This document shows, one piece after another, positions 1-64,000 of a stretch of 64,000 nt of DNA. Positions within the stretch are counted from its first letter, which is position 1. Every line of letters starts with the position of its first letter. The stretch is from Roseovarius sp. (GTDB taxonomy: Bacteria; Pseudomonadota; Alphaproteobacteria; Rhodobacterales; Rhodobacteraceae). A program made the position numbers and the translations under genes. The stretch is taken from the NCBI RefSeq assembly GCF_027019125.1, contig NZ_JALUXE010000030.1:1-64000 (forward strand), given 5' to 3'. A model generated the notes under the pieces. It worked only from the letters and a program-made list of their open reading frames with translations, was not told the DNA's origin and ran no database searches.

Positions 1-147
1 GGATGGTTGGGAAACCTTGGCTCAGCCCATCGCTCCGATCAGCCTTGACCTCGCGGCCTGATCAGGCCCAAATCCACATGCTCGGAGAACGCCGCCGGAG
101 AATTTCTACCAGATTCGAGACACAACCGCCGCGAACAACTTTCCGAA

Positions 148-366
148 GTGATCCAGAAATGGTCTGCCGCGATGTCGATCGAAAGCTTTTTTCGCGAGGC
201 GGAAGAGCGACTTGCCGGCGTCGAGCCCGAGAGGCGCCAGGCCTTGTCCTCTCGGCTTGATCTGGCACGGTCCATGATGGGAACGCTCGATCCGCTGGAG
301 TTTCTGGAACAGTGGGTGGCACCGGATGAGCGTTACACGCGCCTCTATCAAGACGATCAAGATTAA
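148..366 (+). CDS. Small hypothetical protein in integrative element
   Basis: A short acidic protein of 72 aa from a GTG start at 148, or 64 aa from ATG at 172; it ends at TAA 364-366. No signal peptide, membrane segment or known domain is visible; the C-terminal half has the pattern ARSMMGTLDPLEFLEQW and is probably helical. The same frame is already open from base 49, so this may be the 3' end of a longer or broken gene rather than a complete one. It lies inside the element whose integrase is next door on the opposite strand. I do not recognise a function. Confidence 0.35.
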   Translation: MIQKWSAAMSIESFFREAEERLAGVEPERRQALSSRLDLARSMMGTLDPLEFLEQWVAPDERYTRLYQDDQD

Positions 367-448
367 TTTATATCAGATACTTGGTGGGCATTTGTCATGT
401 GTCACCTCTAAGCTTCCGAACCCGTTTGCTCCGAAGCCTGGCGGCATC

Positions 449-1579
449 TTATCGCCGCGCTGAACTTCTCCTGCGCTGCCTTGGATTCCGCGTCGTGACT
501 TCAGCGATCCAGCTCCAGTCCTCGAACTTGTCCCCGGTTTGGCGCAGGTGGGTGTAGCGCTTGAGCGACGTCCAGGATCGGTGGCCGGAAACAGCCGCCG
601 CGTGTGGAACGTTGTAGCCGATCTCGAACAGGCGCGAGACACCTTCGTGCCTGAGGTCATGGAACCGCAGATCCTCGATCCCCAGAAACTGCGTTGCCCG
701 TGTAAAGGCCGCGCTGATCGCATCGGTGGAGTAGGGGAAGATCTGGCTCGCGTGTTTTGGCATCGCCTCGATGATCTCCAGCGCCGGATCGGGCAGGTCG
801 CACCAGACGTCGTTGCCCATCTTCTCGCCGGGGTTCTTCATGTCGCGCACAAGGACGCGTTTACCCTCCTTGTCGAGGTCCGCCCATTTGATGCGGGTGA
901 TCTCTTCCTGCCGCCGGGTCGAGAAAATCGCGAAAGCGATAACGCGATGCATGGGGACAGAGGAGGGGCGGCGGATCGAGCGGTCGAGGAAATGCGCCAT
1001 CAACTGCTCGAGCTCGTCCAGTGTTGGCCGCCGATCGCGGTGACGGCTCTTCTGGGTCAGGCCTAGCTTCTTGGCGACGATCATCGCATTGCGCATCGCA
1101 CGCTCGTCCAGCGGATAGTTCCAGGCCGGGCCGGCCACTGTGAAGACCGCGCTGAGATGTGACAGGTAGTTAGACACGGTTTGCGGCGAGACACCGGTAT
1201 TCAGCTTCTCCTTGGCGAAGGCCACGATGTCGGCGCTGTCGATCTGGGCGCACAGCTTGTTCGCGATGTCGAACTCCTTGATGCTTTTCAGCACCTGCGC
1301 CTTGGTCCGACCGATTGCCTTCGCGCTGTCTTCCACATATTTGTCGATTGCGTCGCCGAGGGTCACTTCGCGGCGGCGGGTCTCTCCGATTGGCAAGTTT
1401 TCGAGGGCGCCGGGCTTGGCCAGGTCCTTCTCGCGCTTCTCGATCCAGGCCGCCGCGGTCGAGCGCAGCTCAAAGGTTCGGTTTTCGCGCCAGACGGTTT
1501 TTCCGGCCCGCCGAACGGCGATCTGGGCAAGCCAGGCGGCAGAGCCGTCTTTGCGCTTTCGCTTGATGATGGTACCCAT
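449..1579 (-). CDS. Tyrosine site-specific integrase (dusA-targeting type)
   Basis: A 376-residue tyrosine recombinase that would integrate and excise the mobile element. An N-terminal arm-binding part (about residues 1-65) and a SAM-like core-binding domain (about 75-170) precede the catalytic domain. Catalytic residues visible are R223 (in STRRQEEI), K248, H307 and R310 (HDLRH), H333 (GHRSW) and the nucleophile Y342 (KRYTHL). The gene diverges from dusA with only 108 bp between them, and that gap carries repeated TTACAACA sites. Integrases next to the 5' end of dusA form a known family that inserts into dusA, so the DNA to the left is read as island DNA. The family call is secure; the dusA target is inferred from position. 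Confidence 0.95.
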   Translation of the reverse strand: MGTIIKRKRKDGSAAWLAQIAVRRAGKTVWRENRTFELRSTAAAWIEKREKDLAKPGALENLPIGETRRREVTLGDAIDKYVEDSAKAIGRTKAQVLKSIKEFDIANKLCAQIDSADIVAFAKEKLNTGVSPQTVSNYLSHLSAVFTVAGPAWNYPLDERAMRNAMIVAKKLGLTQKSRHRDRRPTLDELEQLMAHFLDRSIRRPSSVPMHRVIAFAIFSTRRQEEITRIKWADLDKEGKRVLVRDMKNPGEKMGNDVWCDLPDPALEIIEAMPKHASQIFPYSTDAISAAFTRATQFLGIEDLRFHDLRHEGVSRLFEIGYNVPHAAAVSGHRSWTSLKRYTHLRQTGDKFEDWSWIAEVTTRNPRQRRRSSARR

Positions 1580-1583
1580 GGGG

Positions 1584-1651
1584 TTACAACATTTGGCTCA
1601 AGTTACAACATTTGTTGTAAATCCTACCCGAAATGGGCGTGATTTACAACA
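1584..1651. repeat. TTACAACA repeat array between integrase and dusA
   Basis: The octamer TTACAACA occurs at 1584-1591, 1603-1610 and 1644-1651 on the + strand and inverted at 1613-1620. The second and third copies form an 18-bp near-perfect palindrome (1603-1620). Such clustered short repeats beside an integrase gene are typical of arm-type integrase or excisionase binding sites, and they also overlap the integrase promoter region. The repeats are seen directly; the role is inferred. Confidence 0.6.
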
Positions 1652-1687
1652 AATGAGACAAGAACAGGCTCAAGGGCTGGGCGGTAA

Positions 1688-2713
1688 ATGGCTGATAAAG
1701 ATAAAAAATATAACGTTCTCAATGCGTCGCGTTTATCGGTTGCGCCTATGATGGACTGGACCGACCGGCATTGTCGCTATCTGCATCGGCGGCTTAGTCG
1801 GCATGCGTTGCTCTATACTGAAATGGTGACGGCACCGGCCTTGGTGCGGGGTAATGCGTTGCATTTGCTGGACTTTTCTGTCGAGGAGCATCCGGTTGCC
1901 TTGCAGCTTGGCGGATCGGACCCTGCGGAGCTGGCGCTGGCGGCGCGGATGGGGGCCGAGGCGGGCTATGCCGAGATCAATCTCAACTGCGGCTGCCCGT
2001 CGGACCGGGTGCAATCGGGGCGGTTCGGGGCGATCCTGATGACCGAGCCGGCGCTTGTGGCCGAGTGTTGCGCGGCCATGATTGCCGCGCAACCTGTTGA
2101 AGTTACGGTAAAATGCCGGATCGGGGTGGATGACCAGAACCCCGAGGAGGTGTTGCCGGAGTTCCTGGCACGGATCATCGCGGCGGGTGTGCAGCGGGTT
2201 CAAATTCATGCGCGCAAGGCCTGGCTTGACGGTCTCAGCCCCAAGGAAAACCGCGACATTCCGCCCTTGGATTATGATCTGGTGCAGCGGATGAAGATGC
2301 TGTTCCCCAATCTCCACATCTCGATCAACGGCGGAATTACATCGTTGGATCAAGCGGTTAGCCTGCTTGATCAAGGTCTGGACGGGGTGATGGTCGGGCG
2401 CGCGGCCTATCATCAGCCGGCGGATATTCTTTGTGCGGCGGACCGGCGGATTTACGGTGCCACCGGGCCGGATACCACAGCAGAAGGGGCGGTGCGGGAC
2501 ATGCTCCCCTATATCGAGGCGCATCTCGCAAGCGGTGGGCGATTGCACCAGATCACCCGGCATATGTTGGGTCTTTTTGCTGGAAAACCGGGCGCGCGGG
2601 CGTGGCGGCGGCATCTGTCGGAGGGGGCGACGCGGCCTGGTGCCGGGCCGGAACTGGTCGAGCGGGCCTTGGCAGAAGTAACAGACCTTACGGAATCCGC
2701 CTCTATTTTGTAA
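1688..2713 (+). CDS. dusA: tRNA-dihydrouridine(20/20a) synthase DusA
   Basis: A flavoenzyme of 341 aa that reduces uridines 20/20a of the tRNA D-loop using NADPH. It is a TIM barrel plus C-terminal helical domain. The family marks SVAPMMDWTDRH (17-28), the catalytic-cysteine region NLNCGCPS (about 98-105), the RNA-binding KCRIG and the FMN phosphate-binding INGGI and VMVGRAAY are all present, and the length is normal. Start ATG 1688 keeps the typical short N-terminus. The first residues (MADKDKKYNVLN) are encoded by A/T-rich DNA, consistent with a start region supplied by the integrated element. It converges with argP; the two ends share a hairpin. Confidence 0.96.
   Translation: MADKDKKYNVLNASRLSVAPMMDWTDRHCRYLHRRLSRHALLYTEMVTAPALVRGNALHLLDFSVEEHPVALQLGGSDPAELALAARMGAEAGYAEINLNCGCPSDRVQSGRFGAILMTEPALVAECCAAMIAAQPVEVTVKCRIGVDDQNPEEVLPEFLARIIAAGVQRVQIHARKAWLDGLSPKENRDIPPLDYDLVQRMKMLFPNLHISINGGITSLDQAVSLLDQGLDGVMVGRAAYHQPADILCAADRRIYGATGPDTTAEGAVRDMLPYIEAHLASGGRLHQITRHMLGLFAGKPGARAWRRHLSEGATRPGAGPELVERALAEVTDLTESASIL
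1735..1770. other. Probable attachment-site junction in the 5' end of dusA
   Basis: The first 50-60 bases of dusA (1688 to about 1740) are conspicuously A/T-rich, and base composition changes to host-like GC-rich DNA around the codons for SVAPMMDWTDRH. Known dusA-specific elements recombine in exactly this conserved 5' segment and supply a replacement start for the gene. The junction is therefore placed at about 1735-1770. The second att copy would be outside the window, so the exact core cannot be fixed here. Confidence 0.5.
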
Positions 2714-2717
2714 GGTC
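2684..2717. terminator. Bidirectional hairpin at the dusA/argP convergent ends
   Basis: GACCTTAC (2684-2691) and GTAAGGTC (2710-2717) form a perfect 8-bp stem around an 18-nt loop that contains the 3' end of dusA; the dusA stop codon lies in the right arm. It could terminate both converging transcripts. A closely similar sequence lies at 44616-44649, also at convergent gene ends. Confidence 0.6.
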
Positions 2718-3593
2718 GCGCAGCCCCAGCCGCGCCCCACGGCGCAGCGCGCGGGTGAGCGGGGCGAGAGCCTTGCCCAGAAGCCGGGTCCATTGCCAAT
2801 AGAGCGGCGTGTCGAGCGGGCAGTCGGCGCGCAGGAGGCAGAGCGTGCCGCGTGCCAGATCCTCGTGCAAGAGCGCCTCGGGGGCCATGCCCCAGCCCAT
2901 GCCAAGCCGCGCGGCGGTCACGAACCCCTCGGAGGACGGCAAGCGGTGACAGGGCGGCGAGAGCGTGGCGCCGGTGGCCTTTGTGATCCATCGGTGCTGT
3001 AACTGATCGTTCATATTGAACTGCAACATCGGGGCGGTGGCGAGCCTCTCTGCCGTGGCCCCGTCGGCAAAATGCCGGGCCATGAATTCGGGGCTGGCGA
3101 TGGCCTGATAGCGCAGCGCCCCAAGTGCCATGACATCGCAGCCGGGCAGGGGGCTGGCGCGGGTGGTCAGCGCGCCCAGCACTTCGCCGCGCAAGAGCCG
3201 GTCGTGCGACATATCCTGATCGTCGATCACCAGATCAAAGAGATGATCGGGCAGGCTGGCCAAGGCCGCGGGCAGCCATGTGGCGAGGCTGTCGGCATTG
3301 ACGGCGAGGCGCAGTCGGGTTTGCGGCGCAGGGGCAAGCCCTGTGATATCCTCTCGAAGCCGGGTTTCCAGCAGGGCAATCTGATCGGCATGGGCGGCAA
3401 GGCGTTGGCCCACGGGGGTTGCGGTGCAGGGTGTCGTGCGATGCAGGAGTTGCGCGCCGACGCGGGTTTCCAGCGCCTTGAGCCGCTGCGAGATGGCCGA
3501 TTGCGTGAGGCCAAGCGCCTGTGCCGCGCCCTCGAAACTGCCGGTTTGCAGAATGGCCGAGAGGGTGGCGAGATGCTCGGGCGGCAGGGGCAT
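2703..3593 (-). CDS. argP: LysR-family regulator ArgP/LysG
   Basis: A 296-aa LysR regulator of the ArgP (IciA) subfamily, the usual length for that group. The winged helix-turn-helix is near residues 5-60 (GSFEGAAQALGLTQSAISQ), followed by a periplasmic-binding-like effector domain. I start it at ATG 3593 (MPLPPEHLATL), which is where family members start; the frame stays open further upstream but that part is not coding-like. The divergent neighbour is a LysE exporter. ArgP/LysG proteins activate such exporters when cytosolic lysine or arginine is high, so the shared 118-bp gap probably carries the operator. Its 3' end overlaps the dusA end on the other strand by 11 bp. Confidence 0.9.
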   Translation of the reverse strand: MPLPPEHLATLSAILQTGSFEGAAQALGLTQSAISQRLKALETRVGAQLLHRTTPCTATPVGQRLAAHADQIALLETRLREDITGLAPAPQTRLRLAVNADSLATWLPAALASLPDHLFDLVIDDQDMSHDRLLRGEVLGALTTRASPLPGCDVMALGALRYQAIASPEFMARHFADGATAERLATAPMLQFNMNDQLQHRWITKATGATLSPPCHRLPSSEGFVTAARLGMGWGMAPEALLHEDLARGTLCLLRADCPLDTPLYWQWTRLLGKALAPLTRALRRGARLGLRDLTK

Positions 3594-3679
3594 TAGAATA
3601 TCTGATGAGACATAAGCATATTGAATTTGAGTAATGAGATGCGCGCCGATAGGCAAGCCCCGGCGGCGCGGCCGCGATC

Positions 3680-3703
3680 GAGTATTTGAAGAACGAGGAA
3701 AGG
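3680..3703 (+). repeat. GAGTATTT dispersed motif, copy 1
   Basis: A 24-bp sequence beginning GAGTATTT and ending GAAAGG just upstream of the lysE start. A second copy with 18 of 24 identical bases lies at 14698-14721; both follow GC-rich sequence. Here it supplies the purine-rich ribosome-binding region of lysE. Confidence 0.45.
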
Positions 3704-3711
3704 GCGGGCGG

Positions 3712-4305
3712 ATGCAGGCGGGGCTGGCGGGATTTGCATTGGGGTTGAGCCTGATCATGGCCATCGGGGCGCAGAATGCCTTTGTGCTGCGGCAGGGGCT
3801 GCGGCGCGAGCATGTCTTGGCGGTGGTGTTGGTGTGTGCGCTGTCCGATGCGGTGCTGGTGGCGGCGGGTGTGACCGGCTTTGGTGTGTTGTCCGAGGCG
3901 GTGCCGGGGCTGGAGCGGATCATGCGCTATGGCGGGGCGGCGTTCTTGCTGGTTTACGGCGCGCGCAGTTTTCTTGCGGCCTGGCGTGGTGGGGGCGCAC
4001 TTGAGGCGGGCGAAGGTGCGGGCAGTCTGCGGCGCGCCGTGCTGACATGTCTCGCGCTGACATGGCTCAATCCGCATGTCTATCTCGATACGGTGGTCTT
4101 GCTGGGGTCGGTCTCGGCGCAATATGCGGATCGCCTTGCCTTTGGTCTGGGGGCGGTCTCGGCGAGTTTTGTGTTCTTCTTTGCCTTGGGCTATGGCGCG
4201 CGCCTGCTCGCGCCGCTCTTTCGCCGTCCGGAAAGTTGGCGGGTGCTCGATGCCGGGGTGGGCTGTGTGATGTGGGCGATTGCCATCGGGCTCTTGCGTG
4301 GCTGA
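3712..4305 (+). CDS. lysE: LysE-family amino acid exporter
   Basis: A 197-aa inner-membrane exporter of the LysE/ArgO/RhtB superfamily. It begins with the family signature GFALGLSLIMAIGAQNAFVLRQG (written here only as a signature ending in GAQNAF) in the first membrane span, has about six hydrophobic segments, and carries the LTWLNPHVYLDT motif that is typical of the basic amino acid exporters rather than the RhtB branch. ATG 3712 is preferred because it places the first span correctly and follows a purine-rich stretch. With the divergent ArgP regulator it forms a lysine/arginine overflow export pair. The substrate is inferred from this pairing. Confidence 0.9.
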   Translation: MQAGLAGFALGLSLIMAIGAQNAFVLRQGLRREHVLAVVLVCALSDAVLVAAGVTGFGVLSEAVPGLERIMRYGGAAFLLVYGARSFLAAWRGGGALEAGEGAGSLRRAVLTCLALTWLNPHVYLDTVVLLGSVSAQYADRLAFGLGAVSASFVFFFALGYGARLLAPLFRRPESWRVLDAGVGCVMWAIAIGLLRG

Positions 4306-4400
4306 GCCATGCGTCAGGTGACAGGGTGCGTTGCGCGAACCGCATGGCAAAGCGCCAAGCCAGCCTCGACAGCCGGGCAGAGGCGTGAATTAATGCAGCC

Positions 4401-5321
4401 ATGAGCGCGCAACAGGCAAGCAAGGCAGAGAGCACGGCAAGGCCGGGCTGGGGCATCTTCTGGATGGTCGTCACGGGGCTTCTCTTTGTCGGGGTCACGG
4501 CGCTGGTCAAGGTATTGGGCACACGCGTGCCCGCGCCGCAGGCGGCGTTCCTGCGCTATGCCATGGGCCTTGTGTTTCTCATTCCGATGCTGGGATCGCT
4601 TTGGCGTTTGCGGCTGGATCGCGGCACCTGGGGGTTTTTCGCCGCGCGTGGGCTGGTGCACACGGTGGGCGTTGCGCTGTGGTTCTATGCCATGGCGCGG
4701 ATTCCCATCGCCGATGTGACGGCGATGAACTATCTGGCGCCGATCTATGTGACGCTGGGGGCAGGTCTTTTCCTCGGTGAGCGCCTCGCGCTACGGCGGG
4801 TGCTGGCGGTGGGCGTGGCCCTGATCGGGGCGCTGATCATTCTGCGGCCCGGATTTCGCGAGGTCGGGTCGGGGCATCTCGCGATGATCTTTACCGCGAT
4901 TTTCTTTGGCGCGTCCTATCTGATTGCCAAGGTCGTCTCGGGGCGCAGCAGCCCCGGCGTGGTGGTGGCGATGCTGTCGATCACGGTGACAATCGGGCTT
5001 GCGCCCTTGGCGGCGGCGGTCTGGGTCACGCCGACGGTTTGGGAATTGGCGATCCTCTTTGGGGTGGCCTGTCTGGCCACGGCGGGGCATTACACGATGA
5101 CGCTGGCGTTTCGCGCCGCCCCCCTGGCGGTCACGCAGCCGGTGACCTTCCTGCAACTTGTCTGGGCCGTGCTCTTGGGGGCGCTGGTCTTTGGAGAGGG
5201 GGTGGATGTGTTCGTGGTCTTGGGCGGCATGGTGATCGTGGGCGCGGTCAGCTTTATCAGCTGGCGCGAGGCGGTGCTGAAGCGGCGGATCACACCGACG
5301 GTGTCGGCGACCAAGGTCTGA
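4401..5321 (+). CDS. EamA/DMT-family membrane transporter
   Basis: A 306-aa protein with about ten hydrophobic segments in two EamA repeats (roughly residues 18-145 and 155-290), the drug/metabolite transporter architecture. Features such as ALVKVLGTRVPAPQAAFLRY in the first repeat and TMTLAFRAAPLAVTQPVTFLQLVWA in the second (the latter known only as a family-like segment) match RhaT/EamA exporters. Substrate is unknown. It stands alone, same direction as lysE but separated by 95 bp, and converges with choV with a gap of only 6 bp. Confidence 0.85.
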   Translation: MSAQQASKAESTARPGWGIFWMVVTGLLFVGVTALVKVLGTRVPAPQAAFLRYAMGLVFLIPMLGSLWRLRLDRGTWGFFAARGLVHTVGVALWFYAMARIPIADVTAMNYLAPIYVTLGAGLFLGERLALRRVLAVGVALIGALIILRPGFREVGSGHLAMIFTAIFFGASYLIAKVVSGRSSPGVVVAMLSITVTIGLAPLAAAVWVTPTVWELAILFGVACLATAGHYTMTLAFRAAPLAVTQPVTFLQLVWAVLLGALVFGEGVDVFVVLGGMVIVGAVSFISWREAVLKRRITPTVSATKV

Positions 5322-5327
5322 GGGCGC

Positions 5328-6356
5328 TCAGGCGCGCGGATCCAGCAGCTTGGCCAGAATGCGGTTGCGGGTGATCTGACCCAGCAGTTGGCCATTCTCG
5401 GACACGCCAACCGGGCGGTCATGCCCCTGGGCGCATTCCATCACGTCCTGAATGCTGGCATCGGGGCCGACGCAGGTCTCGGGCGTGCCCACCGCAGGCT
5501 CCATCACGTCGCGCGCGCAGAGCACGCCAAGCGGGTTCATATGGGCCACGAATTCGGCCACATAATCGGTGGCGGGATTGGTGAAGATGTCCTGCGGGGT
5601 GCCGCATTGCACGATGCGCCCGCCCTCCATGATGGCGATGCGGTCGCCCAGTTTGAACGCCTCGTCCAGATCGTGGCTGACAAAGATGATGGTGCGCCCC
5701 AGCGTCTTTTGCAGGTCGATCAGTTCGTCCTGAAGATGGTTGCGGATCAGCGGATCGAGGGCCGAAAAGGGTTCGTCCATGAGAAGGATCGGCGCATCGG
5801 TGGCAAAGGCGCGGGCCAGGCCCACGCGCTGTTGCATGCCGCCCGACAGCTCGCCCACGCGGCGCTCGGCCCAGTCGGAGAGGTTGACGAGCGACAGTTG
5901 CCGGTCGACGCGCTCGGCGCGCTCGGGTTTGGGGATGCCTGCCAGTTCGAGGCCGAGGCCCACGTTTTCGCGCACCGAGCGCCAGGGAAGCAGGCCGAAT
6001 TGCTGGAACACCATGGCGATATGGTGCTGGCGCAACCGGCGCAGCGTGGCGGGGTTGGCGTTGGTGACATCCACCATGCCGCTGCCGTCGTGGATCTCGA
6101 CCGTGCCGCGCACCACAGGGTTGAGGCCATTGACCGCGCGCAGGAGCGTGGATTTGCCCGAGCCCGACAGGCCCATCAGCACGAGGATTTCGCCCGGTGC
6201 CACCGACAGGTCACAGTCATGCACGCCCAGAACCTGCCCCGTGCTTTGCTGGATCTCGGCGCGGGTCTTGCCTTGATCCATCAAGGGCAGGGCGGTCTGC
6301 GGCGCATCGCCAAAGACGATGGAGACCTTGTTGAAATTGACGATTGCGTCGGTCAT
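5328..6356 (-). CDS. choV: Choline ABC transporter, ATP-binding protein ChoV
   Basis: A 342-aa ATPase of the ProV/OpuAA type that powers choline uptake. Walker A is GLSGSGKST (62-70), followed by the Q-loop in MVFQQFGLLPW, the signature LSGGMQQR, Walker B ILLMDEP and the switch His in FVSHD. The N-terminal ~40-residue extension before the nucleotide-binding domain and the C-terminal CBS-like tail (about 275-342) are normal for this subfamily. Its ATG overlaps the end of choW by 4 nt, so the two are co-translated. Assignment to choline rather than betaine or proline rests on the adjacent choX and bet genes. Confidence 0.93.
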   Translation of the reverse strand: MTDAIVNFNKVSIVFGDAPQTALPLMDQGKTRAEIQQSTGQVLGVHDCDLSVAPGEILVLMGLSGSGKSTLLRAVNGLNPVVRGTVEIHDGSGMVDVTNANPATLRRLRQHHIAMVFQQFGLLPWRSVRENVGLGLELAGIPKPERAERVDRQLSLVNLSDWAERRVGELSGGMQQRVGLARAFATDAPILLMDEPFSALDPLIRNHLQDELIDLQKTLGRTIIFVSHDLDEAFKLGDRIAIMEGGRIVQCGTPQDIFTNPATDYVAEFVAHMNPLGVLCARDVMEPAVGTPETCVGPDASIQDVMECAQGHDRPVGVSENGQLLGQITRNRILAKLLDPRA

Positions 6357-7189
6357 TTCCGGCCCTCCATCCGCAGCATCCGGTCAAGGACGATGGCCAC
6401 GACGACGATCATCAGCCCGGATTCAAAGCCAAGGGCGATGTTGACCGTATTGATCGCGCGCAGCACCGGCACGCCAAGGCCGTCGGCCCCCACCAGCGCG
6501 CCGATGACCACCATCGACAGCGAGAGCATGATGGTCTGGTTCAGACCCGCCATGATCTGCGGCAGGGCGTAGGGCAGTTCCACTTTCCACAGGGTCTGGC
6601 GGTTGGTGGCGCCAAATGCCTGCGCGGCCTCCAGCAGCGGTTGTGGCGTGTTGGAGATGCCCAGATGCGTAAGGCGGATGGGCGCGGGGACGACAAAGAT
6701 CACCGTGGCGATGAGGCCGGGCACCATGCCGATGCCGAAAAACACGATCGCGGGGATGAGATAGACGAAGGGTGGCAGCGTCTGCATGAGGTCGAGCACC
6801 GGGCGCATCCCGTCATAGAGGCGCGGGCGATGCGCGGCGGCGATGCCCAGGGGCACGCCAAGCGCCATGCAGAAGACACAGGACGAGACGACCAGTGTCA
6901 GGCTCTCGGTGGTTTCCTCCCAATAGCCCTGATTGAGGATGAAGAGAAAGCCGAGAAGCACGAAGAGGCAGGTTTTCCAGTTGCGCTGCAACACCCATGT
7001 CAGCGCGACGAAGATGCCGATGATGACCATGGGATGCGGGGTTTGCAGCACCCAGAGAAAGGCGTCGATCAGCCCCTCCATCAGCACTGACAGCATGTCG
7101 AAAAAGCCCGCGGCATTGTCCTGAAGCCAGAGGAAGAAGCCTTCGGCCCATTGGCCCACGGGGATTTTGTGATCGCTCAGCCAGTCCAT
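6353..7189 (-). CDS. choW: Choline ABC transporter, permease ChoW
   Basis: A 278-aa inner-membrane permease of the ProW/OpuAB class with about six membrane helices. The EAA-type loop that docks on the ATPase is visible near ISNTPQPLLEAAQAFGAT (about residues 175-192). It is separated from choX by 67 bp containing a strong hairpin and overlaps choV by 4 nt, giving the order choX-choW-choV. Length and topology are usual for the choline/betaine family. Confidence 0.93.
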   Translation of the reverse strand: MDWLSDHKIPVGQWAEGFFLWLQDNAAGFFDMLSVLMEGLIDAFLWVLQTPHPMVIIGIFVALTWVLQRNWKTCLFVLLGFLFILNQGYWEETTESLTLVVSSCVFCMALGVPLGIAAAHRPRLYDGMRPVLDLMQTLPPFVYLIPAIVFFGIGMVPGLIATVIFVVPAPIRLTHLGISNTPQPLLEAAQAFGATNRQTLWKVELPYALPQIMAGLNQTIMLSLSMVVIGALVGADGLGVPVLRAINTVNIALGFESGLMIVVVAIVLDRMLRMEGRK

Positions 7190-7224
7190 GCGGGTGCCTC
7201 ACATCTGATCTGTCTGGAAGGAAT

Positions 7225-7249
7225 AGGGCGGCGCATGGCACGCCGCCCT
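7225..7249 (-). terminator. Hairpin between choX and choW
   Basis: A perfect 9-bp GC-rich stem (7225-7233 with 7241-7249, loop 7 nt) lies in the choX-choW gap with no T-run. Such intra-operon hairpins usually stabilise the upstream binding-protein message or attenuate the transporter genes, so that more ChoX than ChoW/ChoV is made. The role here is inferred. Confidence 0.6.
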
Positions 7250-7256
7250 TGGCCGC

Positions 7257-8186
7257 TCAGAGTCCGAGCGCCGATTTGACGGCTGCTGCCGCATCGCCAC
7301 CGTCCTTGGTGGTCACGCCGGCAAGCCAGGGGGTGACGGCATCCGGGTTGGCCTTGAGCCAGGCGCTTGCGGCATCTTCGGGCTTGGCCCCGTCATTCAG
7401 GATCGCGCCCATGATCTCGTTTTCCATGGCCAGCGAGAATTCGAGGTTCTCGAGGAACTTGCCCACATTGGGGCATTCCGCGACATAGCCTGCGCGGGTG
7501 TTGGTATAGATCGTGGCGCCGCCCAGATCGGGACCGAACCAGTCATCCCCGCCGGTCAGATAGGTCATCTCGTGGTTGGCGTTCATCGGGTGCGGTTCCC
7601 AGCCGAGGAACACGATGGGTTCCTCGCGGCGGTCGGCGCGGCTGACCTGGGCCAGCATGCCCTGTTCCGAGCTTTCCTTGACCTCGAATCCCTTGAGACC
7701 AAAGGCATCGGCCTCGATCATGTCGAGGATCAGGCGGTTGCCGTCATTGCCCGGCTCGATGCCGTAGATGGTCGAGTCGAGCGCTTCTGCATGCTGCGCG
7801 ATCGTCTCGAAGGAGGTGATGCCAAGCGCGGCGCCGGCGGCATTGGTGGCCAGCGTGTATTTCGCGCCCACGAGGTTGGCGCGCACGGTGTCGACGGTGC
7901 CTGCTTCGCGGTAGGGGGCGATATCGGCCTCCATGGTCGGCATCCAGTTGCCCAGGAACACGTCGATGTCGCCCGCGGCAAGCGAGGTATAGGTCACAGG
8001 CACCGAGAGCACCTTGGCCTCGGTCTCATAGCCAAGCGCCTCGAGCACGAAAGAGGTGGCGGCGGTGGTGGCGGTGATGTCGGTCCAGCCAACATCGGCA
8101 AAGGTCACACTGTCGCAATTGGCAAGCGCAGGCCCGGCGGCCGCAGTGGCGAGGGCAATGGCGGTCAGGGTTTTCTTGAAGGTCAT
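7257..8186 (-). CDS. choX: Choline-binding periplasmic protein ChoX
   Basis: A 309-aa substrate-binding protein with a Sec signal peptide (cleavage after about ALA-22). The aromatic cage that binds the trimethylammonium group in the Sinorhizobium ChoX family is recognisable: Trp and Asp in VGWTD, Trp in LGNWMP, Tyr in AKYTL and Trp in LGWEPHPM. It therefore probably delivers choline, perhaps acetylcholine, to ChoW/ChoV. It is the first gene of choXWV, downstream of the orphan binding-protein gene and separated from it by a terminator-like hairpin. The large distance from E. coli ProX-type proteins supports choline over betaine. Confidence 0.93.
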   Translation of the reverse strand: MTFKKTLTAIALATAAAGPALANCDSVTFADVGWTDITATTAATSFVLEALGYETEAKVLSVPVTYTSLAAGDIDVFLGNWMPTMEADIAPYREAGTVDTVRANLVGAKYTLATNAAGAALGITSFETIAQHAEALDSTIYGIEPGNDGNRLILDMIEADAFGLKGFEVKESSEQGMLAQVSRADRREEPIVFLGWEPHPMNANHEMTYLTGGDDWFGPDLGGATIYTNTRAGYVAECPNVGKFLENLEFSLAMENEIMGAILNDGAKPEDAASAWLKANPDAVTPWLAGVTTKDGGDAAAAVKSALGL

Positions 8187-8234
8187 GTGATGTCTCCCAC
8201 GGTTGATTATTCCGGGGCTGCGCCCGGTTTGGCA

Positions 8235-8263
8235 AAGGCCCGAGGGAATCCCCCCCGGGCCTT
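8235..8263 (-). terminator. Terminator-like hairpin after the orphan binding-protein gene
   Basis: AAGGCCCG (8235-8242) pairs perfectly with CGGGCCTT (8256-8263); the inner bases extend the stem. On the minus strand it follows the binding-protein gene at 8287 and is followed by a short T-stretch. It separates that transcript from choX, or lets a part of it read through. Confidence 0.6.
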
Positions 8264-8286
8264 GCAGTCAGGTCAGGTGGGCTGGA

Positions 8287-9840
8287 TCAGGCCATCCACC
8301 AGCGCTCGATGAAGCGCATGCCGTCCACATCCCAATTGGCCCCGAGGGTGTCGGAATGTGCAATCTTGTTCGAGTTGCCAAAGACGTAGTTGGCGAACAT
8401 CGGCACGATCACGCCGCCGTCGTCGCTGCAGATCTGCTGCATCTCGAAATACATCTCGCGGCGCTTGGCCTCGTCGAGTTCCGAGCGCGCCTTGAGCATC
8501 AGCTCGTCAAAGCGGTCGTTGCACCAGAAGCTGTCGTTCCATGCCGCGCCGCATTTATAGGCGGTGGCGAACATCTGATCCTCGACCGGGCGACCCGACC
8601 AGTAGACGGCGCAGAAGGGTTTCTTCATCCACACGTCCGACCAGTAGCCGTCATTCGCTTCGCGCACCGGCGTGAGGTTGATGCCCGCGCCCGCAGCGGA
8701 GCTCTGGTAGAGCACGGCCGCATCGACCGCGCCGCCAAAGGCCGCGTCCGCTGCCGAAAGCTTGACATCGAGACTGTCGAGGCCGGCCTGCTTGAGGTGG
8801 AACTTGGCCTTGTCGGGATCATAGGTTTTCTGCGCGAGTTCGGTGTTGAAATAGCGCTGGCCCTGGCCGATGGGATGGTCATTGCCGACCGAGCCATAGC
8901 CGAACAGGATCTTGTCCACCAGTTCCTGACGGTTGATGCCGTATTTCAGGGCAAGGCGCACATCGGGGTTGTTGTAGGGCTCTGCCCGGGTGTCCATGGC
9001 GAAGGTGAAATGCTGCGTGCCCGCGACCGAATTGATCTGGATATTGGGGTTGCGTGCCAAGAGGCCCACGGTCTTGAGGTCGAGCCGGTCGACCACATCC
9101 ACATCGCCCGAGACAAGCGCCGTGGTGCGGGCGTTCTGATCGACGATGGCGAGGATTTCGGCGCTGTCGAACCAGGCCACATCGCTGCGCCAGTGGTTCG
9201 GGTTGCGCTCGACCGCAAAGGACACGCCGGGCTTGAAATCCTTGAGCACATAGCTGCCGCAGCCATCGCCCGATTTCCAGTCGATGCCGTCGCCTTCGGC
9301 CTTGCAGATCACGAGGTGATAATCGCTGAGGAAGAAGGGGAAGTCGGCATTGCCGCCATCCAGGGTAAAGACGACGATGTCATCGCCTTCGGTGGTGATG
9401 TCGGTCACGTTGGCCACCAGCGGCCCGGCGGCAGAGGTCGAATTCTCGCCCCGGTGGAAGTTGATCGAATTGACGACATCGGCCGCGGTGACGGCCTTGC
9501 CGGAATGGAAGGTTACGCCCGAGCGCAGCTTGAACCGCCAGACCGAGGCATCGGCCGAAGCTTCCCAGCTTTCGGCGACTTCGGGGATAAGCGAGCCATC
9601 GGCGGCCACTTCGGTCAGCCGGCCGTGGATGGCAAAGGCGAGCGAGGTTGTGAAGCTGTTGGAATAGGTGCCCGGATCAAGCACGTCGGTGGTCTGGCCG
9701 TGGCCGATGGCCGCGCGCAGATGCCCGCCGCGCGAAGGCGCCGCCTTGGCCCGCAGCGGCAGGCCCGCGACAAGAGCCGCCCCGGCGGTGGTGGCCATGA
9801 AACCGCGTCGGTTGATGCGGCCGGAATTCAGAATGGTCAT
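8287..9840 (-). CDS. Orphan ABC transporter substrate-binding protein (SBP family 5)
   Basis: A 517-aa periplasmic protein of the dipeptide/nickel-type binding family (SBP_bac_5). The N-terminus has a twin-arginine signal (NRRGFMATTAGAAL, cleavage near residue 33). Family marks include TYSNSFTTSLAFAIHGRL near the start and the VRLALKYGINRQELVDKI helix. No permease or ATPase of the peptide class is adjacent; the nearest such genes are at 33-38.8 kb, with their own binding protein. It sits between choX and the divergent betI promoter, so it may be induced by choline and bind a betaine- or choline-related solute. The substrate is unknown. Confidence 0.85.
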   Translation of the reverse strand: MTILNSGRINRRGFMATTAGAALVAGLPLRAKAAPSRGGHLRAAIGHGQTTDVLDPGTYSNSFTTSLAFAIHGRLTEVAADGSLIPEVAESWEASADASVWRFKLRSGVTFHSGKAVTAADVVNSINFHRGENSTSAAGPLVANVTDITTEGDDIVVFTLDGGNADFPFFLSDYHLVICKAEGDGIDWKSGDGCGSYVLKDFKPGVSFAVERNPNHWRSDVAWFDSAEILAIVDQNARTTALVSGDVDVVDRLDLKTVGLLARNPNIQINSVAGTQHFTFAMDTRAEPYNNPDVRLALKYGINRQELVDKILFGYGSVGNDHPIGQGQRYFNTELAQKTYDPDKAKFHLKQAGLDSLDVKLSAADAAFGGAVDAAVLYQSSAAGAGINLTPVREANDGYWSDVWMKKPFCAVYWSGRPVEDQMFATAYKCGAAWNDSFWCNDRFDELMLKARSELDEAKRREMYFEMQQICSDDGGVIVPMFANYVFGNSNKIAHSDTLGANWDVDGMRFIERWWMA

Positions 9841-10018
9841 GGTGGTCTTCTCCCTTTGGTTTGCTTTCCGAACCGGCCTTATGTCCTCTGGGGATCGCGC
9901 GGCCCCCTGCCGCGTGGCGGTCGGTTTATACCTGCCAAGGCTAATATGACGCCGTGATGAAATACAACGCCATTCTGGCTGGGGGGCGGTGTTGTGATGT
10001 GGTCCCTCTTGGTTTTTA

Positions 10019-10038
10019 TTGATTGACGAGTCAATTAA
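10019..10038. promoter_or_regulatory. Candidate BetI operator
   Basis: The near-palindrome TTGATTGACGAGTCAATTAA lies about 43 bp before the betI start, in the divergent gap with the orphan binding-protein gene. It contains the exact inverted repeat TTGAC-GA-GTCAA and resembles BetI operators, which have TTGA and TCAA arms around a short centre. It could control both directions. The palindrome is seen; BetI binding is inferred from neighbour and similarity. Confidence 0.7.
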
Positions 10039-10080
10039 ACACGATTAGGCCAGTCTGGCAACAGGTCTTTGGAGGGTGTG

Positions 10081-10668
10081 ATGCCGAAAATCGGGATGGA
10101 ACCGATCCGCCGCACCGCGCTGGTGGAGGCCACGATTTCCGAGATCGGCGCGCATGGCAGCCTGGATGTGACCGTGGCGCAGATTGCCCGGCGCGCGGGC
10201 ATGTCGAGCGCGCTGGCCCATCATTATTTCGGGTCCAAGGAGGCGATGTTCGCCGCCGCGATGCGCCATATCCTCTCGCTTTACGGGGCCGAGGTGCGCG
10301 GTGCGCTGATCATGGCCAAGACCCCGCGCGACCGGATCGAGGCGATCATCCGCGCCAGTTTCACGCCGGCGCAATTTCGCGGCGAAATGGTTTCGGCCTG
10401 GTTGAATTTCTACGTTCAGGCGCAGCGCTCGGACGAGGCGCGGCGTCTGCTGCATATCTATCAGCGGCGGCTGCGCTCGAACCTGCATCACGCCTTTCGC
10501 GTGCTGGCCCCCGCCGAGGCGCGCACGCTGACGCGCGGTCTCGCGGCGATGATCGACGGGCTTTATATCCGTCAGGCGCTGCGCGAAGGGCCGATGCAGC
10601 CCGGCCTCGCGATTGATGTGCTGCTGCATTACCTCGACACCAGCCTGCCCCAGAAGGACACCGCATGA
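10081..10668 (+). CDS. betI: Choline-responsive TetR repressor BetI
   Basis: A 195-aa TetR-family repressor. The N-terminus MPKIGMEPIRR is the BetI hallmark and the HTH is around residues 28-50 (VAQIARRAGMSSALAHHYFGS). ATG 10081 follows GGAGG by 5 nt and matches BetI starts. BetI represses the bet genes until choline is present. Its stop overlaps the betC start by 4 nt (ATGA), so the repressor is encoded in the operon it probably controls; the palindrome 43 bp upstream is the likely operator. Confidence 0.95.
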   Translation: MPKIGMEPIRRTALVEATISEIGAHGSLDVTVAQIARRAGMSSALAHHYFGSKEAMFAAAMRHILSLYGAEVRGALIMAKTPRDRIEAIIRASFTPAQFRGEMVSAWLNFYVQAQRSDEARRLLHIYQRRLRSNLHHAFRVLAPAEARTLTRGLAAMIDGLYIRQALREGPMQPGLAIDVLLHYLDTSLPQKDTA

Positions 10669-12173
10669 CCGCGCCCAATATCCTGATTTTCATGGTCGAT
10701 CAGCTCAACGGCACCCTCTTTCCCGATGGTCCCGCGCCGTGGCTGCACGCGCCCAATCTCAAGGCGCTCGCGGCGCGCTCCACGCGGTTTGCCAATGCCT
10801 ATACCGCCTCGCCGCTCTGTGCGCCGGGACGCGCGAGCTTCATGTCGGGGCTCTTGCCGTCGCGCAGCCGCGTCTATGACAATGCCGCCGAATTCGCCGC
10901 CGATATTCCCACCTATGCGCATCACCTGCGGCGCGCGGGCTATCAGACCTGCCTCAGCGGCAAGATGCATTTCGTGGGCCCCGACCAGTTGCACGGGTTC
11001 GAGGAGCGGCTGACCACGGATATCTACCCCGCCGATTTCGGCTGGACGCCCGACTATCGCAAGCCGGGCGAGCGGATCGACTGGTGGTATCACAACATGG
11101 GTTCGGTGACGGGCGCGGGGGTCGCGGAAATCTCGAACCAGATGGAATATGACGACGAGGTGGCGCACAACGCGCGCGCCAAGGTCTACGATCTGGCGCG
11201 GGGGCTCGATGCGCGGCCCTGGTGCCTGACGGTCAGTTTCACCCATCCGCACGATCCCTATGTGGCGCGCAAGAAATACTGGGATCTCTACGAGGACTGC
11301 GATCACCTGCTGCCAGAGGTGCCCGCCATGGCCTATGAGGCGCATGATGCCCACGCGCGGCGGATTTTCGACGCGAATGACTGGCGCAATTTCGACATCT
11401 CGCAGGAGGACATCCGCCGCTCGCGCCGCGCCTATTTCGCCAATATCTCGTATCTCGACGACAAGATCGGCGAGATTCTGGAGGCGCTGGAGAGCACAAG
11501 GCAAGAGGCGATCATCCTCTTTGTCTCGGACCATGGCGACATGCTGGGCGAGCGCGGGCTGTGGTTCAAGATGTGTTTCTACGAGGGGTCAGCCCGCGTG
11601 CCGCTGATGATTTCGGCCCCCGGCATGGCACCGGGGCTGATCACCGATCCGGTCAGCAATATCGACGTCTGCCCGACGCTCTGCGAATTGGCCGGGGCGG
11701 ATATGTCCGAGGTGATGCCCTGGGTCGAGGGGCAATCGCTGGTCTACCTAGGGCAGGGCGGCACCCGCGACGCGCCCGTCGCGATGGAATATGCCGCCGA
11801 AGCGTCCCAAGCGCCGCTGGTGTCGCTGCGCTATGGCAAGTGGAAGTTCAACCGCTGCGCGCTCGACCCTGATCAGCTCTTCGATCTTGAGGCCGATCCG
11901 CATGAGCTGACCAATCTGGCGGACGACCCCGCCCATGCCGGCACCCTGGCGCAGTTGCAGGCCAAGGCCGAGGCGCGCTGGGATCTGGCGGCCTTTGACG
12001 CCGCCGTGCGCGAGAGCCAGGCGCGCCGCTGGGTGGTTTACGAGGCGCTGCGCAAGGGCGGCTATTACCCCTGGGATTACCAGCCGCTGCAAAGGGCGTC
12101 CGAGCGCTACATGCGCAACCACATGGACCTCAACGTGCTGGAGGAAAGCAAGCGCTTCCCGCGGGGCGAGTGA
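10665..12173 (+). CDS. betC: Choline sulfatase BetC
   Basis: A 502-aa type I sulfatase that hydrolyses choline-O-sulfate to choline and sulfate. The formylglycine motif is CAPGR at residues 52-56 (Cys52 is converted to the catalytic aldehyde). Metal ligands are visible in the N-terminal MVDQLNG and in the VSDHGDMLGERG segment. No signal peptide is present, as expected for the cytosolic enzyme. The C-terminal ~60 residues with AQLQAKAEARWD and the terminal tail are typical of choline sulfatases. It lies between betI and betA, which feeds the released choline into oxidation. Confidence 0.95.
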   Translation: MTAPNILIFMVDQLNGTLFPDGPAPWLHAPNLKALAARSTRFANAYTASPLCAPGRASFMSGLLPSRSRVYDNAAEFAADIPTYAHHLRRAGYQTCLSGKMHFVGPDQLHGFEERLTTDIYPADFGWTPDYRKPGERIDWWYHNMGSVTGAGVAEISNQMEYDDEVAHNARAKVYDLARGLDARPWCLTVSFTHPHDPYVARKKYWDLYEDCDHLLPEVPAMAYEAHDAHARRIFDANDWRNFDISQEDIRRSRRAYFANISYLDDKIGEILEALESTRQEAIILFVSDHGDMLGERGLWFKMCFYEGSARVPLMISAPGMAPGLITDPVSNIDVCPTLCELAGADMSEVMPWVEGQSLVYLGQGGTRDAPVAMEYAAEASQAPLVSLRYGKWKFNRCALDPDQLFDLEADPHELTNLADDPAHAGTLAQLQAKAEARWDLAAFDAAVRESQARRWVVYEALRKGGYYPWDYQPLQRASERYMRNHMDLNVLEESKRFPRGE

Positions 12174-12246
12174 TGCTTTCAACGTTCTGTGAATACGCGT
12201 TTTCCGCCCCTCGCGGCGGGAATTGCCCTGAAGGAAAGAGAAACTG

Positions 12247-13905
12247 ATGCAAGCCGATTACATCATCGTGGGCGCAGGGAGCGCGGGCTGTGCCATGGCT
12301 TACCGTCTGGCCGAAGCAGGCAAATCCGTGCTGGTGATCGAGCATGGCGGCACCGATGCCGGCCCCTTTATCCAGATGCCCGGCGCGCTGAGCTATCCGA
12401 TGAACATGAAGCGCTATGACTGGGGCTATCAGAGCGAGCCGGAACCGCATTTGGGAGGCCGCCGCCTTGCCTGTCCGCGCGGCAAGGTGATTGGCGGGTC
12501 AAGCTCGATCAATGGCATGGTCTATGTGCGCGGGCATGCGCGCGACTATGACCATTGGCGCGATCAGGGCTGCGATGGCTGGGGCTATGCCGATGTGCTG
12601 CCCTATTTCAAGCGGATGGAGAACTGGCACGACGGCGGCCACGGCGGCGATGCGGGCTGGCGCGGCACGGATGGCCCGCTGCACGTCAGCCGGGGGCGGC
12701 GCGACAACCCGCTGGTGCGCGCCTTTGTCGAGGCGGGCAAACAGGCGGGCTATCCCGAGACCCATGATTACAACGGCCATCAGCAAGAGGGGTTTGGCCC
12801 CTTCGAGATGACCGTCTGGAAGGGGCAGCGCTGGTCGGCGGCCAATGCCTATCTGCGGCCTGCGCTCAAACGCGAGAATTGCGATATTATCCGGGGTTTT
12901 GTCACCCGCGTGGTGATGGAAGAGGGCCGCGCCGTGGGCGTCGAGGTGATCCTCAAGGGCCGCAAGGAAGTGGTGCGCGCGCGCGCCGAGGTGATCCTTG
13001 CCGCCTCGTCGATCAACTCGCCCAAGATCCTGATGCTCTCGGGCATTGGCCCGGCCGCGCATCTGGCGGCGCATGGCATCCCGGTGGTCGCGGACCGGGC
13101 GGGCGTGGGCCAGAACCTGCAGGACCATCTGGAACTGTATATCCAGATGGCCGCAAGCCAGCCCGTGAGCCTCTACAAATACTGGAACCTCATGGGCAAG
13201 GCCTGGGTGGGCGCGCGCTGGCTCTTGAACAAGACCGGGCCGGGGGCCAGTAACCAGTTTGAAAGCTGCGGCTTCATCCGCTCGGCCGCGGGCGTGGACT
13301 ATCCCGACATCCAGTTCCATTTCCTGCCCATCGCCGTGCGCTACGATGGCAAGGCGGCGGCGGAGGGGCATGGCTTTCAGGCGCATGTCGGGCCGATGCG
13401 CAGCCCCTCGCGCGGCGCCGTGACCCTGCGCAGCGCCAATCCCGCCGACGATCCCGTGATCCGCTTCAACTACATGAGCGAGGCGCAGGATTGGGAGGAT
13501 TTCCGCAAATGTATCCGCCTCACGCGCGAGATCTTTGCGCAAGACGCCTTTGCGCCCTATGTCCGGCACGAGATCCAGCCCGGTGCGGCGGTGCAGAGCG
13601 ACGATGAGCTTGACGATTTCATCCGCGAACACGCCGAGAGCGCCTATCACCCCTGCGGCACCTGCAAGATGGGGCGTGCGAGCGATCCGATGGCGGTGGT
13701 CGATCCAGAGGGCCGGGTGATCGGGGTCGAGGGGCTGCGCGTGGCGGATTCGAGCCTGTTTCCGCGCATCACCAATGGCAATCTCAACGCGCCCTCGATC
13801 ATGGTGGGCGAAAAGATCGCCGATGCCGTGCTGGGCCGCAGCCCGCTGCCGCCCGAGAATGCAGAGCCGTGGATGCATGTCGACTGGGCGCAAAGCCAGC
13901 GCTGA
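12247..13905 (+). CDS. betA: Choline dehydrogenase BetA
   Basis: A 552-aa GMC-family flavoprotein that oxidises choline to betaine aldehyde at the membrane. The FAD Rossmann motif is GAGSAG (9-14), the GMC signature is [13 protein letters not shown] (about 79-91), and the active-site His lies in [12 protein letters not shown] with the Asn in NGNLNAPS. Start ATG 12247 follows GGAAAGAGA. The gap to betC is 73 bp, enough for a secondary promoter. No betaine aldehyde dehydrogenase gene (betB) is adjacent, so the second oxidation must be encoded elsewhere. Confidence 0.96.
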
Positions 13906-13968
13906 GGCGTTAACCTTTTGTTCACCTTCTGTCTTGCGGGCGGGCAGCGGCCTCCGGCATAAGGGGGT

Positions 13969-14649
13969 ATGTTAAGGATTTGTTTACTCATCGTTCTTGG
14001 TCTGGTCCCGCTTTCGGCGGGGGCAGAGGGGTTTGGCGGCCCGGTTCGGGTGATCGACGGCGATACGCTCGACGTGGGCGAGACCCGCGTGCGGCTGCAT
14101 GGGATCGACGCGCCGGAGCTGGGGCAGATCTGCACCAACCCCGATGGCGAGACCTGGGATTGCGGCACATGGGTGGCCGAAGAGGTGCGCGCCCGGATCG
14201 AGGGCCGCGAGGCGCGTTGCGAGGCGGTGGAGAAGGACCGCTATGACCGCACCGTCGCGCGCTGCACGGTGGTGGGGCAGGATGTGGGCCGGATGCTGGT
14301 GGCGGATGGTCTGGCGCTGGCCTATCGCAAATATTCGATGGCCTATGATCTGGATGAAAAAGCCGCCGTTGTGGCGGGGCGCGGCCTGCACGAGGTGTTG
14401 ATGGCGCGCCCCGAGGATCACCGCCGCATGGTGCGCGAAAACCGCGCGGCAGAGGCCCCGGCAAACGCGCCCGCGCCGCAAGGGGGCTGTGTGATCAAGG
14501 GCAACCGCAGCGGATCCGGCAATCGGATCTATCACATGCCGGGGCAGGCGGATTATGACGCGACGCGGATCAACGAGGCCAAGGGCGAACGCTGGTTCTG
14601 TTCCGAGGCCGAGGCCCGCGCCGCAGGCTGGCGCCGCGCCAAGCGCTGA
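13969..14649 (+). CDS. Secreted thermonuclease-like protein with C-terminal sunset domain
   Basis: A 226-aa protein with a Sec signal peptide (cleavage near SAGA-EG, residue 19). Residues 24-140 form a staphylococcal-nuclease (OB-fold) domain with RVIDGDTLDVG, RLHGIDAPE and KDRYDRTVARC, the segments that carry the calcium and catalytic Asp/Arg/Glu residues. The C-terminus (about 172-222) has the GNRSGSGNRIYHMPG and CSEAEARAAGWR pattern, a small cysteine-containing domain often found after secreted nuclease-like domains. It probably acts on nucleic acid outside the cytoplasm; catalytic activity was not shown. It is monocistronic, and a GC hairpin follows. Confidence 0.85.
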   Translation: MLRICLLIVLGLVPLSAGAEGFGGPVRVIDGDTLDVGETRVRLHGIDAPELGQICTNPDGETWDCGTWVAEEVRARIEGREARCEAVEKDRYDRTVARCTVVGQDVGRMLVADGLALAYRKYSMAYDLDEKAAVVAGRGLHEVLMARPEDHRRMVRENRAAEAPANAPAPQGGCVIKGNRSGSGNRIYHMPGQADYDATRINEAKGERWFCSEAEARAAGWRRAKR

Positions 14650-14669
14650 GCGAGAGGAGCGATATGTGC

Positions 14670-14692
14670 CGCCCCGGGGCGAGCCCGGGGCG
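14670..14692 (+). terminator. GC hairpin after the nuclease-like gene
   Basis: A 9-bp perfect stem CGCCCCGGG/CCCGGGGCG with a 5-nt loop, followed by TGTTTGAGTATTT. It lies between convergent genes and is a probable intrinsic terminator of the + strand transcript. Confidence 0.75.
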
Positions 14693-14697
14693 TGTTT

Positions 14698-14721
14698 GAG
14701 TATTTCTGGAACAGTGAAAGG
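14698..14721 (+). repeat. GAGTATTT dispersed motif, copy 2
   Basis: A 24-bp sequence with 18 of 24 bases identical to 3680-3703. It starts immediately after the terminator hairpin at 14670-14692. The copies share GAGTATTT, a central GGAAC-like part and a GAAAGG end. Confidence 0.45.
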
Positions 14722-14731
14722 CGCGGCGTGC

Positions 14732-15424
14732 TCAGAGAGTGATCGGCTGCATCACCTGCGGCTCGATCACATCGACCCCCGGCAGGGCCGCCGCCAGCGC
14801 CTCGGCGGATTGCTCCAGTATCGGGAAGGTCCGGTAGTGGCAGGGGATCACCGTCTTGAAGTCAAAGAAGGTCTTGGCCGCATAGGCGGCGCGGCGCATG
14901 TCCATGGTGAAATGCCCGCCCGCGCAGAGAATCCCGATGTCGGGCGCATGGAGCGCGTTGAAGACGCCCATATCGGCCATCACATCGGTATCGCCCGAGA
15001 CATAGATCACATGCCCTTCACCGGCGATCATGTAGCCACATTCGCTGCCGGTGACCTGCGGTCCGGCGTCGGTCGCGATCGAGGTGGAGTGGGTGGCATG
15101 GACCATCGTCACCTGCACCCCGCCCAGATCGACCGTGCCGCCCTTGTTGAAGCCGACGGTCTGGATATTCTCCTTGGCCTCCCAATGGGACATGAGGTCA
15201 TATTGCCCCACGACCGGCACGCCGAGGCGTTTGGCCAGGGGCAGCACATCGGCGACATGGTCGAAATGCGCGTGGGTCAGCAGGATATGGGTGGCGCCCT
15301 CGGTGGCGGGGCCGTGTTGATCCTCGGGCAGCATCGGGTTGCCGCCCAGCCAAGGATCTAGAAGCAGAACCTGTCCACCGATTTCGATCCGGAAAGAGCT
15401 GTGGCCGAGCCATGTGATGTGCAT
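14732..15424 (-). CDS. UlaG-like metal-dependent hydrolase (UPF0173)
   Basis: A 230-aa metallo-beta-lactamase-fold hydrolase. The start MHITWLGHSSFRIE (ATG 15424) matches the family's N-terminus, and the metal-binding motif THAHFDH (residues about 50-56) is intact, with further ligands in SGDTD and the C-terminal PCHYRTFP. The substrate is unknown; relatives are grouped with UlaG-like lactonases or phosphodiesterases. It converges with the nuclease-like gene and diverges from gatC. The length is typical for UPF0173. Confidence 0.9.
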   Translation of the reverse strand: MHITWLGHSSFRIEIGGQVLLLDPWLGGNPMLPEDQHGPATEGATHILLTHAHFDHVADVLPLAKRLGVPVVGQYDLMSHWEAKENIQTVGFNKGGTVDLGGVQVTMVHATHSTSIATDAGPQVTGSECGYMIAGEGHVIYVSGDTDVMADMGVFNALHAPDIGILCAGGHFTMDMRRAAYAAKTFFDFKTVIPCHYRTFPILEQSAEALAAALPGVDVIEPQVMQPITL

Positions 15425-15568
15425 TGGTGTCTCCGCTAGGGTTTCATGTTGACCCATACCTTAGCAAGCATGTCGGGCAAGGAAAGGGGGCGATGTGCCG
15501 GCCCGATCCGCTTGCGCCCGCGCGGTCCCGGCGGTAAACGCAAGCCAAACGGATCGTGGGAGAGGCTC

Positions 15569-15856
15569 ATGTCGATTGATCTCGAAACCGCCGCCAAGGT
15601 GGCCAAGCTGGCACGGATCGCCGTGCCGCAAGACGCGCTGCCGGCGCTGGCCAATGAATTCAACACCATTCTCGGGTTCATCGAGCAGTTGAACGAGGTC
15701 GATGTCGAGGGGGTCGAGCCGATGACAAGCGTCACGCCCATGCGCCTCAAGCGGCGCGAGGATGTGGTGAGCGATGGCAATCAGCAGGCGGCGGTGCTGT
15801 CCAACGCGCCCGATGCGCGCGAAGGATTCTTTGCCGTGCCGAAAGTGGTGGAATGA
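15569..15856 (+). CDS. gatC: Glutamyl/aspartyl-tRNA amidotransferase subunit C
   Basis: A 95-aa subunit of the GatCAB complex, which converts Glu-tRNA(Gln) and Asp-tRNA(Asn) to the amidated forms. The start [17 protein letters not shown] (ATG 15569, after GAGGC) and the [21 protein letters not shown] segment are standard (the latter is a family-wide pattern). It wraps around GatA and stabilises it. It overlaps gatA by 4 nt (ATGA). gatB is not in the window. Confidence 0.95.
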
Positions 15857-17343
15857 TGACCGATCTCAACAAACTGACGATTGCCGAGGCGCGCGATGCG
15901 CTGCGCAAGGGCGACGTGACCAGCGTCGAGCTGACCGAGGCCTGTCTTGCGGCGGTCGAGGGGGCCGGGGCGCTGAACGCCTTCGTGCATCACACGCCCG
16001 AGATTGCCCGCGCGCAGGCCGCTGCGGCGGATGCGCGGATTGCCAAGGGCGATGCGCCCGCGATGTGCGGCATCCCGCTGGGGATCAAGGACCTCTTTTG
16101 CACCAAGGGCGTGCCCTCTCAGGCCGCAAGCCGGATTTTGCAGGGGTTCCGCCCGGAATACGAATCGACCGTGACGCAGAACCTCTTTGACGCGGGCGCG
16201 GTCATGCTGGGCAAGCTCAACATGGACGAGTTTGCCATGGGGTCCTCGAACGAGACCTCGTGCTATGGCAATGCCGTCAACCCGTGGCGGCGCGGCAATG
16301 ATGAGGCGGCGCTGACGCCCGGTGGCTCGTCCGGCGGGTCGGCCAGCGCCGTGGCCGCCGATCTCTGCCTTGGTGCGACCGGCACCGATACCGGCGGCTC
16401 GATCCGCCAGCCTGCGGCCTTTACCGGCATCACCGGCATCAAGCCCACCTATGGGCGCTGCTCGCGCTGGGGGATCGTGGCCTTTGCCTCGAGCCTCGAT
16501 CAGGCCGGGCCGATGACCAAGACGGTGCGCGATTCTGCCATCATGCTGGGGGCGATGTGCGGGCATGATCCCAAGGACAGCACCTCGGCCGATATTCCCG
16601 TGCCGGATTTCGAGGCGCTGCTGACCGGCGATATTCGCGGCAAGGTCATCGGTATCCCGCGCGAATACCGGATGGAGGGTATGCCCGCCGAGATCGAAAA
16701 GCTGTGGTCCGATGGTGCGGATATGCTGCGCGCGGCCGGGGCCGAGATCCGCGACATCAGCCTGCCGCATACGAAATACGCGCTGCCCGCCTATTACGTC
16801 ATCGCCCCCGCCGAGGCCTCATCCAACCTCGCGCGCTATGACGGGGTGCGCTATGGCCACCGGGCCAAGCTGTCGCAGGGCGATGGCATCACGGAAATGT
16901 ACGAAAAGACCCGCGCCGAAGGCTTTGGGTCCGAGGTGCAGCGCCGCGTGATGGTGGGGACCTATGTGCTCTCTGCCGGGTTCTACGACGCCTATTACAA
17001 CCGCGCCCGCCGGGTGCGCGCGCTGATCAAGCGCGACTTTGACGAGGCCTTTGCCGCGGGCGTCGATGCGATCCTCACCCCCGCCACGCCAAGCGCCGCC
17101 TTTGGTCTGGGCGAGATGACGGATGCCGATCCGGTGCAGATGTATCTCAACGACGTCTTTACCGTGACCGTCAACCTTGCCGGTCTGCCGGGCATTGCCG
17201 TGCCGACCGGGCTGGATGGCAAGGGGCTGCCGCTCGGGTTGCAACTCATTGGGCGGCCTTGGGAAGAGGGCGATCTGCTTAACACCGCCTATGCGCTGGA
17301 ACAGGCTGCGGGTTTTGTGGCCAAGCCCGCGAAATGGTGGTAA
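15853..17343 (+). CDS. gatA: Glutamyl/aspartyl-tRNA amidotransferase subunit A
   Basis: A 496-aa amidase that releases ammonia from glutamine for the GatCAB complex. The catalytic triad is visible: Lys79 in GIKDLF, cis-Ser159 in PGGSSGGS and nucleophile Ser183 in TDTGGSIRQ. Two adjacent ATGs (15853 and 15856) both overlap the gatC stop; which one is used cannot be told from the sequence. Length and the C-terminal VAKPAKWW are typical. The pair gatC-gatA is translationally coupled. Confidence 0.97.
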
Positions 17344-17380
17344 GGCGCGGGTCGAAACGGCTTTTGGCAGGATGAAAGAC

Positions 17381-18109
17381 ATGCGGTTCACTGTTGGTTT
17401 GGTTGCCCTGATGGCTCTGGTGGCCTGTGCGCCCGCCGTGCCCGATAGTGGCGCCGGGGTCGGCTTTCAGGATTATGACAGCTATCAGCGCGACAAGGCC
17501 GCGCGCGATGCGGCGCTGGCACGCGGTGCTCTGCCGCCGCCCGATGCCGTCTCGACCGAGACGCTGAGCGCTACGGGCCAGACCGCGGCGCAGTCCGACG
17601 ACGCCGCCACCATCGCCGCCGAGGCGCGCGCCGCCCTTGAGGCGGCAGAGGCCAATTCCGGCGTGCCGCCGCTGAATGCCAGCCCCTCGAACCCGCCCCC
17701 CGCGGTCGAGAATGCCGCCGGGATCTCGCAAGAGAACAACTTTGACGCCGTGGGGGCCGAACGCTCGATCGCCGAGGATGCGGCGCGCATCGCCAACAAC
17801 CGCGCGCAATACCAAGTGGTGCAACCACAGGCGATCGGCAGCCGTCCGAGCGACGTGGGCCCCAATATCGTGGACTACGCGCTGAGCACGAAACATGCCG
17901 TGGGCACGCCGGTCTATCGCCGCCTTGGCATCAATGCCGCCTCGAAGTTCGAGCGCAATTGCGCGCAATACCCCTCTGCCGATCAGGCGCAGCTTGATTT
18001 CCTCCGCCGTGGCGGCCCCGAGCGGGATCGTCAGGGGCTCGACCCCGATGGCGATGGCTATGCCTGCAACTGGGACCCGCGCCCGTTCCGCAACGCGGTG
18101 CGCGGCTGA
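17381..18109 (+). CDS. Excalibur-domain lipoprotein
   Basis: A 242-aa lipoprotein: signal peptide with lipobox LVAC (Cys at residue 16 from ATG 17381). ATG 17372 is possible but lies directly against its AGG, so 17381, eight bases after CAGGA, is preferred. The middle is low-complexity, rich in Ala, Pro and acidic residues (about 45-130). The C-terminus carries the excalibur calcium-binding-like pattern NCAQYPS...LDPDGDGYACNWD. Such proteins are envelope-associated; a specific role is not known. It sits between gatA and the amidase, same direction. Confidence 0.75.
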   Translation: MRFTVGLVALMALVACAPAVPDSGAGVGFQDYDSYQRDKAARDAALARGALPPPDAVSTETLSATGQTAAQSDDAATIAAEARAALEAAEANSGVPPLNASPSNPPPAVENAAGISQENNFDAVGAERSIAEDAARIANNRAQYQVVQPQAIGSRPSDVGPNIVDYALSTKHAVGTPVYRRLGINAASKFERNCAQYPSADQAQLDFLRRGGPERDRQGLDPDGDGYACNWDPRPFRNAVRG

Positions 18110-18116
18110 ACCTGCG

Positions 18117-18806
18117 GTGATCCGGCACCCGTCGCCCAATTTCGGCCCGCGCCGGGGCGACGTGCGGCCGGACATGATCGTGTTGCATTATACCGCGATG
18201 GCGACGCCCGAGGCCGCGCTTGAGCGGTTGTGTGATCCCGCTGCCGAGGTATCGGCGCATTACCTCATCTGCCCCAAGGGCCGCGTCTGGCATCTGGTCG
18301 AGGAAGCGGCCCGCGCCTGGCATGCCGGGGCCGGGCAATGGGGGGCCGTGACGGATGTCAATTCGCGCTCCATCGGCATCGAACTGGCCAATCCCGGCGC
18401 AGAGCCGTTTCCCGAACCACAGATGGCGGCGCTGGAAGACCTGATGGCGGGGATCATGGCGCGCTGGGATATTGCGCCTGCGCGCGTCATTGCCCATTCC
18501 GACATGGCGCCTGCGCGCAAGGGCGATCCGGGACCGCGGTTTGACTGGCGGCGGCTGGCGCGGCAGGGGCTGTCGATCTGGCCAGAGGTCGGGGCAGGGG
18601 GCGGGGCCACGCCTGCGCAATTCGCCCGCGATGCCGCGCGATTTGGCTATGCCCAAACCGAGGGTGTCAGCGACGCCGACATCCTGCGCGCCTTTCGCCT
18701 GCGGTTTCGCCCCTGTGGCACGGGGCCGCTCGCGCCGCAGGACTGCGCGATGATGGCGGACCTCGCCGCACGCTTCGCCGTTGACCGCGCCGCCCCAAGC
18801 GCCTAA
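18117..18806 (+). CDS. AmpD-type N-acetylmuramoyl-L-alanine amidase
   Basis: A 229-aa zinc amidase of the amidase_2 (T7 lysozyme/AmpD) family, cleaving the MurNAc-L-Ala bond. Zinc ligands are His in VLHYTAM, His in AHSDMAPARKGDPG and Asp in the same DPGPRFDW segment; the active-site Glu is in GIELANPG. The start is a GTG at 18117 (VIRHPSPNFG), giving the usual short N-terminus; it lacks a clear signal peptide, as cytosolic AmpD-like enzymes do. The C-terminal ~70 residues resemble a peptidoglycan-binding helix bundle (GGGATPAQFARDAARFGY...). Likely role: recycling or remodelling of the wall. Confidence 0.88.
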   Translation: MIRHPSPNFGPRRGDVRPDMIVLHYTAMATPEAALERLCDPAAEVSAHYLICPKGRVWHLVEEAARAWHAGAGQWGAVTDVNSRSIGIELANPGAEPFPEPQMAALEDLMAGIMARWDIAPARVIAHSDMAPARKGDPGPRFDWRRLARQGLSIWPEVGAGGGATPAQFARDAARFGYAQTEGVSDADILRAFRLRFRPCGTGPLAPQDCAMMADLAARFAVDRAAPSA

Positions 18807-18816
18807 GTCAGCCCTT

Positions 18817-19230
18817 GCGCGGAGGGCCGGATGGCCGCGGCACCTGAGAGGGTGACGAGGAAAGTCCGGACTCCACAAGACAACGGTGCCGGGTAACGCC
18901 CGGCTGGGGCAACCCAAGGGAAAGCGCCACAGAGAAGAGACCGCCTCGGAGCGATCCGGGGTAAGGGTGAAACGGTGGGGTAAGAGCCCACCGCGGGACG
19001 GGCAACCGGACCGGCACGGCAAGCCCCACCGGGAGCAATGCCAAATAGGGACCGCGCGCGGGGGCTGGTCCGGGGCTTCGGCCCGGGATACCGCCCGCAG
19101 GCATGTCTTGGCCCGGCGGTCCGGGTTGGCAGCTAGAGGGGCGGTGGCAACACCGTCTCAAGAGGAATGGTCATCCAGCCCCGGGTTTCGGTCCGGGGTG
19201 GACAGAATCCGGCTTACAGGCTCTCCGCGC
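18817..19230 (+). ncRNA. rnpB: RNase P RNA (rnpB), class A
   Basis: The catalytic RNA of RNase P, which removes 5' leaders from tRNA precursors. The P1 helix is formed by 12 bases at 18817-18828 pairing with 12 bases at 19219-19230. Conserved core elements GAGGAAAGTCCGGAC (about 18857) and AGAATCCGGCTTACAG (about 19204) are present, and the RNA is about 414 nt. A short TCTTTTC follows. It lies between the amidase and DUF2244 genes, as a stand-alone transcript. Confidence 0.97.
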
Positions 19231-19266
19231 TCTTTTCATTTCGCACCGGCGGATTAAAACCCCGAC

Positions 19267-19773
19267 ATGCCGTACCAATGGACCACGCCTCACCCCGAGG
19301 CCGACACAGATATGACCCTCTCGCTCTGGCCGCATCGCTCGTTGCCGCGCCGGGGCTTTGCCGCCTTTGTGCTGGCCACGTTCACGCTGATCACCGTGCC
19401 GCTTTATCCGCTTCTTGGCACGGCGGTGCTCTGGGGATTGTTGCCGTTTCTGCTCCTGGCGCTGGCGGGGATGTGGTGGGCGCTGGAGCACAGCTATCGC
19501 AGCGCGCGGCTGAGCGAGGTGCTGACCATCGCCCCCGAAGAGGTGCATCTGGTGCGCACCAATCCGCGCGGCGATGTGCAGGAATGGGCCTGCAACCGCT
19601 ATTGGGCGCAGGTCAACATGCATGACACCGGCGGGCCGGTCGCGCATTACCTCACGCTCAAGGGGGCCGGGCGCGAGGTCGAGATCGGGGCCTTCCTGTC
19701 GGAAGAAGAGCGTATGGCGCTCTACGGCGAATTGCTGCGCGCGCTGCGCCCGCCTGCGCCGTTGGCGGGATAG
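19267..19773 (+). CDS. DUF2244 membrane protein
   Basis: A 168-aa integral membrane protein of the DUF2244 family. Two hydrophobic segments (about 30-50 and 51-70) follow a short basic N-terminus with LWPHRSLPRRGF; a globular C-terminal part contains VHLVRTNPRGDVQEWACNRYWA. ATG 19267 is used; ATG 19312 is possible. The family is of unknown function and common in Rhodobacterales. It precedes rlmJ by 42 bp and might share a transcript. Confidence 0.85.
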   Translation: MPYQWTTPHPEADTDMTLSLWPHRSLPRRGFAAFVLATFTLITVPLYPLLGTAVLWGLLPFLLLALAGMWWALEHSYRSARLSEVLTIAPEEVHLVRTNPRGDVQEWACNRYWAQVNMHDTGGPVAHYLTLKGAGREVEIGAFLSEEERMALYGELLRALRPPAPLAG

Positions 19774-19815
19774 GCGCCCCCTTTTCCACCCGCCCGCGAC
19801 CTGCTACCAACCGCC

Positions 19816-20595
19816 ATGCTCAGCTATCAGCACCATTATCACGCGGGTAATCCGGCGGATGTTCACAAGCACGCGGCCCTGGCCTGGGTGCTGGCCTATC
19901 TGTGCCAAAAGGACAAACCCCTCAGCTATATCGAGACCCACGCCGGGCGCGGGCTCTATGATCTGAATGACGCCGCCGCGCTCAAGACCGGCGAGGCGGC
20001 GCAGGGCGTGGCGCGGCTTGAGGCGCGCTTTGCCCCCGATCACCCCTACCGGCGCTGCCTGAGCCAGACCCGCGCCGCGCATGGGGCCGCTGCCTATCCC
20101 GGCTCGCCGCTGGTGGCCAAGCAGAGCCTGCGGGCGATGGACCACCTTTACCTCGCCGAATTGCACCCCGGAGAGCACGCGCATCTGCGCCGCACTCTGG
20201 CGGTCCCCGGCGTTATCCTCCGTCAACAGGACGGGTTCGCGATGGCGCAGGAAATCTGCCCGCCCACGCCCCGGCGCGGCCTCTTGCTCGCGGACCCCAG
20301 CTATGAGGTCAAGACCGAGTATGACAGCATCCCAAGACACTTCGCCCAGATCGCCCGCAAATGGAACGTAGGCATCCTCATGCTCTGGTATCCGATCCTG
20401 ACCAGCGGCGCGCATGACGGGATGCTGACCCAGCTTGGCGCGGCCTTTCCCGAGGGGCTGCGCCACGAGGTGCGCTTTCCCCCGGTGCGCGCCGGGCACC
20501 GGATGCTGGGCTCGGGCCTGTTCGTGGTCAACCCGCCCTATGGGCTCGAGGCGGAACTCGCGCGGATAACAGAGGTGTTCGCGGCGAAGGGGTGA
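19816..20595 (+). CDS. rlmJ: 23S rRNA (adenine2030-N6)-methyltransferase RlmJ
   Basis: A 259-aa SAM-dependent methyltransferase that modifies A2030 of 23S rRNA. The N-terminus LSYQHHYHAGNPADVHKH is diagnostic, the SAM-binding part contains ETHAGRGLYDL, and the catalytic motif IV reads ADPSYE, a DPxY variant (E. coli has DPPY). Length is close to the family norm (about 280). The next gene in the same direction is the pentapeptide protein, 77 bp away. Confidence 0.92.
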   Translation: MLSYQHHYHAGNPADVHKHAALAWVLAYLCQKDKPLSYIETHAGRGLYDLNDAAALKTGEAAQGVARLEARFAPDHPYRRCLSQTRAAHGAAAYPGSPLVAKQSLRAMDHLYLAELHPGEHAHLRRTLAVPGVILRQQDGFAMAQEICPPTPRRGLLLADPSYEVKTEYDSIPRHFAQIARKWNVGILMLWYPILTSGAHDGMLTQLGAAFPEGLRHEVRFPPVRAGHRMLGSGLFVVNPPYGLEAELARITEVFAAKG

Positions 20596-20672
20596 GGGGG
20601 ATAAACCAGCCCCTTGCCCCGAGGCCCCGATCCCGCCAAGGTTGCGGGGCGCGTCGGTAAAGGGTGCCCCGT

Positions 20673-22328
20673 ATGAAGGATAAAGAGCCGCCACAGGATT
20701 TGCTCGACTGGATGGGCGTCAAGAACGCGCCCAATTGGGTAGGGGCGAGGTCATTTGGGCGTCTCATCGGAACGCTCTTGGTGGTAGCGGTCCCCGCACT
20801 TTTTGCTGGATCACTGATCGCTGCATTTGTGGTGCTCTGGCACACTGTTGATCTAGCGATCAACGGTGAAGGCGGGGCGATAAATCTAGGGGCGGGTGCC
20901 CTGATCACCGCGCTCCTGGGTGCCCCTTTCCTGATCTGGAGCACGGTCCTTAAACACCAGACGGTGCGCTATCAGAAAGAGGGCCATATCACCGACCGGA
21001 TCAACAAGGCGGTGGAGCAGTTGGGGGCGGAAAAGAGCGTCAAGCGCGACGGCGAGGAAACCACCGTTCCCAATATCGAGGTCCGCATCGGGGCGATCCT
21101 GTCGCTGGAACGCATCGCACAGGACAGCACGCGCTATGACAAGGGGCGCGATCATGTGCGGGTGATGGAGATTTTATGCGCCTATGTGCGGGAGAATTCC
21201 AAGGCTACCCCACCGCGCGACTTTCCCTTGCCAGAGTGGGAGCCGCTGAAGGACGATGCCACAGAGGAAGAGCGCGCGGCGCATGAGATGTGGCGACAGG
21301 CGCGGTTTGGGAAACATTTTAATGCCAACGCGCGTGAATGGGCGGCGAGCCTGCCGAAACCCCGCGCCGATATTGCGCAGGCGTTGCAGGTTCTGGGGCG
21401 CCGCACCGCCGAACAGCGGCAGGCAGAGGCGGCTTGGCCCAATCCGCGCACAGATGGGACGATCTGGCCGTTTGATACGGCCCTTGACCCGTTGCCAGAC
21501 GTTTACGGCGACGCCACCCGGACAAAAGCAGAGATCGACGCCTTCAAGAAGAGACTAGACGCATGGCGCAAGGGGTTGCGCGCCTATTCCGGCTATCGGC
21601 TGGATCTGCGCGGGGCCAATCTGCAAGGTGCAGACCTCTCGGCGAAACGTCCAGATGCCTCTGACGCGGTGTTTTCCGGGGCCTTGATGCAAGGGGCGCG
21701 GCTGGAGGGGGCGAACCTCTGGACGGCGCGGATGGAGGAGGCGAACCTGAGCGAGGCGCGGATGGAGGGGGCGAACCTGGGCATGGCGCGGATGGAGGGG
21801 GCGGACCTGAGCCGGGCGCGGATGGAGGGGGCGAAGCTGGGCGCGGCGCGGATGGAGGGGGCGTACCTCGGCGCGGCGCGGATGGAAGGCGCGGACCTCT
21901 GGAAGGCGCTGATGGAGGGGGCGAACCTGATCGCGGCGCGGATGGAGGGGGCGAACCTGATCGCGGCGCGGATGGAGGGGGCGAACCTGGGCAGGGCGCG
22001 GATGGAGGGGGCGGACCTCTGGGAGGCGTGGATGGACGGGGCGGACCTCGCGCGGGCGCGGATGGACAGCTCCACCTTTCTCACGGCGGCTACTTTCCAA
22101 AGTGCCGCCGTGAGAGAGGTGGACTTCAGAAAGGTGCCGATTAGCGCCGAACAGGTCAATGCAAGTTTCGGCGATGACAGCGTGCGCCTGCCTGATCGGA
22201 CTAAGCGCCCGGATCATTGGCCGGATTGGGTATTGCCAGATGAAGGCCCCCACTCCTTCAATACCGAATACCAAAAATGGCTTTCCAACCCCAACACCTA
22301 TACGCCCCCGCCCAAGCCGGAGGGGTGA
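20673..22328 (+). CDS. Membrane-anchored pentapeptide-repeat protein
   Basis: A 551-aa protein with two N-terminal membrane segments (about 30-55 and 70-92), a cytoplasmic linker with a VRIGAILSLERIAQDS helical motif, and about 12 decapeptides of the type ARMEGANLxx (about residues 330-470), i.e. pairs of pentapeptide repeats with central Leu and Met/Phe. Pentapeptide repeats fold into a right-handed quadrilateral helix that often mimics DNA. The C-terminal 80 residues are non-repetitive. ATG 20673 is chosen, 9 nt after AAGG; a GTG at 20664 is possible. Function unknown. The repeat section is unusually uniform in DNA (next entry). Confidence 0.85.
   Translation: MKDKEPPQDLLDWMGVKNAPNWVGARSFGRLIGTLLVVAVPALFAGSLIAAFVVLWHTVDLAINGEGGAINLGAGALITALLGAPFLIWSTVLKHQTVRYQKEGHITDRINKAVEQLGAEKSVKRDGEETTVPNIEVRIGAILSLERIAQDSTRYDKGRDHVRVMEILCAYVRENSKATPPRDFPLPEWEPLKDDATEEERAAHEMWRQARFGKHFNANAREWAASLPKPRADIAQALQVLGRRTAEQRQAEAAWPNPRTDGTIWPFDTALDPLPDVYGDATRTKAEIDAFKKRLDAWRKGLRAYSGYRLDLRGANLQGADLSAKRPDASDAVFSGALMQGARLEGANLWTARMEEANLSEARMEGANLGMARMEGADLSRARMEGAKLGAARMEGAYLGAARMEGADLWKALMEGANLIAARMEGANLIAARMEGANLGRARMEGADLWEAWMDGADLARARMDSSTFLTAATFQSAAVREVDFRKVPISAEQVNASFGDDSVRLPDRTKRPDHWPDWVLPDEGPHSFNTEYQKWLSNPNTYTPPPKPEG
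21726..22055 (+). repeat. 30-bp near-perfect tandem repeat inside the pentapeptide gene
   Basis: About 11 in-phase 30-bp units, each close to GCGCGGATGGAGGGGGCG plus a variable remainder, encode ARMEGA(N/D)Lxx. The first 20 bases of most units differ by 0-2 positions and only the last two codons vary. Such uniform DNA in a protein-coding repeat suggests recent unit expansion or gene conversion. Confidence 0.85.
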
Positions 22329-22427
22329 GGGGACAGGTCTTATCTCTCGGCCTCCGCACCCGAGCGCCACGCCCCCAAACCCCCCGTCATTCCCGCCCCC
22401 GACCGCAAGGGGGTGCGACAAAATTCT

Positions 22428-22441
22428 TTGATCTGCATCAA
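22428..22441. promoter_or_regulatory. FNR/FnrL box upstream of ctaD
   Basis: TTGATCTGCATCAA matches the FNR consensus TTGAT-N4-ATCAA exactly. It is centred about 116 bp before the ctaD start. A weak -10-like TCTAAA occurs at 22472-22477. Oxygen-dependent control of the aa3 oxidase is therefore likely; activation or repression cannot be decided from position alone. Confidence 0.75.
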
Positions 22442-22550
22442 ATTCGCGCATTGCCGCGCCCCCCCGGACAATCTAAAACCCTGAAACATCACGGGCAAGT
22501 GAGACTCAGGGTTTCCATGCCCCGGCACCAACACCAGCAGGAGGCAGACA

Positions 22551-24224
22551 ATGGCAGATGCAGCCATTCACGGCCACGAACACGAAGATCAGCGCGGGTT
22601 TTTCACCCGGTGGTTCATGTCCACGAACCACAAGGATATCGGTATCCTCTATCTGATCGTCTCGGCATTCGTCGGCCTGATCTCGGTCACGTTCACCGTC
22701 TATATGCGGATGGAACTGATGGAACCGGGCGTTCAATACATGTGCATGGAAGGCGCGCGATTCATCGCCTCTGACGTCGCCGAATGCACGCCCAACGGCC
22801 ACCTGTGGAACGTGATGATCACCTATCACGGCGTGCTGATGATGTTCTTTGTCGTCATTCCCGCGCTGTTTGGCGGTTTTGGCAACTATTTCATGCCCTT
22901 GCAGATCGGCGCGCCGGACATGGCGTTCCCGCGCATGAACAACCTGTCGTTCTGGCTCTATGTTGCGGGCACCTCGCTGGGTGTGGCCTCGCTCTTGGCG
23001 CCGGGCGGCAACGGTCAGTTGGGCTCTGGTGTGGGCTGGGTGCTCTATCCGCCGCTCTCGACCAACGAAGGCGGCATGTCGATGGACCTCGCGATCTTCG
23101 CGGTCCACGTGTCGGGGGCCTCGTCGATCCTGGGTGCGATCAACATGATCACCACCTTCCTCAACATGCGCGCGCCGGGCATGACCCTGTTCAAGGTGCC
23201 GCTGTTTTCCTGGTCGATCTTTGTCACCGCGTGGCTGATCCTGCTGTCGCTGCCGGTTCTGGCGGGCGCAATCACCATGCTGCTCACCGACCGCAACTTC
23301 GGGACCACCTTCTTTGATCCCTCGGGCGGCGGCGATCCGATCCTCTATCAGCACATCCTGTGGTTCTTTGGCCACCCGGAAGTGTATATCATCATCCTGC
23401 CCGGTTTCGGCATCATCAGCCACGTGATCGCCACCTTCGCGCGCAAGCCGATCTTTGGCTATCTGCCGATGGTCTGGGCGCTCATCGCGATCGGTGTTCT
23501 GGGCTTTGTCGTCTGGGCGCACCACATGTACACCGTGGGCATGTCGCTGACGCAGCAGAGCTACTTCATGCTGGCAACGATGGTCATCGCGGTGCCGACG
23601 GGCGTCAAGGTGTTCTCCTGGATCGCGACCATGTGGGGCGGCTCCATCGAGTTCCGCGTGCCGATGCTCTGGGCCTTCGGCTTCCTCTTCCTCTTCACCG
23701 TGGGTGGTGTGACGGGCATTGTCCTCAGCCAGGCCGCCGTGGACCGCGCCTATCACGACACCTACTATGTCGTGGCGCATTTCCACTACGTGATGAGCCT
23801 GGGCGCGGTGTTCGCGATCTTTGCGGGGATCTACTTCTACTTCCCCAAGATGACCGGGCGCATGATCCCCGAATGGGGCGGCAAGCTGCACTTCTGGGCG
23901 ATGTTCGTCGGTGCGAACCTGACCTTCTTCCCGCAGCACTTCCTGGGTCGTCAGGGCATGCCGCGCCGCTACATCGACTATCCCGAGGCCTTCGCGGTCT
24001 GGAACTGGTGGTCGTCGGTCGGTGCCTTCATCTCCTTCGCGTCCTTCGTGTTCTTCTTCGGCCTCGTGATCTATGCCCTCTTCCGGGGCGCACGCGAGAC
24101 CCGTCCGAACCCGTGGAACGAATATGCCGACACGCTGGAATGGACCCTGCCGTCGCCGCCGCCGGAGCATACCTTTGAACAGCTCCCCAAGCGCGAAGAC
24201 TGGGACAAGCAGCCCGCCCACTAA
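22551..24224 (+). CDS. ctaD: Cytochrome c oxidase subunit I (aa3 type)
   Basis: A 557-aa heme-copper oxidase core subunit with 12 membrane helices. Heme a and a3/CuB His ligands are recognisable: the first in the helix around [11 protein letters not shown], CuB His with cross-linked Tyr in GHPEVY, two CuB His in WAHHMYT and the heme His pair in VAHFHYV. The D-channel Glu is in GHPEVY and the K-channel Lys is in TGVKVFSW, so this is a proton-pumping type A enzyme. Start ATG 22551 follows AGGAGG. It stands alone, as ctaD often does in Rhodobacter relatives, with an intrinsic terminator just after it and an FNR box before it. Confidence 0.98.
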
Positions 24225-24242
24225 GGCGCAGCGCAAGACCCC

Positions 24243-24270
24243 AAAGGCCCCGGAGAAATCCGGGGCCTTT
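24243..24270 (+). terminator. Intrinsic terminator of ctaD
   Basis: A perfect 11-bp stem AAAGGCCCCGG/CCGGGGCCTTT around a 6-nt loop, ending in TTT, 19 bp after the ctaD stop. Confidence 0.85.
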
Positions 24271-24545
24271 CTCGTGAACGGGGAAGCCCCGCCCCACCCG
24301 CCACGGCGACAGAGCATTTCAAAGACGTCTGGATCGTGCGCGCCATCGCGGATACACCCCGCCCGGCGGTAACGGCGCGCACCCGGCGGCATGAGTGTCA
24401 CAGATGCCGCAGCGGGAAGCTTCGACCGTATCCCGGCAGCCGACCTTCAAACCGACAGCGGCGCGCGGCGGGATCGAGCCCATTTCAACAGTTGCTGCAA
24501 CACTCAAGAACGTCTGGTACCGGGATATTCCGTATATGCCGTGCG

Positions 24546-26183
24546 TTATTCAGGCAGCCCCGCGTTCTGCAGGCTTTCAAGCCAGATCCTGCGGTTTTCG
24601 GGATGGTTCTTTGATCCGGCGAACTGCCGTCGCATTGCCGAGATCGAAAGGTTCGGATTGATCGACAGAGCTGCGTCTATCGCGTTGCGCGCCTCGTCGC
24701 CACGGTTGAGTTCGATCAGGTTCGCGGCACGCAGGAGGTTATGAAAGATCCTCCAGGTGTCACTTGTGGCCACGGCGCCCAGGCGATGCGCGGCTTCAAG
24801 TGCCTCATCGTGACGACCAAGATGGAACAGGATGTGACCCTTGTAGAAATACATGTTCTGAAGCATGGGGTCCCGCGGACTGAGGTCGATCGCCATCTCG
24901 ATCTGAGGCAATGCAAGGTCCTGCATGCGAAACCAGTCGTAGGTGTGTGCAAGCTCCAGACGAATGCGCGCGTCGTTAGGGTTCAAAGAAACGGCACGTT
25001 CCAGATTTGCGATCGCGGGCTCGGCGTCGCCGGTAAACCGGTAAATGTAGCCAAGAGCCGCATGCGCCTGTGCATCACGGTTATCGAGTTCAATCGCGCG
25101 GGTTGCGGCTTCGGTCGCGGAAACCAGAGTGTCCTGCGGTGTCTCGCTCCATTGAAAGAAGAAAATCGTCCCGAGCGCACGCGCTTTCAGACTGTACGCG
25201 GCCGCAAACTCCGGATCGCGCGCAATCGCATCCTGAGCAATACCGACGGCCTCGTACTGGGCCTCTTTGGTGAAGACCGCCTGCCGCATGCGCCCGCGCA
25301 GATAAAGCTCCCAAGCGCCGAAATCCTCGGTTGGCTTTGCGCTCAGGCGTGCGTCGTCCGACTGATAGATTTCCGGCAGTAACCGGCCGGCGATCGCTCC
25401 GCTGATCTTGTCCTGAACATCGAAGACGTCCGTCAATTCCGAGTCAAAGACCTCTGCCCAGATGGTTTCGCTCGCGGCCACATCAATAAGCTCGACGCTC
25501 ACGCGCACCTTGCCTTCGGACCGGCGCACACTTCCTCGGACAACATAGCTGACGCCGAGATCACGGGCGATTTCGACTGGCGTCTCCTGATCTTCCGCAT
25601 AGGAGAACATGGTCGCGCTCGAGACGACGAACAATTCACGATTGCGGGACAGGTGGCCAATGAGGTCATCCGTCAGCCCGTCGACAAAATACTGCAGCCT
25701 GTCTTCGTCGCCAAGATTGTCGAACTGCACAACAGCCAGAGACGGCTTTTCGGTATCCAGCACAGCCGGGCCGTCGTCCGGAAACATGAGCGTGACCAGC
25801 ACGAGCAGAAGCGCCGTAAAGGCGCCGGCGATCAGCGTCCATTTCCCCGACGGCCTGCGCTCCGAAGGACCCTGAGCATCGGTCACGGTCACCGGGGCCA
25901 CGAACTGGAAGCCGCGTTTCGGAAAGGTCTTGATGTATTTCGCGCTCGCTGCCGAGTCACCCAGAGCCTTGCGCACGGAGCGGATGCGCGTGTTCAGGGC
26001 CGCATCGGTAATCGCGTTCCCCCCCCAGATCTCGTCGACGAGATCCTGCTTGCTCACTATCCTGTCTCTTTGTCGGATCAGATATTCGAGCAGTTGTATC
26101 GCCTGTGGCTCAAGGGCAACCGGCTTTCCTGAACGCGTCAATCCTTTGGCCGGGTCAAGCTCAAATGTCTCAAAGCGATACAT
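24546..26183 (-). CDS. Membrane-anchored CadC-like regulator with TolB-like and TPR domains
   Basis: A 545-aa transmembrane regulator. An OmpR/PhoB-type winged helix occupies residues 1-98 (VALEPQAIQLLEYLIRQ, KYIKTFPKRGFQF). One membrane helix lies at about 115-134. The outer part begins with a TolB/FlgO-like domain (SLAVVQFDNLGDEDRLQYFV, about 145-260) and ends with TPR-like repeats (about 300-530). ATG 26183 (MYRFETFELDP) gives the usual CadC-type N-terminus. It diverges from a small secreted protein, the likely target. Base use is less GC-rich than in neighbouring genes, suggesting transfer. The signal sensed is unknown. Confidence 0.85.
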   Translation of the reverse strand: MYRFETFELDPAKGLTRSGKPVALEPQAIQLLEYLIRQRDRIVSKQDLVDEIWGGNAITDAALNTRIRSVRKALGDSAASAKYIKTFPKRGFQFVAPVTVTDAQGPSERRPSGKWTLIAGAFTALLLVLVTLMFPDDGPAVLDTEKPSLAVVQFDNLGDEDRLQYFVDGLTDDLIGHLSRNRELFVVSSATMFSYAEDQETPVEIARDLGVSYVVRGSVRRSEGKVRVSVELIDVAASETIWAEVFDSELTDVFDVQDKISGAIAGRLLPEIYQSDDARLSAKPTEDFGAWELYLRGRMRQAVFTKEAQYEAVGIAQDAIARDPEFAAAYSLKARALGTIFFFQWSETPQDTLVSATEAATRAIELDNRDAQAHAALGYIYRFTGDAEPAIANLERAVSLNPNDARIRLELAHTYDWFRMQDLALPQIEMAIDLSPRDPMLQNMYFYKGHILFHLGRHDEALEAAHRLGAVATSDTWRIFHNLLRAANLIELNRGDEARNAIDAALSINPNLSISAMRRQFAGSKNHPENRRIWLESLQNAGLPE

Positions 26184-26231
26184 GACCCATTTACACCCCT
26201 GTGCGACATCGGCGCAACGGCCTTGGGCGAT

Positions 26232-26257
26232 TGTCATATGGATGTCAGAAATTGTCA
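26232..26257. promoter_or_regulatory. Tandem TGTCA repeats, Pho-box-like
   Basis: TGTCA occurs three times in the same orientation at 26232-26236, 26243-26247 and 26253-26257, with spacings of 11 and 10 bp, in the divergent gap between the CadC-like regulator and the secreted protein. PhoB-type winged-helix proteins bind such tandem direct repeats, so this could be the regulator's own operator or a true Pho box. Confidence 0.5.
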
Positions 26258-26352
26258 GCGTCCTATCAAGCCGCACCGGACCGCGTCGTCTAACCAAGTT
26301 TCAGGGCATTCGGCCCGACACAACAACTTTGGACGAACACAGGAGATCCGAT

Positions 26353-26769
26353 ATGACGCGTTCCAAAATTTTCACGATGACGGCTGCCATGGCCCTGACG
26401 GCTACCACGGCAGTTGCAGGATCCGACCTCGAAGTCGCGATTGACGGCGGAGGCGAGCGGCTCACGTCGGACCAGATCGCGGAGCTTCTGATCGGCAAGA
26501 CCGTCACCGCGAAGTCTGGCGACAAGATGTTTCACTTTTATTACCACCCCGATAACGAGCTTGAGGGCGAGCTCGTCAGCGGAGGATGGAAGGGCACGGG
26601 TGCCTTTGCCATCACCGATGCAGATCAGGTCTGTGTGTCCATGGCCGCCGACAAGGGCCGCTACCGATGCCTGACAGTTGTCCGCAATGGCGAGACGATC
26701 CAGAAGTTTGACGCCAAAGGAAAGATGACCTTCGAATTGCTCAGCTTTGAACCTTCGACCGGCCTCTGA
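26353..26769 (+). CDS. Small secreted protein of unknown function
   Basis: A 138-aa protein with a Sec signal (MTRSKIFTMTAAMALTATTA, cleavage after about AVA-22). The mature part has the pattern G-x-W-x-G-x-G, then CVS...YRCLTVVRNGE, like small envelope proteins with two conserved Cys that could form a disulfide. ATG 26353 follows AGGAG. It is divergent from the CadC-like membrane regulator and separated from it by 169 bp that hold the TGTCA repeats, so it is probably that regulator's target. I do not recognise the family with confidence. Confidence 0.7.
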   Translation: MTRSKIFTMTAAMALTATTAVAGSDLEVAIDGGGERLTSDQIAELLIGKTVTAKSGDKMFHFYYHPDNELEGELVSGGWKGTGAFAITDADQVCVSMAADKGRYRCLTVVRNGETIQKFDAKGKMTFELLSFEPSTGL

Positions 26770-27186
26770 TCTTCACGTTCGTTTCTGCGCCTTGTCGCGC
26801 CAAAGCTCCCGTTGACCTTCAAGGAGCCCACGACGGCATTGTCCGCACACCGCTCACTCACCTGATCCGGCATGAAGGTCCTCGATCAGCAGCCCCGCGG
26901 TTTCGCACCGGGGCTGCTTCGGGCCGGAGCCTGACCCCACCTCTGCCCCCGTCCCGCATCTTGCGCCGTCAGGCATCGCCCCCCGCGTTAACCCTCCCCC
27001 CATATCCGCCCCGCACTGACGCGATATCGACGCGATGCAGAGGCCGCATGTCCTGCAGGGCAAGGCCGTCAACCATCGAATCGCTGCACGTGCCGCCAAC
27101 CCGCCCCCCCTTGTCGCATTCACCCTTCCACCGTCACATGCGGCCATGCTAAGCCCGATGCGAGAAAAGCAGAGGCACTGAAACCT
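26770..27186. other. Intergenic region without a supported gene
   Basis: 417 bp between the secreted protein and folB. It holds one strong hairpin (26888-26918) and otherwise only C-rich unstructured sequence and a possible leader for folB. No open frame is convincing. Confidence 0.6.
26888..26918. terminator. Hairpin in the intergenic region
   Basis: AGCAGCCCCG (26888-26897) pairs perfectly with CGGGGCTGCT (26909-26918), loop 11 nt. It lies 119 bp after the secreted protein gene and has no T-run, so it is a weak or bidirectional terminator candidate. Confidence 0.5.
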
Positions 27187-28116
27187 ATGACACATGAAAT
27201 CCGCCTCGCCTTCGAGCACCCAGCCGCCCGCGCTTCCGCCACGGCGCCCGACGGCCCGCTCGATCGTATTTCCGTGCGCGACCATATTGTCGAGGTCGAA
27301 ATCGGTGCCTTTCAGGCCGAGCGCGGCACGACACAGCGCATCTGCTTTAACGTGGTGGTCGAGGTGCGCCCGCTGACCGATGCCATCGAGGATGATGTGG
27401 ACCGCATCCTGAGCTATGACAAGGTGACAGAGGCGATTGCCGCCGAACTGGCCGAAGAGCGGCTGAACCTGCTCGAAACCCTCGCCGAACGTATCGCCGA
27501 ACGCATCCTGTGGGAGCCGCAGGCGGTGCGCACCTTTGTCCGTATCGAAAAGCTGGACCGGGGTCCGGGGGCATTGGGCGTCGAGATCGTGCGCTCGGTC
27601 AATGACCTCAAGACCAAGCCGATCACCTCCCATGCCGCGACCACGCCGCATCCGCATGTGGTGTTCCTGACCAATGCCGCGATCCGCTCGCCCAATCTGG
27701 CCCGTTGGCTCGACCAGCTCGAGGCGCGGGCCGAGCCGGTGATCCTCTGCGTGGGCCGCGCCGATCTGGCCGCGCCCCAGACGGGCCACCGCATGACACA
27801 GCGCCGCGTGGATCTGTTGGCGATGGAGCAGAACGCCTGGGTTCTGGCGGGGCGCGACGAGCGCTGCGTCGTGGTGGCCACCCGGACCGAGCTGGATTGG
27901 TCGATGAAGCATGGGCAGATCAGCGTCTGGGCCCCGTCCAAGATCGTGCTGGATGCCGTGGACGGGCCGGGGGTCGCGACCGATGACCCCGTGGCGCTCG
28001 CGGCGTGGTTCGCGGGCCATATCGAGGCCTCGGATCTCCTGATGATCGGCGAGGCACCGCCCAAATCCTGCCGCGTGCCGGTGCTCTTTCAGGACGTGGC
28101 GCAGTCGGGTTTGTAA
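27187..28116 (+). CDS. folB: Dihydroneopterin aldolase FolB with C-terminal extension
   Basis: A 309-aa protein. Residues about 25-145 form a FolB domain (ISVRDHIVEVEIGAFQAERG, DYDKVTEAI, LNLLETLAERI with the catalytic Glu and substrate-binding residues), which makes 6-hydroxymethyl-dihydropterin in folate synthesis. Residues about 150-309 are extra (FolB is usually about 120 aa): PHVVFLTNAAIR..., WSMKHGQISVW..., VATDDPVALAAWFAGHIEASDLLMIG, which resembles the C-terminal half of an amino acid kinase fold. Its function is unknown. The first ATG (27187) gives a long N-terminus of about 25 residues. folP lies 15 kb away in this window. Confidence 0.85.
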   Translation: MTHEIRLAFEHPAARASATAPDGPLDRISVRDHIVEVEIGAFQAERGTTQRICFNVVVEVRPLTDAIEDDVDRILSYDKVTEAIAAELAEERLNLLETLAERIAERILWEPQAVRTFVRIEKLDRGPGALGVEIVRSVNDLKTKPITSHAATTPHPHVVFLTNAAIRSPNLARWLDQLEARAEPVILCVGRADLAAPQTGHRMTQRRVDLLAMEQNAWVLAGRDERCVVVATRTELDWSMKHGQISVWAPSKIVLDAVDGPGVATDDPVALAAWFAGHIEASDLLMIGEAPPKSCRVPVLFQDVAQSGL

Positions 28117-28126
28117 GCCCGGCCGC

Positions 28127-28810
28127 TCAGCCCGGCACGACCCGCCCCTGATCCAGCCGCAGGATACGGTCCATCCGGGCCGCCAGATCAAGGTTATGCG
28201 TGGCAATCAGCGCCGAGAGGCCCGTGCCGCGCACCAGCCCCGTGAGCGCGGCAAAGACCTGATCCGAGGTGCCGGGATCGAGATTGCCCGTCGGCTCGTC
28301 TGCCAGGAGAACGCGGGGGGAATTGGCCAGCGCCCGGCAAAAGGCCACGCGCTGTTGCTCGCCCCCCGACATGGCCGAGGGCCGGTGCCCGGCGCGCGGC
28401 CCGACACCCACCTCTTCCAGCAGCGCCTGCGCCCGCGTCTCGGCCTCGCGCCGTGCCACGCCATTGGCCAGTTGCGGCAGCACGATGTTTTCCAGCGCGC
28501 TGAACTCGGGCAGGAGGTGGTGGAACTGATAGACAAAGCCCACCTCCTGCCGCCGCACCATGGTGCGCCGCCGGTCGTTGAGGCCGGTCATGTCCTCGCT
28601 CCCGATCTCGACCCGGCCCGCGTCGGGCGTATCGAGCAGCCCCGCGATATGCAGCAGCGTGGATTTGCCGGCCCCCGACGGGGCCACCAGCGCCACCATC
28701 TCGCCGCGCGCGAGCGTGAGATCGACACCGTTCAGCACCCGCACCTCAGAGGTCAGGCCGCGATTGTAGATCTTCTCGACGCCGCTCAGGCGCAACACCG
28801 CCTCACTCAT
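28127..28810 (-). CDS. lolD: Lipoprotein-releasing ABC transporter ATPase LolD
   Basis: A 227-aa ATPase that powers release of lipoproteins from the inner membrane to LolA. Walker A is GAGKST in [12 protein letters not shown], the Q-loop is [12 protein letters not shown], the signature is MSGGEQQRV and Walker B is VLLADEP with the switch His in IATHN. The LolD-specific [14 protein letters not shown] loop supports the call over other MacB-type ATPases. It overlaps lolC by 8 nt and ends 10 nt from folB, on the opposite strand. Confidence 0.93.
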
Positions 28811-30089
28811 AGCGCAGCGCCTCCACCGGGTTCATCCGCGCCGCACGCCGCGCCGGAAAGATCGTGACCACGAAACTCAGGCCCAGCGACAGCACCACCG
28901 CCGACATCACATCCTCGGCACGCAATTCTGCGGGCAGCCGGTAAATGCCACGGATCGACGGATCCCAGACCTGACCGCCCATGGCCATGTTCACAAAGCT
29001 GAAGATCGGGTCGATATAGAGCGCGAAGAGACACCCCAAGATCACCCCCATCGCCGTGCCGATCATCCCGGTAAAGGCCCCGCAGATGAAAAAGACGCGC
29101 AGGATCGACCCCTCGGTCAACCCCATGGTGCGCAGGATGCCGATGTCGCGGCCCTTGTTCTTGACCAGCATGATCAGGCCGCTCGTGATATTCATGGCCG
29201 CGATCAGCACGAGGATCGAGAGGATCACGAACATCACGTTATCCTCCACCTCGAGCGCGCGCAGGAAGGCGCCGCTCGCGTCTTGCCATGTCCAGAGCAT
29301 GGCCCGCTCGCCCGCCACCTCCAGCAGCGGCAGGGTCAGGTCGTCGACGCGTTCGGGCGCGCTCACCATCACTTCCAGTTCATCCGCGCGCCCGTCGCGG
29401 TTGAAGAATGTCTGCGCCTCGGCAAAGGGCAGATAGGCGCGCACCCGGTCGATGTCATAGCGCCCGGCGGTGAAGATATAGACCACCTCATAGGCATTGA
29501 CGCGCGGGCTGGTGCCCAGCGGCGTCTTGACCCCGTTGGGCGAGATCAGCTTGATCCGGTCGCCCACTGTCACGCCGAGTTCCTGCGCCACGCCGGACCC
29601 GATGGCGATGCCCTGGTCAAAGCGGGAAATATCCCCTTGAGAGGTCTCGGGATCGGCCACGCGGCGGATGGTTTTCAGATCCTCGGCCATGATGCCGAAA
29701 ACCTGCACCCCTGCGTTGCGGTCGCGGGCATTGGCCATGACCTGACCCTTGACCAGCGGGGCCACGCGGGTCACGCCGGGAACCGCGCGCACGCGCTCGG
29801 CCATGGCGGCGTAATCCTCAAGGCTGCGGTCCACGCGCCCCGAGGCATCGACCGCGCCGGAATTGTAAACCGTGACATGCGCATTGGCGCCAAGGATCGT
29901 ATCGACGAATTCCGCGCGAAAGCCCGAGCGCACGGCGAGCGTGGCAATAAGGGCAAAGACCGCCAGCGTGATGCCGATAAGGCTGATCCAGGTCATGACG
30001 CTGACGCCGCCCTCGGCCCGCTTGGCGCGCAGATAGCGCCAGGCGATCAACCATTCAAAGGCGGCAAAGGGGGCAGGCGTTCTGGCCAT
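28803..30089 (-). CDS. lolC: Lipoprotein-releasing ABC permease LolC/LolE
   Basis: A 428-aa inner-membrane permease with four membrane helices and a large periplasmic domain between helices 1 and 2 (about 60-285). The N-terminal [18 protein letters not shown] and the C-terminal [18 protein letters not shown] are typical for the LolC/E family. Alphaproteobacteria usually have a single gene doing both LolC and LolE roles, so the symbol is provisional. ATG 30089 follows GGAG. It is co-transcribed with lolD. Confidence 0.92.
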
Positions 30090-30283
30090 TCCGGCTCCTT
30101 GGTTTCGGGTTCGGGCGGAGAGTGGGGGTTTCGTCCGGGGGCGTCAAGGGAGGGGGGTAACCTCAGCCCCAAGCGATGAGCGGCGCGGTCGCTGGGCCGG
30201 GGACTAGCGATGCAACAGACGTGACTGCCACTTTGTGCCAGCCAAGTCCGTATGACCTCACAGTGAGGCGCTCCCTCTCAAAA

Positions 30284-30348
30284 TCGCTAGGCCGCGGGAC
30301 GGCCCGGCGATCGCGCGGCGGCGCTCCGCGCCTTGTTCCGCGCGGGGG
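30284..30348. repeat. Intergenic double-hairpin element, copy 1
   Basis: A 65-bp sequence 31 bp downstream of proS, nearly identical to 38822-38886. It contains GGCCG-CGGGA-CGGCC nested in TCGCT...GGCGA, then a second stem from CGCGCGG and CCGCGCG. Both copies sit just 3' of a minus-strand gene with the same orientation. Confidence 0.75.
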
Positions 30349-30378
30349 AGTTCGGGGAGTCTCACCCCAATCACACCC

Positions 30379-31734
30379 TCACAAACTCGGCCGCAGCACA
30401 TGCCCCGCATAGGCCAGCGCCAGCTTTTCGACGGCCTGTTCGGGCGGCAGTTCCTCGCTCTCGCCCGTGCGGCGGCAGGTCAACTCGACCACGCCATTCT
30501 TCAACCCGCGCGGTCCCACGGTGATCCGCCACGGCAGGCCAATCAGGTCCATCGTGGCAAACTTGCCGCCCGCCCGCTCGTCGCGGTCATCGTAGAGCGG
30601 CTCCATCCCCAGCGCCACCAGCGACGCATAAATCGCCTCGCAGGCGGCGTCCGCCTCGGCATCGCCCTGTTTCAGATTCACGATCCCGGCATGGAACGGC
30701 GTCACGCCCTCGGGCCAGATGATGCCCTTGTCGTCATGGTTGGCCTCGATGATCGCGCCGATCAGACGGCTCACGCCGATGCCATGGCTGCCCATATGCA
30801 CCGGCACGGATTTGCCGTCGGGCCCTTGCACATTGGCGCCCATCGGCCCGGAATATTTGGTGCCGAAGTAGAAAATCTGCCCCACCTCGATGCCACGGCT
30901 GGCCTTGCGCCGCGCCTCGGGGATCGCCTCGTAGAGTGCTGCGTCATGGGTCTCGTCGGTGCGTGCATAGGGCGTGGTCCATTCCTTGACGATGGCCTCG
31001 CATTCTTCGCGGCTGGCATAATCCACCACGCGGTTGCCAAGGGTCAGATCGGTGATGGCGCTGTCGTAGAACACCTCCGATTCGCCCGTATCGGCCAGCA
31101 CCAGAAACTCATGCGTGTCGTCGCCGCCGATCGGCCCGCTATCGGCGCGCATCGGGATGGCCTGCAATCCCATCCGCTCATAGGTGCGCAGGTAGCTGAC
31201 CATGTGGCGGTTATAGGCGTGCAGCGCGTCTTCCTTGGTCAGGTCGAAATTATACCCGTCCTTCATCAGGAACTCGCGGCCCCGCATCACGCCAAAGCGC
31301 GGGCGCACCTCGTCGCGGAATTTCCACTGGATATGATAGAGCGTGAGCGGCAGGTCCTTGTAGCTGCCGACATGGGCCCGGAAAATATCGGTGATCAACT
31401 CTTCGTTGGTCGGACCATAGAGCATGTCGCGATCATGCCGGTCCTTGATCCGCAGCATTTCCGCGCCGTAATCGTCATAGCGCCCGGACTCGCGCCACAG
31501 GTCCGCCGATTGCAGCGTGGGCATCAGCACCGGGATATGGCCCGCGCGCACCTGTTCTTCGTGCACGATGTTTTCCAGCTTGCGCAGGATCTTGAAGCCC
31601 AGCGGCAGCCAGGAATAGATCCCGGCGCTCGCCTGCTTGATCATCCCCGCCCGCAGCATCAGCCGGTGCGAGGCAATCTGCGCCTCCGCGGGGGTTTCCT
31701 TGAGAACGGGCAGAAAGTAACGGCTCAGACGCAT
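30379..31734 (-). CDS. proS: Prolyl-tRNA synthetase (short type)
   Basis: A 451-aa class II synthetase that charges tRNA-Pro. Motif 1 is around [13 protein letters not shown], motif 2 around [17 protein letters not shown], and the C-terminal anticodon-binding domain runs from about 350 ([19 protein letters not shown]). It lacks the editing insertion found in the longer bacterial ProS, as is usual in alphaproteobacteria. ATG 31734 is the normal start. It ends 31 bp before the double-hairpin repeat. Confidence 0.96.
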
Positions 31735-31814
31735 GGGCAGGGCACCTTCGAGATGAAATGCTTGATGCCGTCGGAGTATCCTAGGGCAGGGGGCGGGGCA
31801 AGGGGCAGGGGCCT

Positions 31815-32978
31815 TTACCCCGCCAACCGCCCCAAGAGGGCGCGCATGAAATCATGGCCTGCCTCGAACTGTGCCACGGTGATGTATTCATCCGGCTGAT
31901 GCGCTTGCGCGATGTCGCCGGGTCCGCAGATCACCGCCGAATAGCCCGCCTCCTGGAATTGCCCCGCCTCGGTGCCGTAGCTGACCACATGGCGGCCATT
32001 GTCGCCGGTGATCTGGCGCACCAGACCCTCCGCCGCGCCCGCCTCTTCGGGTTGCAGGCCCGGCACGCGGAACCTCGGGCGCAGGTCGATCCGCGTCTCG
32101 GGGCGCACCGCCTGCATCGCGGCCTCGGCGGCGCGCACCTCGGCCTCGAACCGCTGCCCCCATCCTTCGGCATCCTCGCCCGGCACCACCCGGAAATCCA
32201 TGCCAAAGCGGCAATCCTTGGCGGTGATGTTATGCGCCGTGCCGCCCGAAATCTGCCCGACATGCAGCGTGGTCCAAGGTGGCTCGAACATCGCGGCCAG
32301 ATCCGTTGGCACCTTCGCCCGGTTCTCGGCATTGCGCGCATTGGCCCAGTCGATCAGCGGGGCGGCGGCCATGATCGCATTGACGCCCAGATGCAGGATC
32401 GAGCTATGCACCTCGTAGCCCACCACATGCACCTCGTAGCCCAGCCCGCCCTTGTGGCCCGTGACCGCCTGCATCATCGACGGCTCGCCGATTATGGCGA
32501 GGTCGGCGCGCGGCAGAACGCCCTGCATCGCCGCAATCATCGGCGGCGCGCCGATGCAGCCCACCTCTTCGTCATAGCTGAGCGCCAGTTGCAGCGGGCG
32601 CGCCACGCCCGAATGATGCGCCTCGACCAGCGCCCAGATTGCCAGCGCGTCAAAGCCTTTCATGTCGCAGCAGCCGCGCCCGTAATATTTGCCGTCGCGC
32701 GCGACCACGCGAAAGGGATCGCTGCTCCAGGGCTGGCCATCCACGGGCACCACATCGGTATGACCCGACAGGACGACACCCCCTGCCACCTCGGGCCCGA
32801 CATGGGCGAAAATCGCGGCCTTCTGCCCGGTCTCGTCGTAATGGCGATGCGCGGCGATGCCGTGGCTTGCCAGATAGTTCTCGACCCAATCCACCAGCGG
32901 CAGATTGCTGTCGCGGCTCACGGTGGGAAAGGCCACCAGCCGCTCCATGATCTCGAACGGCGTCAAACGCGTGGCCAT
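31815..32978 (-). CDS. argE: Acetylornithine deacetylase ArgE (M20 family)
   Basis: A 387-aa zinc hydrolase of the M20A family. Metal-binding and catalytic residues are seen in GHTDVVPVD (His and Asp), RGCCDMKG (Asp), the catalytic DEEVGCIG (Glu) and the C-terminal [13 protein letters not shown] (His). I start it at ATG 32978; a TTG two codons upstream overlaps the stop of the ABC ATPase. The gene follows an ABC transporter ATPase for peptides in the same operon, so in vivo it might also act on imported N-acyl amino acids. Arginine biosynthesis is the family default. Confidence 0.88.
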
Positions 32979-32980
32979 GC

Positions 32981-34801
32981 TCAATATCCGCTTTCGGATG
33001 TCAGCACGAAATGCCCCGGTGTGACCTCTTCATAGACCGACGGCCCCGGCACGTAGCCGACCCGGTGGATGGGCGAGGGGATCGGCTTGAAATTCAGGTC
33101 CTTCTCGGATTTGCGCCGTCGCGGATCGGCGATCGGCACCGCCTTCATCAGGGCCTGCGTATAGGGATGCTGCGGGTTCTCGAACACCGCCGCGCGCGGC
33201 CCCCGCTCGACGATCCGGCCCAGATACATGACGCCGACATCATGGCTCACCCGTTCGACCACGGCCATGTCATGGCTGATAAAGACGTAACTCAGCCCCA
33301 GATCGGCCTGCAATTCCATCATCAGGTTGAGCACCTGCGCCTGCACGCTGACATCCAATGCGCTCACCGCCTCATCCGCGACAATGAGCTTGGGGTTGAG
33401 CGCCAGCGCGCGGGCAATCGCCACCCGCTGCCGCTGTCCGCCCGACAACTCGTGCGGAAACCGCCGCAGGAAAGAGCGCGGCAGTTCCACCCGGTCAAAG
33501 AGCATCGCCACCCGGTCCTCGATCTCGGAGCCCGAGGCCAGCCCGTAATTCTTCATCGGCTCCGCCACCTGCGCCGCCAGCTTCATCTGCGGATTGAGGC
33601 TTGCGAACGGGTCTTGAAAGACCATCTGCATATCCACGCGGGCGCGGCGCAGATCGGCGGGCCCAAGCGCCATGATGTCAACGCCATCCAGCACCACCTC
33701 GCCCGCCATCGGTTCCACCAGCCGCAGGATCGAGCGGCCAGCGGTGGATTTGCCGCAACCCGACTCGCCCACAAGGCTGAGAGTGCGCCCCTTGTTGAGC
33801 GAAAAGGACACGTCCTCGACCGCATGGACATTGGCCAGCGTCCTGCGAAAGAACCCGCCCTTGACCGGGAACCGCGTGATCAACCCCTTGACGCGCAACA
33901 GCTCCTGATCCTGCCCCTTGATCGGCGCGATCTCTTGCGCGTCCGCGCCCAACAGGCGCATCGGCTCGGGCCAGGCCTTGCCGCGCATCTCGCCCAGCTT
34001 GGGCACGGCCGCCAGCAGCGCGCGGGTATAATCATGGCGCGGGGCCTCGAAAATCTGCTCGACCGGCCCTTCTTCCACCTTGTTGCCGCGAAACATCACG
34101 ACCACCCGGTCAGCCATCTGCGCCACGACCGCCATGTCATGCGTGATGAAAATCACCGCCGTGCCGGTTTCGCGCTTGAGCCGGTCAATCAGTGCCAGAA
34201 TCTCGGCCTGAATGGTCACGTCGAGCGCGGTCGTCGGTTCGTCCGCAATCAGAAGGCGCGGTTTGCAGGCCAGCGCCATGGCGATCACCACCCGTTGCCG
34301 CATCCCGCCCGAGAGTTCGTGCGGATATTGCTCCAGCCGCCGTTCGGGTTCCGGTATCCGCACCTCGCGCAAAAGCTCCAGCGCCTGCGCCCGCGCCGCC
34401 ACCTTGTCCAACCCGCGATGCACGCGCAGCCCCTCGGACAATTGCCGCCCCACGGTAAAGACCGGGTTGAGCGCGGTCATCGGCTCCTGAAAGATCATGC
34501 CGATCTCGTTGCCCCGGATCGTGCGCATCAGGCTCTGATCCGTCTTGGCCAGATCCACCGCGCCGCCCTCTCTGCGGTCAAAGAGGATGCGCCCGCCCGC
34601 AATCGTGCCGCCGCCGTAATCAATGAGCCGCATCAGCGACAGCGACGAGACCGATTTGCCCGATCCGCTCTCGCCCACGACACAGACCGTCTCGCCGGGA
34701 TTGACGGCAAAAGACACATCCTCGACCCCGACGACCGGCCCATCCCGCGTCTCGAACTCGACCCGGAGGTTCTCGATCCGGACAATCGGGGTATCCAGCA
34801 T
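32981..34801 (-). CDS. Peptide ABC transporter ATPase, two fused ATP-binding domains
   Basis: A 606-aa protein that joins the DppD-like and DppF-like ATPases in one chain. Domain 1 (about 1-270) has GESGSGKS, LSGGMRQR and ADEPTTALD; domain 2 (about 310-560) has GESGCGKST, LSGGQRQR and ADEAVSALD. Each ends in an oligopeptide-transporter C-terminal extension (GEMRGKAWP, IADPRRRK). It energises the binding protein and permeases divergently encoded at 35.1-38.8 kb. It is followed almost without gap by argE. Fused ATPases of this kind occur in many Rhodobacterales peptide transporters. Confidence 0.92.
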   Translation of the reverse strand: MLDTPIVRIENLRVEFETRDGPVVGVEDVSFAVNPGETVCVVGESGSGKSVSSLSLMRLIDYGGGTIAGGRILFDRREGGAVDLAKTDQSLMRTIRGNEIGMIFQEPMTALNPVFTVGRQLSEGLRVHRGLDKVAARAQALELLREVRIPEPERRLEQYPHELSGGMRQRVVIAMALACKPRLLIADEPTTALDVTIQAEILALIDRLKRETGTAVIFITHDMAVVAQMADRVVVMFRGNKVEEGPVEQIFEAPRHDYTRALLAAVPKLGEMRGKAWPEPMRLLGADAQEIAPIKGQDQELLRVKGLITRFPVKGGFFRRTLANVHAVEDVSFSLNKGRTLSLVGESGCGKSTAGRSILRLVEPMAGEVVLDGVDIMALGPADLRRARVDMQMVFQDPFASLNPQMKLAAQVAEPMKNYGLASGSEIEDRVAMLFDRVELPRSFLRRFPHELSGGQRQRVAIARALALNPKLIVADEAVSALDVSVQAQVLNLMMELQADLGLSYVFISHDMAVVERVSHDVGVMYLGRIVERGPRAAVFENPQHPYTQALMKAVPIADPRRRKSEKDLNFKPIPSPIHRVGYVPGPSVYEEVTPGHFVLTSESGY

Positions 34802-35075
34802 GGGCGCGGCCTCTGTGATCAGGGAAGGATGCCTAAACGCTACTCACTTTCGCGCGCCCCTGTCAAATAACGCCGCAGGCCTGACGCAATCTTGACCAAT
34901 CGCTCAAATGCAATGCTTGCTTTTTATTCTGATCCGGTCTGTGATGCCCATGCCAGTCAGGGTTGTGGGCTCACCGCACCCGACCGGCATGCGCCCGGCC
35001 AAGCATAACGCGCCGCGGATAAACGAATGAGACGGCCCAAGAATCGCTGTCCAACACCGGAGGAAGACCAAAGCC

Positions 35076-36776
35076 ATGACCCTGAAATCTCTCATGCTCG
35101 GTGCCACCGCCGTCACCAGCCTCGCCTCCATGGCGATGGCCGAGCGCGGCGCCGATGGCCACGTGAACCTGATCTACTGGCAAGCGCCGTCCATCATGAA
35201 CCCCTATCTCTCGGGCGGCACCAAAGAGGTCGAGGCCGCCAGCCTCGTGATCGAACCCCTGGGCCGTTACAACACCAAGGGCGAGATGATCCCCTACCTG
35301 GCCGAAGAAATCCCCACCGTCGCAAATGGCGGCGTGTCCGAGGACCTCACCTCGATCACATGGAAGATCAAGCCGGGTATCCTGTGGTCGGACGGCACGC
35401 CCTTTACCGCAAATGACGTGAAATTCACCGCCGAATACTGCATGCACCCCGAAGGCGGCTGTGCCCAGCTTGGCAAGTATGAGGGCGTGTCCTCGGTCGA
35501 GGTGATCGACGACCTGACGGTCAAGGTCAATTTCTCTCAGCCCACCCCGGTGCCCTACGGCCCCTTCATGGGCGGGCAGGCCCCGATCATTCAGGCGGCG
35601 CAATTCGCGGACTGCCTCGGTGCCAAAGCGCAGGAATGCAGTGCCGCCAACTTCGCCCCCATCGGCACCGGCCCCTTCAAGGTCGATGAATTCCGCCCCA
35701 ATGACGTGATCTCGCTCTCGGCCAACCCCAATTATCGCGACCCGGCCAAGCCGCGCTTTGCCACGATGACCTTCAAGGGCGGCGGCGATGCCACGGCGGC
35801 GGGCCGCGCGGTGCTGGAAACCGGCGAGTTTGACTATGCCTGGAACCTGCAACTTGCCCCTGATGTGATCGCCAACATGGAGGCGGCAGGCAAGGGCGTG
35901 GCCATGTCGGCCTTTGGCACGCTGGTCGAACGGATCGAGATGAACCTCACCGATCCCTCACCCGACCTGCCCGAGGGCGAACGCTCGACCGCCAAGCATC
36001 CGCATCCGATCCTGACCGACATGCGCGTGCGCAAGGCGCTGTCGATGGCGATTGACCGCGAATTGCTGACGGAAATCGGCTATGGCAAGGCGGGGCGTCC
36101 CACCTGCAACCTCGTGCCGGCACCGGAAATCTTTGCCTCCGACAACACCGATTGCCTGACGCAGGACATCGAAGGGGCCAAGGCGCTCTTGGAAGAGGCG
36201 GGCTGGACCGTCGGCGCCGGTGGCATCCGCGAAAAGGACGGGCGCAAGCTGTCGCTGCTTTACCAGACCTCGACCAACGCCGTGCGCCAGGACTTTCAGG
36301 CGCTGATCAAACAGTGGTGGTCGGAAATCGGCGTCGAAACCGAGCTGCGCAACATCTCTGCCTCCGTGTTCTTTGGCAGCGATCCGGGCAGCCCCGATAC
36401 CTTCCCCAAGTTCTACGCCGATGTGGAAATGTATGCCAACAACTTCGATGGCACCGATCCGCAAAGCTATCTGGCAGGCTATACCTGTGAAAAGGCCCCG
36501 CGCCCGGAAACCCAATGGCAGGGCGAGAATATCAACCGCTTCTGTGATCCGGCCTATGACGAACTGGTCAAGGAACTGGGCCGCACCGCCGAGTTGGACA
36601 AGCGCGGCGAGATTGCCAAGAAACTCAACGACATGCTGACCAAGGACAGCTATACCATCGTGCCGCTGGTGGATCGGGGCCGCGTCTCGGCGCGCTCCAA
36701 CACGCTGGGCGGGGTCGAGTTGAACACCTGGGACACCGAGCTCTGGAACGCCGCGGACTGGTTCCGGATCAAGTGA
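35076..36776 (+). CDS. Peptide-type ABC transporter substrate-binding protein
   Basis: A 566-aa SBP family 5 protein with a Sec signal (MTLKSLMLGATAVTSLASMAMA, cleavage near residue 22). Family marks include SIMNPYLSGGTKE near the N-terminus, TWKIKPGILWSDGTPFTANDV and the MRVRKALSMAIDRELL helix. Several Cys pairs (for example ECSAANF, CNLVPAPE, CEKAPR and CDPAYDE) are unusual and may form disulfides. The divergent ATPase and the two permeases downstream complete the transporter. Substrate could be a peptide, opine or other oligomer; it cannot be fixed from sequence. Confidence 0.9.
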   Translation: MTLKSLMLGATAVTSLASMAMAERGADGHVNLIYWQAPSIMNPYLSGGTKEVEAASLVIEPLGRYNTKGEMIPYLAEEIPTVANGGVSEDLTSITWKIKPGILWSDGTPFTANDVKFTAEYCMHPEGGCAQLGKYEGVSSVEVIDDLTVKVNFSQPTPVPYGPFMGGQAPIIQAAQFADCLGAKAQECSAANFAPIGTGPFKVDEFRPNDVISLSANPNYRDPAKPRFATMTFKGGGDATAAGRAVLETGEFDYAWNLQLAPDVIANMEAAGKGVAMSAFGTLVERIEMNLTDPSPDLPEGERSTAKHPHPILTDMRVRKALSMAIDRELLTEIGYGKAGRPTCNLVPAPEIFASDNTDCLTQDIEGAKALLEEAGWTVGAGGIREKDGRKLSLLYQTSTNAVRQDFQALIKQWWSEIGVETELRNISASVFFGSDPGSPDTFPKFYADVEMYANNFDGTDPQSYLAGYTCEKAPRPETQWQGENINRFCDPAYDELVKELGRTAELDKRGEIAKKLNDMLTKDSYTIVPLVDRGRVSARSNTLGGVELNTWDTELWNAADWFRIK

Positions 36777-36865
36777 TCTGACCTTCAACAGCCGCCCCGG
36801 ATCATCTCCGGGGCGGCACCTTGCCTGTCAGACCCCCGCAAGACCGACCGCATGAGGCACCGCGC

Positions 36866-37873
36866 ATGCTGACCTATACGATCCGAAGGTTCGTCCTCGC
36901 GATCCCGACATTGCTGTTCATCAGCCTTGTGATCTTTCTCCTGCTCGAACTTGCCCCCGGCGATCCCATGGCGCAGGTCCCCCTGACCGTGCCGCCCGAG
37001 GTCAAGGAAAAGATGCGCCTGGCCCTCGGCCTCGGCGATCCGACGCATATCCGCTTTGGCAAATGGATGTGGCAATTCTTTGTGGTCGAGCCGATGACCT
37101 TCATCGACTGGCTTTTCGGTACGGCCTGGGCCGAAGGGCAACAGCGCGTGCTCAGCTGGCAATTCCGCTCGCCGGTCATGGATGTGATCGTGCAGCGCAT
37201 GCCGCAAACCCTCTGGGTGGTGGCCATGTCCTATGTGGTGGGCATCCTCATTGCCCTGCCCATCGGCATCTATTCCGCCTATCGGCAATATTCCGTGTTC
37301 GACCAGACCGGCACATTCGTCACCATGGTCGGTTATTCGGTCCCGCCCTTCTTTTCCGGCGTGCTGGTGATCGTGATCTTTTCGGTGCAACTGGGCTGGT
37401 TGCCCTCGATCTATGACACCACGCTGGTGGTGGTGGACTGGGCCACCTTCAAACAGCAATTGATGCAGATGGTCATGCCGGTGATGGTGCTCGCCCTGCA
37501 GACCACGGCGCAGATCAGCCGCTTCATGCGCGCCTCGATGCTGGACAACCTCAATCAGGATTACGTGCGCACCGCCCGCGCCAAGGGGCTGTCGGAATGG
37601 TCGGTGGTCATGGTGCATGTGCTGCGCAATTCGATGATCCCGGTGATCACGGTCATTGCGCTTGGCGTGCCCTCGATCTTTGGCGGCGCGATCATCACCG
37701 AACAGATTTTCAAGGTGAACGGGCTGGGCCAGCTTCTGATCACCGCGATCGAGGCCAACGACCTGCCGATGGTGCAGACCGTGACCTTCATGATTGCCGT
37801 GCTGATCGTCTTTTTCAACATCGTCGCCGACGTGCTCTATGGCGTGTTCGACCCGAGGATTCGCTATGACTGA
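36866..37873 (+). CDS. Peptide ABC transporter permease, DppB type
   Basis: A 335-aa inner-membrane permease. It has the N-terminal MLTYTIRRFVLAIPTLLFIS helix, about six helices in total, and the EAA loop around RASMLDNLNQDYVRTARAKGLSE (a family pattern). ATG 36866 gives the normal DppB-type start. A 89-bp gap separates it from the binding protein gene. It overlaps the next permease gene by 8 nt. Confidence 0.92.
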   Translation: MLTYTIRRFVLAIPTLLFISLVIFLLLELAPGDPMAQVPLTVPPEVKEKMRLALGLGDPTHIRFGKWMWQFFVVEPMTFIDWLFGTAWAEGQQRVLSWQFRSPVMDVIVQRMPQTLWVVAMSYVVGILIALPIGIYSAYRQYSVFDQTGTFVTMVGYSVPPFFSGVLVIVIFSVQLGWLPSIYDTTLVVVDWATFKQQLMQMVMPVMVLALQTTAQISRFMRASMLDNLNQDYVRTARAKGLSEWSVVMVHVLRNSMIPVITVIALGVPSIFGGAIITEQIFKVNGLGQLLITAIEANDLPMVQTVTFMIAVLIVFFNIVADVLYGVFDPRIRYD

Positions 37874-38798
37874 AACCCCGAAACCCATCGCGGCCCTCGC
37901 CGACACCGGCCCGACAGCCCCGCCGCGCAGCCAGTGGCGCGATGTCTGGGATCAGTTCCGCAGCCATCGCGGCGCCCTCATTGGCAGTGTCGTTCTGATC
38001 CTCATTATCGCGGCGGTGTTCCTTGGTCCGCTGGTCTGGCCCTATGACGCCACCTTCATCGACATTCGCGCGCGCAATCAGGGGCCAAGCTGGGCGCATC
38101 CCTTTGGCACCGACCAGCTTGGCCGCGACACGCTGGCACGGATGATGGCGGGCGGGCAGACCTCGATTGCGGTGGGTCTGACGGCGATGCTGCTGGCGCT
38201 GGTGCTGGGCTCGCTGGTGGGGGTTCTGGCGGGGTTCTTTCGCCGCCTTGACGGGCCGCTCATGCGGCTCACGGACCTATTCCTGTCGCTGCCGCTTCTG
38301 CCGCTCCTGCTCGTGATGGTGCTGCTCTTTCGCGAGAGCCTGAACGGTGTCTTTGGCCCCGAGACCGGGATTTTCATCCTGATCGTGGTGGCCATTGGCG
38401 TCACAAGCTGGATGCCCACGGCGCGGATCGTGCGCGGCGATGTGCTGGCGCTGAAAGAGCGCGAATTCATCCTCGCCGCGCGGTCCATCGGCACCACCAA
38501 TTTCGGCCTCATCACCCGGCATATCCTGCCCAATGTGATGTCACCGATCATGGTCTCGGCCACGCTTGGCATTGCCAATGCCATCATCACCGAAAGCGCG
38601 CTGTCGTTCCTCGGCCTGGGCTTTCCGCCCGATTTCCCGACATGGGGGCGGCTCTTGAATGACGCGGTGCAGTATCTGCAGGATTACCCCGAACGCGTGT
38701 TCTGGCCCGGCCTTGGCATCTCGCTCACGGTGCTGTCGATCAACTACATGGGCGACGGCCTGCGCGACGCGCTGGACCCGAGAATACGGGGGCGGTGA
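37866..38798 (+). CDS. Peptide ABC transporter permease, DppC type
   Basis: A 310-aa permease with about six helices. The start MTETPKPIA (ATG 37866) overlaps the DppB-type gene by 8 nt. The DppC pattern QFRSHRGALIGSVVL near the N-terminus, the HPFGTDQLGRDTLARMMAGG segment and the EAA loop around LKEREFILAARSIGTTNFG are all present. Last gene of the binding-protein operon; a double-hairpin repeat and mltG follow on the opposite strand. Confidence 0.92.
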   Translation: MTETPKPIAALADTGPTAPPRSQWRDVWDQFRSHRGALIGSVVLILIIAAVFLGPLVWPYDATFIDIRARNQGPSWAHPFGTDQLGRDTLARMMAGGQTSIAVGLTAMLLALVLGSLVGVLAGFFRRLDGPLMRLTDLFLSLPLLPLLLVMVLLFRESLNGVFGPETGIFILIVVAIGVTSWMPTARIVRGDVLALKEREFILAARSIGTTNFGLITRHILPNVMSPIMVSATLGIANAIITESALSFLGLGFPPDFPTWGRLLNDAVQYLQDYPERVFWPGLGISLTVLSINYMGDGLRDALDPRIRGR

Positions 38799-38821
38799 GG
38801 GGGCCTGGATACGCCGCGCGG

Positions 38822-38886
38822 TCGCTAGGCCGCGGGACGGCCCAGCGATCCGCGCGGCGGCGCTATGCGCCTTGTTCCGCGCGGGG
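38822..38886. repeat. Intergenic double-hairpin element, copy 2
   Basis: A 65-bp copy of the sequence at 30284-30348 with about four differences. It contains TCGCT-A-GGCCG, CGGGA loop, CGGCC-C-AGCGA, then CGCGCGG and CCGCGCG arms. It lies between convergent genes, 20 bp downstream of mltG on the minus strand. Confidence 0.75.
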
Positions 38887-38890
38887 GCTT

Positions 38891-38905
38891 GGGGCGAATG
38901 GCCCC
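38891..38905 (-). terminator. Small hairpin after mltG
   Basis: GGGGC and GCCCC form a 5-bp stem immediately 3' of the mltG stop (TGA at 38908-38906, minus). Short stem without a clear T-run, so termination may depend on the adjacent double-hairpin element. Confidence 0.35.
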
Positions 38906-40063
38906 TCAGTTATTCCCGCGCTCCGCCTCGATCTGACGCCAGCGGGCGACGTTGCGGTTGTGCTCGTCCAATGTCTCGGCAAAGGCATGGCCGCCGGTGC
39001 CATCGGCCACGAAGAACACATAATCCGTGCTGTCGGGGTTCACCGCCGCCTCGATGCTGGCGCGGCCCGGATTGGCGATGGGCGTGGGCGGCAGCCCTTC
39101 GATCACATAGGTGTTCCACGGCGTTGCGCCGCGCAATTCGCTCTGCCGCAGACCCCGGCCCAACACGCCTTTTCCTTCGGTCACGCCATAAATCACCGTC
39201 GGGTCGGTCTGAAGCCGCATGCCACGGTTGAGCCGGTTGACAAAGACGCTCGCCACCTGTCGCCGCTCATCCGCCACGCCAGTTTCCTTCTCGATGATCG
39301 AGGCAAGGATCAGCGCCTCTTCCGCCGATTTCAGCGGCAGGCCCTCGGCCCGCCCTTGCCACGCCGCGGCCAGAATGACCGCCTGCGCCTCGGTCATGCG
39401 GGTGAGCACGCTTTCGCGCGTATCGCCGGCGCGCACCTCGTAGCTGTCGGGCGCAAGCGTGCCCTCGGCCGGCACCTCGGCCACCTCGCCGGTCAACACA
39501 TCGACCGCCTTCAGCCCCTCGACCACCTGCCAGCTTGTCACGCCTTCAGCCAGCGCCACGCGATAGCGCGTATCGGCCTGTTCCCGCACTTCCGTGAACT
39601 CGGCCGGTGGCGCGCCCTCGGCATTGGGATCGAACTTGGCCCGCTCCTCATAGCGCCCAGAGGCGGCATCCAGCTCGCGCACCACCACCTCGGTCTCGGT
39701 CACACCCAGCCGATAGACAACCTCGGTGCCACAGGTGCTGGCTCCGCCGCGCGTGATGATGTCGGTGATCTCCGCCATGCTGGCACCTTCGGGAATGAGC
39801 CAGCTACCCGCCTTGAGCAGCGCGTCCTTCTCGGTATATTCCGCGCCGATGCGAAAAATCGCGCCGCTCGTCACCGCCCCGTCACTTTCCAACCGGCTGG
39901 AGATGCGCCGCATCGTGCTGCCGGGATCAACCCGCAGACAGATCGCATCCGACAAGGGGCCGCGCGCCGAGTATTGCTGCTGCCCCCACAGGATCACACC
40001 GCCCAGCAGAAACACCACCACCACCAGCAGCGTCAGAAAGTTCGAGACGATGTGTCGCCACAT
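38906..40063 (-). CDS. mltG: Endolytic murein transglycosylase MltG
   Basis: A 385-aa membrane-anchored YceG-family enzyme that cuts nascent glycan strands. One N-terminal helix (about 8-28) anchors it, a LysM-like part follows, and the catalytic core has the active-site Glu in ASIIEKETGVADER plus the conserved DPTVIYG and PTPIANPG segments. Length matches alphaproteobacterial MltG. Its ATG overlaps the fabF stop by one base (TGATG), so it is translationally coupled to fabF. Gene order fabF-mltG is typical here. Confidence 0.94.
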   Translation of the reverse strand: MWRHIVSNFLTLLVVVVFLLGGVILWGQQQYSARGPLSDAICLRVDPGSTMRRISSRLESDGAVTSGAIFRIGAEYTEKDALLKAGSWLIPEGASMAEITDIITRGGASTCGTEVVYRLGVTETEVVVRELDAASGRYEERAKFDPNAEGAPPAEFTEVREQADTRYRVALAEGVTSWQVVEGLKAVDVLTGEVAEVPAEGTLAPDSYEVRAGDTRESVLTRMTEAQAVILAAAWQGRAEGLPLKSAEEALILASIIEKETGVADERRQVASVFVNRLNRGMRLQTDPTVIYGVTEGKGVLGRGLRQSELRGATPWNTYVIEGLPPTPIANPGRASIEAAVNPDSTDYVFFVADGTGGHAFAETLDEHNRNVARWRQIEAERGNN

Positions 40064-41322
40064 CAGCGCGGCTTCCCGACAATCAGCGCCGCATTGGTGC
40101 CGCCAAAGCCAAAGCTGTTGCTGAGCGCCACGTCGATCTTGCGTTCGCGCTTGGCGTTGGGGGCCAGATCAAGCGGGGTTTCCACCGCCGGATTGTCCAG
40201 ATTGATCGTCGGCGGGGCCACCTGATCGCGGATCGCCAGAATACAGAAGATCGCCTCGACCGCACCGGCCGCGCCCAGAAGATGCCCGACCGAGGATTTT
40301 GTCGAACTCATCGTCACATTCGCCGCCGCATTGCCCAAGAGCCGCTCGACCGCTTTCAACTCGATCGTGTCGGCCATGGTCGAGGTGCCATGCGCGTTGA
40401 CGTAATCAATATCCGACGGGCTGAGCCCGGCGCGGTTCAGCGCCGCCTGCATCGCGCGAAAGCCGCCATCGCCCGTCTCGGACGGCGCGGTGATGTGATA
40501 GGCATCCCCCGAGAGACCGTAGCCGAGGATCTCGGCATAGATCTTGGCACCGCGCGCCTTGGCATGCTCGTATTCCTCAAGCACGACCACGCCCGCACCT
40601 TCGCCCATGACGAACCCGTCGCGGTCCATGTCATAGGGGCGGCTGGCGGCTTGCGGATCGTCGGCGCGCTTGGTCGACAGCGCCTTGCAGGCGTTGAACC
40701 CGGCAATCCCCATCTCGCAGATCGAGGCTTCGGCCCCGCCTGCCACCATCACATCCGCGTCGCCCAATTGAATAAGGCGCGCGGCATCGCCAATCGCATG
40801 CGCGCCGGTGGCGCAGGCGGTGACGACCGAATGGTTCGGTCCCTTGAACCCGTAGCGAATGCTGACCTGCCCCGAGATCAGGTTGATCAGCGCGCCGGGG
40901 ATAAAGAACGGCGACACCCGCCGCACGCCCTTTTCACGGATGATCCCGGCGGTTTCCTCGATCGAGCGCAGCCCGCCGATACCCGATCCCAGCATCACGC
41001 CGGTGCGCTCGCGCGCGTCCTCGTCCTCGGGCATCCAGCCCGAATCCTCGACCGCCTGCTGCGCGGCGGCGATGCCGTAGAGGATGAAATCATCCACCTT
41101 GCGGCGCTCTTTCGGCTCCATGTACTTATCGGCGAGGAACGTCCCGTCGGTGCCATCGCCCAGCGGGATCTGGCAGGCGTATTTCGTCACCACATTGACC
41201 GGGTCAAAGCGGATGATGGTGCCCGCCCCCGATTGCCCCGCCAAGAGCCTGCTCCAGCTCAGTTCGACCCCATCGGCCAGCGGGGTCACGAGACCCAGAC
41301 CTGTGACAACGACACGCCGCAT
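40063..41322 (-). CDS. fabF: 3-oxoacyl-ACP synthase II
   Basis: A 419-aa KAS II that elongates acyl-ACP with malonyl-ACP in fatty acid synthesis. The Cys-His-His triad is visible: Cys170 in TACATGAH, His311 in NAHGTST and His347 in SVGHLLG, with Lys342. Start ATG 41322 is standard. No acpP is adjacent in this window. It is the first gene of the fabF-mltG pair. Confidence 0.97.
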   Translation of the reverse strand: MRRVVVTGLGLVTPLADGVELSWSRLLAGQSGAGTIIRFDPVNVVTKYACQIPLGDGTDGTFLADKYMEPKERRKVDDFILYGIAAAQQAVEDSGWMPEDEDARERTGVMLGSGIGGLRSIEETAGIIREKGVRRVSPFFIPGALINLISGQVSIRYGFKGPNHSVVTACATGAHAIGDAARLIQLGDADVMVAGGAEASICEMGIAGFNACKALSTKRADDPQAASRPYDMDRDGFVMGEGAGVVVLEEYEHAKARGAKIYAEILGYGLSGDAYHITAPSETGDGGFRAMQAALNRAGLSPSDIDYVNAHGTSTMADTIELKAVERLLGNAAANVTMSSTKSSVGHLLGAAGAVEAIFCILAIRDQVAPPTINLDNPAVETPLDLAPNAKRERKIDVALSNSFGFGGTNAALIVGKPR

Positions 41323-41526
41323 GATGCTGCCCTTCCCTTATTGCGCTTTTGCTGCTCTTACCCCGCCTTGGCCCCAAGGAGCAAGAGCATCGCGCCATCC
41401 CCTGCAAAGCCCCGCCACCAGACCGCGATTTCGGCCAAACTGAACTCTGCTTCAGAAGGATTGGATTGACCGCGCGCCGCCCGCGCACCCATAGCTGTCG
41501 GCGCAGATACCGCGAGAGGGGGCACC

Positions 41527-42504
41527 ATGGCCGACATAGACCTGAACGACATCGAGACCCGCACCACGGCGGCCCTCATTCGCCATGGGGCCGCCCCTTG
41601 GATCGCGGCAGAGGTCGCCCGCGCCGTGCGTGCCGCCGAAAGCATCGGCAACCGCATCTGCGGCCTCTACTATCTCGAGAGCTATTGCCAGCAATTGCGC
41701 TCGGGCCGCGTCAACGGCACCGTCGAACCAGAGGTGACCCAGCCGCGCCCCGCTGCGATCATGGTCGATGCGCGCATGGGCTTTGCCCAACCCGCCTTTG
41801 CCCGTGGCATCGACCGCGCCGCCGCGGCCGCGCGCGACAATGGCGTGGCCAGCCTTGCCATCGGTCACGCTCATACCTGCACCTCGCTGGGCTATTTCAC
41901 CGAACAGATCGCGCGGCGCGGGCTCATTGGCCTTGGCATGACCAATGCCTCGCCCATCGTGGCCGCACCGGGCGGCAAGACGCGGGTGATCGGCACCAAT
42001 CCCATCGCATTCTCGGTGCCCGACGGGCAGGGCGGTCTTGCCATGCAGTTCGACCAATCCACCACCGTTGTAGCACTTGGCAAGATCACCATGGCCAAGG
42101 CGGCAGGCCAGCCGATCCCGCTCGGCTGGGCGCTTGACGCGGAAGGAAACCCCACCACCGACCCCGAGGCGGCGCTGGGCGGCTCTCTCGTCAGCATCGG
42201 CGGGGCTAAGGGCTGGGGCTTTGGCCTCATGGCCGAGCTTTTGGCCGCTGGCATGACCGGCGGCGTGGTCAGCCGCGATGTGAAACCGCTCAAGGCGCCG
42301 GATGGCCCCCCGCATGATCTGGGCCAGTATTACCTGCTGATGGATCCGGACCTGTCGGGCGCCTTCTTTGACCGGCTGGCGCAGGTGGCAGAGGCCGCGA
42401 CCACGGACCCGGGCGCACGGATGCCGGGGCAGGGCAAGCGCAGCTGCGATTCCGTTACCGTGCCGGATGCCCTCTGGGCGCAGGTCTGTGACCTTGCCGG
42501 TTGA
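41527..42504 (+). CDS. Ldh-family (malate/ureidoglycolate-type) NAD(P)-dependent dehydrogenase
   Basis: A 325-aa oxidoreductase of the Ldh2/YlbC/DpkA family, which is distinct from classical lactate dehydrogenases. Family marks: VDARMGFAQPAFARGI, the segment GMTNASPIVAAPGG and the nucleotide-binding GTNPIAFSVP. The substrate could be a 2-keto acid, delta-1-piperideine-2-carboxylate or ureidoglycolate; it cannot be assigned. ATG 41527 follows GAGAGGGGG. The stop codon (42502-42504) lies within an FNR box for the next gene. Confidence 0.85.
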   Translation: MADIDLNDIETRTTAALIRHGAAPWIAAEVARAVRAAESIGNRICGLYYLESYCQQLRSGRVNGTVEPEVTQPRPAAIMVDARMGFAQPAFARGIDRAAAAARDNGVASLAIGHAHTCTSLGYFTEQIARRGLIGLGMTNASPIVAAPGGKTRVIGTNPIAFSVPDGQGGLAMQFDQSTTVVALGKITMAKAAGQPIPLGWALDAEGNPTTDPEAALGGSLVSIGGAKGWGFGLMAELLAAGMTGGVVSRDVKPLKAPDGPPHDLGQYYLLMDPDLSGAFFDRLAQVAEAATTDPGARMPGQGKRSCDSVTVPDALWAQVCDLAG

Positions 42505-42514
42505 TCCCGATCAA
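42501..42514. promoter_or_regulatory. FNR/FnrL box for the cytochrome c gene
   Basis: TTGATCCCGATCAA is a perfect FNR match and overlaps the stop of the preceding gene. A TATAAA at 42537-42542 gives a -10 whose predicted start (about 42549) puts the box centre at -41.5, the classical class II activator position. Confidence 0.85.
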
Positions 42515-42536
42515 GGCATGGGGCACGCTCCGGACC

Positions 42537-42542
42537 TATAAA
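42537..42542 (+). promoter_or_regulatory. -10 element of the FNR-dependent promoter
   Basis: TATAAA, spaced so that transcription would start near 42549 and the FNR box is centred 41.5 bp upstream. No separate -35 hexamer is needed at a class II FNR promoter. Leader length to the ATG is about 33 nt. Confidence 0.6.
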
Positions 42543-42581
42543 AGAGAACCACCGCTTTTGGACACCGCAAGGAGACCTCTC

Positions 42582-42986
42582 ATGCGCGCGACACTCTCGA
42601 TCGTAATCTTGGCAAGCCTCGCTCTGACAAACGCCACGCAAGCCCAGGACATCCGCGCCGGAACCCAGACCTACGAGCGCTATTGCGCCGCCTGCCACGG
42701 TGCTGACGGCACCGGCTTTGGCCCCATGCGGGCGGTGCTGACACTGCATCCCACTGACCTGACCGCGCTCAAATCCAGCAACAATGGCCGGTTCCCGGTG
42801 GAACGGGTGGTGCGCCGGATCGACGGGCGCGACCCTCTCGTGTCGCACGGCAGCCCGATGCCGATCTATGGCAGCTTCTTCGAGGATCGCGACGTGGGCC
42901 TGCGCACCGAACGCGGTCAGACCATGCTGACCAGCCAGCCGGTTGTCGATCTGGTGGCCTATCTCGAAACGCTGCAAACGCCCTGA
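42582..42986 (+). CDS. Small periplasmic c-type cytochrome
   Basis: A 134-aa monoheme cytochrome c. A Sec signal (MRATLSIVILASLALTNATQA) precedes the heme motif CAACH, in the context YERYCAACHGADGTGFGP, with the axial Met likely in GSPMPIYG. ATG 42582 follows AGGAG. It probably shuttles electrons between membrane complexes or a soluble dehydrogenase. The perfect FNR box and TATAAA upstream imply induction under low oxygen. Exact partner unknown. Confidence 0.9.
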   Translation: MRATLSIVILASLALTNATQAQDIRAGTQTYERYCAACHGADGTGFGPMRAVLTLHPTDLTALKSSNNGRFPVERVVRRIDGRDPLVSHGSPMPIYGSFFEDRDVGLRTERGQTMLTSQPVVDLVAYLETLQTP

Positions 42987-43039
42987 TCGCTTGACCTCTG
43001 CGGCATGAGGGCTACCTGCGCAGCAGCGAAAGGTCTGCC

Positions 43040-43438
43040 ATGCGCCCTCTGATCCTGTCTTTGCTCCTTATGCTCGGTCTTGCTGCACCCCTGCGCGCCG
43101 ATCCGGACGCGCAGGCCGTGATCACAGCGCAGATCGAGGCGTTTCTGGCACAGGACGTCACCCGCGCCTATGGCTATGCCAGCCCCTTCATCCAGCAGAA
43201 ATTCGGCTCGCCCGAACAATTCGGGACAATGGTGCGTGAGGGTTATCCGATGGTCTGGCGCCCTTCGGATGTGACCTTTCTTGAAATGCGCGAGATTGCC
43301 GGGCGGCTCTGGCAGGGGGTTCGCGTCCTCGATGCGGCGGGCGCGGCGTGGATCGTGGATTACGAGATGATCGAAACCCCCGAGGGCTGGCGCATCAATG
43401 GCGTGACGGTGCGCCCCGCGCCCGACGCAAGCGTCTGA
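43040..43438 (+). CDS. DUF4864 secreted protein
   Basis: A 132-aa small periplasmic protein. The N-terminal signal (MRPLILSLLLMLGLAAPLRA) is followed by an NTF2-like fold: ITAQIEAFLAQDVTRAYGYAS, then GYPMVWRPSDVTFLEM. The family is of unknown function. It is 53 bp after the cytochrome c gene, same direction, and may share its transcript. Confidence 0.8.
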   Translation: MRPLILSLLLMLGLAAPLRADPDAQAVITAQIEAFLAQDVTRAYGYASPFIQQKFGSPEQFGTMVREGYPMVWRPSDVTFLEMREIAGRLWQGVRVLDAAGAAWIVDYEMIETPEGWRINGVTVRPAPDASV

Positions 43439-43513
43439 ACCGGCACGGTCTTGACCGCGGCGGCGCAGCCCCTTACCTCCCCGGCCTGATCCCATGCCGC
43501 ATCGAGGCCGTTC

Positions 43514-44524
43514 ATGCCCTATTATCGCCCCATCCCCCGCACCGATCCCGCCCGCCCTGCCGGTGCGTTGACCCTCGCGGGCGGTCTGTGCTGGTTCGAT
43601 ACGGTCGAGGTGCTGGACCGCGCCGCGCCCTCCTATCTCATGCCCGCGGTCGACCTGCCGACCGAAGCGATGCAGAACCTCACCACGCCCCGCGCGCCGG
43701 TGGCCTCGCTCGATATGGCCGCGCCGCAGATCATGGGCATCCTCAACGTGACCCCCGACAGCTTTTCCGACGGCGGACAGCATTTTGACCCCGAGGTGGC
43801 CCTCGCCCATGCCCGCAAGATGGCCGCCGACGGCGCCGCAATTCTGGACGTGGGCGGCGAATCCACCCGCCCCGGTGCGGCCCCCGTGCCCGTGGATGAC
43901 GAAATCGCCCGCACCGCCCCGGTCATCGCGGCCCTGCGCGCCGGTATCGCCACGCCCATTTCCATCGACACCCGCAAGGCACCCGTGGCTCAGGCCGCCC
44001 ATGCGGCGGGGGCCAATCTCATCAACGATGTGGCGGGCTTTACCTATGATCCCGCCCTCGGCCCCTATGCCGCCACCCATGCCCTGCCGGTTTGCGTGAT
44101 GCACGCGCAGGGCACGCCCGAGACCATGCAGCAAGACCCGCGTTACGACCACGTCCTGCTTGATGTCTACGATTGGCTCGCCGCGCGGATCGAGGCGCTT
44201 GTCGCGCTTGGTATTCCCCGCGCGCGCATCGTGACCGATCCCGGCATCGGCTTTGGCAAGACAGTCGCGCATAACCTTACCCTTCTGCAAAACCTCTCGC
44301 TTTTTCACAGCCTCGGCTGTCCGATCCTCCTTGGTGCCTCGCGCAAGCGCTTCATCGGCGACATCAGCCGCACACCCGTTGCCGCCGACCGTATGCCCGG
44401 CTCGCTCGCCGTGGCCTTGGGCGGCGCGGCGCAGGGGGTGCAGATCCTGCGCGTGCATGATGTCGCGGAAACCCGTGCCGCGCTCGACCTCTGGCGCGCG
44501 ACCCTTGCCGCGCCGCGATCCTAG
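43514..44524 (+). CDS. folP: Dihydropteroate synthase FolP with N-terminal extension
   Basis: A 336-aa enzyme that joins hydroxymethyl-dihydropterin diphosphate and p-aminobenzoate. The catalytic TIM barrel starts at about residue 72 (GILNVTPDSFSDGG) and has DVGGESTRPGA, SIDTRK, INDVAG, DPGIGFGKT and GASRKRF. Residues 1-70 (FDTVEVLDRAAPSYLMPAVD) are an extension of unknown role. The stop codon lies inside an 11-bp inverted repeat. glmM, a frequent downstream partner in related genomes, does not follow. Confidence 0.95.
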   Translation: MPYYRPIPRTDPARPAGALTLAGGLCWFDTVEVLDRAAPSYLMPAVDLPTEAMQNLTTPRAPVASLDMAAPQIMGILNVTPDSFSDGGQHFDPEVALAHARKMAADGAAILDVGGESTRPGAAPVPVDDEIARTAPVIAALRAGIATPISIDTRKAPVAQAAHAAGANLINDVAGFTYDPALGPYAATHALPVCVMHAQGTPETMQQDPRYDHVLLDVYDWLAARIEALVALGIPRARIVTDPGIGFGKTVAHNLTLLQNLSLFHSLGCPILLGASRKRFIGDISRTPVAADRMPGSLAVALGGAAQGVQILRVHDVAETRAALDLWRATLAAPRS

Positions 44525-44550
44525 ACTTGTCGAAACCTCGTCTAGGATCG
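44516..44550 (+). terminator. 11-bp inverted repeat across the folP stop codon
   Basis: CGATCCTAGAC (44516-44526) and GTCTAGGATCG (44540-44550) pair perfectly around a 13-nt loop. The stop codon TAG (44522-44524) is inside the left arm. No T-run follows. It could terminate or stabilise the message. Confidence 0.55.
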
Positions 44551-44615
44551 TGACTTGTCCACAGATTGAAGCCGGTTGCTTGCCAAATCCTGATCGGGGC
44601 GCGCGGTAGGGTAGG

Positions 44616-44654
44616 GACCTTACAGAATCCGGGGGCATTTCGTAAGTTCTGTAA
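44616..44654. terminator. Convergent-end hairpin similar to the dusA/argP element
   Basis: The sequence 44616-44649 resembles 2684-2717: it starts GACCTTAC, continues with GAATCCG and ends ATTT-GTAAG-TTC. An 8-bp stem TTACAGAA/TTCTGTAA (44620-44627, 44647-44654) encloses it. It lies at the 3' end of the EamA gene on the minus strand and after folP on the plus strand. Confidence 0.55.
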
Positions 44655-44657
44655 ACG

Positions 44658-45575
44658 TCACCTCGCGCCAAACACCCGGCGCAGGGCCCCCCATTGGCTC
44701 ATGCCGACACCCACCAGAATCAGCGTCATCGCCGCCAGCAAACTCGGCGGCAATGCCTCGCCGAGCACGAGCGCCCCAAGGATCACCGACCAGACCGGCA
44801 CCATGTAATTGACAAGGCTGAAAAAACTTGGGCCCGCCTCGCGGTTGACCTGCACCAGCAGGACTTGCGCCACCCCGGTCGGGAGGACGCCAAGATAAAG
44901 CAGCGCCAATAAGCTCTTTGTATTCAATGCACTAGGCCATCCCTCAACCACCAGCGCCAAAGGCAGGATCATCCCGGCGGCCAATGTCAGAACCAGCGCG
45001 GACAGGGCCAAACGGTCCACCTCCGGCGACAATCGCGTGGCAATCGAGCCAATCGCATAGCCCCCCGCCGCCCCGAGACAGGCCAATCTTGCCAAGGATT
45101 CCAGGTCCTTGCCGGTCGATGTGAAGGCACCCGGCCCGATCAGCACCACAACGCCCGTCGTGCCCAGAACAAACCCCACCAACCGCCTGAGATGCATCCG
45201 CTCTCCCGGCACCAGAAAATGCGCCAAAGGCAGGATCAGGAGCGGCACCGCTGCCATGCAGACCCCGGCAAATCCCGAGGCCACGGATTGCTGCGCCCAT
45301 GACAAAAGGATGAAGGGAAAAACATTTGAAAACAACGCCATAACCAAGGCGAACTGCCAGATTTTTCGCCCGTCCACGCCGTTTCTTGGTGGCAATTTCC
45401 GCCCCTTCACCCGCAGCAGACACAGCAGAAACCCCGCCCCCAGGACGATCCTCACAGCGGCCAGAAAGAACGGCCCCACCCCGGTCAGGGCGACCGAGAC
45501 GAACATGAAGGATGCCCCCCAGATCACGCCCAAAGCACCGATCCTCAGCCAGTTGAGTGTGGAAATCTCTTGCAT
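44658..45575 (-). CDS. EamA/DMT-family membrane transporter
   Basis: A 305-aa protein with two EamA repeats and about ten hydrophobic segments. The N-terminal NWLRIGALGVIWGASFMFVSVAL helix and the repeat end LVGVGMSQWGALRR are typical. The start is taken at ATG 45575 (MQEISTLNW); the frame is open further upstream through the ilvC terminator region. The substrate is unknown. A hairpin ends the ilvC transcript just upstream, so it has its own promoter or reads through. Confidence 0.85.
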   Translation of the reverse strand: MQEISTLNWLRIGALGVIWGASFMFVSVALTGVGPFFLAAVRIVLGAGFLLCLLRVKGRKLPPRNGVDGRKIWQFALVMALFSNVFPFILLSWAQQSVASGFAGVCMAAVPLLILPLAHFLVPGERMHLRRLVGFVLGTTGVVVLIGPGAFTSTGKDLESLARLACLGAAGGYAIGSIATRLSPEVDRLALSALVLTLAAGMILPLALVVEGWPSALNTKSLLALLYLGVLPTGVAQVLLVQVNREAGPSFFSLVNYMVPVWSVILGALVLGEALPPSLLAAMTLILVGVGMSQWGALRRVFGAR

Positions 45576-45591
45576 GGTTTGGCCCTCAGAC

Positions 45592-45621
45592 AAAAAAGGG
45601 CACCCCAAAGGGATGCCCTTT
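45592..45621 (-). terminator. Intrinsic terminator of ilvC
   Basis: On the minus strand AAAGGGCATCCC and its partner form a 12-bp stem (one mismatch) with a 3-nt loop, followed by a T-run (complement of AAAAAA at 45592-45597). It lies 20 bp after the ilvC stop. Confidence 0.8.
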
Positions 45622-45641
45622 CCCATTATATTTCAATGGGT

Positions 45642-46733
<1,092 letters not shown>

Positions 46734-46791
46734 TTATTTCAGGGGATTTTCAGAGTAATCATTCGCCATATCGGAAATATTGGTAAAAATC

Positions 46792-47247
46792 ATGCTCGAC
46801 GACACGGACCGTCGCATCCTGCGCCACTATCAACATGCCCCCACGCTCGGCGCCGCCGATTTGGCAGAGAGGGCGGGTGTGACCCCTGCCACCTGTGCCC
46901 GCCGTTTGGAGCGGATGCAGCAAGACGGCGTGATCCGCGCCAACCGTGCCGTGATCGACTGGCGCGCCCTTGGCTATGAGGTCGAGGTATCCTTGCGCAT
47001 CACCTTGGACAAGACGCAGCCCCGAGCCTTTGACGAATTCATCGAAGCCGCAAGAAACGTGCCGGAAGTTATTGAAATTCAGACATTTCTGGGCCGTGTT
47101 GACCTGCGCCTCTCGGTCATTGCCCGCGACATGGCGCATTATCAACAGCTTTATCGTAGCGCCATCCTGACCCTGCCGCATATCGCCGACATCGAGGCGC
47201 TGATGCATGTGGCACGGATCAAATCCGACGAGGTGCTGCCACTATGA
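46792..47247 (+). CDS. Lrp/AsnC-family regulator 1
   Basis: A 151-aa Lrp-type regulator. Helix-turn-helix in LDDTDRRILRHYQHAPTLG and AERAGVTPATCARRLERMQ (residues 1-50), then a RAM ligand-binding domain (about 65-145). ATG 46792 is preferred over the upstream TTG. It overlaps the second Lrp gene by 4 nt. Divergent from ilvC across 127 bp containing an imperfect palindrome (46766-46783, CCATAT-N-ATATTGG). A role in branched-chain or serine metabolism is plausible, not shown. Confidence 0.9.
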   Translation: MLDDTDRRILRHYQHAPTLGAADLAERAGVTPATCARRLERMQQDGVIRANRAVIDWRALGYEVEVSLRITLDKTQPRAFDEFIEAARNVPEVIEIQTFLGRVDLRLSVIARDMAHYQQLYRSAILTLPHIADIEALMHVARIKSDEVLPL

Positions 47248-47702
47248 TCGAACTGGATACCACCGACCGGCTGATCCTGCGCGAACTGGTGCGCGATGCC
47301 ACCCAATCGGCAAGTGCGATAGGCCGCGCGCTTGGCCTGTCGCAGCCTGCCACATGGCGCCGTCTGCAACGCCTGCGCGAGACCGGCGTGATCAAGGGGC
47401 AACGTCTTGAATTGGATCATGAAAAACTGGGCTTCGGGGTCATGGTTTTTCTTGGTGTCAAGCTCGCCACCAAGGGCCGTGTCAGCCTAGAGGATTTCGA
47501 ACGCGCGGTATCGGCCATCCCCGAGGTGCAGACGGTGGAACATATCCTTGGCCTCTACGATTATCGCCTGCGCGTCGTGGCCCGCGACATTTCCGATTTT
47601 GAACGGGTTTTGCGCCGCCGGATCATGACCTTGCCGGGGGTTGGCGATGTCGAGGCCAATGTGCTCTTGAGCGAAGAACGCCGTCCCGGTCCAATCGGCT
47701 GA
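47244..47702 (+). CDS. Lrp/AsnC-family regulator 2
   Basis: A 152-aa Lrp protein with helix-turn-helix (LDTTDRLILRELVRDATQS, GRALGLSQPATWRRLQRLRE) and RAM domain (about 65-145). Its ATG overlaps the end of the first Lrp gene by 4 nt, so both are made from one message and may form mixed dimers. It precedes the class V aminotransferase gene by 64 bp, a probable target. The two paralogues differ throughout, so they are not a recent duplication. Confidence 0.92.
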   Translation: MIELDTTDRLILRELVRDATQSASAIGRALGLSQPATWRRLQRLRETGVIKGQRLELDHEKLGFGVMVFLGVKLATKGRVSLEDFERAVSAIPEVQTVEHILGLYDYRLRVVARDISDFERVLRRRIMTLPGVGDVEANVLLSEERRPGPIG

Positions 47703-47766
47703 CGTGACGCACTGGACTTATGAGCCGTCCCGCGCCATCTTGCCCGCAAGATAGAGGAGACATCCC

Positions 47767-48894
47767 ATGACTGCCCTGCTCGACCATGTAGATCCAGATG
47801 GCCTGCTGGAATATTCGGTGGTCTTCACCGATCGCTCGCTCAACCATATGTCTGCCTCTTTTCAAGAGGTTATGTGTGATATTTCATCCATGCTCAAGGA
47901 TGTCTATGCCGCTGATGCGGTGGCCCTCGTCCCCGGCGGCGGCTCTTATGCGATGGAATCCGTGGCGCGGCAATTCGGGCGCGGCGCGCATGCGCTGGTC
48001 GTGCGCAATGGTTGGTTCTCCTTCCGCTGGACCCAGATTTTCGACGCGGGTCAGTTCACCTCTGATACGACCGTCTGCATGGCGCGACAGACCGGCAATG
48101 GTGCGACCACGCCCTTTGCCCCGGCGCCCATTGAAGAGGTTGTGGCGAAAATTCATGAATCCAAGCCCGATGTGATCTTTGCCCCGCATGTGGAAACCTC
48201 GGCCGGCCTGATCCTGCCGGATGATTATATCACCGCCTTGGCCGATGCCGCGCATGAGGTGGGCGCGCTGATGGTGCTTGATTGCATCGCCTCAGGCTGT
48301 GCCTGGGTTGATATGCGCGCCACGGGCGTTGACGTGCTGATTTCCGCGCCGCAAAAGGGCTGGTCCGCCTCTCCTTCTGCCGGTTTGGTGATGCTCTCTG
48401 AGCGCGCGGTGGCGCGGCTGGAAGAGACGACTTCGGACAGTTTCGCGCTCGATCTCAAGAAATGGCGTGCCATCATGCAGGCCTATGAGAGTGGCGGCCA
48501 TGCCTATCATGCGACCATGCCCACCGACGCGCTGCGCGGGTTCCGCGACACGATGATCGAAACCCGCGATTACGGGTTCGAACGGCTGCGCGATGCGCAA
48601 TGGGAATTGGGTAATGGTGTGCGGGCCATGCTGGCCGCGCGTGGTGTCACGTCCGTGGCTGCCGAAGGTTTTGGCGCGCCCGGTGTCGTGGTAAGCTATA
48701 CCAGCGACCCTGACATCCAGAACGGCAAGAAATTCATGGCAGAGGGTATGCAGATTGCTGCCGGTGTGCCGCTGCAAGTGGGCGAACCCGAGGGCTTTCG
48801 CACCTTCCGCCTCGGGCTGTTTGGTCTGGACAAGCTCTATGATGTGCCCGCCGCGCTCAAGCGGCTGGAAACGGTGCTTGATAAGGTGCTCTGA
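47767..48894 (+). CDS. Class V aminotransferase (alanine/serine-glyoxylate type)
   Basis: A 375-aa PLP enzyme of fold type I, class V. The Schiff-base Lys is Lys197 in SAPQKGWSASPSAG, the cofactor Asp is in MVLDCIASG and the substrate-contact region contains HVETSAG. Family members use alanine, serine or aspartate with glyoxylate or pyruvate; the exact pair cannot be decided. ATG 47767 follows GAGGAGA. It follows the two Lrp genes and probably belongs to their regulon. Convergent with the ubiquinone hydroxylase gene; gap only 3 bp. Confidence 0.88.
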   Translation: MTALLDHVDPDGLLEYSVVFTDRSLNHMSASFQEVMCDISSMLKDVYAADAVALVPGGGSYAMESVARQFGRGAHALVVRNGWFSFRWTQIFDAGQFTSDTTVCMARQTGNGATTPFAPAPIEEVVAKIHESKPDVIFAPHVETSAGLILPDDYITALADAAHEVGALMVLDCIASGCAWVDMRATGVDVLISAPQKGWSASPSAGLVMLSERAVARLEETTSDSFALDLKKWRAIMQAYESGGHAYHATMPTDALRGFRDTMIETRDYGFERLRDAQWELGNGVRAMLAARGVTSVAAEGFGAPGVVVSYTSDPDIQNGKKFMAEGMQIAAGVPLQVGEPEGFRTFRLGLFGLDKLYDVPAALKRLETVLDKVL

Positions 48895-48897
48895 GCC

Positions 48898-50100
48898 TTA
48901 CCCCCGCGCGCCAAGGCCCATTTGCATCAGGGTCTTGCGCACCGGGGCCAGCGAATAGATCGCGCTTAGCGCCTGTGCCCGCGCATCCCTCAGGGGCTGC
49001 GCGCTCAGCATCGAGGCGCGGTTGAGAAGGTCAATCCCCGTCACGCGCGCCTGCACCTCCAGATGTCTGCGGCGATGGTAGGTGTCGAGCATCTGGCGGT
49101 CGCCCAAACGGTCGGGGTTCGCCTCGGCCAGTTCCAGCAATACCCGCATATCCCCAAGGCTCATGTTGAGCCCCTGTGCGCCAATCGGCGGCACCACATG
49201 CGCAGCCTCGGCCACCAGCGCCACGCGCTCGGAACTCATCCGCTCGGCCACCTGGCTGATGATCGGCCAGACGGTGCGGCGCGACGCAAGCGTCAGAGGA
49301 CCGAAAAGGTGACAGGACCGCGTATTCATCGCGGCCTCGAATTCAGGTACCGGCAGGGCGGCCAAACGCGCAACTTCTGGCCCTTCTTCCATCCAGACGA
49401 TGGCCGAAGACGGCCGCCCGTCGTGATCGGGCAACGGCACAAGCGTAAAGGGCCCGCCAGAGCGGTGAATCTCGGTCGAGACGTTGTCATGCGGGATCGG
49501 ATGGGTGACGGCAAAGGCAAGGGCCTTTTGTCCATACCGCGTTGTTTTCACGTCAATTCCCGCGGCCGAACGGATTGGAGAGTTGCGCCCGTCGGCGGCA
49601 ATCACCAAGCGGCAGCGCACGCGGGTGCCGTCACTAAGCCCCACGCGCGCCTCGGCCTCGCGGGTAAAGAGCGTGCTGGTGCCGGTGCCGGGCTTGAACG
49701 TGACCGAGGGCAGACTGTCCAGATGCGCCACCATCTCGCGCCGCAAGAGCCAGTTGGGCAGGTTCCAACCAAAGGGACGGTCGGAAATATCGCTGGCGTT
49801 GAACTCGCGCACGACCCGCGGTTCGGGTATCTCGCCGCCCGCATCGACAATCCGCATCACTTGCAAATCGGTGGCATGTGGGGCCAGACGCGCCCAAAGA
49901 CCGGCCCGATCCAAGAGAGCCTGCGCAGGTTGAAGAAAAGCCGTGGTGCGCAGGTCCGACCCGTCCGCATCGCGCGCGGTCACGGGCGGGGCAGGGTCGA
50001 CGCAGAGCACGGAAAATCCTGCGCTGCCGAAAACCGCTGCTGCCGTCAGACCGGCGACACCGCCGCCTGACACCACGATGTCATAGTCCGTCTGCGCCAT
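48898..50100 (-). CDS. UbiH/UbiF-family FAD monooxygenase
   Basis: A 400-aa flavoprotein of the UbiH/VisC family that hydroxylates a ubiquinone precursor ring. FAD motifs: GGGVAGLTAAA (residues 12-22), ADGRNSPIR and GAQGLNMSLGD (with the conserved ring-contacting residues). Start ATG 50100 (MAQTDYDIVVSGGG) gives the usual Rossmann start. Which hydroxylation position (C1, C5 or C6) it uses cannot be told. A small membrane protein gene lies 32 bp upstream on the same strand. Confidence 0.9.
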   Translation of the reverse strand: MAQTDYDIVVSGGGVAGLTAAAVFGSAGFSVLCVDPAPPVTARDADGSDLRTTAFLQPAQALLDRAGLWARLAPHATDLQVMRIVDAGGEIPEPRVVREFNASDISDRPFGWNLPNWLLRREMVAHLDSLPSVTFKPGTGTSTLFTREAEARVGLSDGTRVRCRLVIAADGRNSPIRSAAGIDVKTTRYGQKALAFAVTHPIPHDNVSTEIHRSGGPFTLVPLPDHDGRPSSAIVWMEEGPEVARLAALPVPEFEAAMNTRSCHLFGPLTLASRRTVWPIISQVAERMSSERVALVAEAAHVVPPIGAQGLNMSLGDMRVLLELAEANPDRLGDRQMLDTYHRRRHLEVQARVTGIDLLNRASMLSAQPLRDARAQALSAIYSLAPVRKTLMQMGLGARG

Positions 50101-50132
50101 TCTCAGAGCCTCCGAAAGGGGCGAGCGCCCGC

Positions 50133-50351
50133 TCAGCCCCGTGAAATCAGGATCAGCATCACCCAGATCACCGGCACAAGGGCCAGTGCGGGAATATAAA
50201 GCCCCGGAATCCCCCAGAGCACAATGCTTGCTGCCCACCCGGCCAGAAAAACCGCCACGCTGAGCAGGATCGGGCCAACGGCGGCCGCGTCGGGGTCATG
50301 GCTCTTGGTGGCGGCGTGTTTGGTGTTGGCGGGGGCTGTGGTCGCGGTCAT
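50133..50351 (-). CDS. Small two-helix membrane protein
   Basis: A 72-aa protein with a polar Ala/Thr/Asp-rich N-terminus (about 1-25) and two membrane segments (about 28-45 and 48-70) ending ILISRG. ATG 50351 (MTATTAPAN) is preferred over the upstream in-frame ATG (MTKRP). I do not recognise a family; it may be co-transcribed with the ubiquinone hydroxylase gene, whose start is 32 bp away. Confidence 0.7.
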   Translation of the reverse strand: MTATTAPANTKHAATKSHDPDAAAVGPILLSVAVFLAGWAASIVLWGIPGLYIPALALVPVIWVMLILISRG

Positions 50352-50436
50352 GTCGGGCCTCTTGGTCAAAGATGAATCTCACCCTGCATAGATATGTCCC
50401 GGCCCCCGCCTTCAAAGGGACGGAACGCCGCAGCTG

Positions 50437-51081
50437 TCAGACCAGGCGCGCCAGAAAACCGCCCAGATCATTGGTGTGGTGGTGAATGTGGTCTGCCTCG
50501 ACCCGCTCCGGAGCCACATGCACGGTGCGCATCCCCATGGCATGCGGAGCCGCCAGATTGCGTGGCTCATCCTCGAACATCGCCGCTGTGGCGGGCGCGC
50601 TTTGGTCCTGTGTCAGGATGGCCTGAAATGCCTCGGGTTCGGGTTTAGGCCGGTAGCCCGCATGTTCCACGCCGTACACCGCGTCGAACGCGCCTGCCAG
50701 GCCGCGCGCCGCGATCACCCGCTCGGCATAGGGGGCAGAGCCGTTGGTGTAGACGATCTTGCGCCCTGGCAGGGCGCGGATGACAGTATTCAGCGCGGCA
50801 TCAGGCTCCAGTTGGTCGAGCGAGATGTCATGCACCGCTGCAAGATAGGGACCGGGATCGAGATCATGCACCCGCATCAGCCCCGCCAGCGTGTTGCCAT
50901 GCTCGCGCCAGTAGTGATGGCGCAGACGGTCCGCCTCGGCATGGGTCACGCGCAGCGTGTCCATCACGAACCGCGTCATCCGCGCCTCGATCTGATCGAA
51001 GAGGCGGGCAGAGGGCGGATAGAGCGTATTGTCGAGGTCAAAGACCCAGGTGCGTATATGGGTGAAATCGGGCTTGGGCAT
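50437..51081 (-). CDS. HAD-family phosphatase (pyrimidine 5'-nucleotidase type)
   Basis: A 214-aa HAD hydrolase of subfamily IA. The nucleophile Asp is in FDLDNTLYP (DxDxT), motif II Ser/Thr in YTNGSAP, motif III Lys in GYRPKPEPEAF and motif IV acidic residues in MFEDEPRNL. The cap is the small helical type. The Sdt1-like family acts on pyrimidine nucleotides or similar phosphates; substrate is inferred only. ATG 51081 (MPKPDFTHIRTW) is chosen. It diverges from the GntR gene. Confidence 0.88.
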   Translation of the reverse strand: MPKPDFTHIRTWVFDLDNTLYPPSARLFDQIEARMTRFVMDTLRVTHAEADRLRHHYWREHGNTLAGLMRVHDLDPGPYLAAVHDISLDQLEPDAALNTVIRALPGRKIVYTNGSAPYAERVIAARGLAGAFDAVYGVEHAGYRPKPEPEAFQAILTQDQSAPATAAMFEDEPRNLAAPHAMGMRTVHVAPERVEADHIHHHTNDLGGFLARLV

Positions 51082-51183
51082 GGCGCAGATATAGGCGGGC
51101 GCGACATCGCGTGCAATCGCCCAAGGCTTGATCCCGCGGCCAAAGCGCGTAAGGTTCCCCACCAATATCCAAAAGAAACGGAC

Positions 51184-51834
51184 ATGCCGATGAAACCGCC
51201 CCCCACAGATGCCTATTCGCTCATTCTCGAAGCGATCGACGTTGGCATCTTCAAGCCCGGAGACCGTCTGGTCGAGAGCGATCTGGCCGAACGCTTTGGC
51301 GTGTCGCGCACGCCCATCCGCGAGGCGCTGCAGCGGCTTGAGACGCAATCCATGCTCACGCGGGACGGGCGCAGCCTGATCGTATCGTCATTGGATTACA
51401 ACCAGTTGGCAGAACTCTACGTGGTGCGTGCCGAGTTGGAGGGTCTGGCGGCAGAGCTGGCCGCGCGCCACGCCACGCCGGAAGAGGTGCGCGTCTTGCG
51501 GGATATGGTCGAGGAGGATCGTGCGCTCTTGGGCAAGCCGGTGGAACTTGCGCGCGCAAACCGGCGGTTTCACAAGCAGATACATCTGGCCTCGCACAAC
51601 CGCTTTTTGGTGCAGCAGCTGGACCTTGTGCATCGCTCGATGGCCCTTTTGGCGACCACCTCTCTTGCGGCGGTCGGTCGGGATGAGGATGCGCTGCGCG
51701 AACACGATGCAATCGTCGCGGCGATTGAGGCGCATGATAGTGCGGCGGCCGCGAAGGCCCTGCGCGACCATATCTCAAAGGCCTTTGTGACCCGGCTCAA
51801 GCTTGATTCCGGAGAGGTCAAATCCACCGTCTGA
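51184..51834 (+). CDS. GntR-family regulator (FCD subgroup)
   Basis: A 216-aa regulator. The winged helix (about 8-70) has DAYSLILEAIDVGIFKPGD and DLAERFGVSRTPIREALQRLE, and the FCD effector domain (about 80-200) has the metal-ligating Asp/His region around NRRFHKQIHLASHNRFL and LREHDAIVAAI. ATG 51184 is the family start. Its last 60 bp overlap the 3' end of the glycosyltransferase gene on the opposite strand, and the upstream divergent neighbour is the HAD phosphatase. Target unknown. Confidence 0.9.
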   Translation: MPMKPPPTDAYSLILEAIDVGIFKPGDRLVESDLAERFGVSRTPIREALQRLETQSMLTRDGRSLIVSSLDYNQLAELYVVRAELEGLAAELAARHATPEEVRVLRDMVEEDRALLGKPVELARANRRFHKQIHLASHNRFLVQQLDLVHRSMALLATTSLAAVGRDEDALREHDAIVAAIEAHDSAAAAKALRDHISKAFVTRLKLDSGEVKSTV

Positions 51835-53703
51835 GATGCGCCGCCCTCTGGCCGTGACCGAGAGGCCATGCGCGGTCTTGTCCCAGAAGAACGGCTTGAG
51901 GATCAGCTCGTAGAGCGCCTTGTAGGCCGCAATCGCCCCGAGCGGTGTGTAAAAATGCATGGTCGGGGCCCAAGCCATCAGATGCCGGTGTCGGGGCCCC
52001 GACACCGAGGACATGTGAATGCAGACATTCAATACCTCGACCAGCAGAAAGAGACTGCCCAAGCCGACCATTGCCACATGCGGCAGAACCGGATCGAGCG
52101 GGTGCGGCAAGCGAACGAGCACCAGCCAGAATGACCAAAGAAACGGGGCCAGCAGGAATTGCGAGAGCGCCGAAACGAAATGTGCCTGAAATCCCCAGAA
52201 CTTGCGCGGCCCGAGTTGCTGATAGAGCAATCGCGGGCGGCGCATATGCACCAGATACGTGGTCATATAGCCCTTGAGCCAGCGGGAGCGCTGTTTGATC
52301 CAGGGCCATGCGTGGCAATTGGCCTCTTCCTCGGTCACGGTGTGGATCATTTCGGTGCGATAGCCGTGTCGAGCGAGGCGAAAACCCAGATCGGCATCCT
52401 CGGTCACGTTATGTGCGTCCCATCCACCCAATTCCTCTAGCGCGTCGCGGCGGAAATAGAGCGTGGTGCCGCCCAAGGGAATGGCCAGCCTCAACCGCGC
52501 CATTCCCGGCATCAGGGTGCGAAACCAGGTGGCGTATTCGATGGTGAAACACCGGGCGAGCCAGTTCTGGGTGGGATTGTAATAGTCGAGAATGCCCTGC
52601 AAGCAGGCCACGTCACGCGGGACCTGCTGAAACCGGCGCGCGACGACGGTGATCTGATCCGCCTCGGGTGCATCCTCTGCATCGAAAATACCGATGATGT
52701 CGCCCTGACAGAAATCGAGCGCGTAATTCATCGCGCGCGGTTTGGTGCGGGGGGTGCCATCGGGCACGATCACGGGCCGCACCCATGGGGGCAGGTCGAT
52801 CTCTGCCAGTGTCTGACGGGTCAGCGCATCCTCTTCCTCCAGCACAAGGATCACATCGAGCAGGCATTTGGGGTAGGTAAGGCGGCTCAGTCGGGCGATC
52901 AGCGCATGGGCGATTTCCGTCTCGCGATAGAGCGGCACGAGGATGGATACTTTGGGCAGAGGTTGGGGGTGGGTTGAGGGGGGCGGCATCGGCTTGACCC
53001 CGCTTTGCGCCACGAAGGCCGCGATTTTCAGCCCGGCGGAAACGACGAGTGTAAAACAGGCCCAAAGGGCAAAAAAGCCGAACACAACCACTGGAAAGGC
53101 AAGGCTGAGCGCCGTGAGAACCGCAAGGGCGACGAGCGTCAGCGCGAGGCGGTGGTTCATGGCCCCGCCCCATGTGCGGCAACTCTCGATTTCGGGCACG
53201 CGAGCCTCGGCCAAACTGCGCAAGAGATCCCTGTGTTGTGCTGCTATGCGATCCTGTATCGCGTGGCGCGGGGCCATCACCGCGCGCGCGTGCGTCAGCG
53301 TGACGGGCAGGGCGGGGCGCAGGGCGGCAAGGCTCTCAGGCCCGCCCGTGGCCAGAACCGGCGCACCGGAGGCAGAGGTGAGCGGCAACACACCATGTTT
53401 GAGCAGGAGGCGCGGATCAACGCCTGCGTCTAGCGTGTCTGCGCGTGCCAGATCCTCGGCGCTGAGCCGTTTGCTGGACAGACGGCGGGCGTGGGCTTCG
53501 AGCAGGTCGTCTTCGGTGGCCAGCCCCTCGGCCTGAAGAATGCGGTCAAGCGAGGTGTCGCAATGGCGACGCACCATTTCCGCAAGTGTCGCATCCCGTC
53601 GGCTGATCGCGCCGGCGCGAACCAGTTCGCGCCCCAGCGGGTTGATCGGCGCGCGCGCGCCCGGGCCACGTGCCCCCATGTGACGCAGTTCGGAAATCCC
53701 CAT
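51775..53703 (-). CDS. Membrane GT2 glycosyltransferase with N-terminal MshEN-like domain
   Basis: A 642-aa protein. Residues about 25-165 resemble the N-terminal domain of type II secretion ATPases (MshEN type: GRELVRAGAISRRDATLAEMV). Two membrane helices follow (about 183-228), then a processive GT2 domain with VSILVPLYRE, the DxD-like FDAEDAPE, the TEDADLGFRL acceptor motif and QRSRWLKG (QxxRW), and four to five C-terminal helices. Family and topology are like cellulose/NfrB-type synthases. Product and c-di-GMP dependence are unknown. ATG 53703 is used. It overlaps gntR by 60 bp at the 3' end. Confidence 0.85.
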   Translation of the reverse strand: MGISELRHMGARGPGARAPINPLGRELVRAGAISRRDATLAEMVRRHCDTSLDRILQAEGLATEDDLLEAHARRLSSKRLSAEDLARADTLDAGVDPRLLLKHGVLPLTSASGAPVLATGGPESLAALRPALPVTLTHARAVMAPRHAIQDRIAAQHRDLLRSLAEARVPEIESCRTWGGAMNHRLALTLVALAVLTALSLAFPVVVFGFFALWACFTLVVSAGLKIAAFVAQSGVKPMPPPSTHPQPLPKVSILVPLYRETEIAHALIARLSRLTYPKCLLDVILVLEEEDALTRQTLAEIDLPPWVRPVIVPDGTPRTKPRAMNYALDFCQGDIIGIFDAEDAPEADQITVVARRFQQVPRDVACLQGILDYYNPTQNWLARCFTIEYATWFRTLMPGMARLRLAIPLGGTTLYFRRDALEELGGWDAHNVTEDADLGFRLARHGYRTEMIHTVTEEEANCHAWPWIKQRSRWLKGYMTTYLVHMRRPRLLYQQLGPRKFWGFQAHFVSALSQFLLAPFLWSFWLVLVRLPHPLDPVLPHVAMVGLGSLFLLVEVLNVCIHMSSVSGPRHRHLMAWAPTMHFYTPLGAIAAYKALYELILKPFFWDKTAHGLSVTARGRRISDGGFDLSGIKLEPGHKGL

Positions 53704-53797
53704 GTCGCGACCCTTCCCCTTGCGGCTGAGGAAAGGCTAGCGCGCGCTTGGTTAACGATGTTTTAACGACAGGTTAACAGCTGTGGGATTTTCGCAG

Positions 53798-54946
53798 TTA
53801 TTTCGCCATTGACGCGGCAAATCTCTCGAAGAGATAGAAGCTGTCTTGCGGGCCGGGGCTGGCTTCGGGGTGGTGCTGCACCGAAAAGACCGGGCGATCC
53901 TTGATCCGGATACCACAATTTGACCCATCAAACAGCGAGACATGGGTTTCGACCACACCGGCGGGCAGGGTCTGGCTATCGACTGCGAACCCGTGGTTCA
54001 TCGAGGTGATCTCGACCTTGCCGGTTTCCAGGTCCTTGACCGGGTGATTGGCACCGTGATGACCGTGGTTCATCTTGATGGTCTGCGCCCCAAGAGCGAG
54101 GGCCAGCATCTGGTGCCCAAGGCAGATGCCAAAGAGGGGTAGCCCTGCCTCCAACACGCCCTGGATCATCGGCACCGCATATTTGCCCGTTGCCGCCGGA
54201 TCACCAGGGCCGTTGGACAGGAACACGCCATCGGGAGAATGGGCCAACACATCCTCAGCCGTGGCAGAGGCGGGCAGCACGGTCACCTCGCATCCGGCAC
54301 TTGCGAGACAGCGCAAAATGTTGCGCTTGGCCCCATAATCGACCGCGACCACCTTGTGCCGCGCATCGGTCTGGCGAACGTATCCGTCGGGCCAGGCCCA
54401 CCGCATTTCGTCCCACCGATAGGACTGTGCGCAGGTCACATCCTTGGCAAGGTCCATGCCTTCCAGCCCGGCAAAGCCGCGCGCACGGGCGACCAGAGCC
54501 TCGACATCGAAGTTGCCGTCGGGATCATGGGCAAGCGCCACATGCGGCGCACCTTGTTGACGGATGGCACGGGTCAGACGACGGGTATCGATGCCGCCGA
54601 TCGCGATGCGGCCCCGCCGCGCCAGCCAGTTGGTCAGATGTTCCTGCGCGCGCCAGTTGCTCGGCTCGGTCGGATCCCATTTCACGACCATGCCAGCGGC
54701 AACAGGCTCGGCTGTCTCGTCATCCTCGGCATTTACGCCGGTATTCCCGATATGCGGGAAGGTAAAGGTCACGATTTGCCCGGCATAGCTGGGGTCGGTC
54801 ATGATCTCTTGATAGCCGGTCATCGCGGTGTTGAAACAGAGTTCCGCGGTGGTCACACCCACTGCGCCGAACCCGTAGCCATAGAACAGCGAGCCATCGG
54901 CGAGGGCAAGACAGGCAGTCGGGCGGGGAATGGACGCTTGGGCCAT
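53798..54946 (-). CDS. carA: Carbamoyl-phosphate synthase small subunit
   Basis: A 382-aa glutaminase subunit that supplies ammonia to CarB for arginine and pyrimidine synthesis. The catalytic Cys275 is in FGICLGHQ, with His359 and Glu361 in QHHPEASPGP. The N-terminal CarA-specific domain has TGYQEIMTDPSYAGQIV. ATG 54946 (MAQASIPRPT) is preferred; upstream codons are not coding-like. carB is not in the window. It diverges from the YqeY-like gene. Confidence 0.97.
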   Translation of the reverse strand: MAQASIPRPTACLALADGSLFYGYGFGAVGVTTAELCFNTAMTGYQEIMTDPSYAGQIVTFTFPHIGNTGVNAEDDETAEPVAAGMVVKWDPTEPSNWRAQEHLTNWLARRGRIAIGGIDTRRLTRAIRQQGAPHVALAHDPDGNFDVEALVARARGFAGLEGMDLAKDVTCAQSYRWDEMRWAWPDGYVRQTDARHKVVAVDYGAKRNILRCLASAGCEVTVLPASATAEDVLAHSPDGVFLSNGPGDPAATGKYAVPMIQGVLEAGLPLFGICLGHQMLALALGAQTIKMNHGHHGANHPVKDLETGKVEITSMNHGFAVDSQTLPAGVVETHVSLFDGSNCGIRIKDRPVFSVQHHPEASPGPQDSFYLFERFAASMAK

Positions 54947-55108
54947 GGGGGCGAGTCTCCGGCTCGGGCAAATTTGCGCATTCCTACGGGGGGGGAGGGG
55001 GCGGGTCAAGGGTCTGATCGCGGCAGCGGGCGGCTTGCTCGGCGGTTGCCATCGCGGGCGCTTGGCGTTAGGCTCCCTCTCTTGTGATGATCATGGGGAT
55101 GACACGGA

Positions 55109-55567
55109 ATGGAACTGCGGGCACGGGTCGATCAGGCCCTGAAACAGGCGATGCGCGACAAGGCGGCGGGCCGGTTGGCGACCTTGCGGCTTATCAACGC
55201 GGCCATCAAGGATCAGGAAATTGCTGGCCGTAGCGCGGACGGGGCAACCCCGGTCGGGGACGCGGAAATCATGGCTATTCTTGCCAAGATGACCAAGCAG
55301 CGCAACGAAAGCGTGCGCGCCTACGAAGAGGGTGGGCGGCTCGATCTGGCTGAGCGCGAGCGCGCGGAAATCGCGGTGATCGAGGAATTCCTGCCGCGTC
55401 AATTGGCAGACGATGAAATTGCCGCCGCCATCGACAAGGCGATTGCCGATGTGGGCGCAAGCACGATCCGCGACATGGGCAAAATCATGGGCAAGCTCAA
55501 GGAGCGTCACGCAGGCCAGATGGATTTTGGCGCGGTTGGGCCACAGGTCAAGGCCCGGCTGGGCTAG
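55109..55567 (+). CDS. GatB/YqeY-domain protein
   Basis: A 152-aa YqeY-type protein, made only of the helical domain that follows the GatB tail. Characteristic segments are ALKQAMRDKAAGRLATLRLI and ERAEIAVIEEFLPRQLADDEI. Such proteins are thought to bind tRNA or to assist amidotransferase-like enzymes, but the function is not settled. Length is standard. A hairpin follows the stop. Confidence 0.93.
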   Translation: MELRARVDQALKQAMRDKAAGRLATLRLINAAIKDQEIAGRSADGATPVGDAEIMAILAKMTKQRNESVRAYEEGGRLDLAERERAEIAVIEEFLPRQLADDEIAAAIDKAIADVGASTIRDMGKIMGKLKERHAGQMDFGAVGPQVKARLG

Positions 55568-55576
55568 GCTGTATCG

Positions 55577-55597
55577 GGTGGGGCACTGTGCCCCGCC
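55577..55597 (+). terminator. Hairpin after the YqeY-like gene
   Basis: GGTGGGGCAC and GTGCCCCGCC form a long, nearly perfect stem with a very small central loop, 9 bp after the stop, followed by TTG. Probable intrinsic terminator. Confidence 0.6.
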
Positions 55598-56085
55598 TTG
55601 AAACAAGAGAGCGGACCGGGCCGGTTTCATCTCCTAAGCTGACGTCTGGCATATGGCGATGCTGAGTGCATCCGAGCCTGCAAGATGCACCTGCGCCTTC
55701 GGGCTGGTTTACGTGTGCAGCTTCATCTCACAGCCATGGCTGTCGGGCCAGCAAACCCAGTTTCCGGACGATGTGATCGGTCGGTTCCTCGCGCGCGTGA
55801 AACTGGCAGAGCCAGCCGGATCAGGCGCTGCCCCCATGAAGGATCAGCGCAGTGGGCACCCCGAACCATAGGAGGAACGTCAGCGGGTCGAGCAAGAACG
55901 ACTGCCGCCCGATCCGCCGTCAAATCGCCTGGCGCGGAGGACTGCGCGAGCAGGCAAATCCAAGATTCTAATAGCTCTCTTTGATATGGGTCAGAGAAAA
56001 TAACTCTTTTGTGATGTACCGTGACAAGCTGACCACTTGTTATTTCCAACGCTTTCGAAATGATGTCATCTACTCGGAGGTTGGT
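55598..56085. other. Intergenic region upstream of the Rrf2 regulator
   Basis: About 490 bp without a convincing gene; the only open frames are short and have no coding signal. It holds a one-mismatch FNR box (55981-55994), a 9-bp palindrome GATGTCATC (56062-56070) about 16 bp before the regulator, and a GGAGG site (56077-56081) for the regulator's translation. Confidence 0.6.
55981..55994. promoter_or_regulatory. FNR-like box (one mismatch) upstream of Rrf2 gene
   Basis: TTGATATGGGTCAG fits TTGAT-N4-(A/G)TCAA with one final mismatch. It is about 98 bp before the Rrf2 start. No convincing -10 at class II spacing was seen, so this is weaker than the two perfect boxes. Confidence 0.4.
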
Positions 56086-56556
56086 ATGCGTCTAACAAAG
56101 TTTACAGATTATTCGCTTCGTGTTCTGCTCTATGCCGCGACCCTGAAACCCGGTGAACTGACCACTATCGAGGAAACGGCAAAGCTCTATGACATCTCAC
56201 GCGCGCATCTCAAGAAAGTGGTGTTGCAACTGATCCATGAAGGGTTCCTGGAGGGGGTTCGCGGGCGCAGCGGCGGTTTTCGGCTTGCACGGCCGCCGCG
56301 TGAGATCAACCTCGGGCAGGTGGTGCGCGGCATGGAACCAGAGTTCGCTTTGGCAGAGTGCTTTTCGTCCGACAACGCCTGTCGCATCACCAAAGGCTGT
56401 CGGTTGCCCATCGTGCTAAACCTCGCTCTGACCAATTTTCTGAACACGTTTGACGACTTTACGCTGGCTGATCTGGCCATTTCGCCGCGCTATTTCGAGT
56501 TGCCGCAGAATGATCAGTATCCACGACGCGGGCCGCATTTGGTCGATTCCGCCTGA
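56086..56556 (+). CDS. Rrf2-family Fe-S regulator (NsrR-like)
   Basis: A 156-aa Rrf2 protein. N-terminal winged helix (MRLTKFTDYSLRVLLYAAT, then LTTIEETAKLYDISRAHLKKVV) and three conserved cysteines Cys92, Cys99 and Cys105 in ECFSSDNACRITKGC that would ligate a [2Fe-2S] or [4Fe-4S] cluster. NsrR senses NO; IscR and RirA are alternatives. The Cys spacing (C-x6-C-x5-C) is slightly wider than the usual NsrR arrangement. ATG 56086 follows GGAGG. Single gene; target not seen. Confidence 0.88.
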   Translation: MRLTKFTDYSLRVLLYAATLKPGELTTIEETAKLYDISRAHLKKVVLQLIHEGFLEGVRGRSGGFRLARPPREINLGQVVRGMEPEFALAECFSSDNACRITKGCRLPIVLNLALTNFLNTFDDFTLADLAISPRYFELPQNDQYPRRGPHLVDSA

Positions 56557-56639
56557 GGCCGTGCCAGTCGCGCCGCCTCTTGGCCTTGGGGTCATCTGCG
56601 TTTATCACGGGCCTCTCAGATCATCCGAGGGGGCCCAGA

Positions 56640-58979
56640 GTGACAGACACAGCCGAGCATATCGCCCGCATTATCGCCGCTGAAATCGACGCGCGCCCAA
56701 ATCAGGTGGCCGCCGCGGTGGGGCTGCTCGATGGCGGGGCGACCGTGCCCTTTATCGCGCGCTATCGCAAAGAGGTAACGGGCGGTCTCGACGATACGCA
56801 ACTGCGCAATCTGGCCGAGCGGTTGACCTATTTGCGCGAACTGGAAGCGCGGCGTCAGGTGATCCTGACCTCGATCAAGGATCAAGGCAAGCTGACAGAG
56901 ACGCTCGCGCGAGCCATCGCCGGTGCCGAAACCAAGGCGGTACTCGAAGATATTTACCTTCCCTTCAAGCCGAAGCGCCGCACCAAGGCGATGATTGCGC
57001 GCGAAAACGGGCTGGAACCGCTGTTGCGTGCGATTCTGGCCGAGCGCACCGCCGTGCCCGAGGATCTGGCCGCAGGCTATTTGACCGAGGCTGTGTCGAC
57101 CGTGAAAGAGGCGCTCGACGGCGCGCGCGACATTCTGGCCGAAGAATTGACCGAGAATGCGACGCTTCTTGGCCGTTTGAGGGATTTCATGCGCGCCGAA
57201 GGCGTCATCAGTGCGCGCGTGGTGCCAGGCAAGGAAGAGGCAGGGGCCAAGTTCTCGGACTATTTTGACCACCGCGAGCCTTGGTCAAAGATCGCCTCGC
57301 ACCGCGCCTTGGCCATTCTGCGCGCGGCAAAGGAAGAGATCGTGACGCTGGACATAGCCCCCGATCCCGATACTGGCACGCCGCGTGCCGTGGCCATGAT
57401 CGAGGCAGCGATCGGGATTCCCGGCAAGGATCCGGGGGATATCTGGCTGCGCGGCGTGGCCGCCTGGACCTGGCGGGTCAAACTGAGCCTGTCGATGTAT
57501 GTCGATCTGATGGGAGAGTTGCGCAACCGCGCCCATGACGAGGCGATCACCGTCTTTGCGCGTAATCTCAAGGATTTGCTGCTGGCCGCCCCGGCGGGGC
57601 CGCGCCCGACCCTGGGCCTCGACCCCGGCATTCGTACCGGCGTCAAGGCGGCGGTGGTGGATGCCACTGGCAAGCTGATCGAGACTGCGACGCTCTATCC
57701 CTTCCAGCCCAGAAACGATCTGCGCGGGGCACAGGTCGCGGTGCTCGAAATGGTGCGCAAACATGGTGTGGAATTGATCGCCATCGGCAATGGCACCGCC
57801 AGCCGCGAGACCGAACGCATGGTGGCGGAGGCGCTGAAACTCTTGCCGCAAGGCGCCAAGCGGCCGATGAGCGTGATCGTGTCCGAGGCTGGGGCCTCGG
57901 TCTATTCCGCCTCTGAACTGGCGGCCAAGGAATTTCCCGACCTCGATGTCAGCCTGCGCGGCGCGGTGTCGATTGCGCGGCGGTTGCAGGATCCCTTGGC
58001 GGAATTGGTCAAGATCACGCCGCAGTCCATCGGCGTGGGCCAGTATCAGCATGACGTCGATCAGCGGCGTCTGGTGCAGGCCCTCGATGCCGTGGTCGAG
58101 GATGCGGTGAACGCGGTCGGTGTCGATCTCAATATGGCGTCGGCCCCGCTGTTGGCGCGGGTGGCGGGGCTGGGCGCGTCCCTGGCGCAGGCGATCGTGG
58201 CGCACCGCGATGCGCAGGGTGCGTTTCCGTCGCGCAAGGCACTGCTCAAGGTTTCGGGGTTGGGCCCCAAGGCCTTCGAGCAATGCGCCGGGTTCCTTCG
58301 TATCCGCGACAGCGCCGAGCCGTTGGACGCCACCTCGGTACATCCCGAGGCCTATGGCGTGGCGCGCCGCATCGTGCAGGCCTGTGGGCGCGATATTCGC
58401 GCCATCATGGGCACACCCGAGGCGCTGAACGGTCTGCGGGCCGAGGATTTCGTGGACGATACGTTCGGTCTGCCCACGGTGCGGGACATTCTGACCGAGT
58501 TGGAAAAGCCCGGCCGCGATCCACGCCCCAGCTTTGTCACCGCGCGGTTTGCCGATGGGGTAGACGATATAAAGGACCTCAAACCCGGCATGTTGATGGA
58601 GGGCACGGTGACGAATGTCGCGGCCTTTGGTGCCTTTGTCGATATCGGCGTACATCAGGATGGGTTGGTGCATGTCAGCCAACTGGCCGACAGGTTCGTC
58701 AAGGATCCGCATGAGGTGGTCAAGGCGGGTGATGTGGTCAAGGTGCGCGTGACCGAGGTCGATGTCGCGCGCAAACGCATTGGCCTGAGCATGCGCAAGG
58801 AGGGCGGTGCGCCAGAGGCAAGGGGCGGCAAGGCACCCGACAAGGGCCAAGCATCGAAATCCGGCAAGCTGACGAACGCGCGCCATAATCCCCCGGTGCG
58901 CGCCGCCAAACCAGAGCCGCAGTCCGGTCAAGGGGCCTTGGGCGACGCCCTGCGCGCAGCGCTGCGCGGTAAAACCTAG
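56640..58979 (+). CDS. tex: Tex-family RNA-binding transcription accessory protein
   Basis: A 779-aa protein. An N-terminal helical HTH-like part (about 1-190), a YqgF/RuvC-like domain (about 325-460, GLDPGIRTGVKAAVVD), helix-hairpin-helix repeats (about 500-600) and a C-terminal S1 RNA-binding domain (about 640-720, MLMEGTVTNVAAFGAFVDIGV) follow the standard Tex order. A poorly ordered Lys/Gly-rich tail ends it. The start is a GTG at 56640, after GAGGGGG; the frame opens earlier but only this start has an RBS. Tex affects transcription and stress response; mechanism is unsettled. Confidence 0.93.
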   Translation: MTDTAEHIARIIAAEIDARPNQVAAAVGLLDGGATVPFIARYRKEVTGGLDDTQLRNLAERLTYLRELEARRQVILTSIKDQGKLTETLARAIAGAETKAVLEDIYLPFKPKRRTKAMIARENGLEPLLRAILAERTAVPEDLAAGYLTEAVSTVKEALDGARDILAEELTENATLLGRLRDFMRAEGVISARVVPGKEEAGAKFSDYFDHREPWSKIASHRALAILRAAKEEIVTLDIAPDPDTGTPRAVAMIEAAIGIPGKDPGDIWLRGVAAWTWRVKLSLSMYVDLMGELRNRAHDEAITVFARNLKDLLLAAPAGPRPTLGLDPGIRTGVKAAVVDATGKLIETATLYPFQPRNDLRGAQVAVLEMVRKHGVELIAIGNGTASRETERMVAEALKLLPQGAKRPMSVIVSEAGASVYSASELAAKEFPDLDVSLRGAVSIARRLQDPLAELVKITPQSIGVGQYQHDVDQRRLVQALDAVVEDAVNAVGVDLNMASAPLLARVAGLGASLAQAIVAHRDAQGAFPSRKALLKVSGLGPKAFEQCAGFLRIRDSAEPLDATSVHPEAYGVARRIVQACGRDIRAIMGTPEALNGLRAEDFVDDTFGLPTVRDILTELEKPGRDPRPSFVTARFADGVDDIKDLKPGMLMEGTVTNVAAFGAFVDIGVHQDGLVHVSQLADRFVKDPHEVVKAGDVVKVRVTEVDVARKRIGLSMRKEGGAPEARGGKAPDKGQASKSGKLTNARHNPPVRAAKPEPQSGQGALGDALRAALRGKT

Positions 58980-58996
58980 CCTGTCTCTGGGGGGTA

Positions 58997-59084
58997 TGGC
59001 GGAAGCTCAGGGATTCGAACCCTGGGTACCTCTCGGTACGCTGGTTTTCAAGACCAGTGCAATCGACCACTCTGCCAAGCTTCC
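58997..59084 (-). tRNA. tRNA-Ser (UGA)
   Basis: Minus-strand tRNA of 88 nt including encoded CCA (58997-58999). The acceptor stem is GGAAGCT/AGCTTCC, the anticodon loop CTTGAAA has anticodon UGA between CTGGT and ACCAG, a long variable arm (GTACCGAGAGGTAC) marks a class II tRNA, and the T-arm has GGTTCGAATCC. It lies just after tex, in antisense orientation to it. Confidence 0.96.
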
Positions 59085-59391
59085 GTGCCCGGGGCGTCGT
59101 TCGGGATGTTCCGATGCCGAAGCCGTCTGTCTGTGGTTCGACCGTGCCTACAGAGGTCCGGGCGATTCTGAAAGGGGGGGATTACGGGGAAAATCGCGCA
59201 TCGCCTGCCTGCGCACTTTTCACGCGGGGGGCAAGGCGCTAGAGTGCGGGCGCGCGAGAGGACCGGGACGATAACAGGCAAGACCGGGCCACCGGCAGGG
59301 AACGCCGACCGCTTGCGCACACAGGCATGGGGCAAAGGGCAAGGGGCAAGAGATGACATTTGCGGAACAGGGCAAGGGCGGACAGGTGCGA

Positions 59392-60294
59392 ATGTCGCGG
59401 TTCGTCCTCGTCGGTGCGGCGATGCTGCTGCTGGCGGGATGCGAAGAGGGCGCGCCTTCATGGCTCAAACCTGATCGCGCCGGGCAATCCTCGACAGAGG
59501 GGGCCGCACCTGCGCGCGCGTCGGTCAAGCTGGTGGAGCGCGATGTCGAGGCCCCGGATGTGTTTCAGGTAACGGACATGGGGCTTTGGGATGGCCGACC
59601 ATCGCTTGGCGGGGTCTGGGTGGCGCATCCCGATGTCAAGGAACCCGAACGTGTCATCATTCGCAGCACATCGGACTCGAAATTCGTGATTGGCGCGCTT
59701 TTCCGGCGCGCGCGTGATATTCCCGGCCCGGCGTTGCAGGTGTCGTCGGACGCCGCGGCGGCCCTTGGCATGTTGGCAGGGGCCCCGGTTCAGCTGAATG
59801 TGACGGCCCTGCGCCGCGAAGAAGCCAAGGAAAGCAGCCCCGAGCCCGAAACCGCTCCGGAAGAGGCCGCAACACTTGCCGCCCCATCAGAGATCGAAGC
59901 CACAGCGCTTGATCCCGTCGCCGGTGCCGCGGCGGCGATTGACGCGGCTGAAGCTGCGGCAAGTACGGCGCCTGCGCCTCAGGCGACCGCAGTGGCGGCA
60001 CCGCCCCCGTCGCCTGCGCCTGCGCCTGCGCCCACCCCTGCTCCCGCGCGCGCCTCGGGTCTCGAGAAGCCCTTTATCCAGATTGGGATTTTCAGCGTTG
60101 AAGAGAATGCGCGCAACACGGCGACCGCGATGCGACAAGCCGGAATGGTGCCCACGGTGCTTGAGCAAAACAGTCAGGGCAAGGCCTTTTGGCGGGTGAT
60201 CGTGGGCCCCGCGACCAATGCCTCGGAGCGGTCTGCGCTGCTCAAGAAGATACAAGGCATCGGTTTTGAAGATGCCTATGCCGTCACCAACTGA
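59392..60294 (+). CDS. SPOR-domain lipoprotein
   Basis: A 300-aa envelope protein: lipoprotein signal with lipobox LLLAGC (Cys17 from ATG 59392; an upstream ATG at 59353 adds 13 residues), an N-terminal globular part (about 50-150), a Pro/Ala-rich linker (about 150-225) and a C-terminal SPOR domain (FIQIGIFSVEENARNTATAM to the end). SPOR domains bind denuded glycan at the division site. The downstream genes dacA-tmk-holB-tatD follow with gaps of at most 20 bp, suggesting co-expression with cell division. Confidence 0.88.
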   Translation: MSRFVLVGAAMLLLAGCEEGAPSWLKPDRAGQSSTEGAAPARASVKLVERDVEAPDVFQVTDMGLWDGRPSLGGVWVAHPDVKEPERVIIRSTSDSKFVIGALFRRARDIPGPALQVSSDAAAALGMLAGAPVQLNVTALRREEAKESSPEPETAPEEAATLAAPSEIEATALDPVAGAAAAIDAAEAAASTAPAPQATAVAAPPPSPAPAPAPTPAPARASGLEKPFIQIGIFSVEENARNTATAMRQAGMVPTVLEQNSQGKAFWRVIVGPATNASERSALLKKIQGIGFEDAYAVTN

Positions 60295-60309
60295 GATCAG
60301 GAGGGTCTG

Positions 60310-61473
60310 ATGCGCCTCATTCGTCACATCGCCACCGCGACACTCTGCCTTGGGTTTGCACTGCCGGTGCACGCGTTCGAGACCAGCGCCAAGGCTGCTT
60401 ATGTCATGGATGTCACCACCGGCACGGTGCTCCTCGACAAGAACGCCGACACGCCCATGCCGCCTGCGTCGATGTCGAAGCTGATGACGCTTTATGTGGC
60501 CTTCGAGGCGGTGCGCAGCGGGCGGTTGACGCTGGACGAACGTCTGCCCGTGTCCGAGCACGCCATGAGCTATGGCGGCTCGACCATGTTTCTGGATACC
60601 ACCGACCGGGTGCGGGTCGAAGACCTCTTGCGCGGGATTATCGTTCTGTCCGGCAATGACGCCTGCGCCGTGATCGCCGAGGCCCTCAGCCCTGATGGTA
60701 CCGAGGCCGGGTTTGCCCGCTTCATGACGCAACGTGCGCAGCAATTGGGCATGACCAACTCGATGTTTCGCAACGCCAGCGGCTGGCCCGCCGAAGGTCA
60801 TGTCATGAGCATGCGCGATCTGGCGCTGCTGGCGCGGCACATCATCGAGGATTTCCCCGAATTCTATCCGATGTTTTCCGAGACCGAGTTTCGGTTTGAC
60901 GGGCGCGCGCCCAGCAACATCAGCAATCGCAACCCGCTCCTGGGGCTGGGGATCGGGGCGGACGGGCTCAAGACCGGGCATACCGAACAGGCGGGCTTTG
61001 GCCTGACCGGCTCGGCCAAGCAGGGCGATCGGCGTGTGGTTTTCGTGATCTCGGGGCTGGCCACCGCAGCGGATCGCGCGCGCGAGTCTGAGTCGATCGT
61101 GAACTGGGCTTTCCGGCAATTCGCCCAGAAATCCGTGCTGACGGCCGGTCAGGAAGTGGCGCGTGCCGAGGTCTGGATGGGCGAGGCCCCCAGCGTGGGT
61201 CTGACCGTGGCCGAGGACGTGTCGACCCTGCTGCCGGTGCTCGATGGCGGCGAATTGAAGGGCGAGGTGGTTTACACCGGGCCAGTGCGCGCGCCGGTGG
61301 CCAAGGGCGATGTGGTGGCTGAGCTGGTCTTTGCGCCCGAGGGCCTGCCGTCTACGCGCGTGCCTTTGGTGGCTGCCGAAGATGTGGCGCAGGGCGGGTT
61401 CATGACACGCATACGCACGGTCTCGGGCGTGTTGCTCACGCGCTTGCAGCAGGGTCCCGAGGGGGCGCTTTGA
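60310..61473 (+). CDS. dacA: D-alanyl-D-alanine carboxypeptidase (PBP5/6 type)
   Basis: A 387-aa low-molecular-weight penicillin-binding protein. Sec signal (MRLIRHIATATLCLGFALPVHA), catalytic Ser54 in SMSK (SxxK), SxN in VLSGNDA and KTG in LKTGHTEQAG. A C-terminal beta-rich domain and terminal helix (FMTRIRTVSGVLLTRL) would attach it to the membrane face. ATG 60310 follows AGGAGGG. It ends with a TGA that overlaps the TTG start of tmk. Confidence 0.96.
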   Translation: MRLIRHIATATLCLGFALPVHAFETSAKAAYVMDVTTGTVLLDKNADTPMPPASMSKLMTLYVAFEAVRSGRLTLDERLPVSEHAMSYGGSTMFLDTTDRVRVEDLLRGIIVLSGNDACAVIAEALSPDGTEAGFARFMTQRAQQLGMTNSMFRNASGWPAEGHVMSMRDLALLARHIIEDFPEFYPMFSETEFRFDGRAPSNISNRNPLLGLGIGADGLKTGHTEQAGFGLTGSAKQGDRRVVFVISGLATAADRARESESIVNWAFRQFAQKSVLTAGQEVARAEVWMGEAPSVGLTVAEDVSTLLPVLDGGELKGEVVYTGPVRAPVAKGDVVAELVFAPEGLPSTRVPLVAAEDVAQGGFMTRIRTVSGVLLTRLQQGPEGAL

Positions 61474-62096
61474 GCGGGCAGGGGCTGTTTATCAGCTTTG
61501 AGGGGATCGACGGGTCGGGCAAATCCACGCAGGCGCGGCGGCTTGCCGAGGACCTGCGCGCCCTGGGGCACGATGTGGTTTTGACGCGCGAACCGGGGGG
61601 CAGTCCGGGGGCCGAGGAAATCCGGCGTCTTGTGCTCGAAGGTGACAAGGACCGCTGGTCCGCTGAAACGGAAATCCTGCTCTTCACCGCTGCGCGGCGC
61701 GACCATCTGGAGCGGGTGATCGCCCCCGCTCTGGCGCGTTGCGCGGTTGTGATTTGCGACCGCTTTGCCGATAGCACACGAATGTATCAGGGTCTTGGCC
61801 GGAGTGATCTGCGCGGTCTGGTGGACCAGTTGCACGAGTTGATGATCGGGCGTGAACCAGACCTGACGGTGTTGATTGATATTGATCCCGGCGTGGGTCT
61901 GGGCCGCGCGCTGTCGCGTGGCGGGGGCGAGGCGCGGTTTGAATCCTTTGGCGAAGGGATGCAGGCGCGAATGCGCGCCGGTTTTCTGGCCTTGGCACAG
62001 GAGTTTGCCCCGCGGTTTGCGGTGATCGACGGCGCGCGCGACCTGGACGCGGTGGCCGAGGACGTGGCCCGCGCGGTGCGGGCGCACCTGCCATGA
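61470..62096 (+). CDS. tmk: Thymidylate kinase
   Basis: A 208-aa kinase making dTDP from dTMP. P-loop FEGIDGSGKSTQ (residues 10-21), DRF motif in VVICDRFADST and the LID-type REPGGSPGAEEIR with the conserved Arg and Glu. It starts with TTG at 61470, overlapping the dacA stop by 4 nt (TTGA), after GAGGGGG. It overlaps holB by 4 nt (ATGA). Length is normal. Confidence 0.96.
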   Translation: MSGQGLFISFEGIDGSGKSTQARRLAEDLRALGHDVVLTREPGGSPGAEEIRRLVLEGDKDRWSAETEILLFTAARRDHLERVIAPALARCAVVICDRFADSTRMYQGLGRSDLRGLVDQLHELMIGREPDLTVLIDIDPGVGLGRALSRGGGEARFESFGEGMQARMRAGFLALAQEFAPRFAVIDGARDLDAVAEDVARAVRAHLP

Positions 62097-63217
62097 GCGA
62101 GGATGGGCTGTTACCCGAACCGGACCGCGTTGAGGGGGCGCCGCACCCGCGCGAAACAGTGCAGCTTTTTGGTCAAGACGCGGCAGAGTCCGAGTTTCTC
62201 GATGCGTTCAACACCGGGCGGCTGCATCACGGCTGGCTGATCACCGGCCCGCGTGGGGTGGGCAAGGCGACGCTGGCCTGGCGCATCGCGCGGTTCTTGC
62301 TGGCCACCCCGCTGGTGCAGGAAGAGGGGCTTTTCGGTGCGCCACCGGCCCCCGTGACACTGGATGTCAGTGCGGATCATCCGGTGGCCCGGCGCATGCT
62401 GGCGCTGTCTGATCCGGGGCTATTCTTGTTGCGGCGAGGCCCCACCGACAAGGGCGACCGACTGGCTGCCGAGATTCGAGTTTCCGAAGTGCGCAAGCTC
62501 GGTAATTTCTTTGCCCTCTCCGCCGCGGACGGTGGGCGCCGGGTGGTGATTGTCGATGCGGCGGACGACCTCAACACCCAAGCCGCCAACGCCATCCTCA
62601 AGATGCTGGAAGAACCGCCGGCGCGCACGGTGATGTTGCTCGTGTCGCACCAGCCCTCTGGCCTCTTGCCCACGATCCGCTCACGTTGCCGTACGCTGCG
62701 GCTGGCCCCTCTGGGACCGCAAGAGATTGCGCAGGCGCTGGAGCAGGCGGGAATAGCGCCCGAAGGCGATCCGGTGGCACTGGCGGAATTGTCGGGCGGC
62801 TCGGTCGGGGCCGCGGTGCGGATGCTCAATTTGGGGGGCCTCAAACTCTATTCCGAACTTGTGAGCCTGCTGGAGAGCCTGCCGCGCCTTGACCGCCCCC
62901 GCGCCCTGCGACTGGCCGAGGCGGCAGCGACGCGGGGGGCCGAAGAGCGGCTTGATCTGCTGTTTTCATTGACAGACCTTTTGCTGGCGCGTCTGGCGCG
63001 GGCCGGGGCGACCGGCCACGCTCCACGCGCCGAGGCGGCCCCCGGCGAGGCGGCGCTCTTGGCGCGACTGGCGCCCGATGCCCGCAAGGGACGCGATTGG
63101 GCGGACTGTGCCGAGGCGATTGGCGCGCGCGCGCGGCATGGGCGGGCGGTCAACCTTGACCCTGCCAGCCTGGTCCTAGATACGGTGTTCAGGATTCAGC
63201 AAACCGCCGGGGCCTGA
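62093..63217 (+). CDS. holB: DNA polymerase III delta' subunit
   Basis: A 374-aa clamp-loader subunit of the AAA+ class. It has LITGPRGVGKATLAWRIAR (degenerate P-loop), the SRC region around PTIRSRCRTL and helical C-terminal domains. The central zinc-binding Cys cluster of the E. coli protein is not obvious. Coupled to tmk by a 4-nt overlap; tatD starts 21 bp after its stop. Confidence 0.93.
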   Translation: MSEDGLLPEPDRVEGAPHPRETVQLFGQDAAESEFLDAFNTGRLHHGWLITGPRGVGKATLAWRIARFLLATPLVQEEGLFGAPPAPVTLDVSADHPVARRMLALSDPGLFLLRRGPTDKGDRLAAEIRVSEVRKLGNFFALSAADGGRRVVIVDAADDLNTQAANAILKMLEEPPARTVMLLVSHQPSGLLPTIRSRCRTLRLAPLGPQEIAQALEQAGIAPEGDPVALAELSGGSVGAAVRMLNLGGLKLYSELVSLLESLPRLDRPRALRLAEAAATRGAEERLDLLFSLTDLLLARLARAGATGHAPRAEAAPGEAALLARLAPDARKGRDWADCAEAIGARARHGRAVNLDPASLVLDTVFRIQQTAGA

Positions 63218-63237
63218 GCCCCCGCCCGAGGACAGGC

Positions 63238-64000
63238 ATGAGCACCGACATTCGTATCACTGACAGCCATTGCCATCTCGATTTTCCCGATTTCGACGAA
63301 GAGCGGGATGCGGTGATCGCGCGTGCCGTTGCGTCCGGTGTGCATCGCATGGTGACGATCTGCACGCGTCTCGATCAAGAGCCGCGCGTGCGCGCCATTG
63401 CCGAGGCCCATGCGCCGGTTTTCTACGCGGCGGGTATTCACCCGATGCGCGCGGCCGAGAGCCCGTTGGTGACAGTCGATGACCTGGTGAAACTGGCGGA
63501 ACATCCCAAGTTTGTCGGTATCGGTGAGACGGGTCTTGATTATCACTACACCGCCGAGAGCGCCGAGGTGCAGAAAACCAGTCTGCGCGTGCATATCGAG
63601 GCGGCGCGGCGCACAAGTCTGCCGCTGATCATCCACGCCCGCGACGCGGATGACGACATGGCCCGCATCCTGACCGAAGAATATCGCAACGGTGCCTACA
63701 CTTGCGTTATGCATTGCTTTTCGTCGAGTGCGGCCCTCGCGCGCGCCGTGCTTGATCTGGGGTTTTACCTGTCGATGTCGGGCATCGCCGCGTTCCCCAA
63801 GAGCCAGGAGTTGCGCGATATTTTTGCAAGCGCCCCGGTGGACCGAATCCTCTTGGAAACCGATGCGCCCTATCTGGCACCACCCCCCCATCGTGGTCGC
63901 CGCAATGAGCCCGCCTATACGCTGCACACGGGCCAAAAGGGCGCAGAGGTCTTCGGGATGGACTGGCCTGAGTTTGCCGCGCAGACCGAGACCAATTTCG
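63238..64000 (+). CDS. tatD: TatD-family metal-dependent deoxyribonuclease (incomplete at window end)
   Basis: At least 254 codons from ATG 63238 and running off the window. TIM-barrel metallohydrolase: N-terminal metal ligands TDSHCHLDF, GETGLDYHY with the bridging Glu, IHARDADDDM, MHCFSSSAA and LLETDAPYLAP are all intact. TatD proteins are 3'-5' nucleases acting on DNA or D-Tyr-tRNA-type substrates depending on clade. Last visible gene of the dacA-tmk-holB-tatD run. Confidence 0.93.
   Translation, partial: MSTDIRITDSHCHLDFPDFDEERDAVIARAVASGVHRMVTICTRLDQEPRVRAIAEAHAPVFYAAGIHPMRAAESPLVTVDDLVKLAEHPKFVGIGETGLDYHYTAESAEVQKTSLRVHIEAARRTSLPLIIHARDADDDMARILTEEYRNGAYTCVMHCFSSSAALARAVLDLGFYLSMSGIAAFPKSQELRDIFASAPVDRILLETDAPYLAPPPHRGRRNEPAYTLHTGQKGAEVFGMDWPEFAAQTETNF

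Follow-up and report, generated by a model that had tools for sequence, protein, structure and literature searches.

Why does the dusA gene of a Roseovarius strain begin with DNA so unlike the remainder of the gene, and what part does the integrase gene next to it play? The window, i.e., the whole stretch analyzed, comprises 64,000 nucleotides of Roseovarius sp. GCF_027019125.1 (contig NZ_JALUXE010000030.1, positions 1-64,000, forward strand) and begins at the contig end. Here, dusA occupies 1688-2713(+) and encodes 341 amino acids, scoring above the cut-off of two NCBIfam DusA models (PRK11815 and TIGR00742). The first 50-odd bases are indeed A/T-rich, as the original prediction had it: the GC content is 35% over the first 54 bases (1688-1741) versus 62% over the remaining gene. 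Only 0.11% of the 54-nt windows across the 64 kb are as poor in GC, and none within the dusA body falls below 48%. The prediction also proposed a comparison with a relative lacking the element. In the genus sample, the closest dusA is that of G024, where no such integrase is found at dusA; its body is 93% identical to that of the window at the nucleotide level, compared to 33% over the first 54 bases. Very probably, a mobile element of the dusA-associated-integrase (DAI) kind recombined at the host dusA, displaced its start and supplied a new one. The comparisons support two parts of different origin, namely 18 element-supplied codons (MADKDKKYNVLNASRLSV; 1688-1741, + strand) and the host-derived rest of the tRNA dihydrouridine synthase A gene (1742-2713, + strand).

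The integrase gene diverges from dusA as described in the prediction. It lies at 449-1579(-), appears intact and encodes a dusA-targeting tyrosine integrase of 376 amino acids (PF00589, E = 8.2e-17). When eight integrase relatives are aligned, R223, H307, R310, H333 and Y342 are among the invariant columns. We take these to be the RHRH and nucleophilic Tyr catalytic residues, the trait of DAI recombinases. Shufflon recombinases match the integrase at 28-32%, and the IncI gene beside pilV, presumably Rci, which is named as the closest characterised relative of DAIs, joins the HK639/PMG1-type integrases (100/100) in a tree with few outgroups and open forks. The integrase itself forms a clade with those of AH2, H66, BcepMigl and DC1 (96/98), with mEp460 across that branch; the long branch of a frame-shifted Sedimentitalea nanhaiensis integrase included in the tree is meaningless. 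The phylogeny that had been suggested as a check groups the protein with phage integrases among the dusA-integrase relatives listed by Farrugia 2015 (PMC4482086); its identity to listed relatives is 60% (AH2), 50% (H66), 49% (BcepIL02), 48% (BcepMigl), 48% (DC1) and 33% (mEp460). A scan of viral contigs with the integrase returned 80 relatives at 49-63% identity.

The 23-bp attR core, GCGCCTATGATGGACTGGACCGA, is located at 1742-1764(+). The second att copy that the prediction had proposed to look for upstream was found by pattern search on another contig of the same genome, C24:12707-12729(-), as an exact match to our core pattern, so that the dusA 5' end shows the paired, semiconserved att repeats of DAI islands, as judged by that pattern. 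At this attL, a displaced dusA start precedes the core and the other end of the element follows it. The attL sequence is 80% identical to G024 over the 54 nt before the core and 16% over the 100 nt after it: the dusA homology stops at the core end. The identity of the displaced start to the present dusA start is 30%. The 5' end of the gene has thus been replaced, with the old one left at the far att site. One could regard the A/T-rich start as nothing more than the usual variability of an N-terminus under loose constraint, since the N-termini of related dusA genes do differ, even in genomes in which no integrase is detected, but there is practically no chance of this given the rarity of such GC-poor windows, the drop in identity across the core and the G024-like start at attL, which already refutes it. 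A 30-base pattern search (up to 3 mismatches) for a second dusA start matched dusA itself only. In G026 and G009, the native left neighbours of dusA are two sulfotransferase genes and a small gene. Here, the sulfotransferases lie on C27, and 19 kb of that contig contain no core with fewer than six mismatches.

The original prediction placed the element at 1..1770. Its right end at the dusA start stands, yet the end falls within the core at 1742-1764 and not at 1770, and bases 1-127 are part of a multi-copy insertion sequence shared with three other contig ends. The window shows the right end only, as predicted; the left end is at C24, along with its cargo and the gene for RdfN. C24 and the window contig are unjoined in the assembly and are read here as one element. 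Both end in the same IS256 right end, so that two or more copies of the IS must lie between them, together with a middle part that is not seen; this gap counts against the main reading.

Could the arrangement instead be an old, vertically inherited association of integrase and dusA, with no mobile element involved? A similar layout does recur in the Roseovarius group, where sequence resembling an integrase lies no more than 500 nt from the core in 15 of 33 genomes. However, at 14 of 27 related loci, integrases of 90-96% nucleotide identity stand beside dusA bodies of only 66-75%, and the layout is consequently not simply vertical; the displaced dusA starts at attL, and the absence of the layout in the genome with the most similar dusA, also disagree with vertical descent. 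It is already refuted by att pairs on single contigs, 60.8 kb apart in G047 and 10.4 kb apart in G042, and we consider it scarcely credible. Neither outcome that would have spoken against the prediction (no att duplicate, or a conserved layout in strains without any island) was encountered. The search for a second core took in 15 of the 27 loci. A left end like that of C24 occurs behind five different displaced starts (five of 15 further genomes, G047 and G042 among them), and second att-like sites in G022 (2982035 and 2985040) and G001 (C22) look like attL by eye. For G021 (Roseovarius litoreus), the closest genus relative by integrase, no attL was found at up to 3 mismatches, which counts against the main reading.

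Between the integrase start and the core lie 162 bp of element end (1580-1741, + strand), within which dusA has its leader and its new upstream region. At 22 of the 27 related loci, the distance between integrase start and core is exactly the same. Element ends could be compared for 23 loci plus the window and G001 (25 in total), L208 and L233 having too little upstream DNA and L225 and L229 showing no core in the DNA compared; the length is equal in 24 of them, and the leader is in frame and open in all 25. The same integration module, with its end of constant length (162 bp), thus recurs across many Rhodobacterales genera. The core itself is also conserved beside related integrases in phage and plasmid records, in an attP-like position, exactly in five and with 3-4 mismatches in three more.

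For its kind, the element is ordinary. In the part of Farrugia 2015 (PMC4482086) used here, DAI islands likewise have a tyrosine integrase at the dusA 5' end, paired semiconserved att repeats (with a published 21-bp logo), a replaced 5' end and a PrtN homologue (60 of 94 islands), and their excision was shown by PCR. They differ from the present case, in which a single integrase lineage spans many Rhodobacterales genera and the copy is broken by IS256. IMEVchUSA3 and related Vibrio dusA elements, as far as presented in the sections of Durand 2021 (PMC8409611) consulted, share int and rdfN across attP and a new dusA N-terminus. That work demonstrated the new promoter and N-terminus by lacZ fusions, showed RdfN to be the directionality factor and reported a tandem pair. 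Unlike the present elements, whose relative G021 has Trb-type genes, those are SGI1-like and IncC-mobilised. According to the same source, the ICE SXT, whose target is prfC rather than dusA, likewise provides promoter and N-terminus to the host gene into whose 5' end it inserts. Burkholderia phage AH2 resembles the element in its integrase, in RdfN (gp31, 66%), in an exact core 161 nt from its integrase and in arm heptamers on both sides, although AH2 is a phage and its heptamer is GTAGCAC instead of TGTTGTA. Its two att sites, its ends and its RdfN gene are now located; the added value lies in the comparative record.

Another question is whether the element is in fact a prophage and not conjugative, since many dusA integrases are phage-borne. 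The best phage match of the integrase is AH2, the RdfN homologue also resembles that of AH2, both at the identities given above, and 48 of the 94 islands of Farrugia 2015 (PMC4482086, as covered here) are prophages. Against this, the 12.6 kb beside attL yielded no phage structural match among the ORFs tested. They encode an SSB, a YspA/SLOG protein, a DUF7146-Toprim protein, a ParB-like protein (below the Pfam and NCBIfam cut-offs) and a phrog_1362 protein. Moreover, the element of G021, with an integrase of 94% nucleotide identity to that of the window, carries TrbE-like, TrbL and TrbI genes. A prophage is therefore improbable, and the Trb-type conjugation genes of the G021 version suggest that the family is probably conjugative; none were placed within the assembled parts of this copy, a point against the main reading. 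An intact 85-aa ORF for the RdfN/PrtN homologue lies at C24:12130-12387, 338 bp inside attL. It occupies the same place in five of six left ends of this type; in G046, which has the same left end, the 1.5 kb next to attL contain no RdfN, which again counts against the main reading.

On the integrase 3' side, the element part of the window (128-1764) opens with an element gene remnant next to the IS. The right end of the multi-copy IS256-family insertion sequence (1-127, + strand), at which the contig breaks and by which the element is interrupted, is identical at the ends of C14, C24 and C5 and 95% identical to annotated IS256 elements of Sulfitobacter plasmids. It cuts a gene of which a 3' remnant of about 80 codons is left (128-366, + strand), 94% identical to the C-terminal 80 amino acids of a 454-aa protein whose gene, in G021, lies between McrBC genes and that for the integrase. 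This copy is broken by IS256 (at least two copies) and is probably no longer self-transmissible. It may even be a dead remnant, in which an IS256-mediated deletion removed the middle and the remainder neither excises nor transfers. The absence of any other match to the 454-aa-type protein in this assembly, and the two IS256 right ends that face each other, fit such a deletion. On the other hand, int, rdfN, attL, attR and the arm repeats look intact, so that excision by Int and RdfN could still be possible even if transfer is lost. We regard a dead remnant as a real prospect, somewhat short of an even chance. The assembly holds four IS256 right ends and one left end (on C8), which shows no matching target duplication with the four by eye; a pattern search for the IS left end gave no match. 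Neither C14 nor C5, both ending in this IS, could be placed in the element: C5, compared with relatives over its whole length, had no match above 200 bp (E 1e-20); in C14, of which the first 40 of 179 kb were compared, there is a related module.

The preferred reading, a DAI element that exchanged the start of dusA, would proceed as follows. The attP of the element would have recombined with a conserved 23-bp stretch of host dusA encoding APMMDWTD, splitting the gene at about codon 18/19, with the crossover point inside the core not fixed. The host's own start would now be located at attL on C24, cut off from its gene, while the element would have contributed an upstream region and an in-frame stretch of 18 codons with its own start codon, such that dusA stays full-length and may be expressed from the element. 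A sigma-70 match scan over 1500-1760 found none, which counts against this reading. With int beside attR and the directionality factor RdfN/PrtN beside attL, both would flank attP in the excised circle.

The integrase probably bridges the core and putative arm sites in a lambda Int-like manner, as judged from heptamer repeats on both sides. On the int side (1584-1650), TTACAAC occurs at 1584, 1603 and 1644 and GTTGTAA at 1614, representing four of the eight copies in the 64 kb. They are overlapped by a 15-bp perfect inverted repeat (1609-1623/1641-1655), and on C24 there are three more heptamer copies, none farther than 100 nt from the attL core. The 7-mer shared by both arms, TACAACA/TGTTGTA, has four plus three copies, a number reached by none of 500 mononucleotide shuffles. 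Elsewhere, arm repeats are weak (30/500 shuffles for G008, 22/500 for RHph_Y3_1) or not significant (499/500 for G035). The main text of Farrugia 2015 (PMC4482086) uses none of the terms arm-type, arm site or inverted repeat. The heptamers provide a testable explanation of how dusA integrases may differ in the DNA that they recognise.

Besides these heptamers, what is less expected than the known kind is the variation in the supplied codons, found mostly at third positions, and the groups of shared starts. The genus comparison covered 34 of 40 genomes, leaving out G033 (no DusA match), G015 (core misfit), G002, G006, G017 and G032. For 19 of the 34 dusA genes, the upstream ends fall into four groups, each shared by several genes, and displaced starts have stayed behind. 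This suggests that elements have repeatedly swapped the dusA start, which is not seen in the portion of Farrugia 2015 (PMC4482086) drawn on here. We lean toward the view that dusA starts of the Roseovarius group form a palimpsest, in which most genes open with 11-18 codons that came from elements of four or more families; the starts displaced to attL would often be older element-supplied ones, sometimes with older integrase remains. The leader would evolve as coding sequence inside the element, kept as the price of the site. Since int and dusA share the upstream region that contains the arm sites, a bound integrase could also control dusA expression. The starts appear to record one insertion after another, in marks that last longer than the elements themselves, and the exchanged first residues of a tRNA-modification enzyme raise the questions of what constrains its N-terminus and whether elements tune dusA expression. 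For the type-B start, supply by an element is suggested by a shared 170 nt and not by an integrase: a panel of 12 integrases revealed no remnants within 4 kb of dusA in the type-B genomes G024, G019, G030 and G031, and one weak, distant match only in G005. Finally, the phrog_1362/ParB-like module, located at the attL end here, is found inverted at the dusA end in G008 and G022; this counts against the main reading and points to another lineage of elements or to a rearrangement.

The source genome assembly (3.77 Mb, 34 contigs) has the window at the start of one contig, C30. Positions 1-127 of the window make up the right end of an element of the IS256 family, with 95% identity to IS256 copies annotated on plasmids of Sulfitobacter; they are followed by the 3' end of a truncated gene (128-366), an integrase gene on the minus strand (449-1579) and, after a 162-bp spacer, a 23-bp att core (1742-1764) situated inside dusA (1688-2713, plus strand). 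The integrase thus diverges from dusA, as originally noted. The A/T-rich start ascribed to the gene over its first 50-odd bases was likewise borne out: the GC content is 35% in the first 54 bases versus 62% in the body, and only 0.11% of the 54-nt windows in the 64 kb are as GC-poor. Within the genus sample, the closest DusA by protein identity (98%) is that of genome G024, whose dusA is 93% identical in the body but 33% in the first 54 nt (ungapped), while genome G001 gives the opposite pattern (first 54 nt 89%, body 74%). By its sequence, the dusA start of the window is foreign.

An element that inserted at dusA and supplied a new start, as had been claimed, should leave a second att copy, and one is present. 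Searching the source genome with the core pattern (up to three mismatches) yielded seven sites, two of them without mismatch: that of the window (attR) and C24:12707-12729 on the minus strand (attL, on contig C24). The latter is preceded by a displaced dusA start, MPLNAATEAARLST, with 80% DNA identity to the present start of G024 and 30% to that of the window (ungapped); past the core, likeness to dusA falls to 16-19% (ungapped). The first bases of C24 are the same IS256 right end. With attL on C24 and IS256 at the start of that contig, the element would therefore span C24:12706 down to C24:126, IS256 and an unseen middle, and then window 128-1741. A dusA-targeting integrative element is very probably the best explanation, our confidence being slightly lowered because the RdfN gene was not found at one left end, nor attL in Roseovarius litoreus (G021), a member of the genus group. 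The element belongs to an already known kind. No paper on dusA, integrative and Rhodobacterales was found in a literature search whose coverage left out most subscription journals.

Five residues, presumably the catalytic R, H-R, H and Y of tyrosine recombinases, are invariant across the eight integrase sequences aligned. In a 24-sequence tree, the integrase groups with those of phages AH2, H66, BcepMigl and DC1 (96/98), a placement that agrees with the original prediction; phage mEp460 falls on the opposite side of this branch. All five phages are named as dusA-integrase relatives by Farrugia (PMC4482086). Core and integrase are 161-203 nt apart in the phage and plasmid relatives, and the core is mismatch-free in AH2, RHph_Y3_1, pMl3, BcepMigl and DC1, with three mismatches in H66 and YeP1 and four in mEp460. 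The circular plasmid record of Sinorhizobium medicae pMl3 (NZ_CP140896; 50 kb), whose integrase is 59% identical and whose dusA core is mismatch-free, may represent a dusA element that is excised or plasmid-like. Phaeobacter inhibens pP66_i (NZ_CP010714), a circular record of 33.8 kb, encodes an integrase of 54% identity and PrtN, but the 1 kb upstream of the integrase contains no dusA-like core; the best match there has six mismatches and lies 945 nt away. An intact RdfN/PrtN homologue of 85 amino acids (C24:12130-12387; 66% to AH2 gp31) lies 338 bp inside attL. In five of the six left ends of the C24 type its position agrees to within one base; at the sixth (genome G046) it was not found. 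For dusA-specific elements of Vibrio, Durand (PMC8409611) showed RdfN to be the directionality factor.

A genome_contigs scan with the integrase returned 27 loci, by their titles mostly Rhodobacterales. In 23 of them, a core is found at most 400 nt from the start of the integrase (exactly 162 nt in 22, 178 in one); of the other four, two have too little DNA to tell. Integrase DNA identity is 90-96% in 14 loci, with just 66-75% in the dusA body, and amounts to 88% in one further locus and 79% in three, lower values being partial genes. A second mismatch-free core occurs in five of the 15 genomes searched, each time followed by a C24-type left end (82-99% over 120 nt), and these five left ends are preceded by five different dusA starts. 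Both att sites share a single contig in G047 (60.8 kb apart) and G042 (10.4 kb apart). With three mismatches allowed, the core pattern gave 64 matches, chance ones among them, against 8 for the reversed pattern. The element end, queried as the 176 bp before the core, is present in 16 of 394 family genomes, the source genome included.

All 25 element ends compared have an in-frame start 18 codons before the core, directly after a stop (23 ATG, 2 GTG). Minor alleles by codon position 1, 2 and 3 number 16, 5 and 32 in a subgroup of 15 rows and 5, 4 and 28 in one of 10, the null being equal thirds without constraint; variable columns in the pooled subgroups number 11, 8 and 13. We read the element leader as protein-coding, with the minor-allele pattern as support and not a test because the rows are related.

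Of the eight GTTGTAA/TTACAAC copies in the 64 kb, four lie between integrase and core; in 20 kb of C24 there are three copies, all beginning at a distance of 64-88 nt from the start of the core. As a measure of putative arm sites, the commonest 7-mer shared by both arms was compared in 16 elements with 500 mononucleotide shuffles each. No shuffle was as good in 12 elements, which are not independent because six are the same element type, and one was in G022; the 7-mer did not stand out in RHph (22/500), G008 (30/500) and G035 (499/500). The putative heptamer varies by lineage: TGTTGTA in the source genome, GTAGCAC in AH2, TGTAGCA in pMl3 and GTAGCAA in both H66 and BcepMigl. The main texts of Farrugia (PMC4482086) and Durand (PMC8409611) use neither arm-type nor inverted repeat as a term, and our literature search found no paper linking integrase, arm-type and dusA.

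The wider interest lies in an apparent record of repeated dusA-start exchange. Over the 170 nt before the core, 35 pairs among 34 genomes of the genus are linked, forming groups of 6, 5, 5, 3, 3, 3 and 2 genomes plus seven singles; dusA bodies inside the groups are 69-80% identical, except for one pair with type-B starts (90%). Further upstream, six pairs are linked at 600 nt (n = 33; mostly the type-A integrase itself), two at 1500 (n = 32) and one at 3000 (n = 30). The G009/G026 group, which has native neighbours, is left out of the element-supplied count, and the matches behind the G007 and G012 groups are short or weak; the other four groups comprise 19 of the 34 genomes, with some links (G022, G011) likewise weak. 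Of the 33 genomes with a mapped core, 15 have integrase-like sequence, often fragmentary, no more than 500 nt from it. The displaced starts at attL belong, judged by eye, to types that serve as present starts elsewhere. Those of the source genome, G045, G035, G001 and G022 are of type B; that of G024 is of type C and lies near a weak integrase-like fragment (25% identity). That of G044 looks native, unlike the others. It speaks against serial replacement that no integrase lies near type-B starts, whose origin from an element is therefore inferred. Tandem dusA elements are described for Vibrio by Durand (PMC8409611). G022 appears to contain stacked elements (G022:C1:2898000-2986776): two integrases of the dusA type are separated by about 86 kb, the outer one having stops and a 25-codon dusA start.

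The IS256 right end of window 1-127 is common to contigs C14, C24 and C5, and the assembly is broken by this multi-copy element (ends at window 1-127, C14, C24, C5 and C8). At the gap in the dusA element, two such right ends are oriented towards each other, so at least two IS256 copies lie there. The cargo at C24:126-12706 encodes SSB, a YspA/SLOG protein, a DUF7146-Toprim protein, a ParB-like protein (below cut-offs) and a phrog_1362 protein, a set that also occurs on plasmids and ICEs. At 94% identity, the truncated gene of window 128-366 corresponds to the end of an R. litoreus protein of 454 aa without family hits. The gene for that protein is flanked by McrBC genes and the integrase, and TrbE-like, TrbL, TrbI and HipA genes occur in the same region. 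The rest of this protein was not found in the source genome; therefore material was lost or missed in assembly. The R. litoreus cargo beside the integrase (G021:C7:27423-34842; HipA, McrBC and the 454-aa protein) possibly represents defence genes. The ParB-like module (C24:5000-11811) is at the attL end here and at the dusA end, inverted, in G008 (G008:C2:1099913-1105752) and G022 (G022:C1:2911301-2918131). A second phrog_1362/ParB-like module at C14:15000-40000, on a contig that also ends in IS256, perhaps belongs to another ICE or plasmid; it has further matches in the element regions of G008, G022 and G021.
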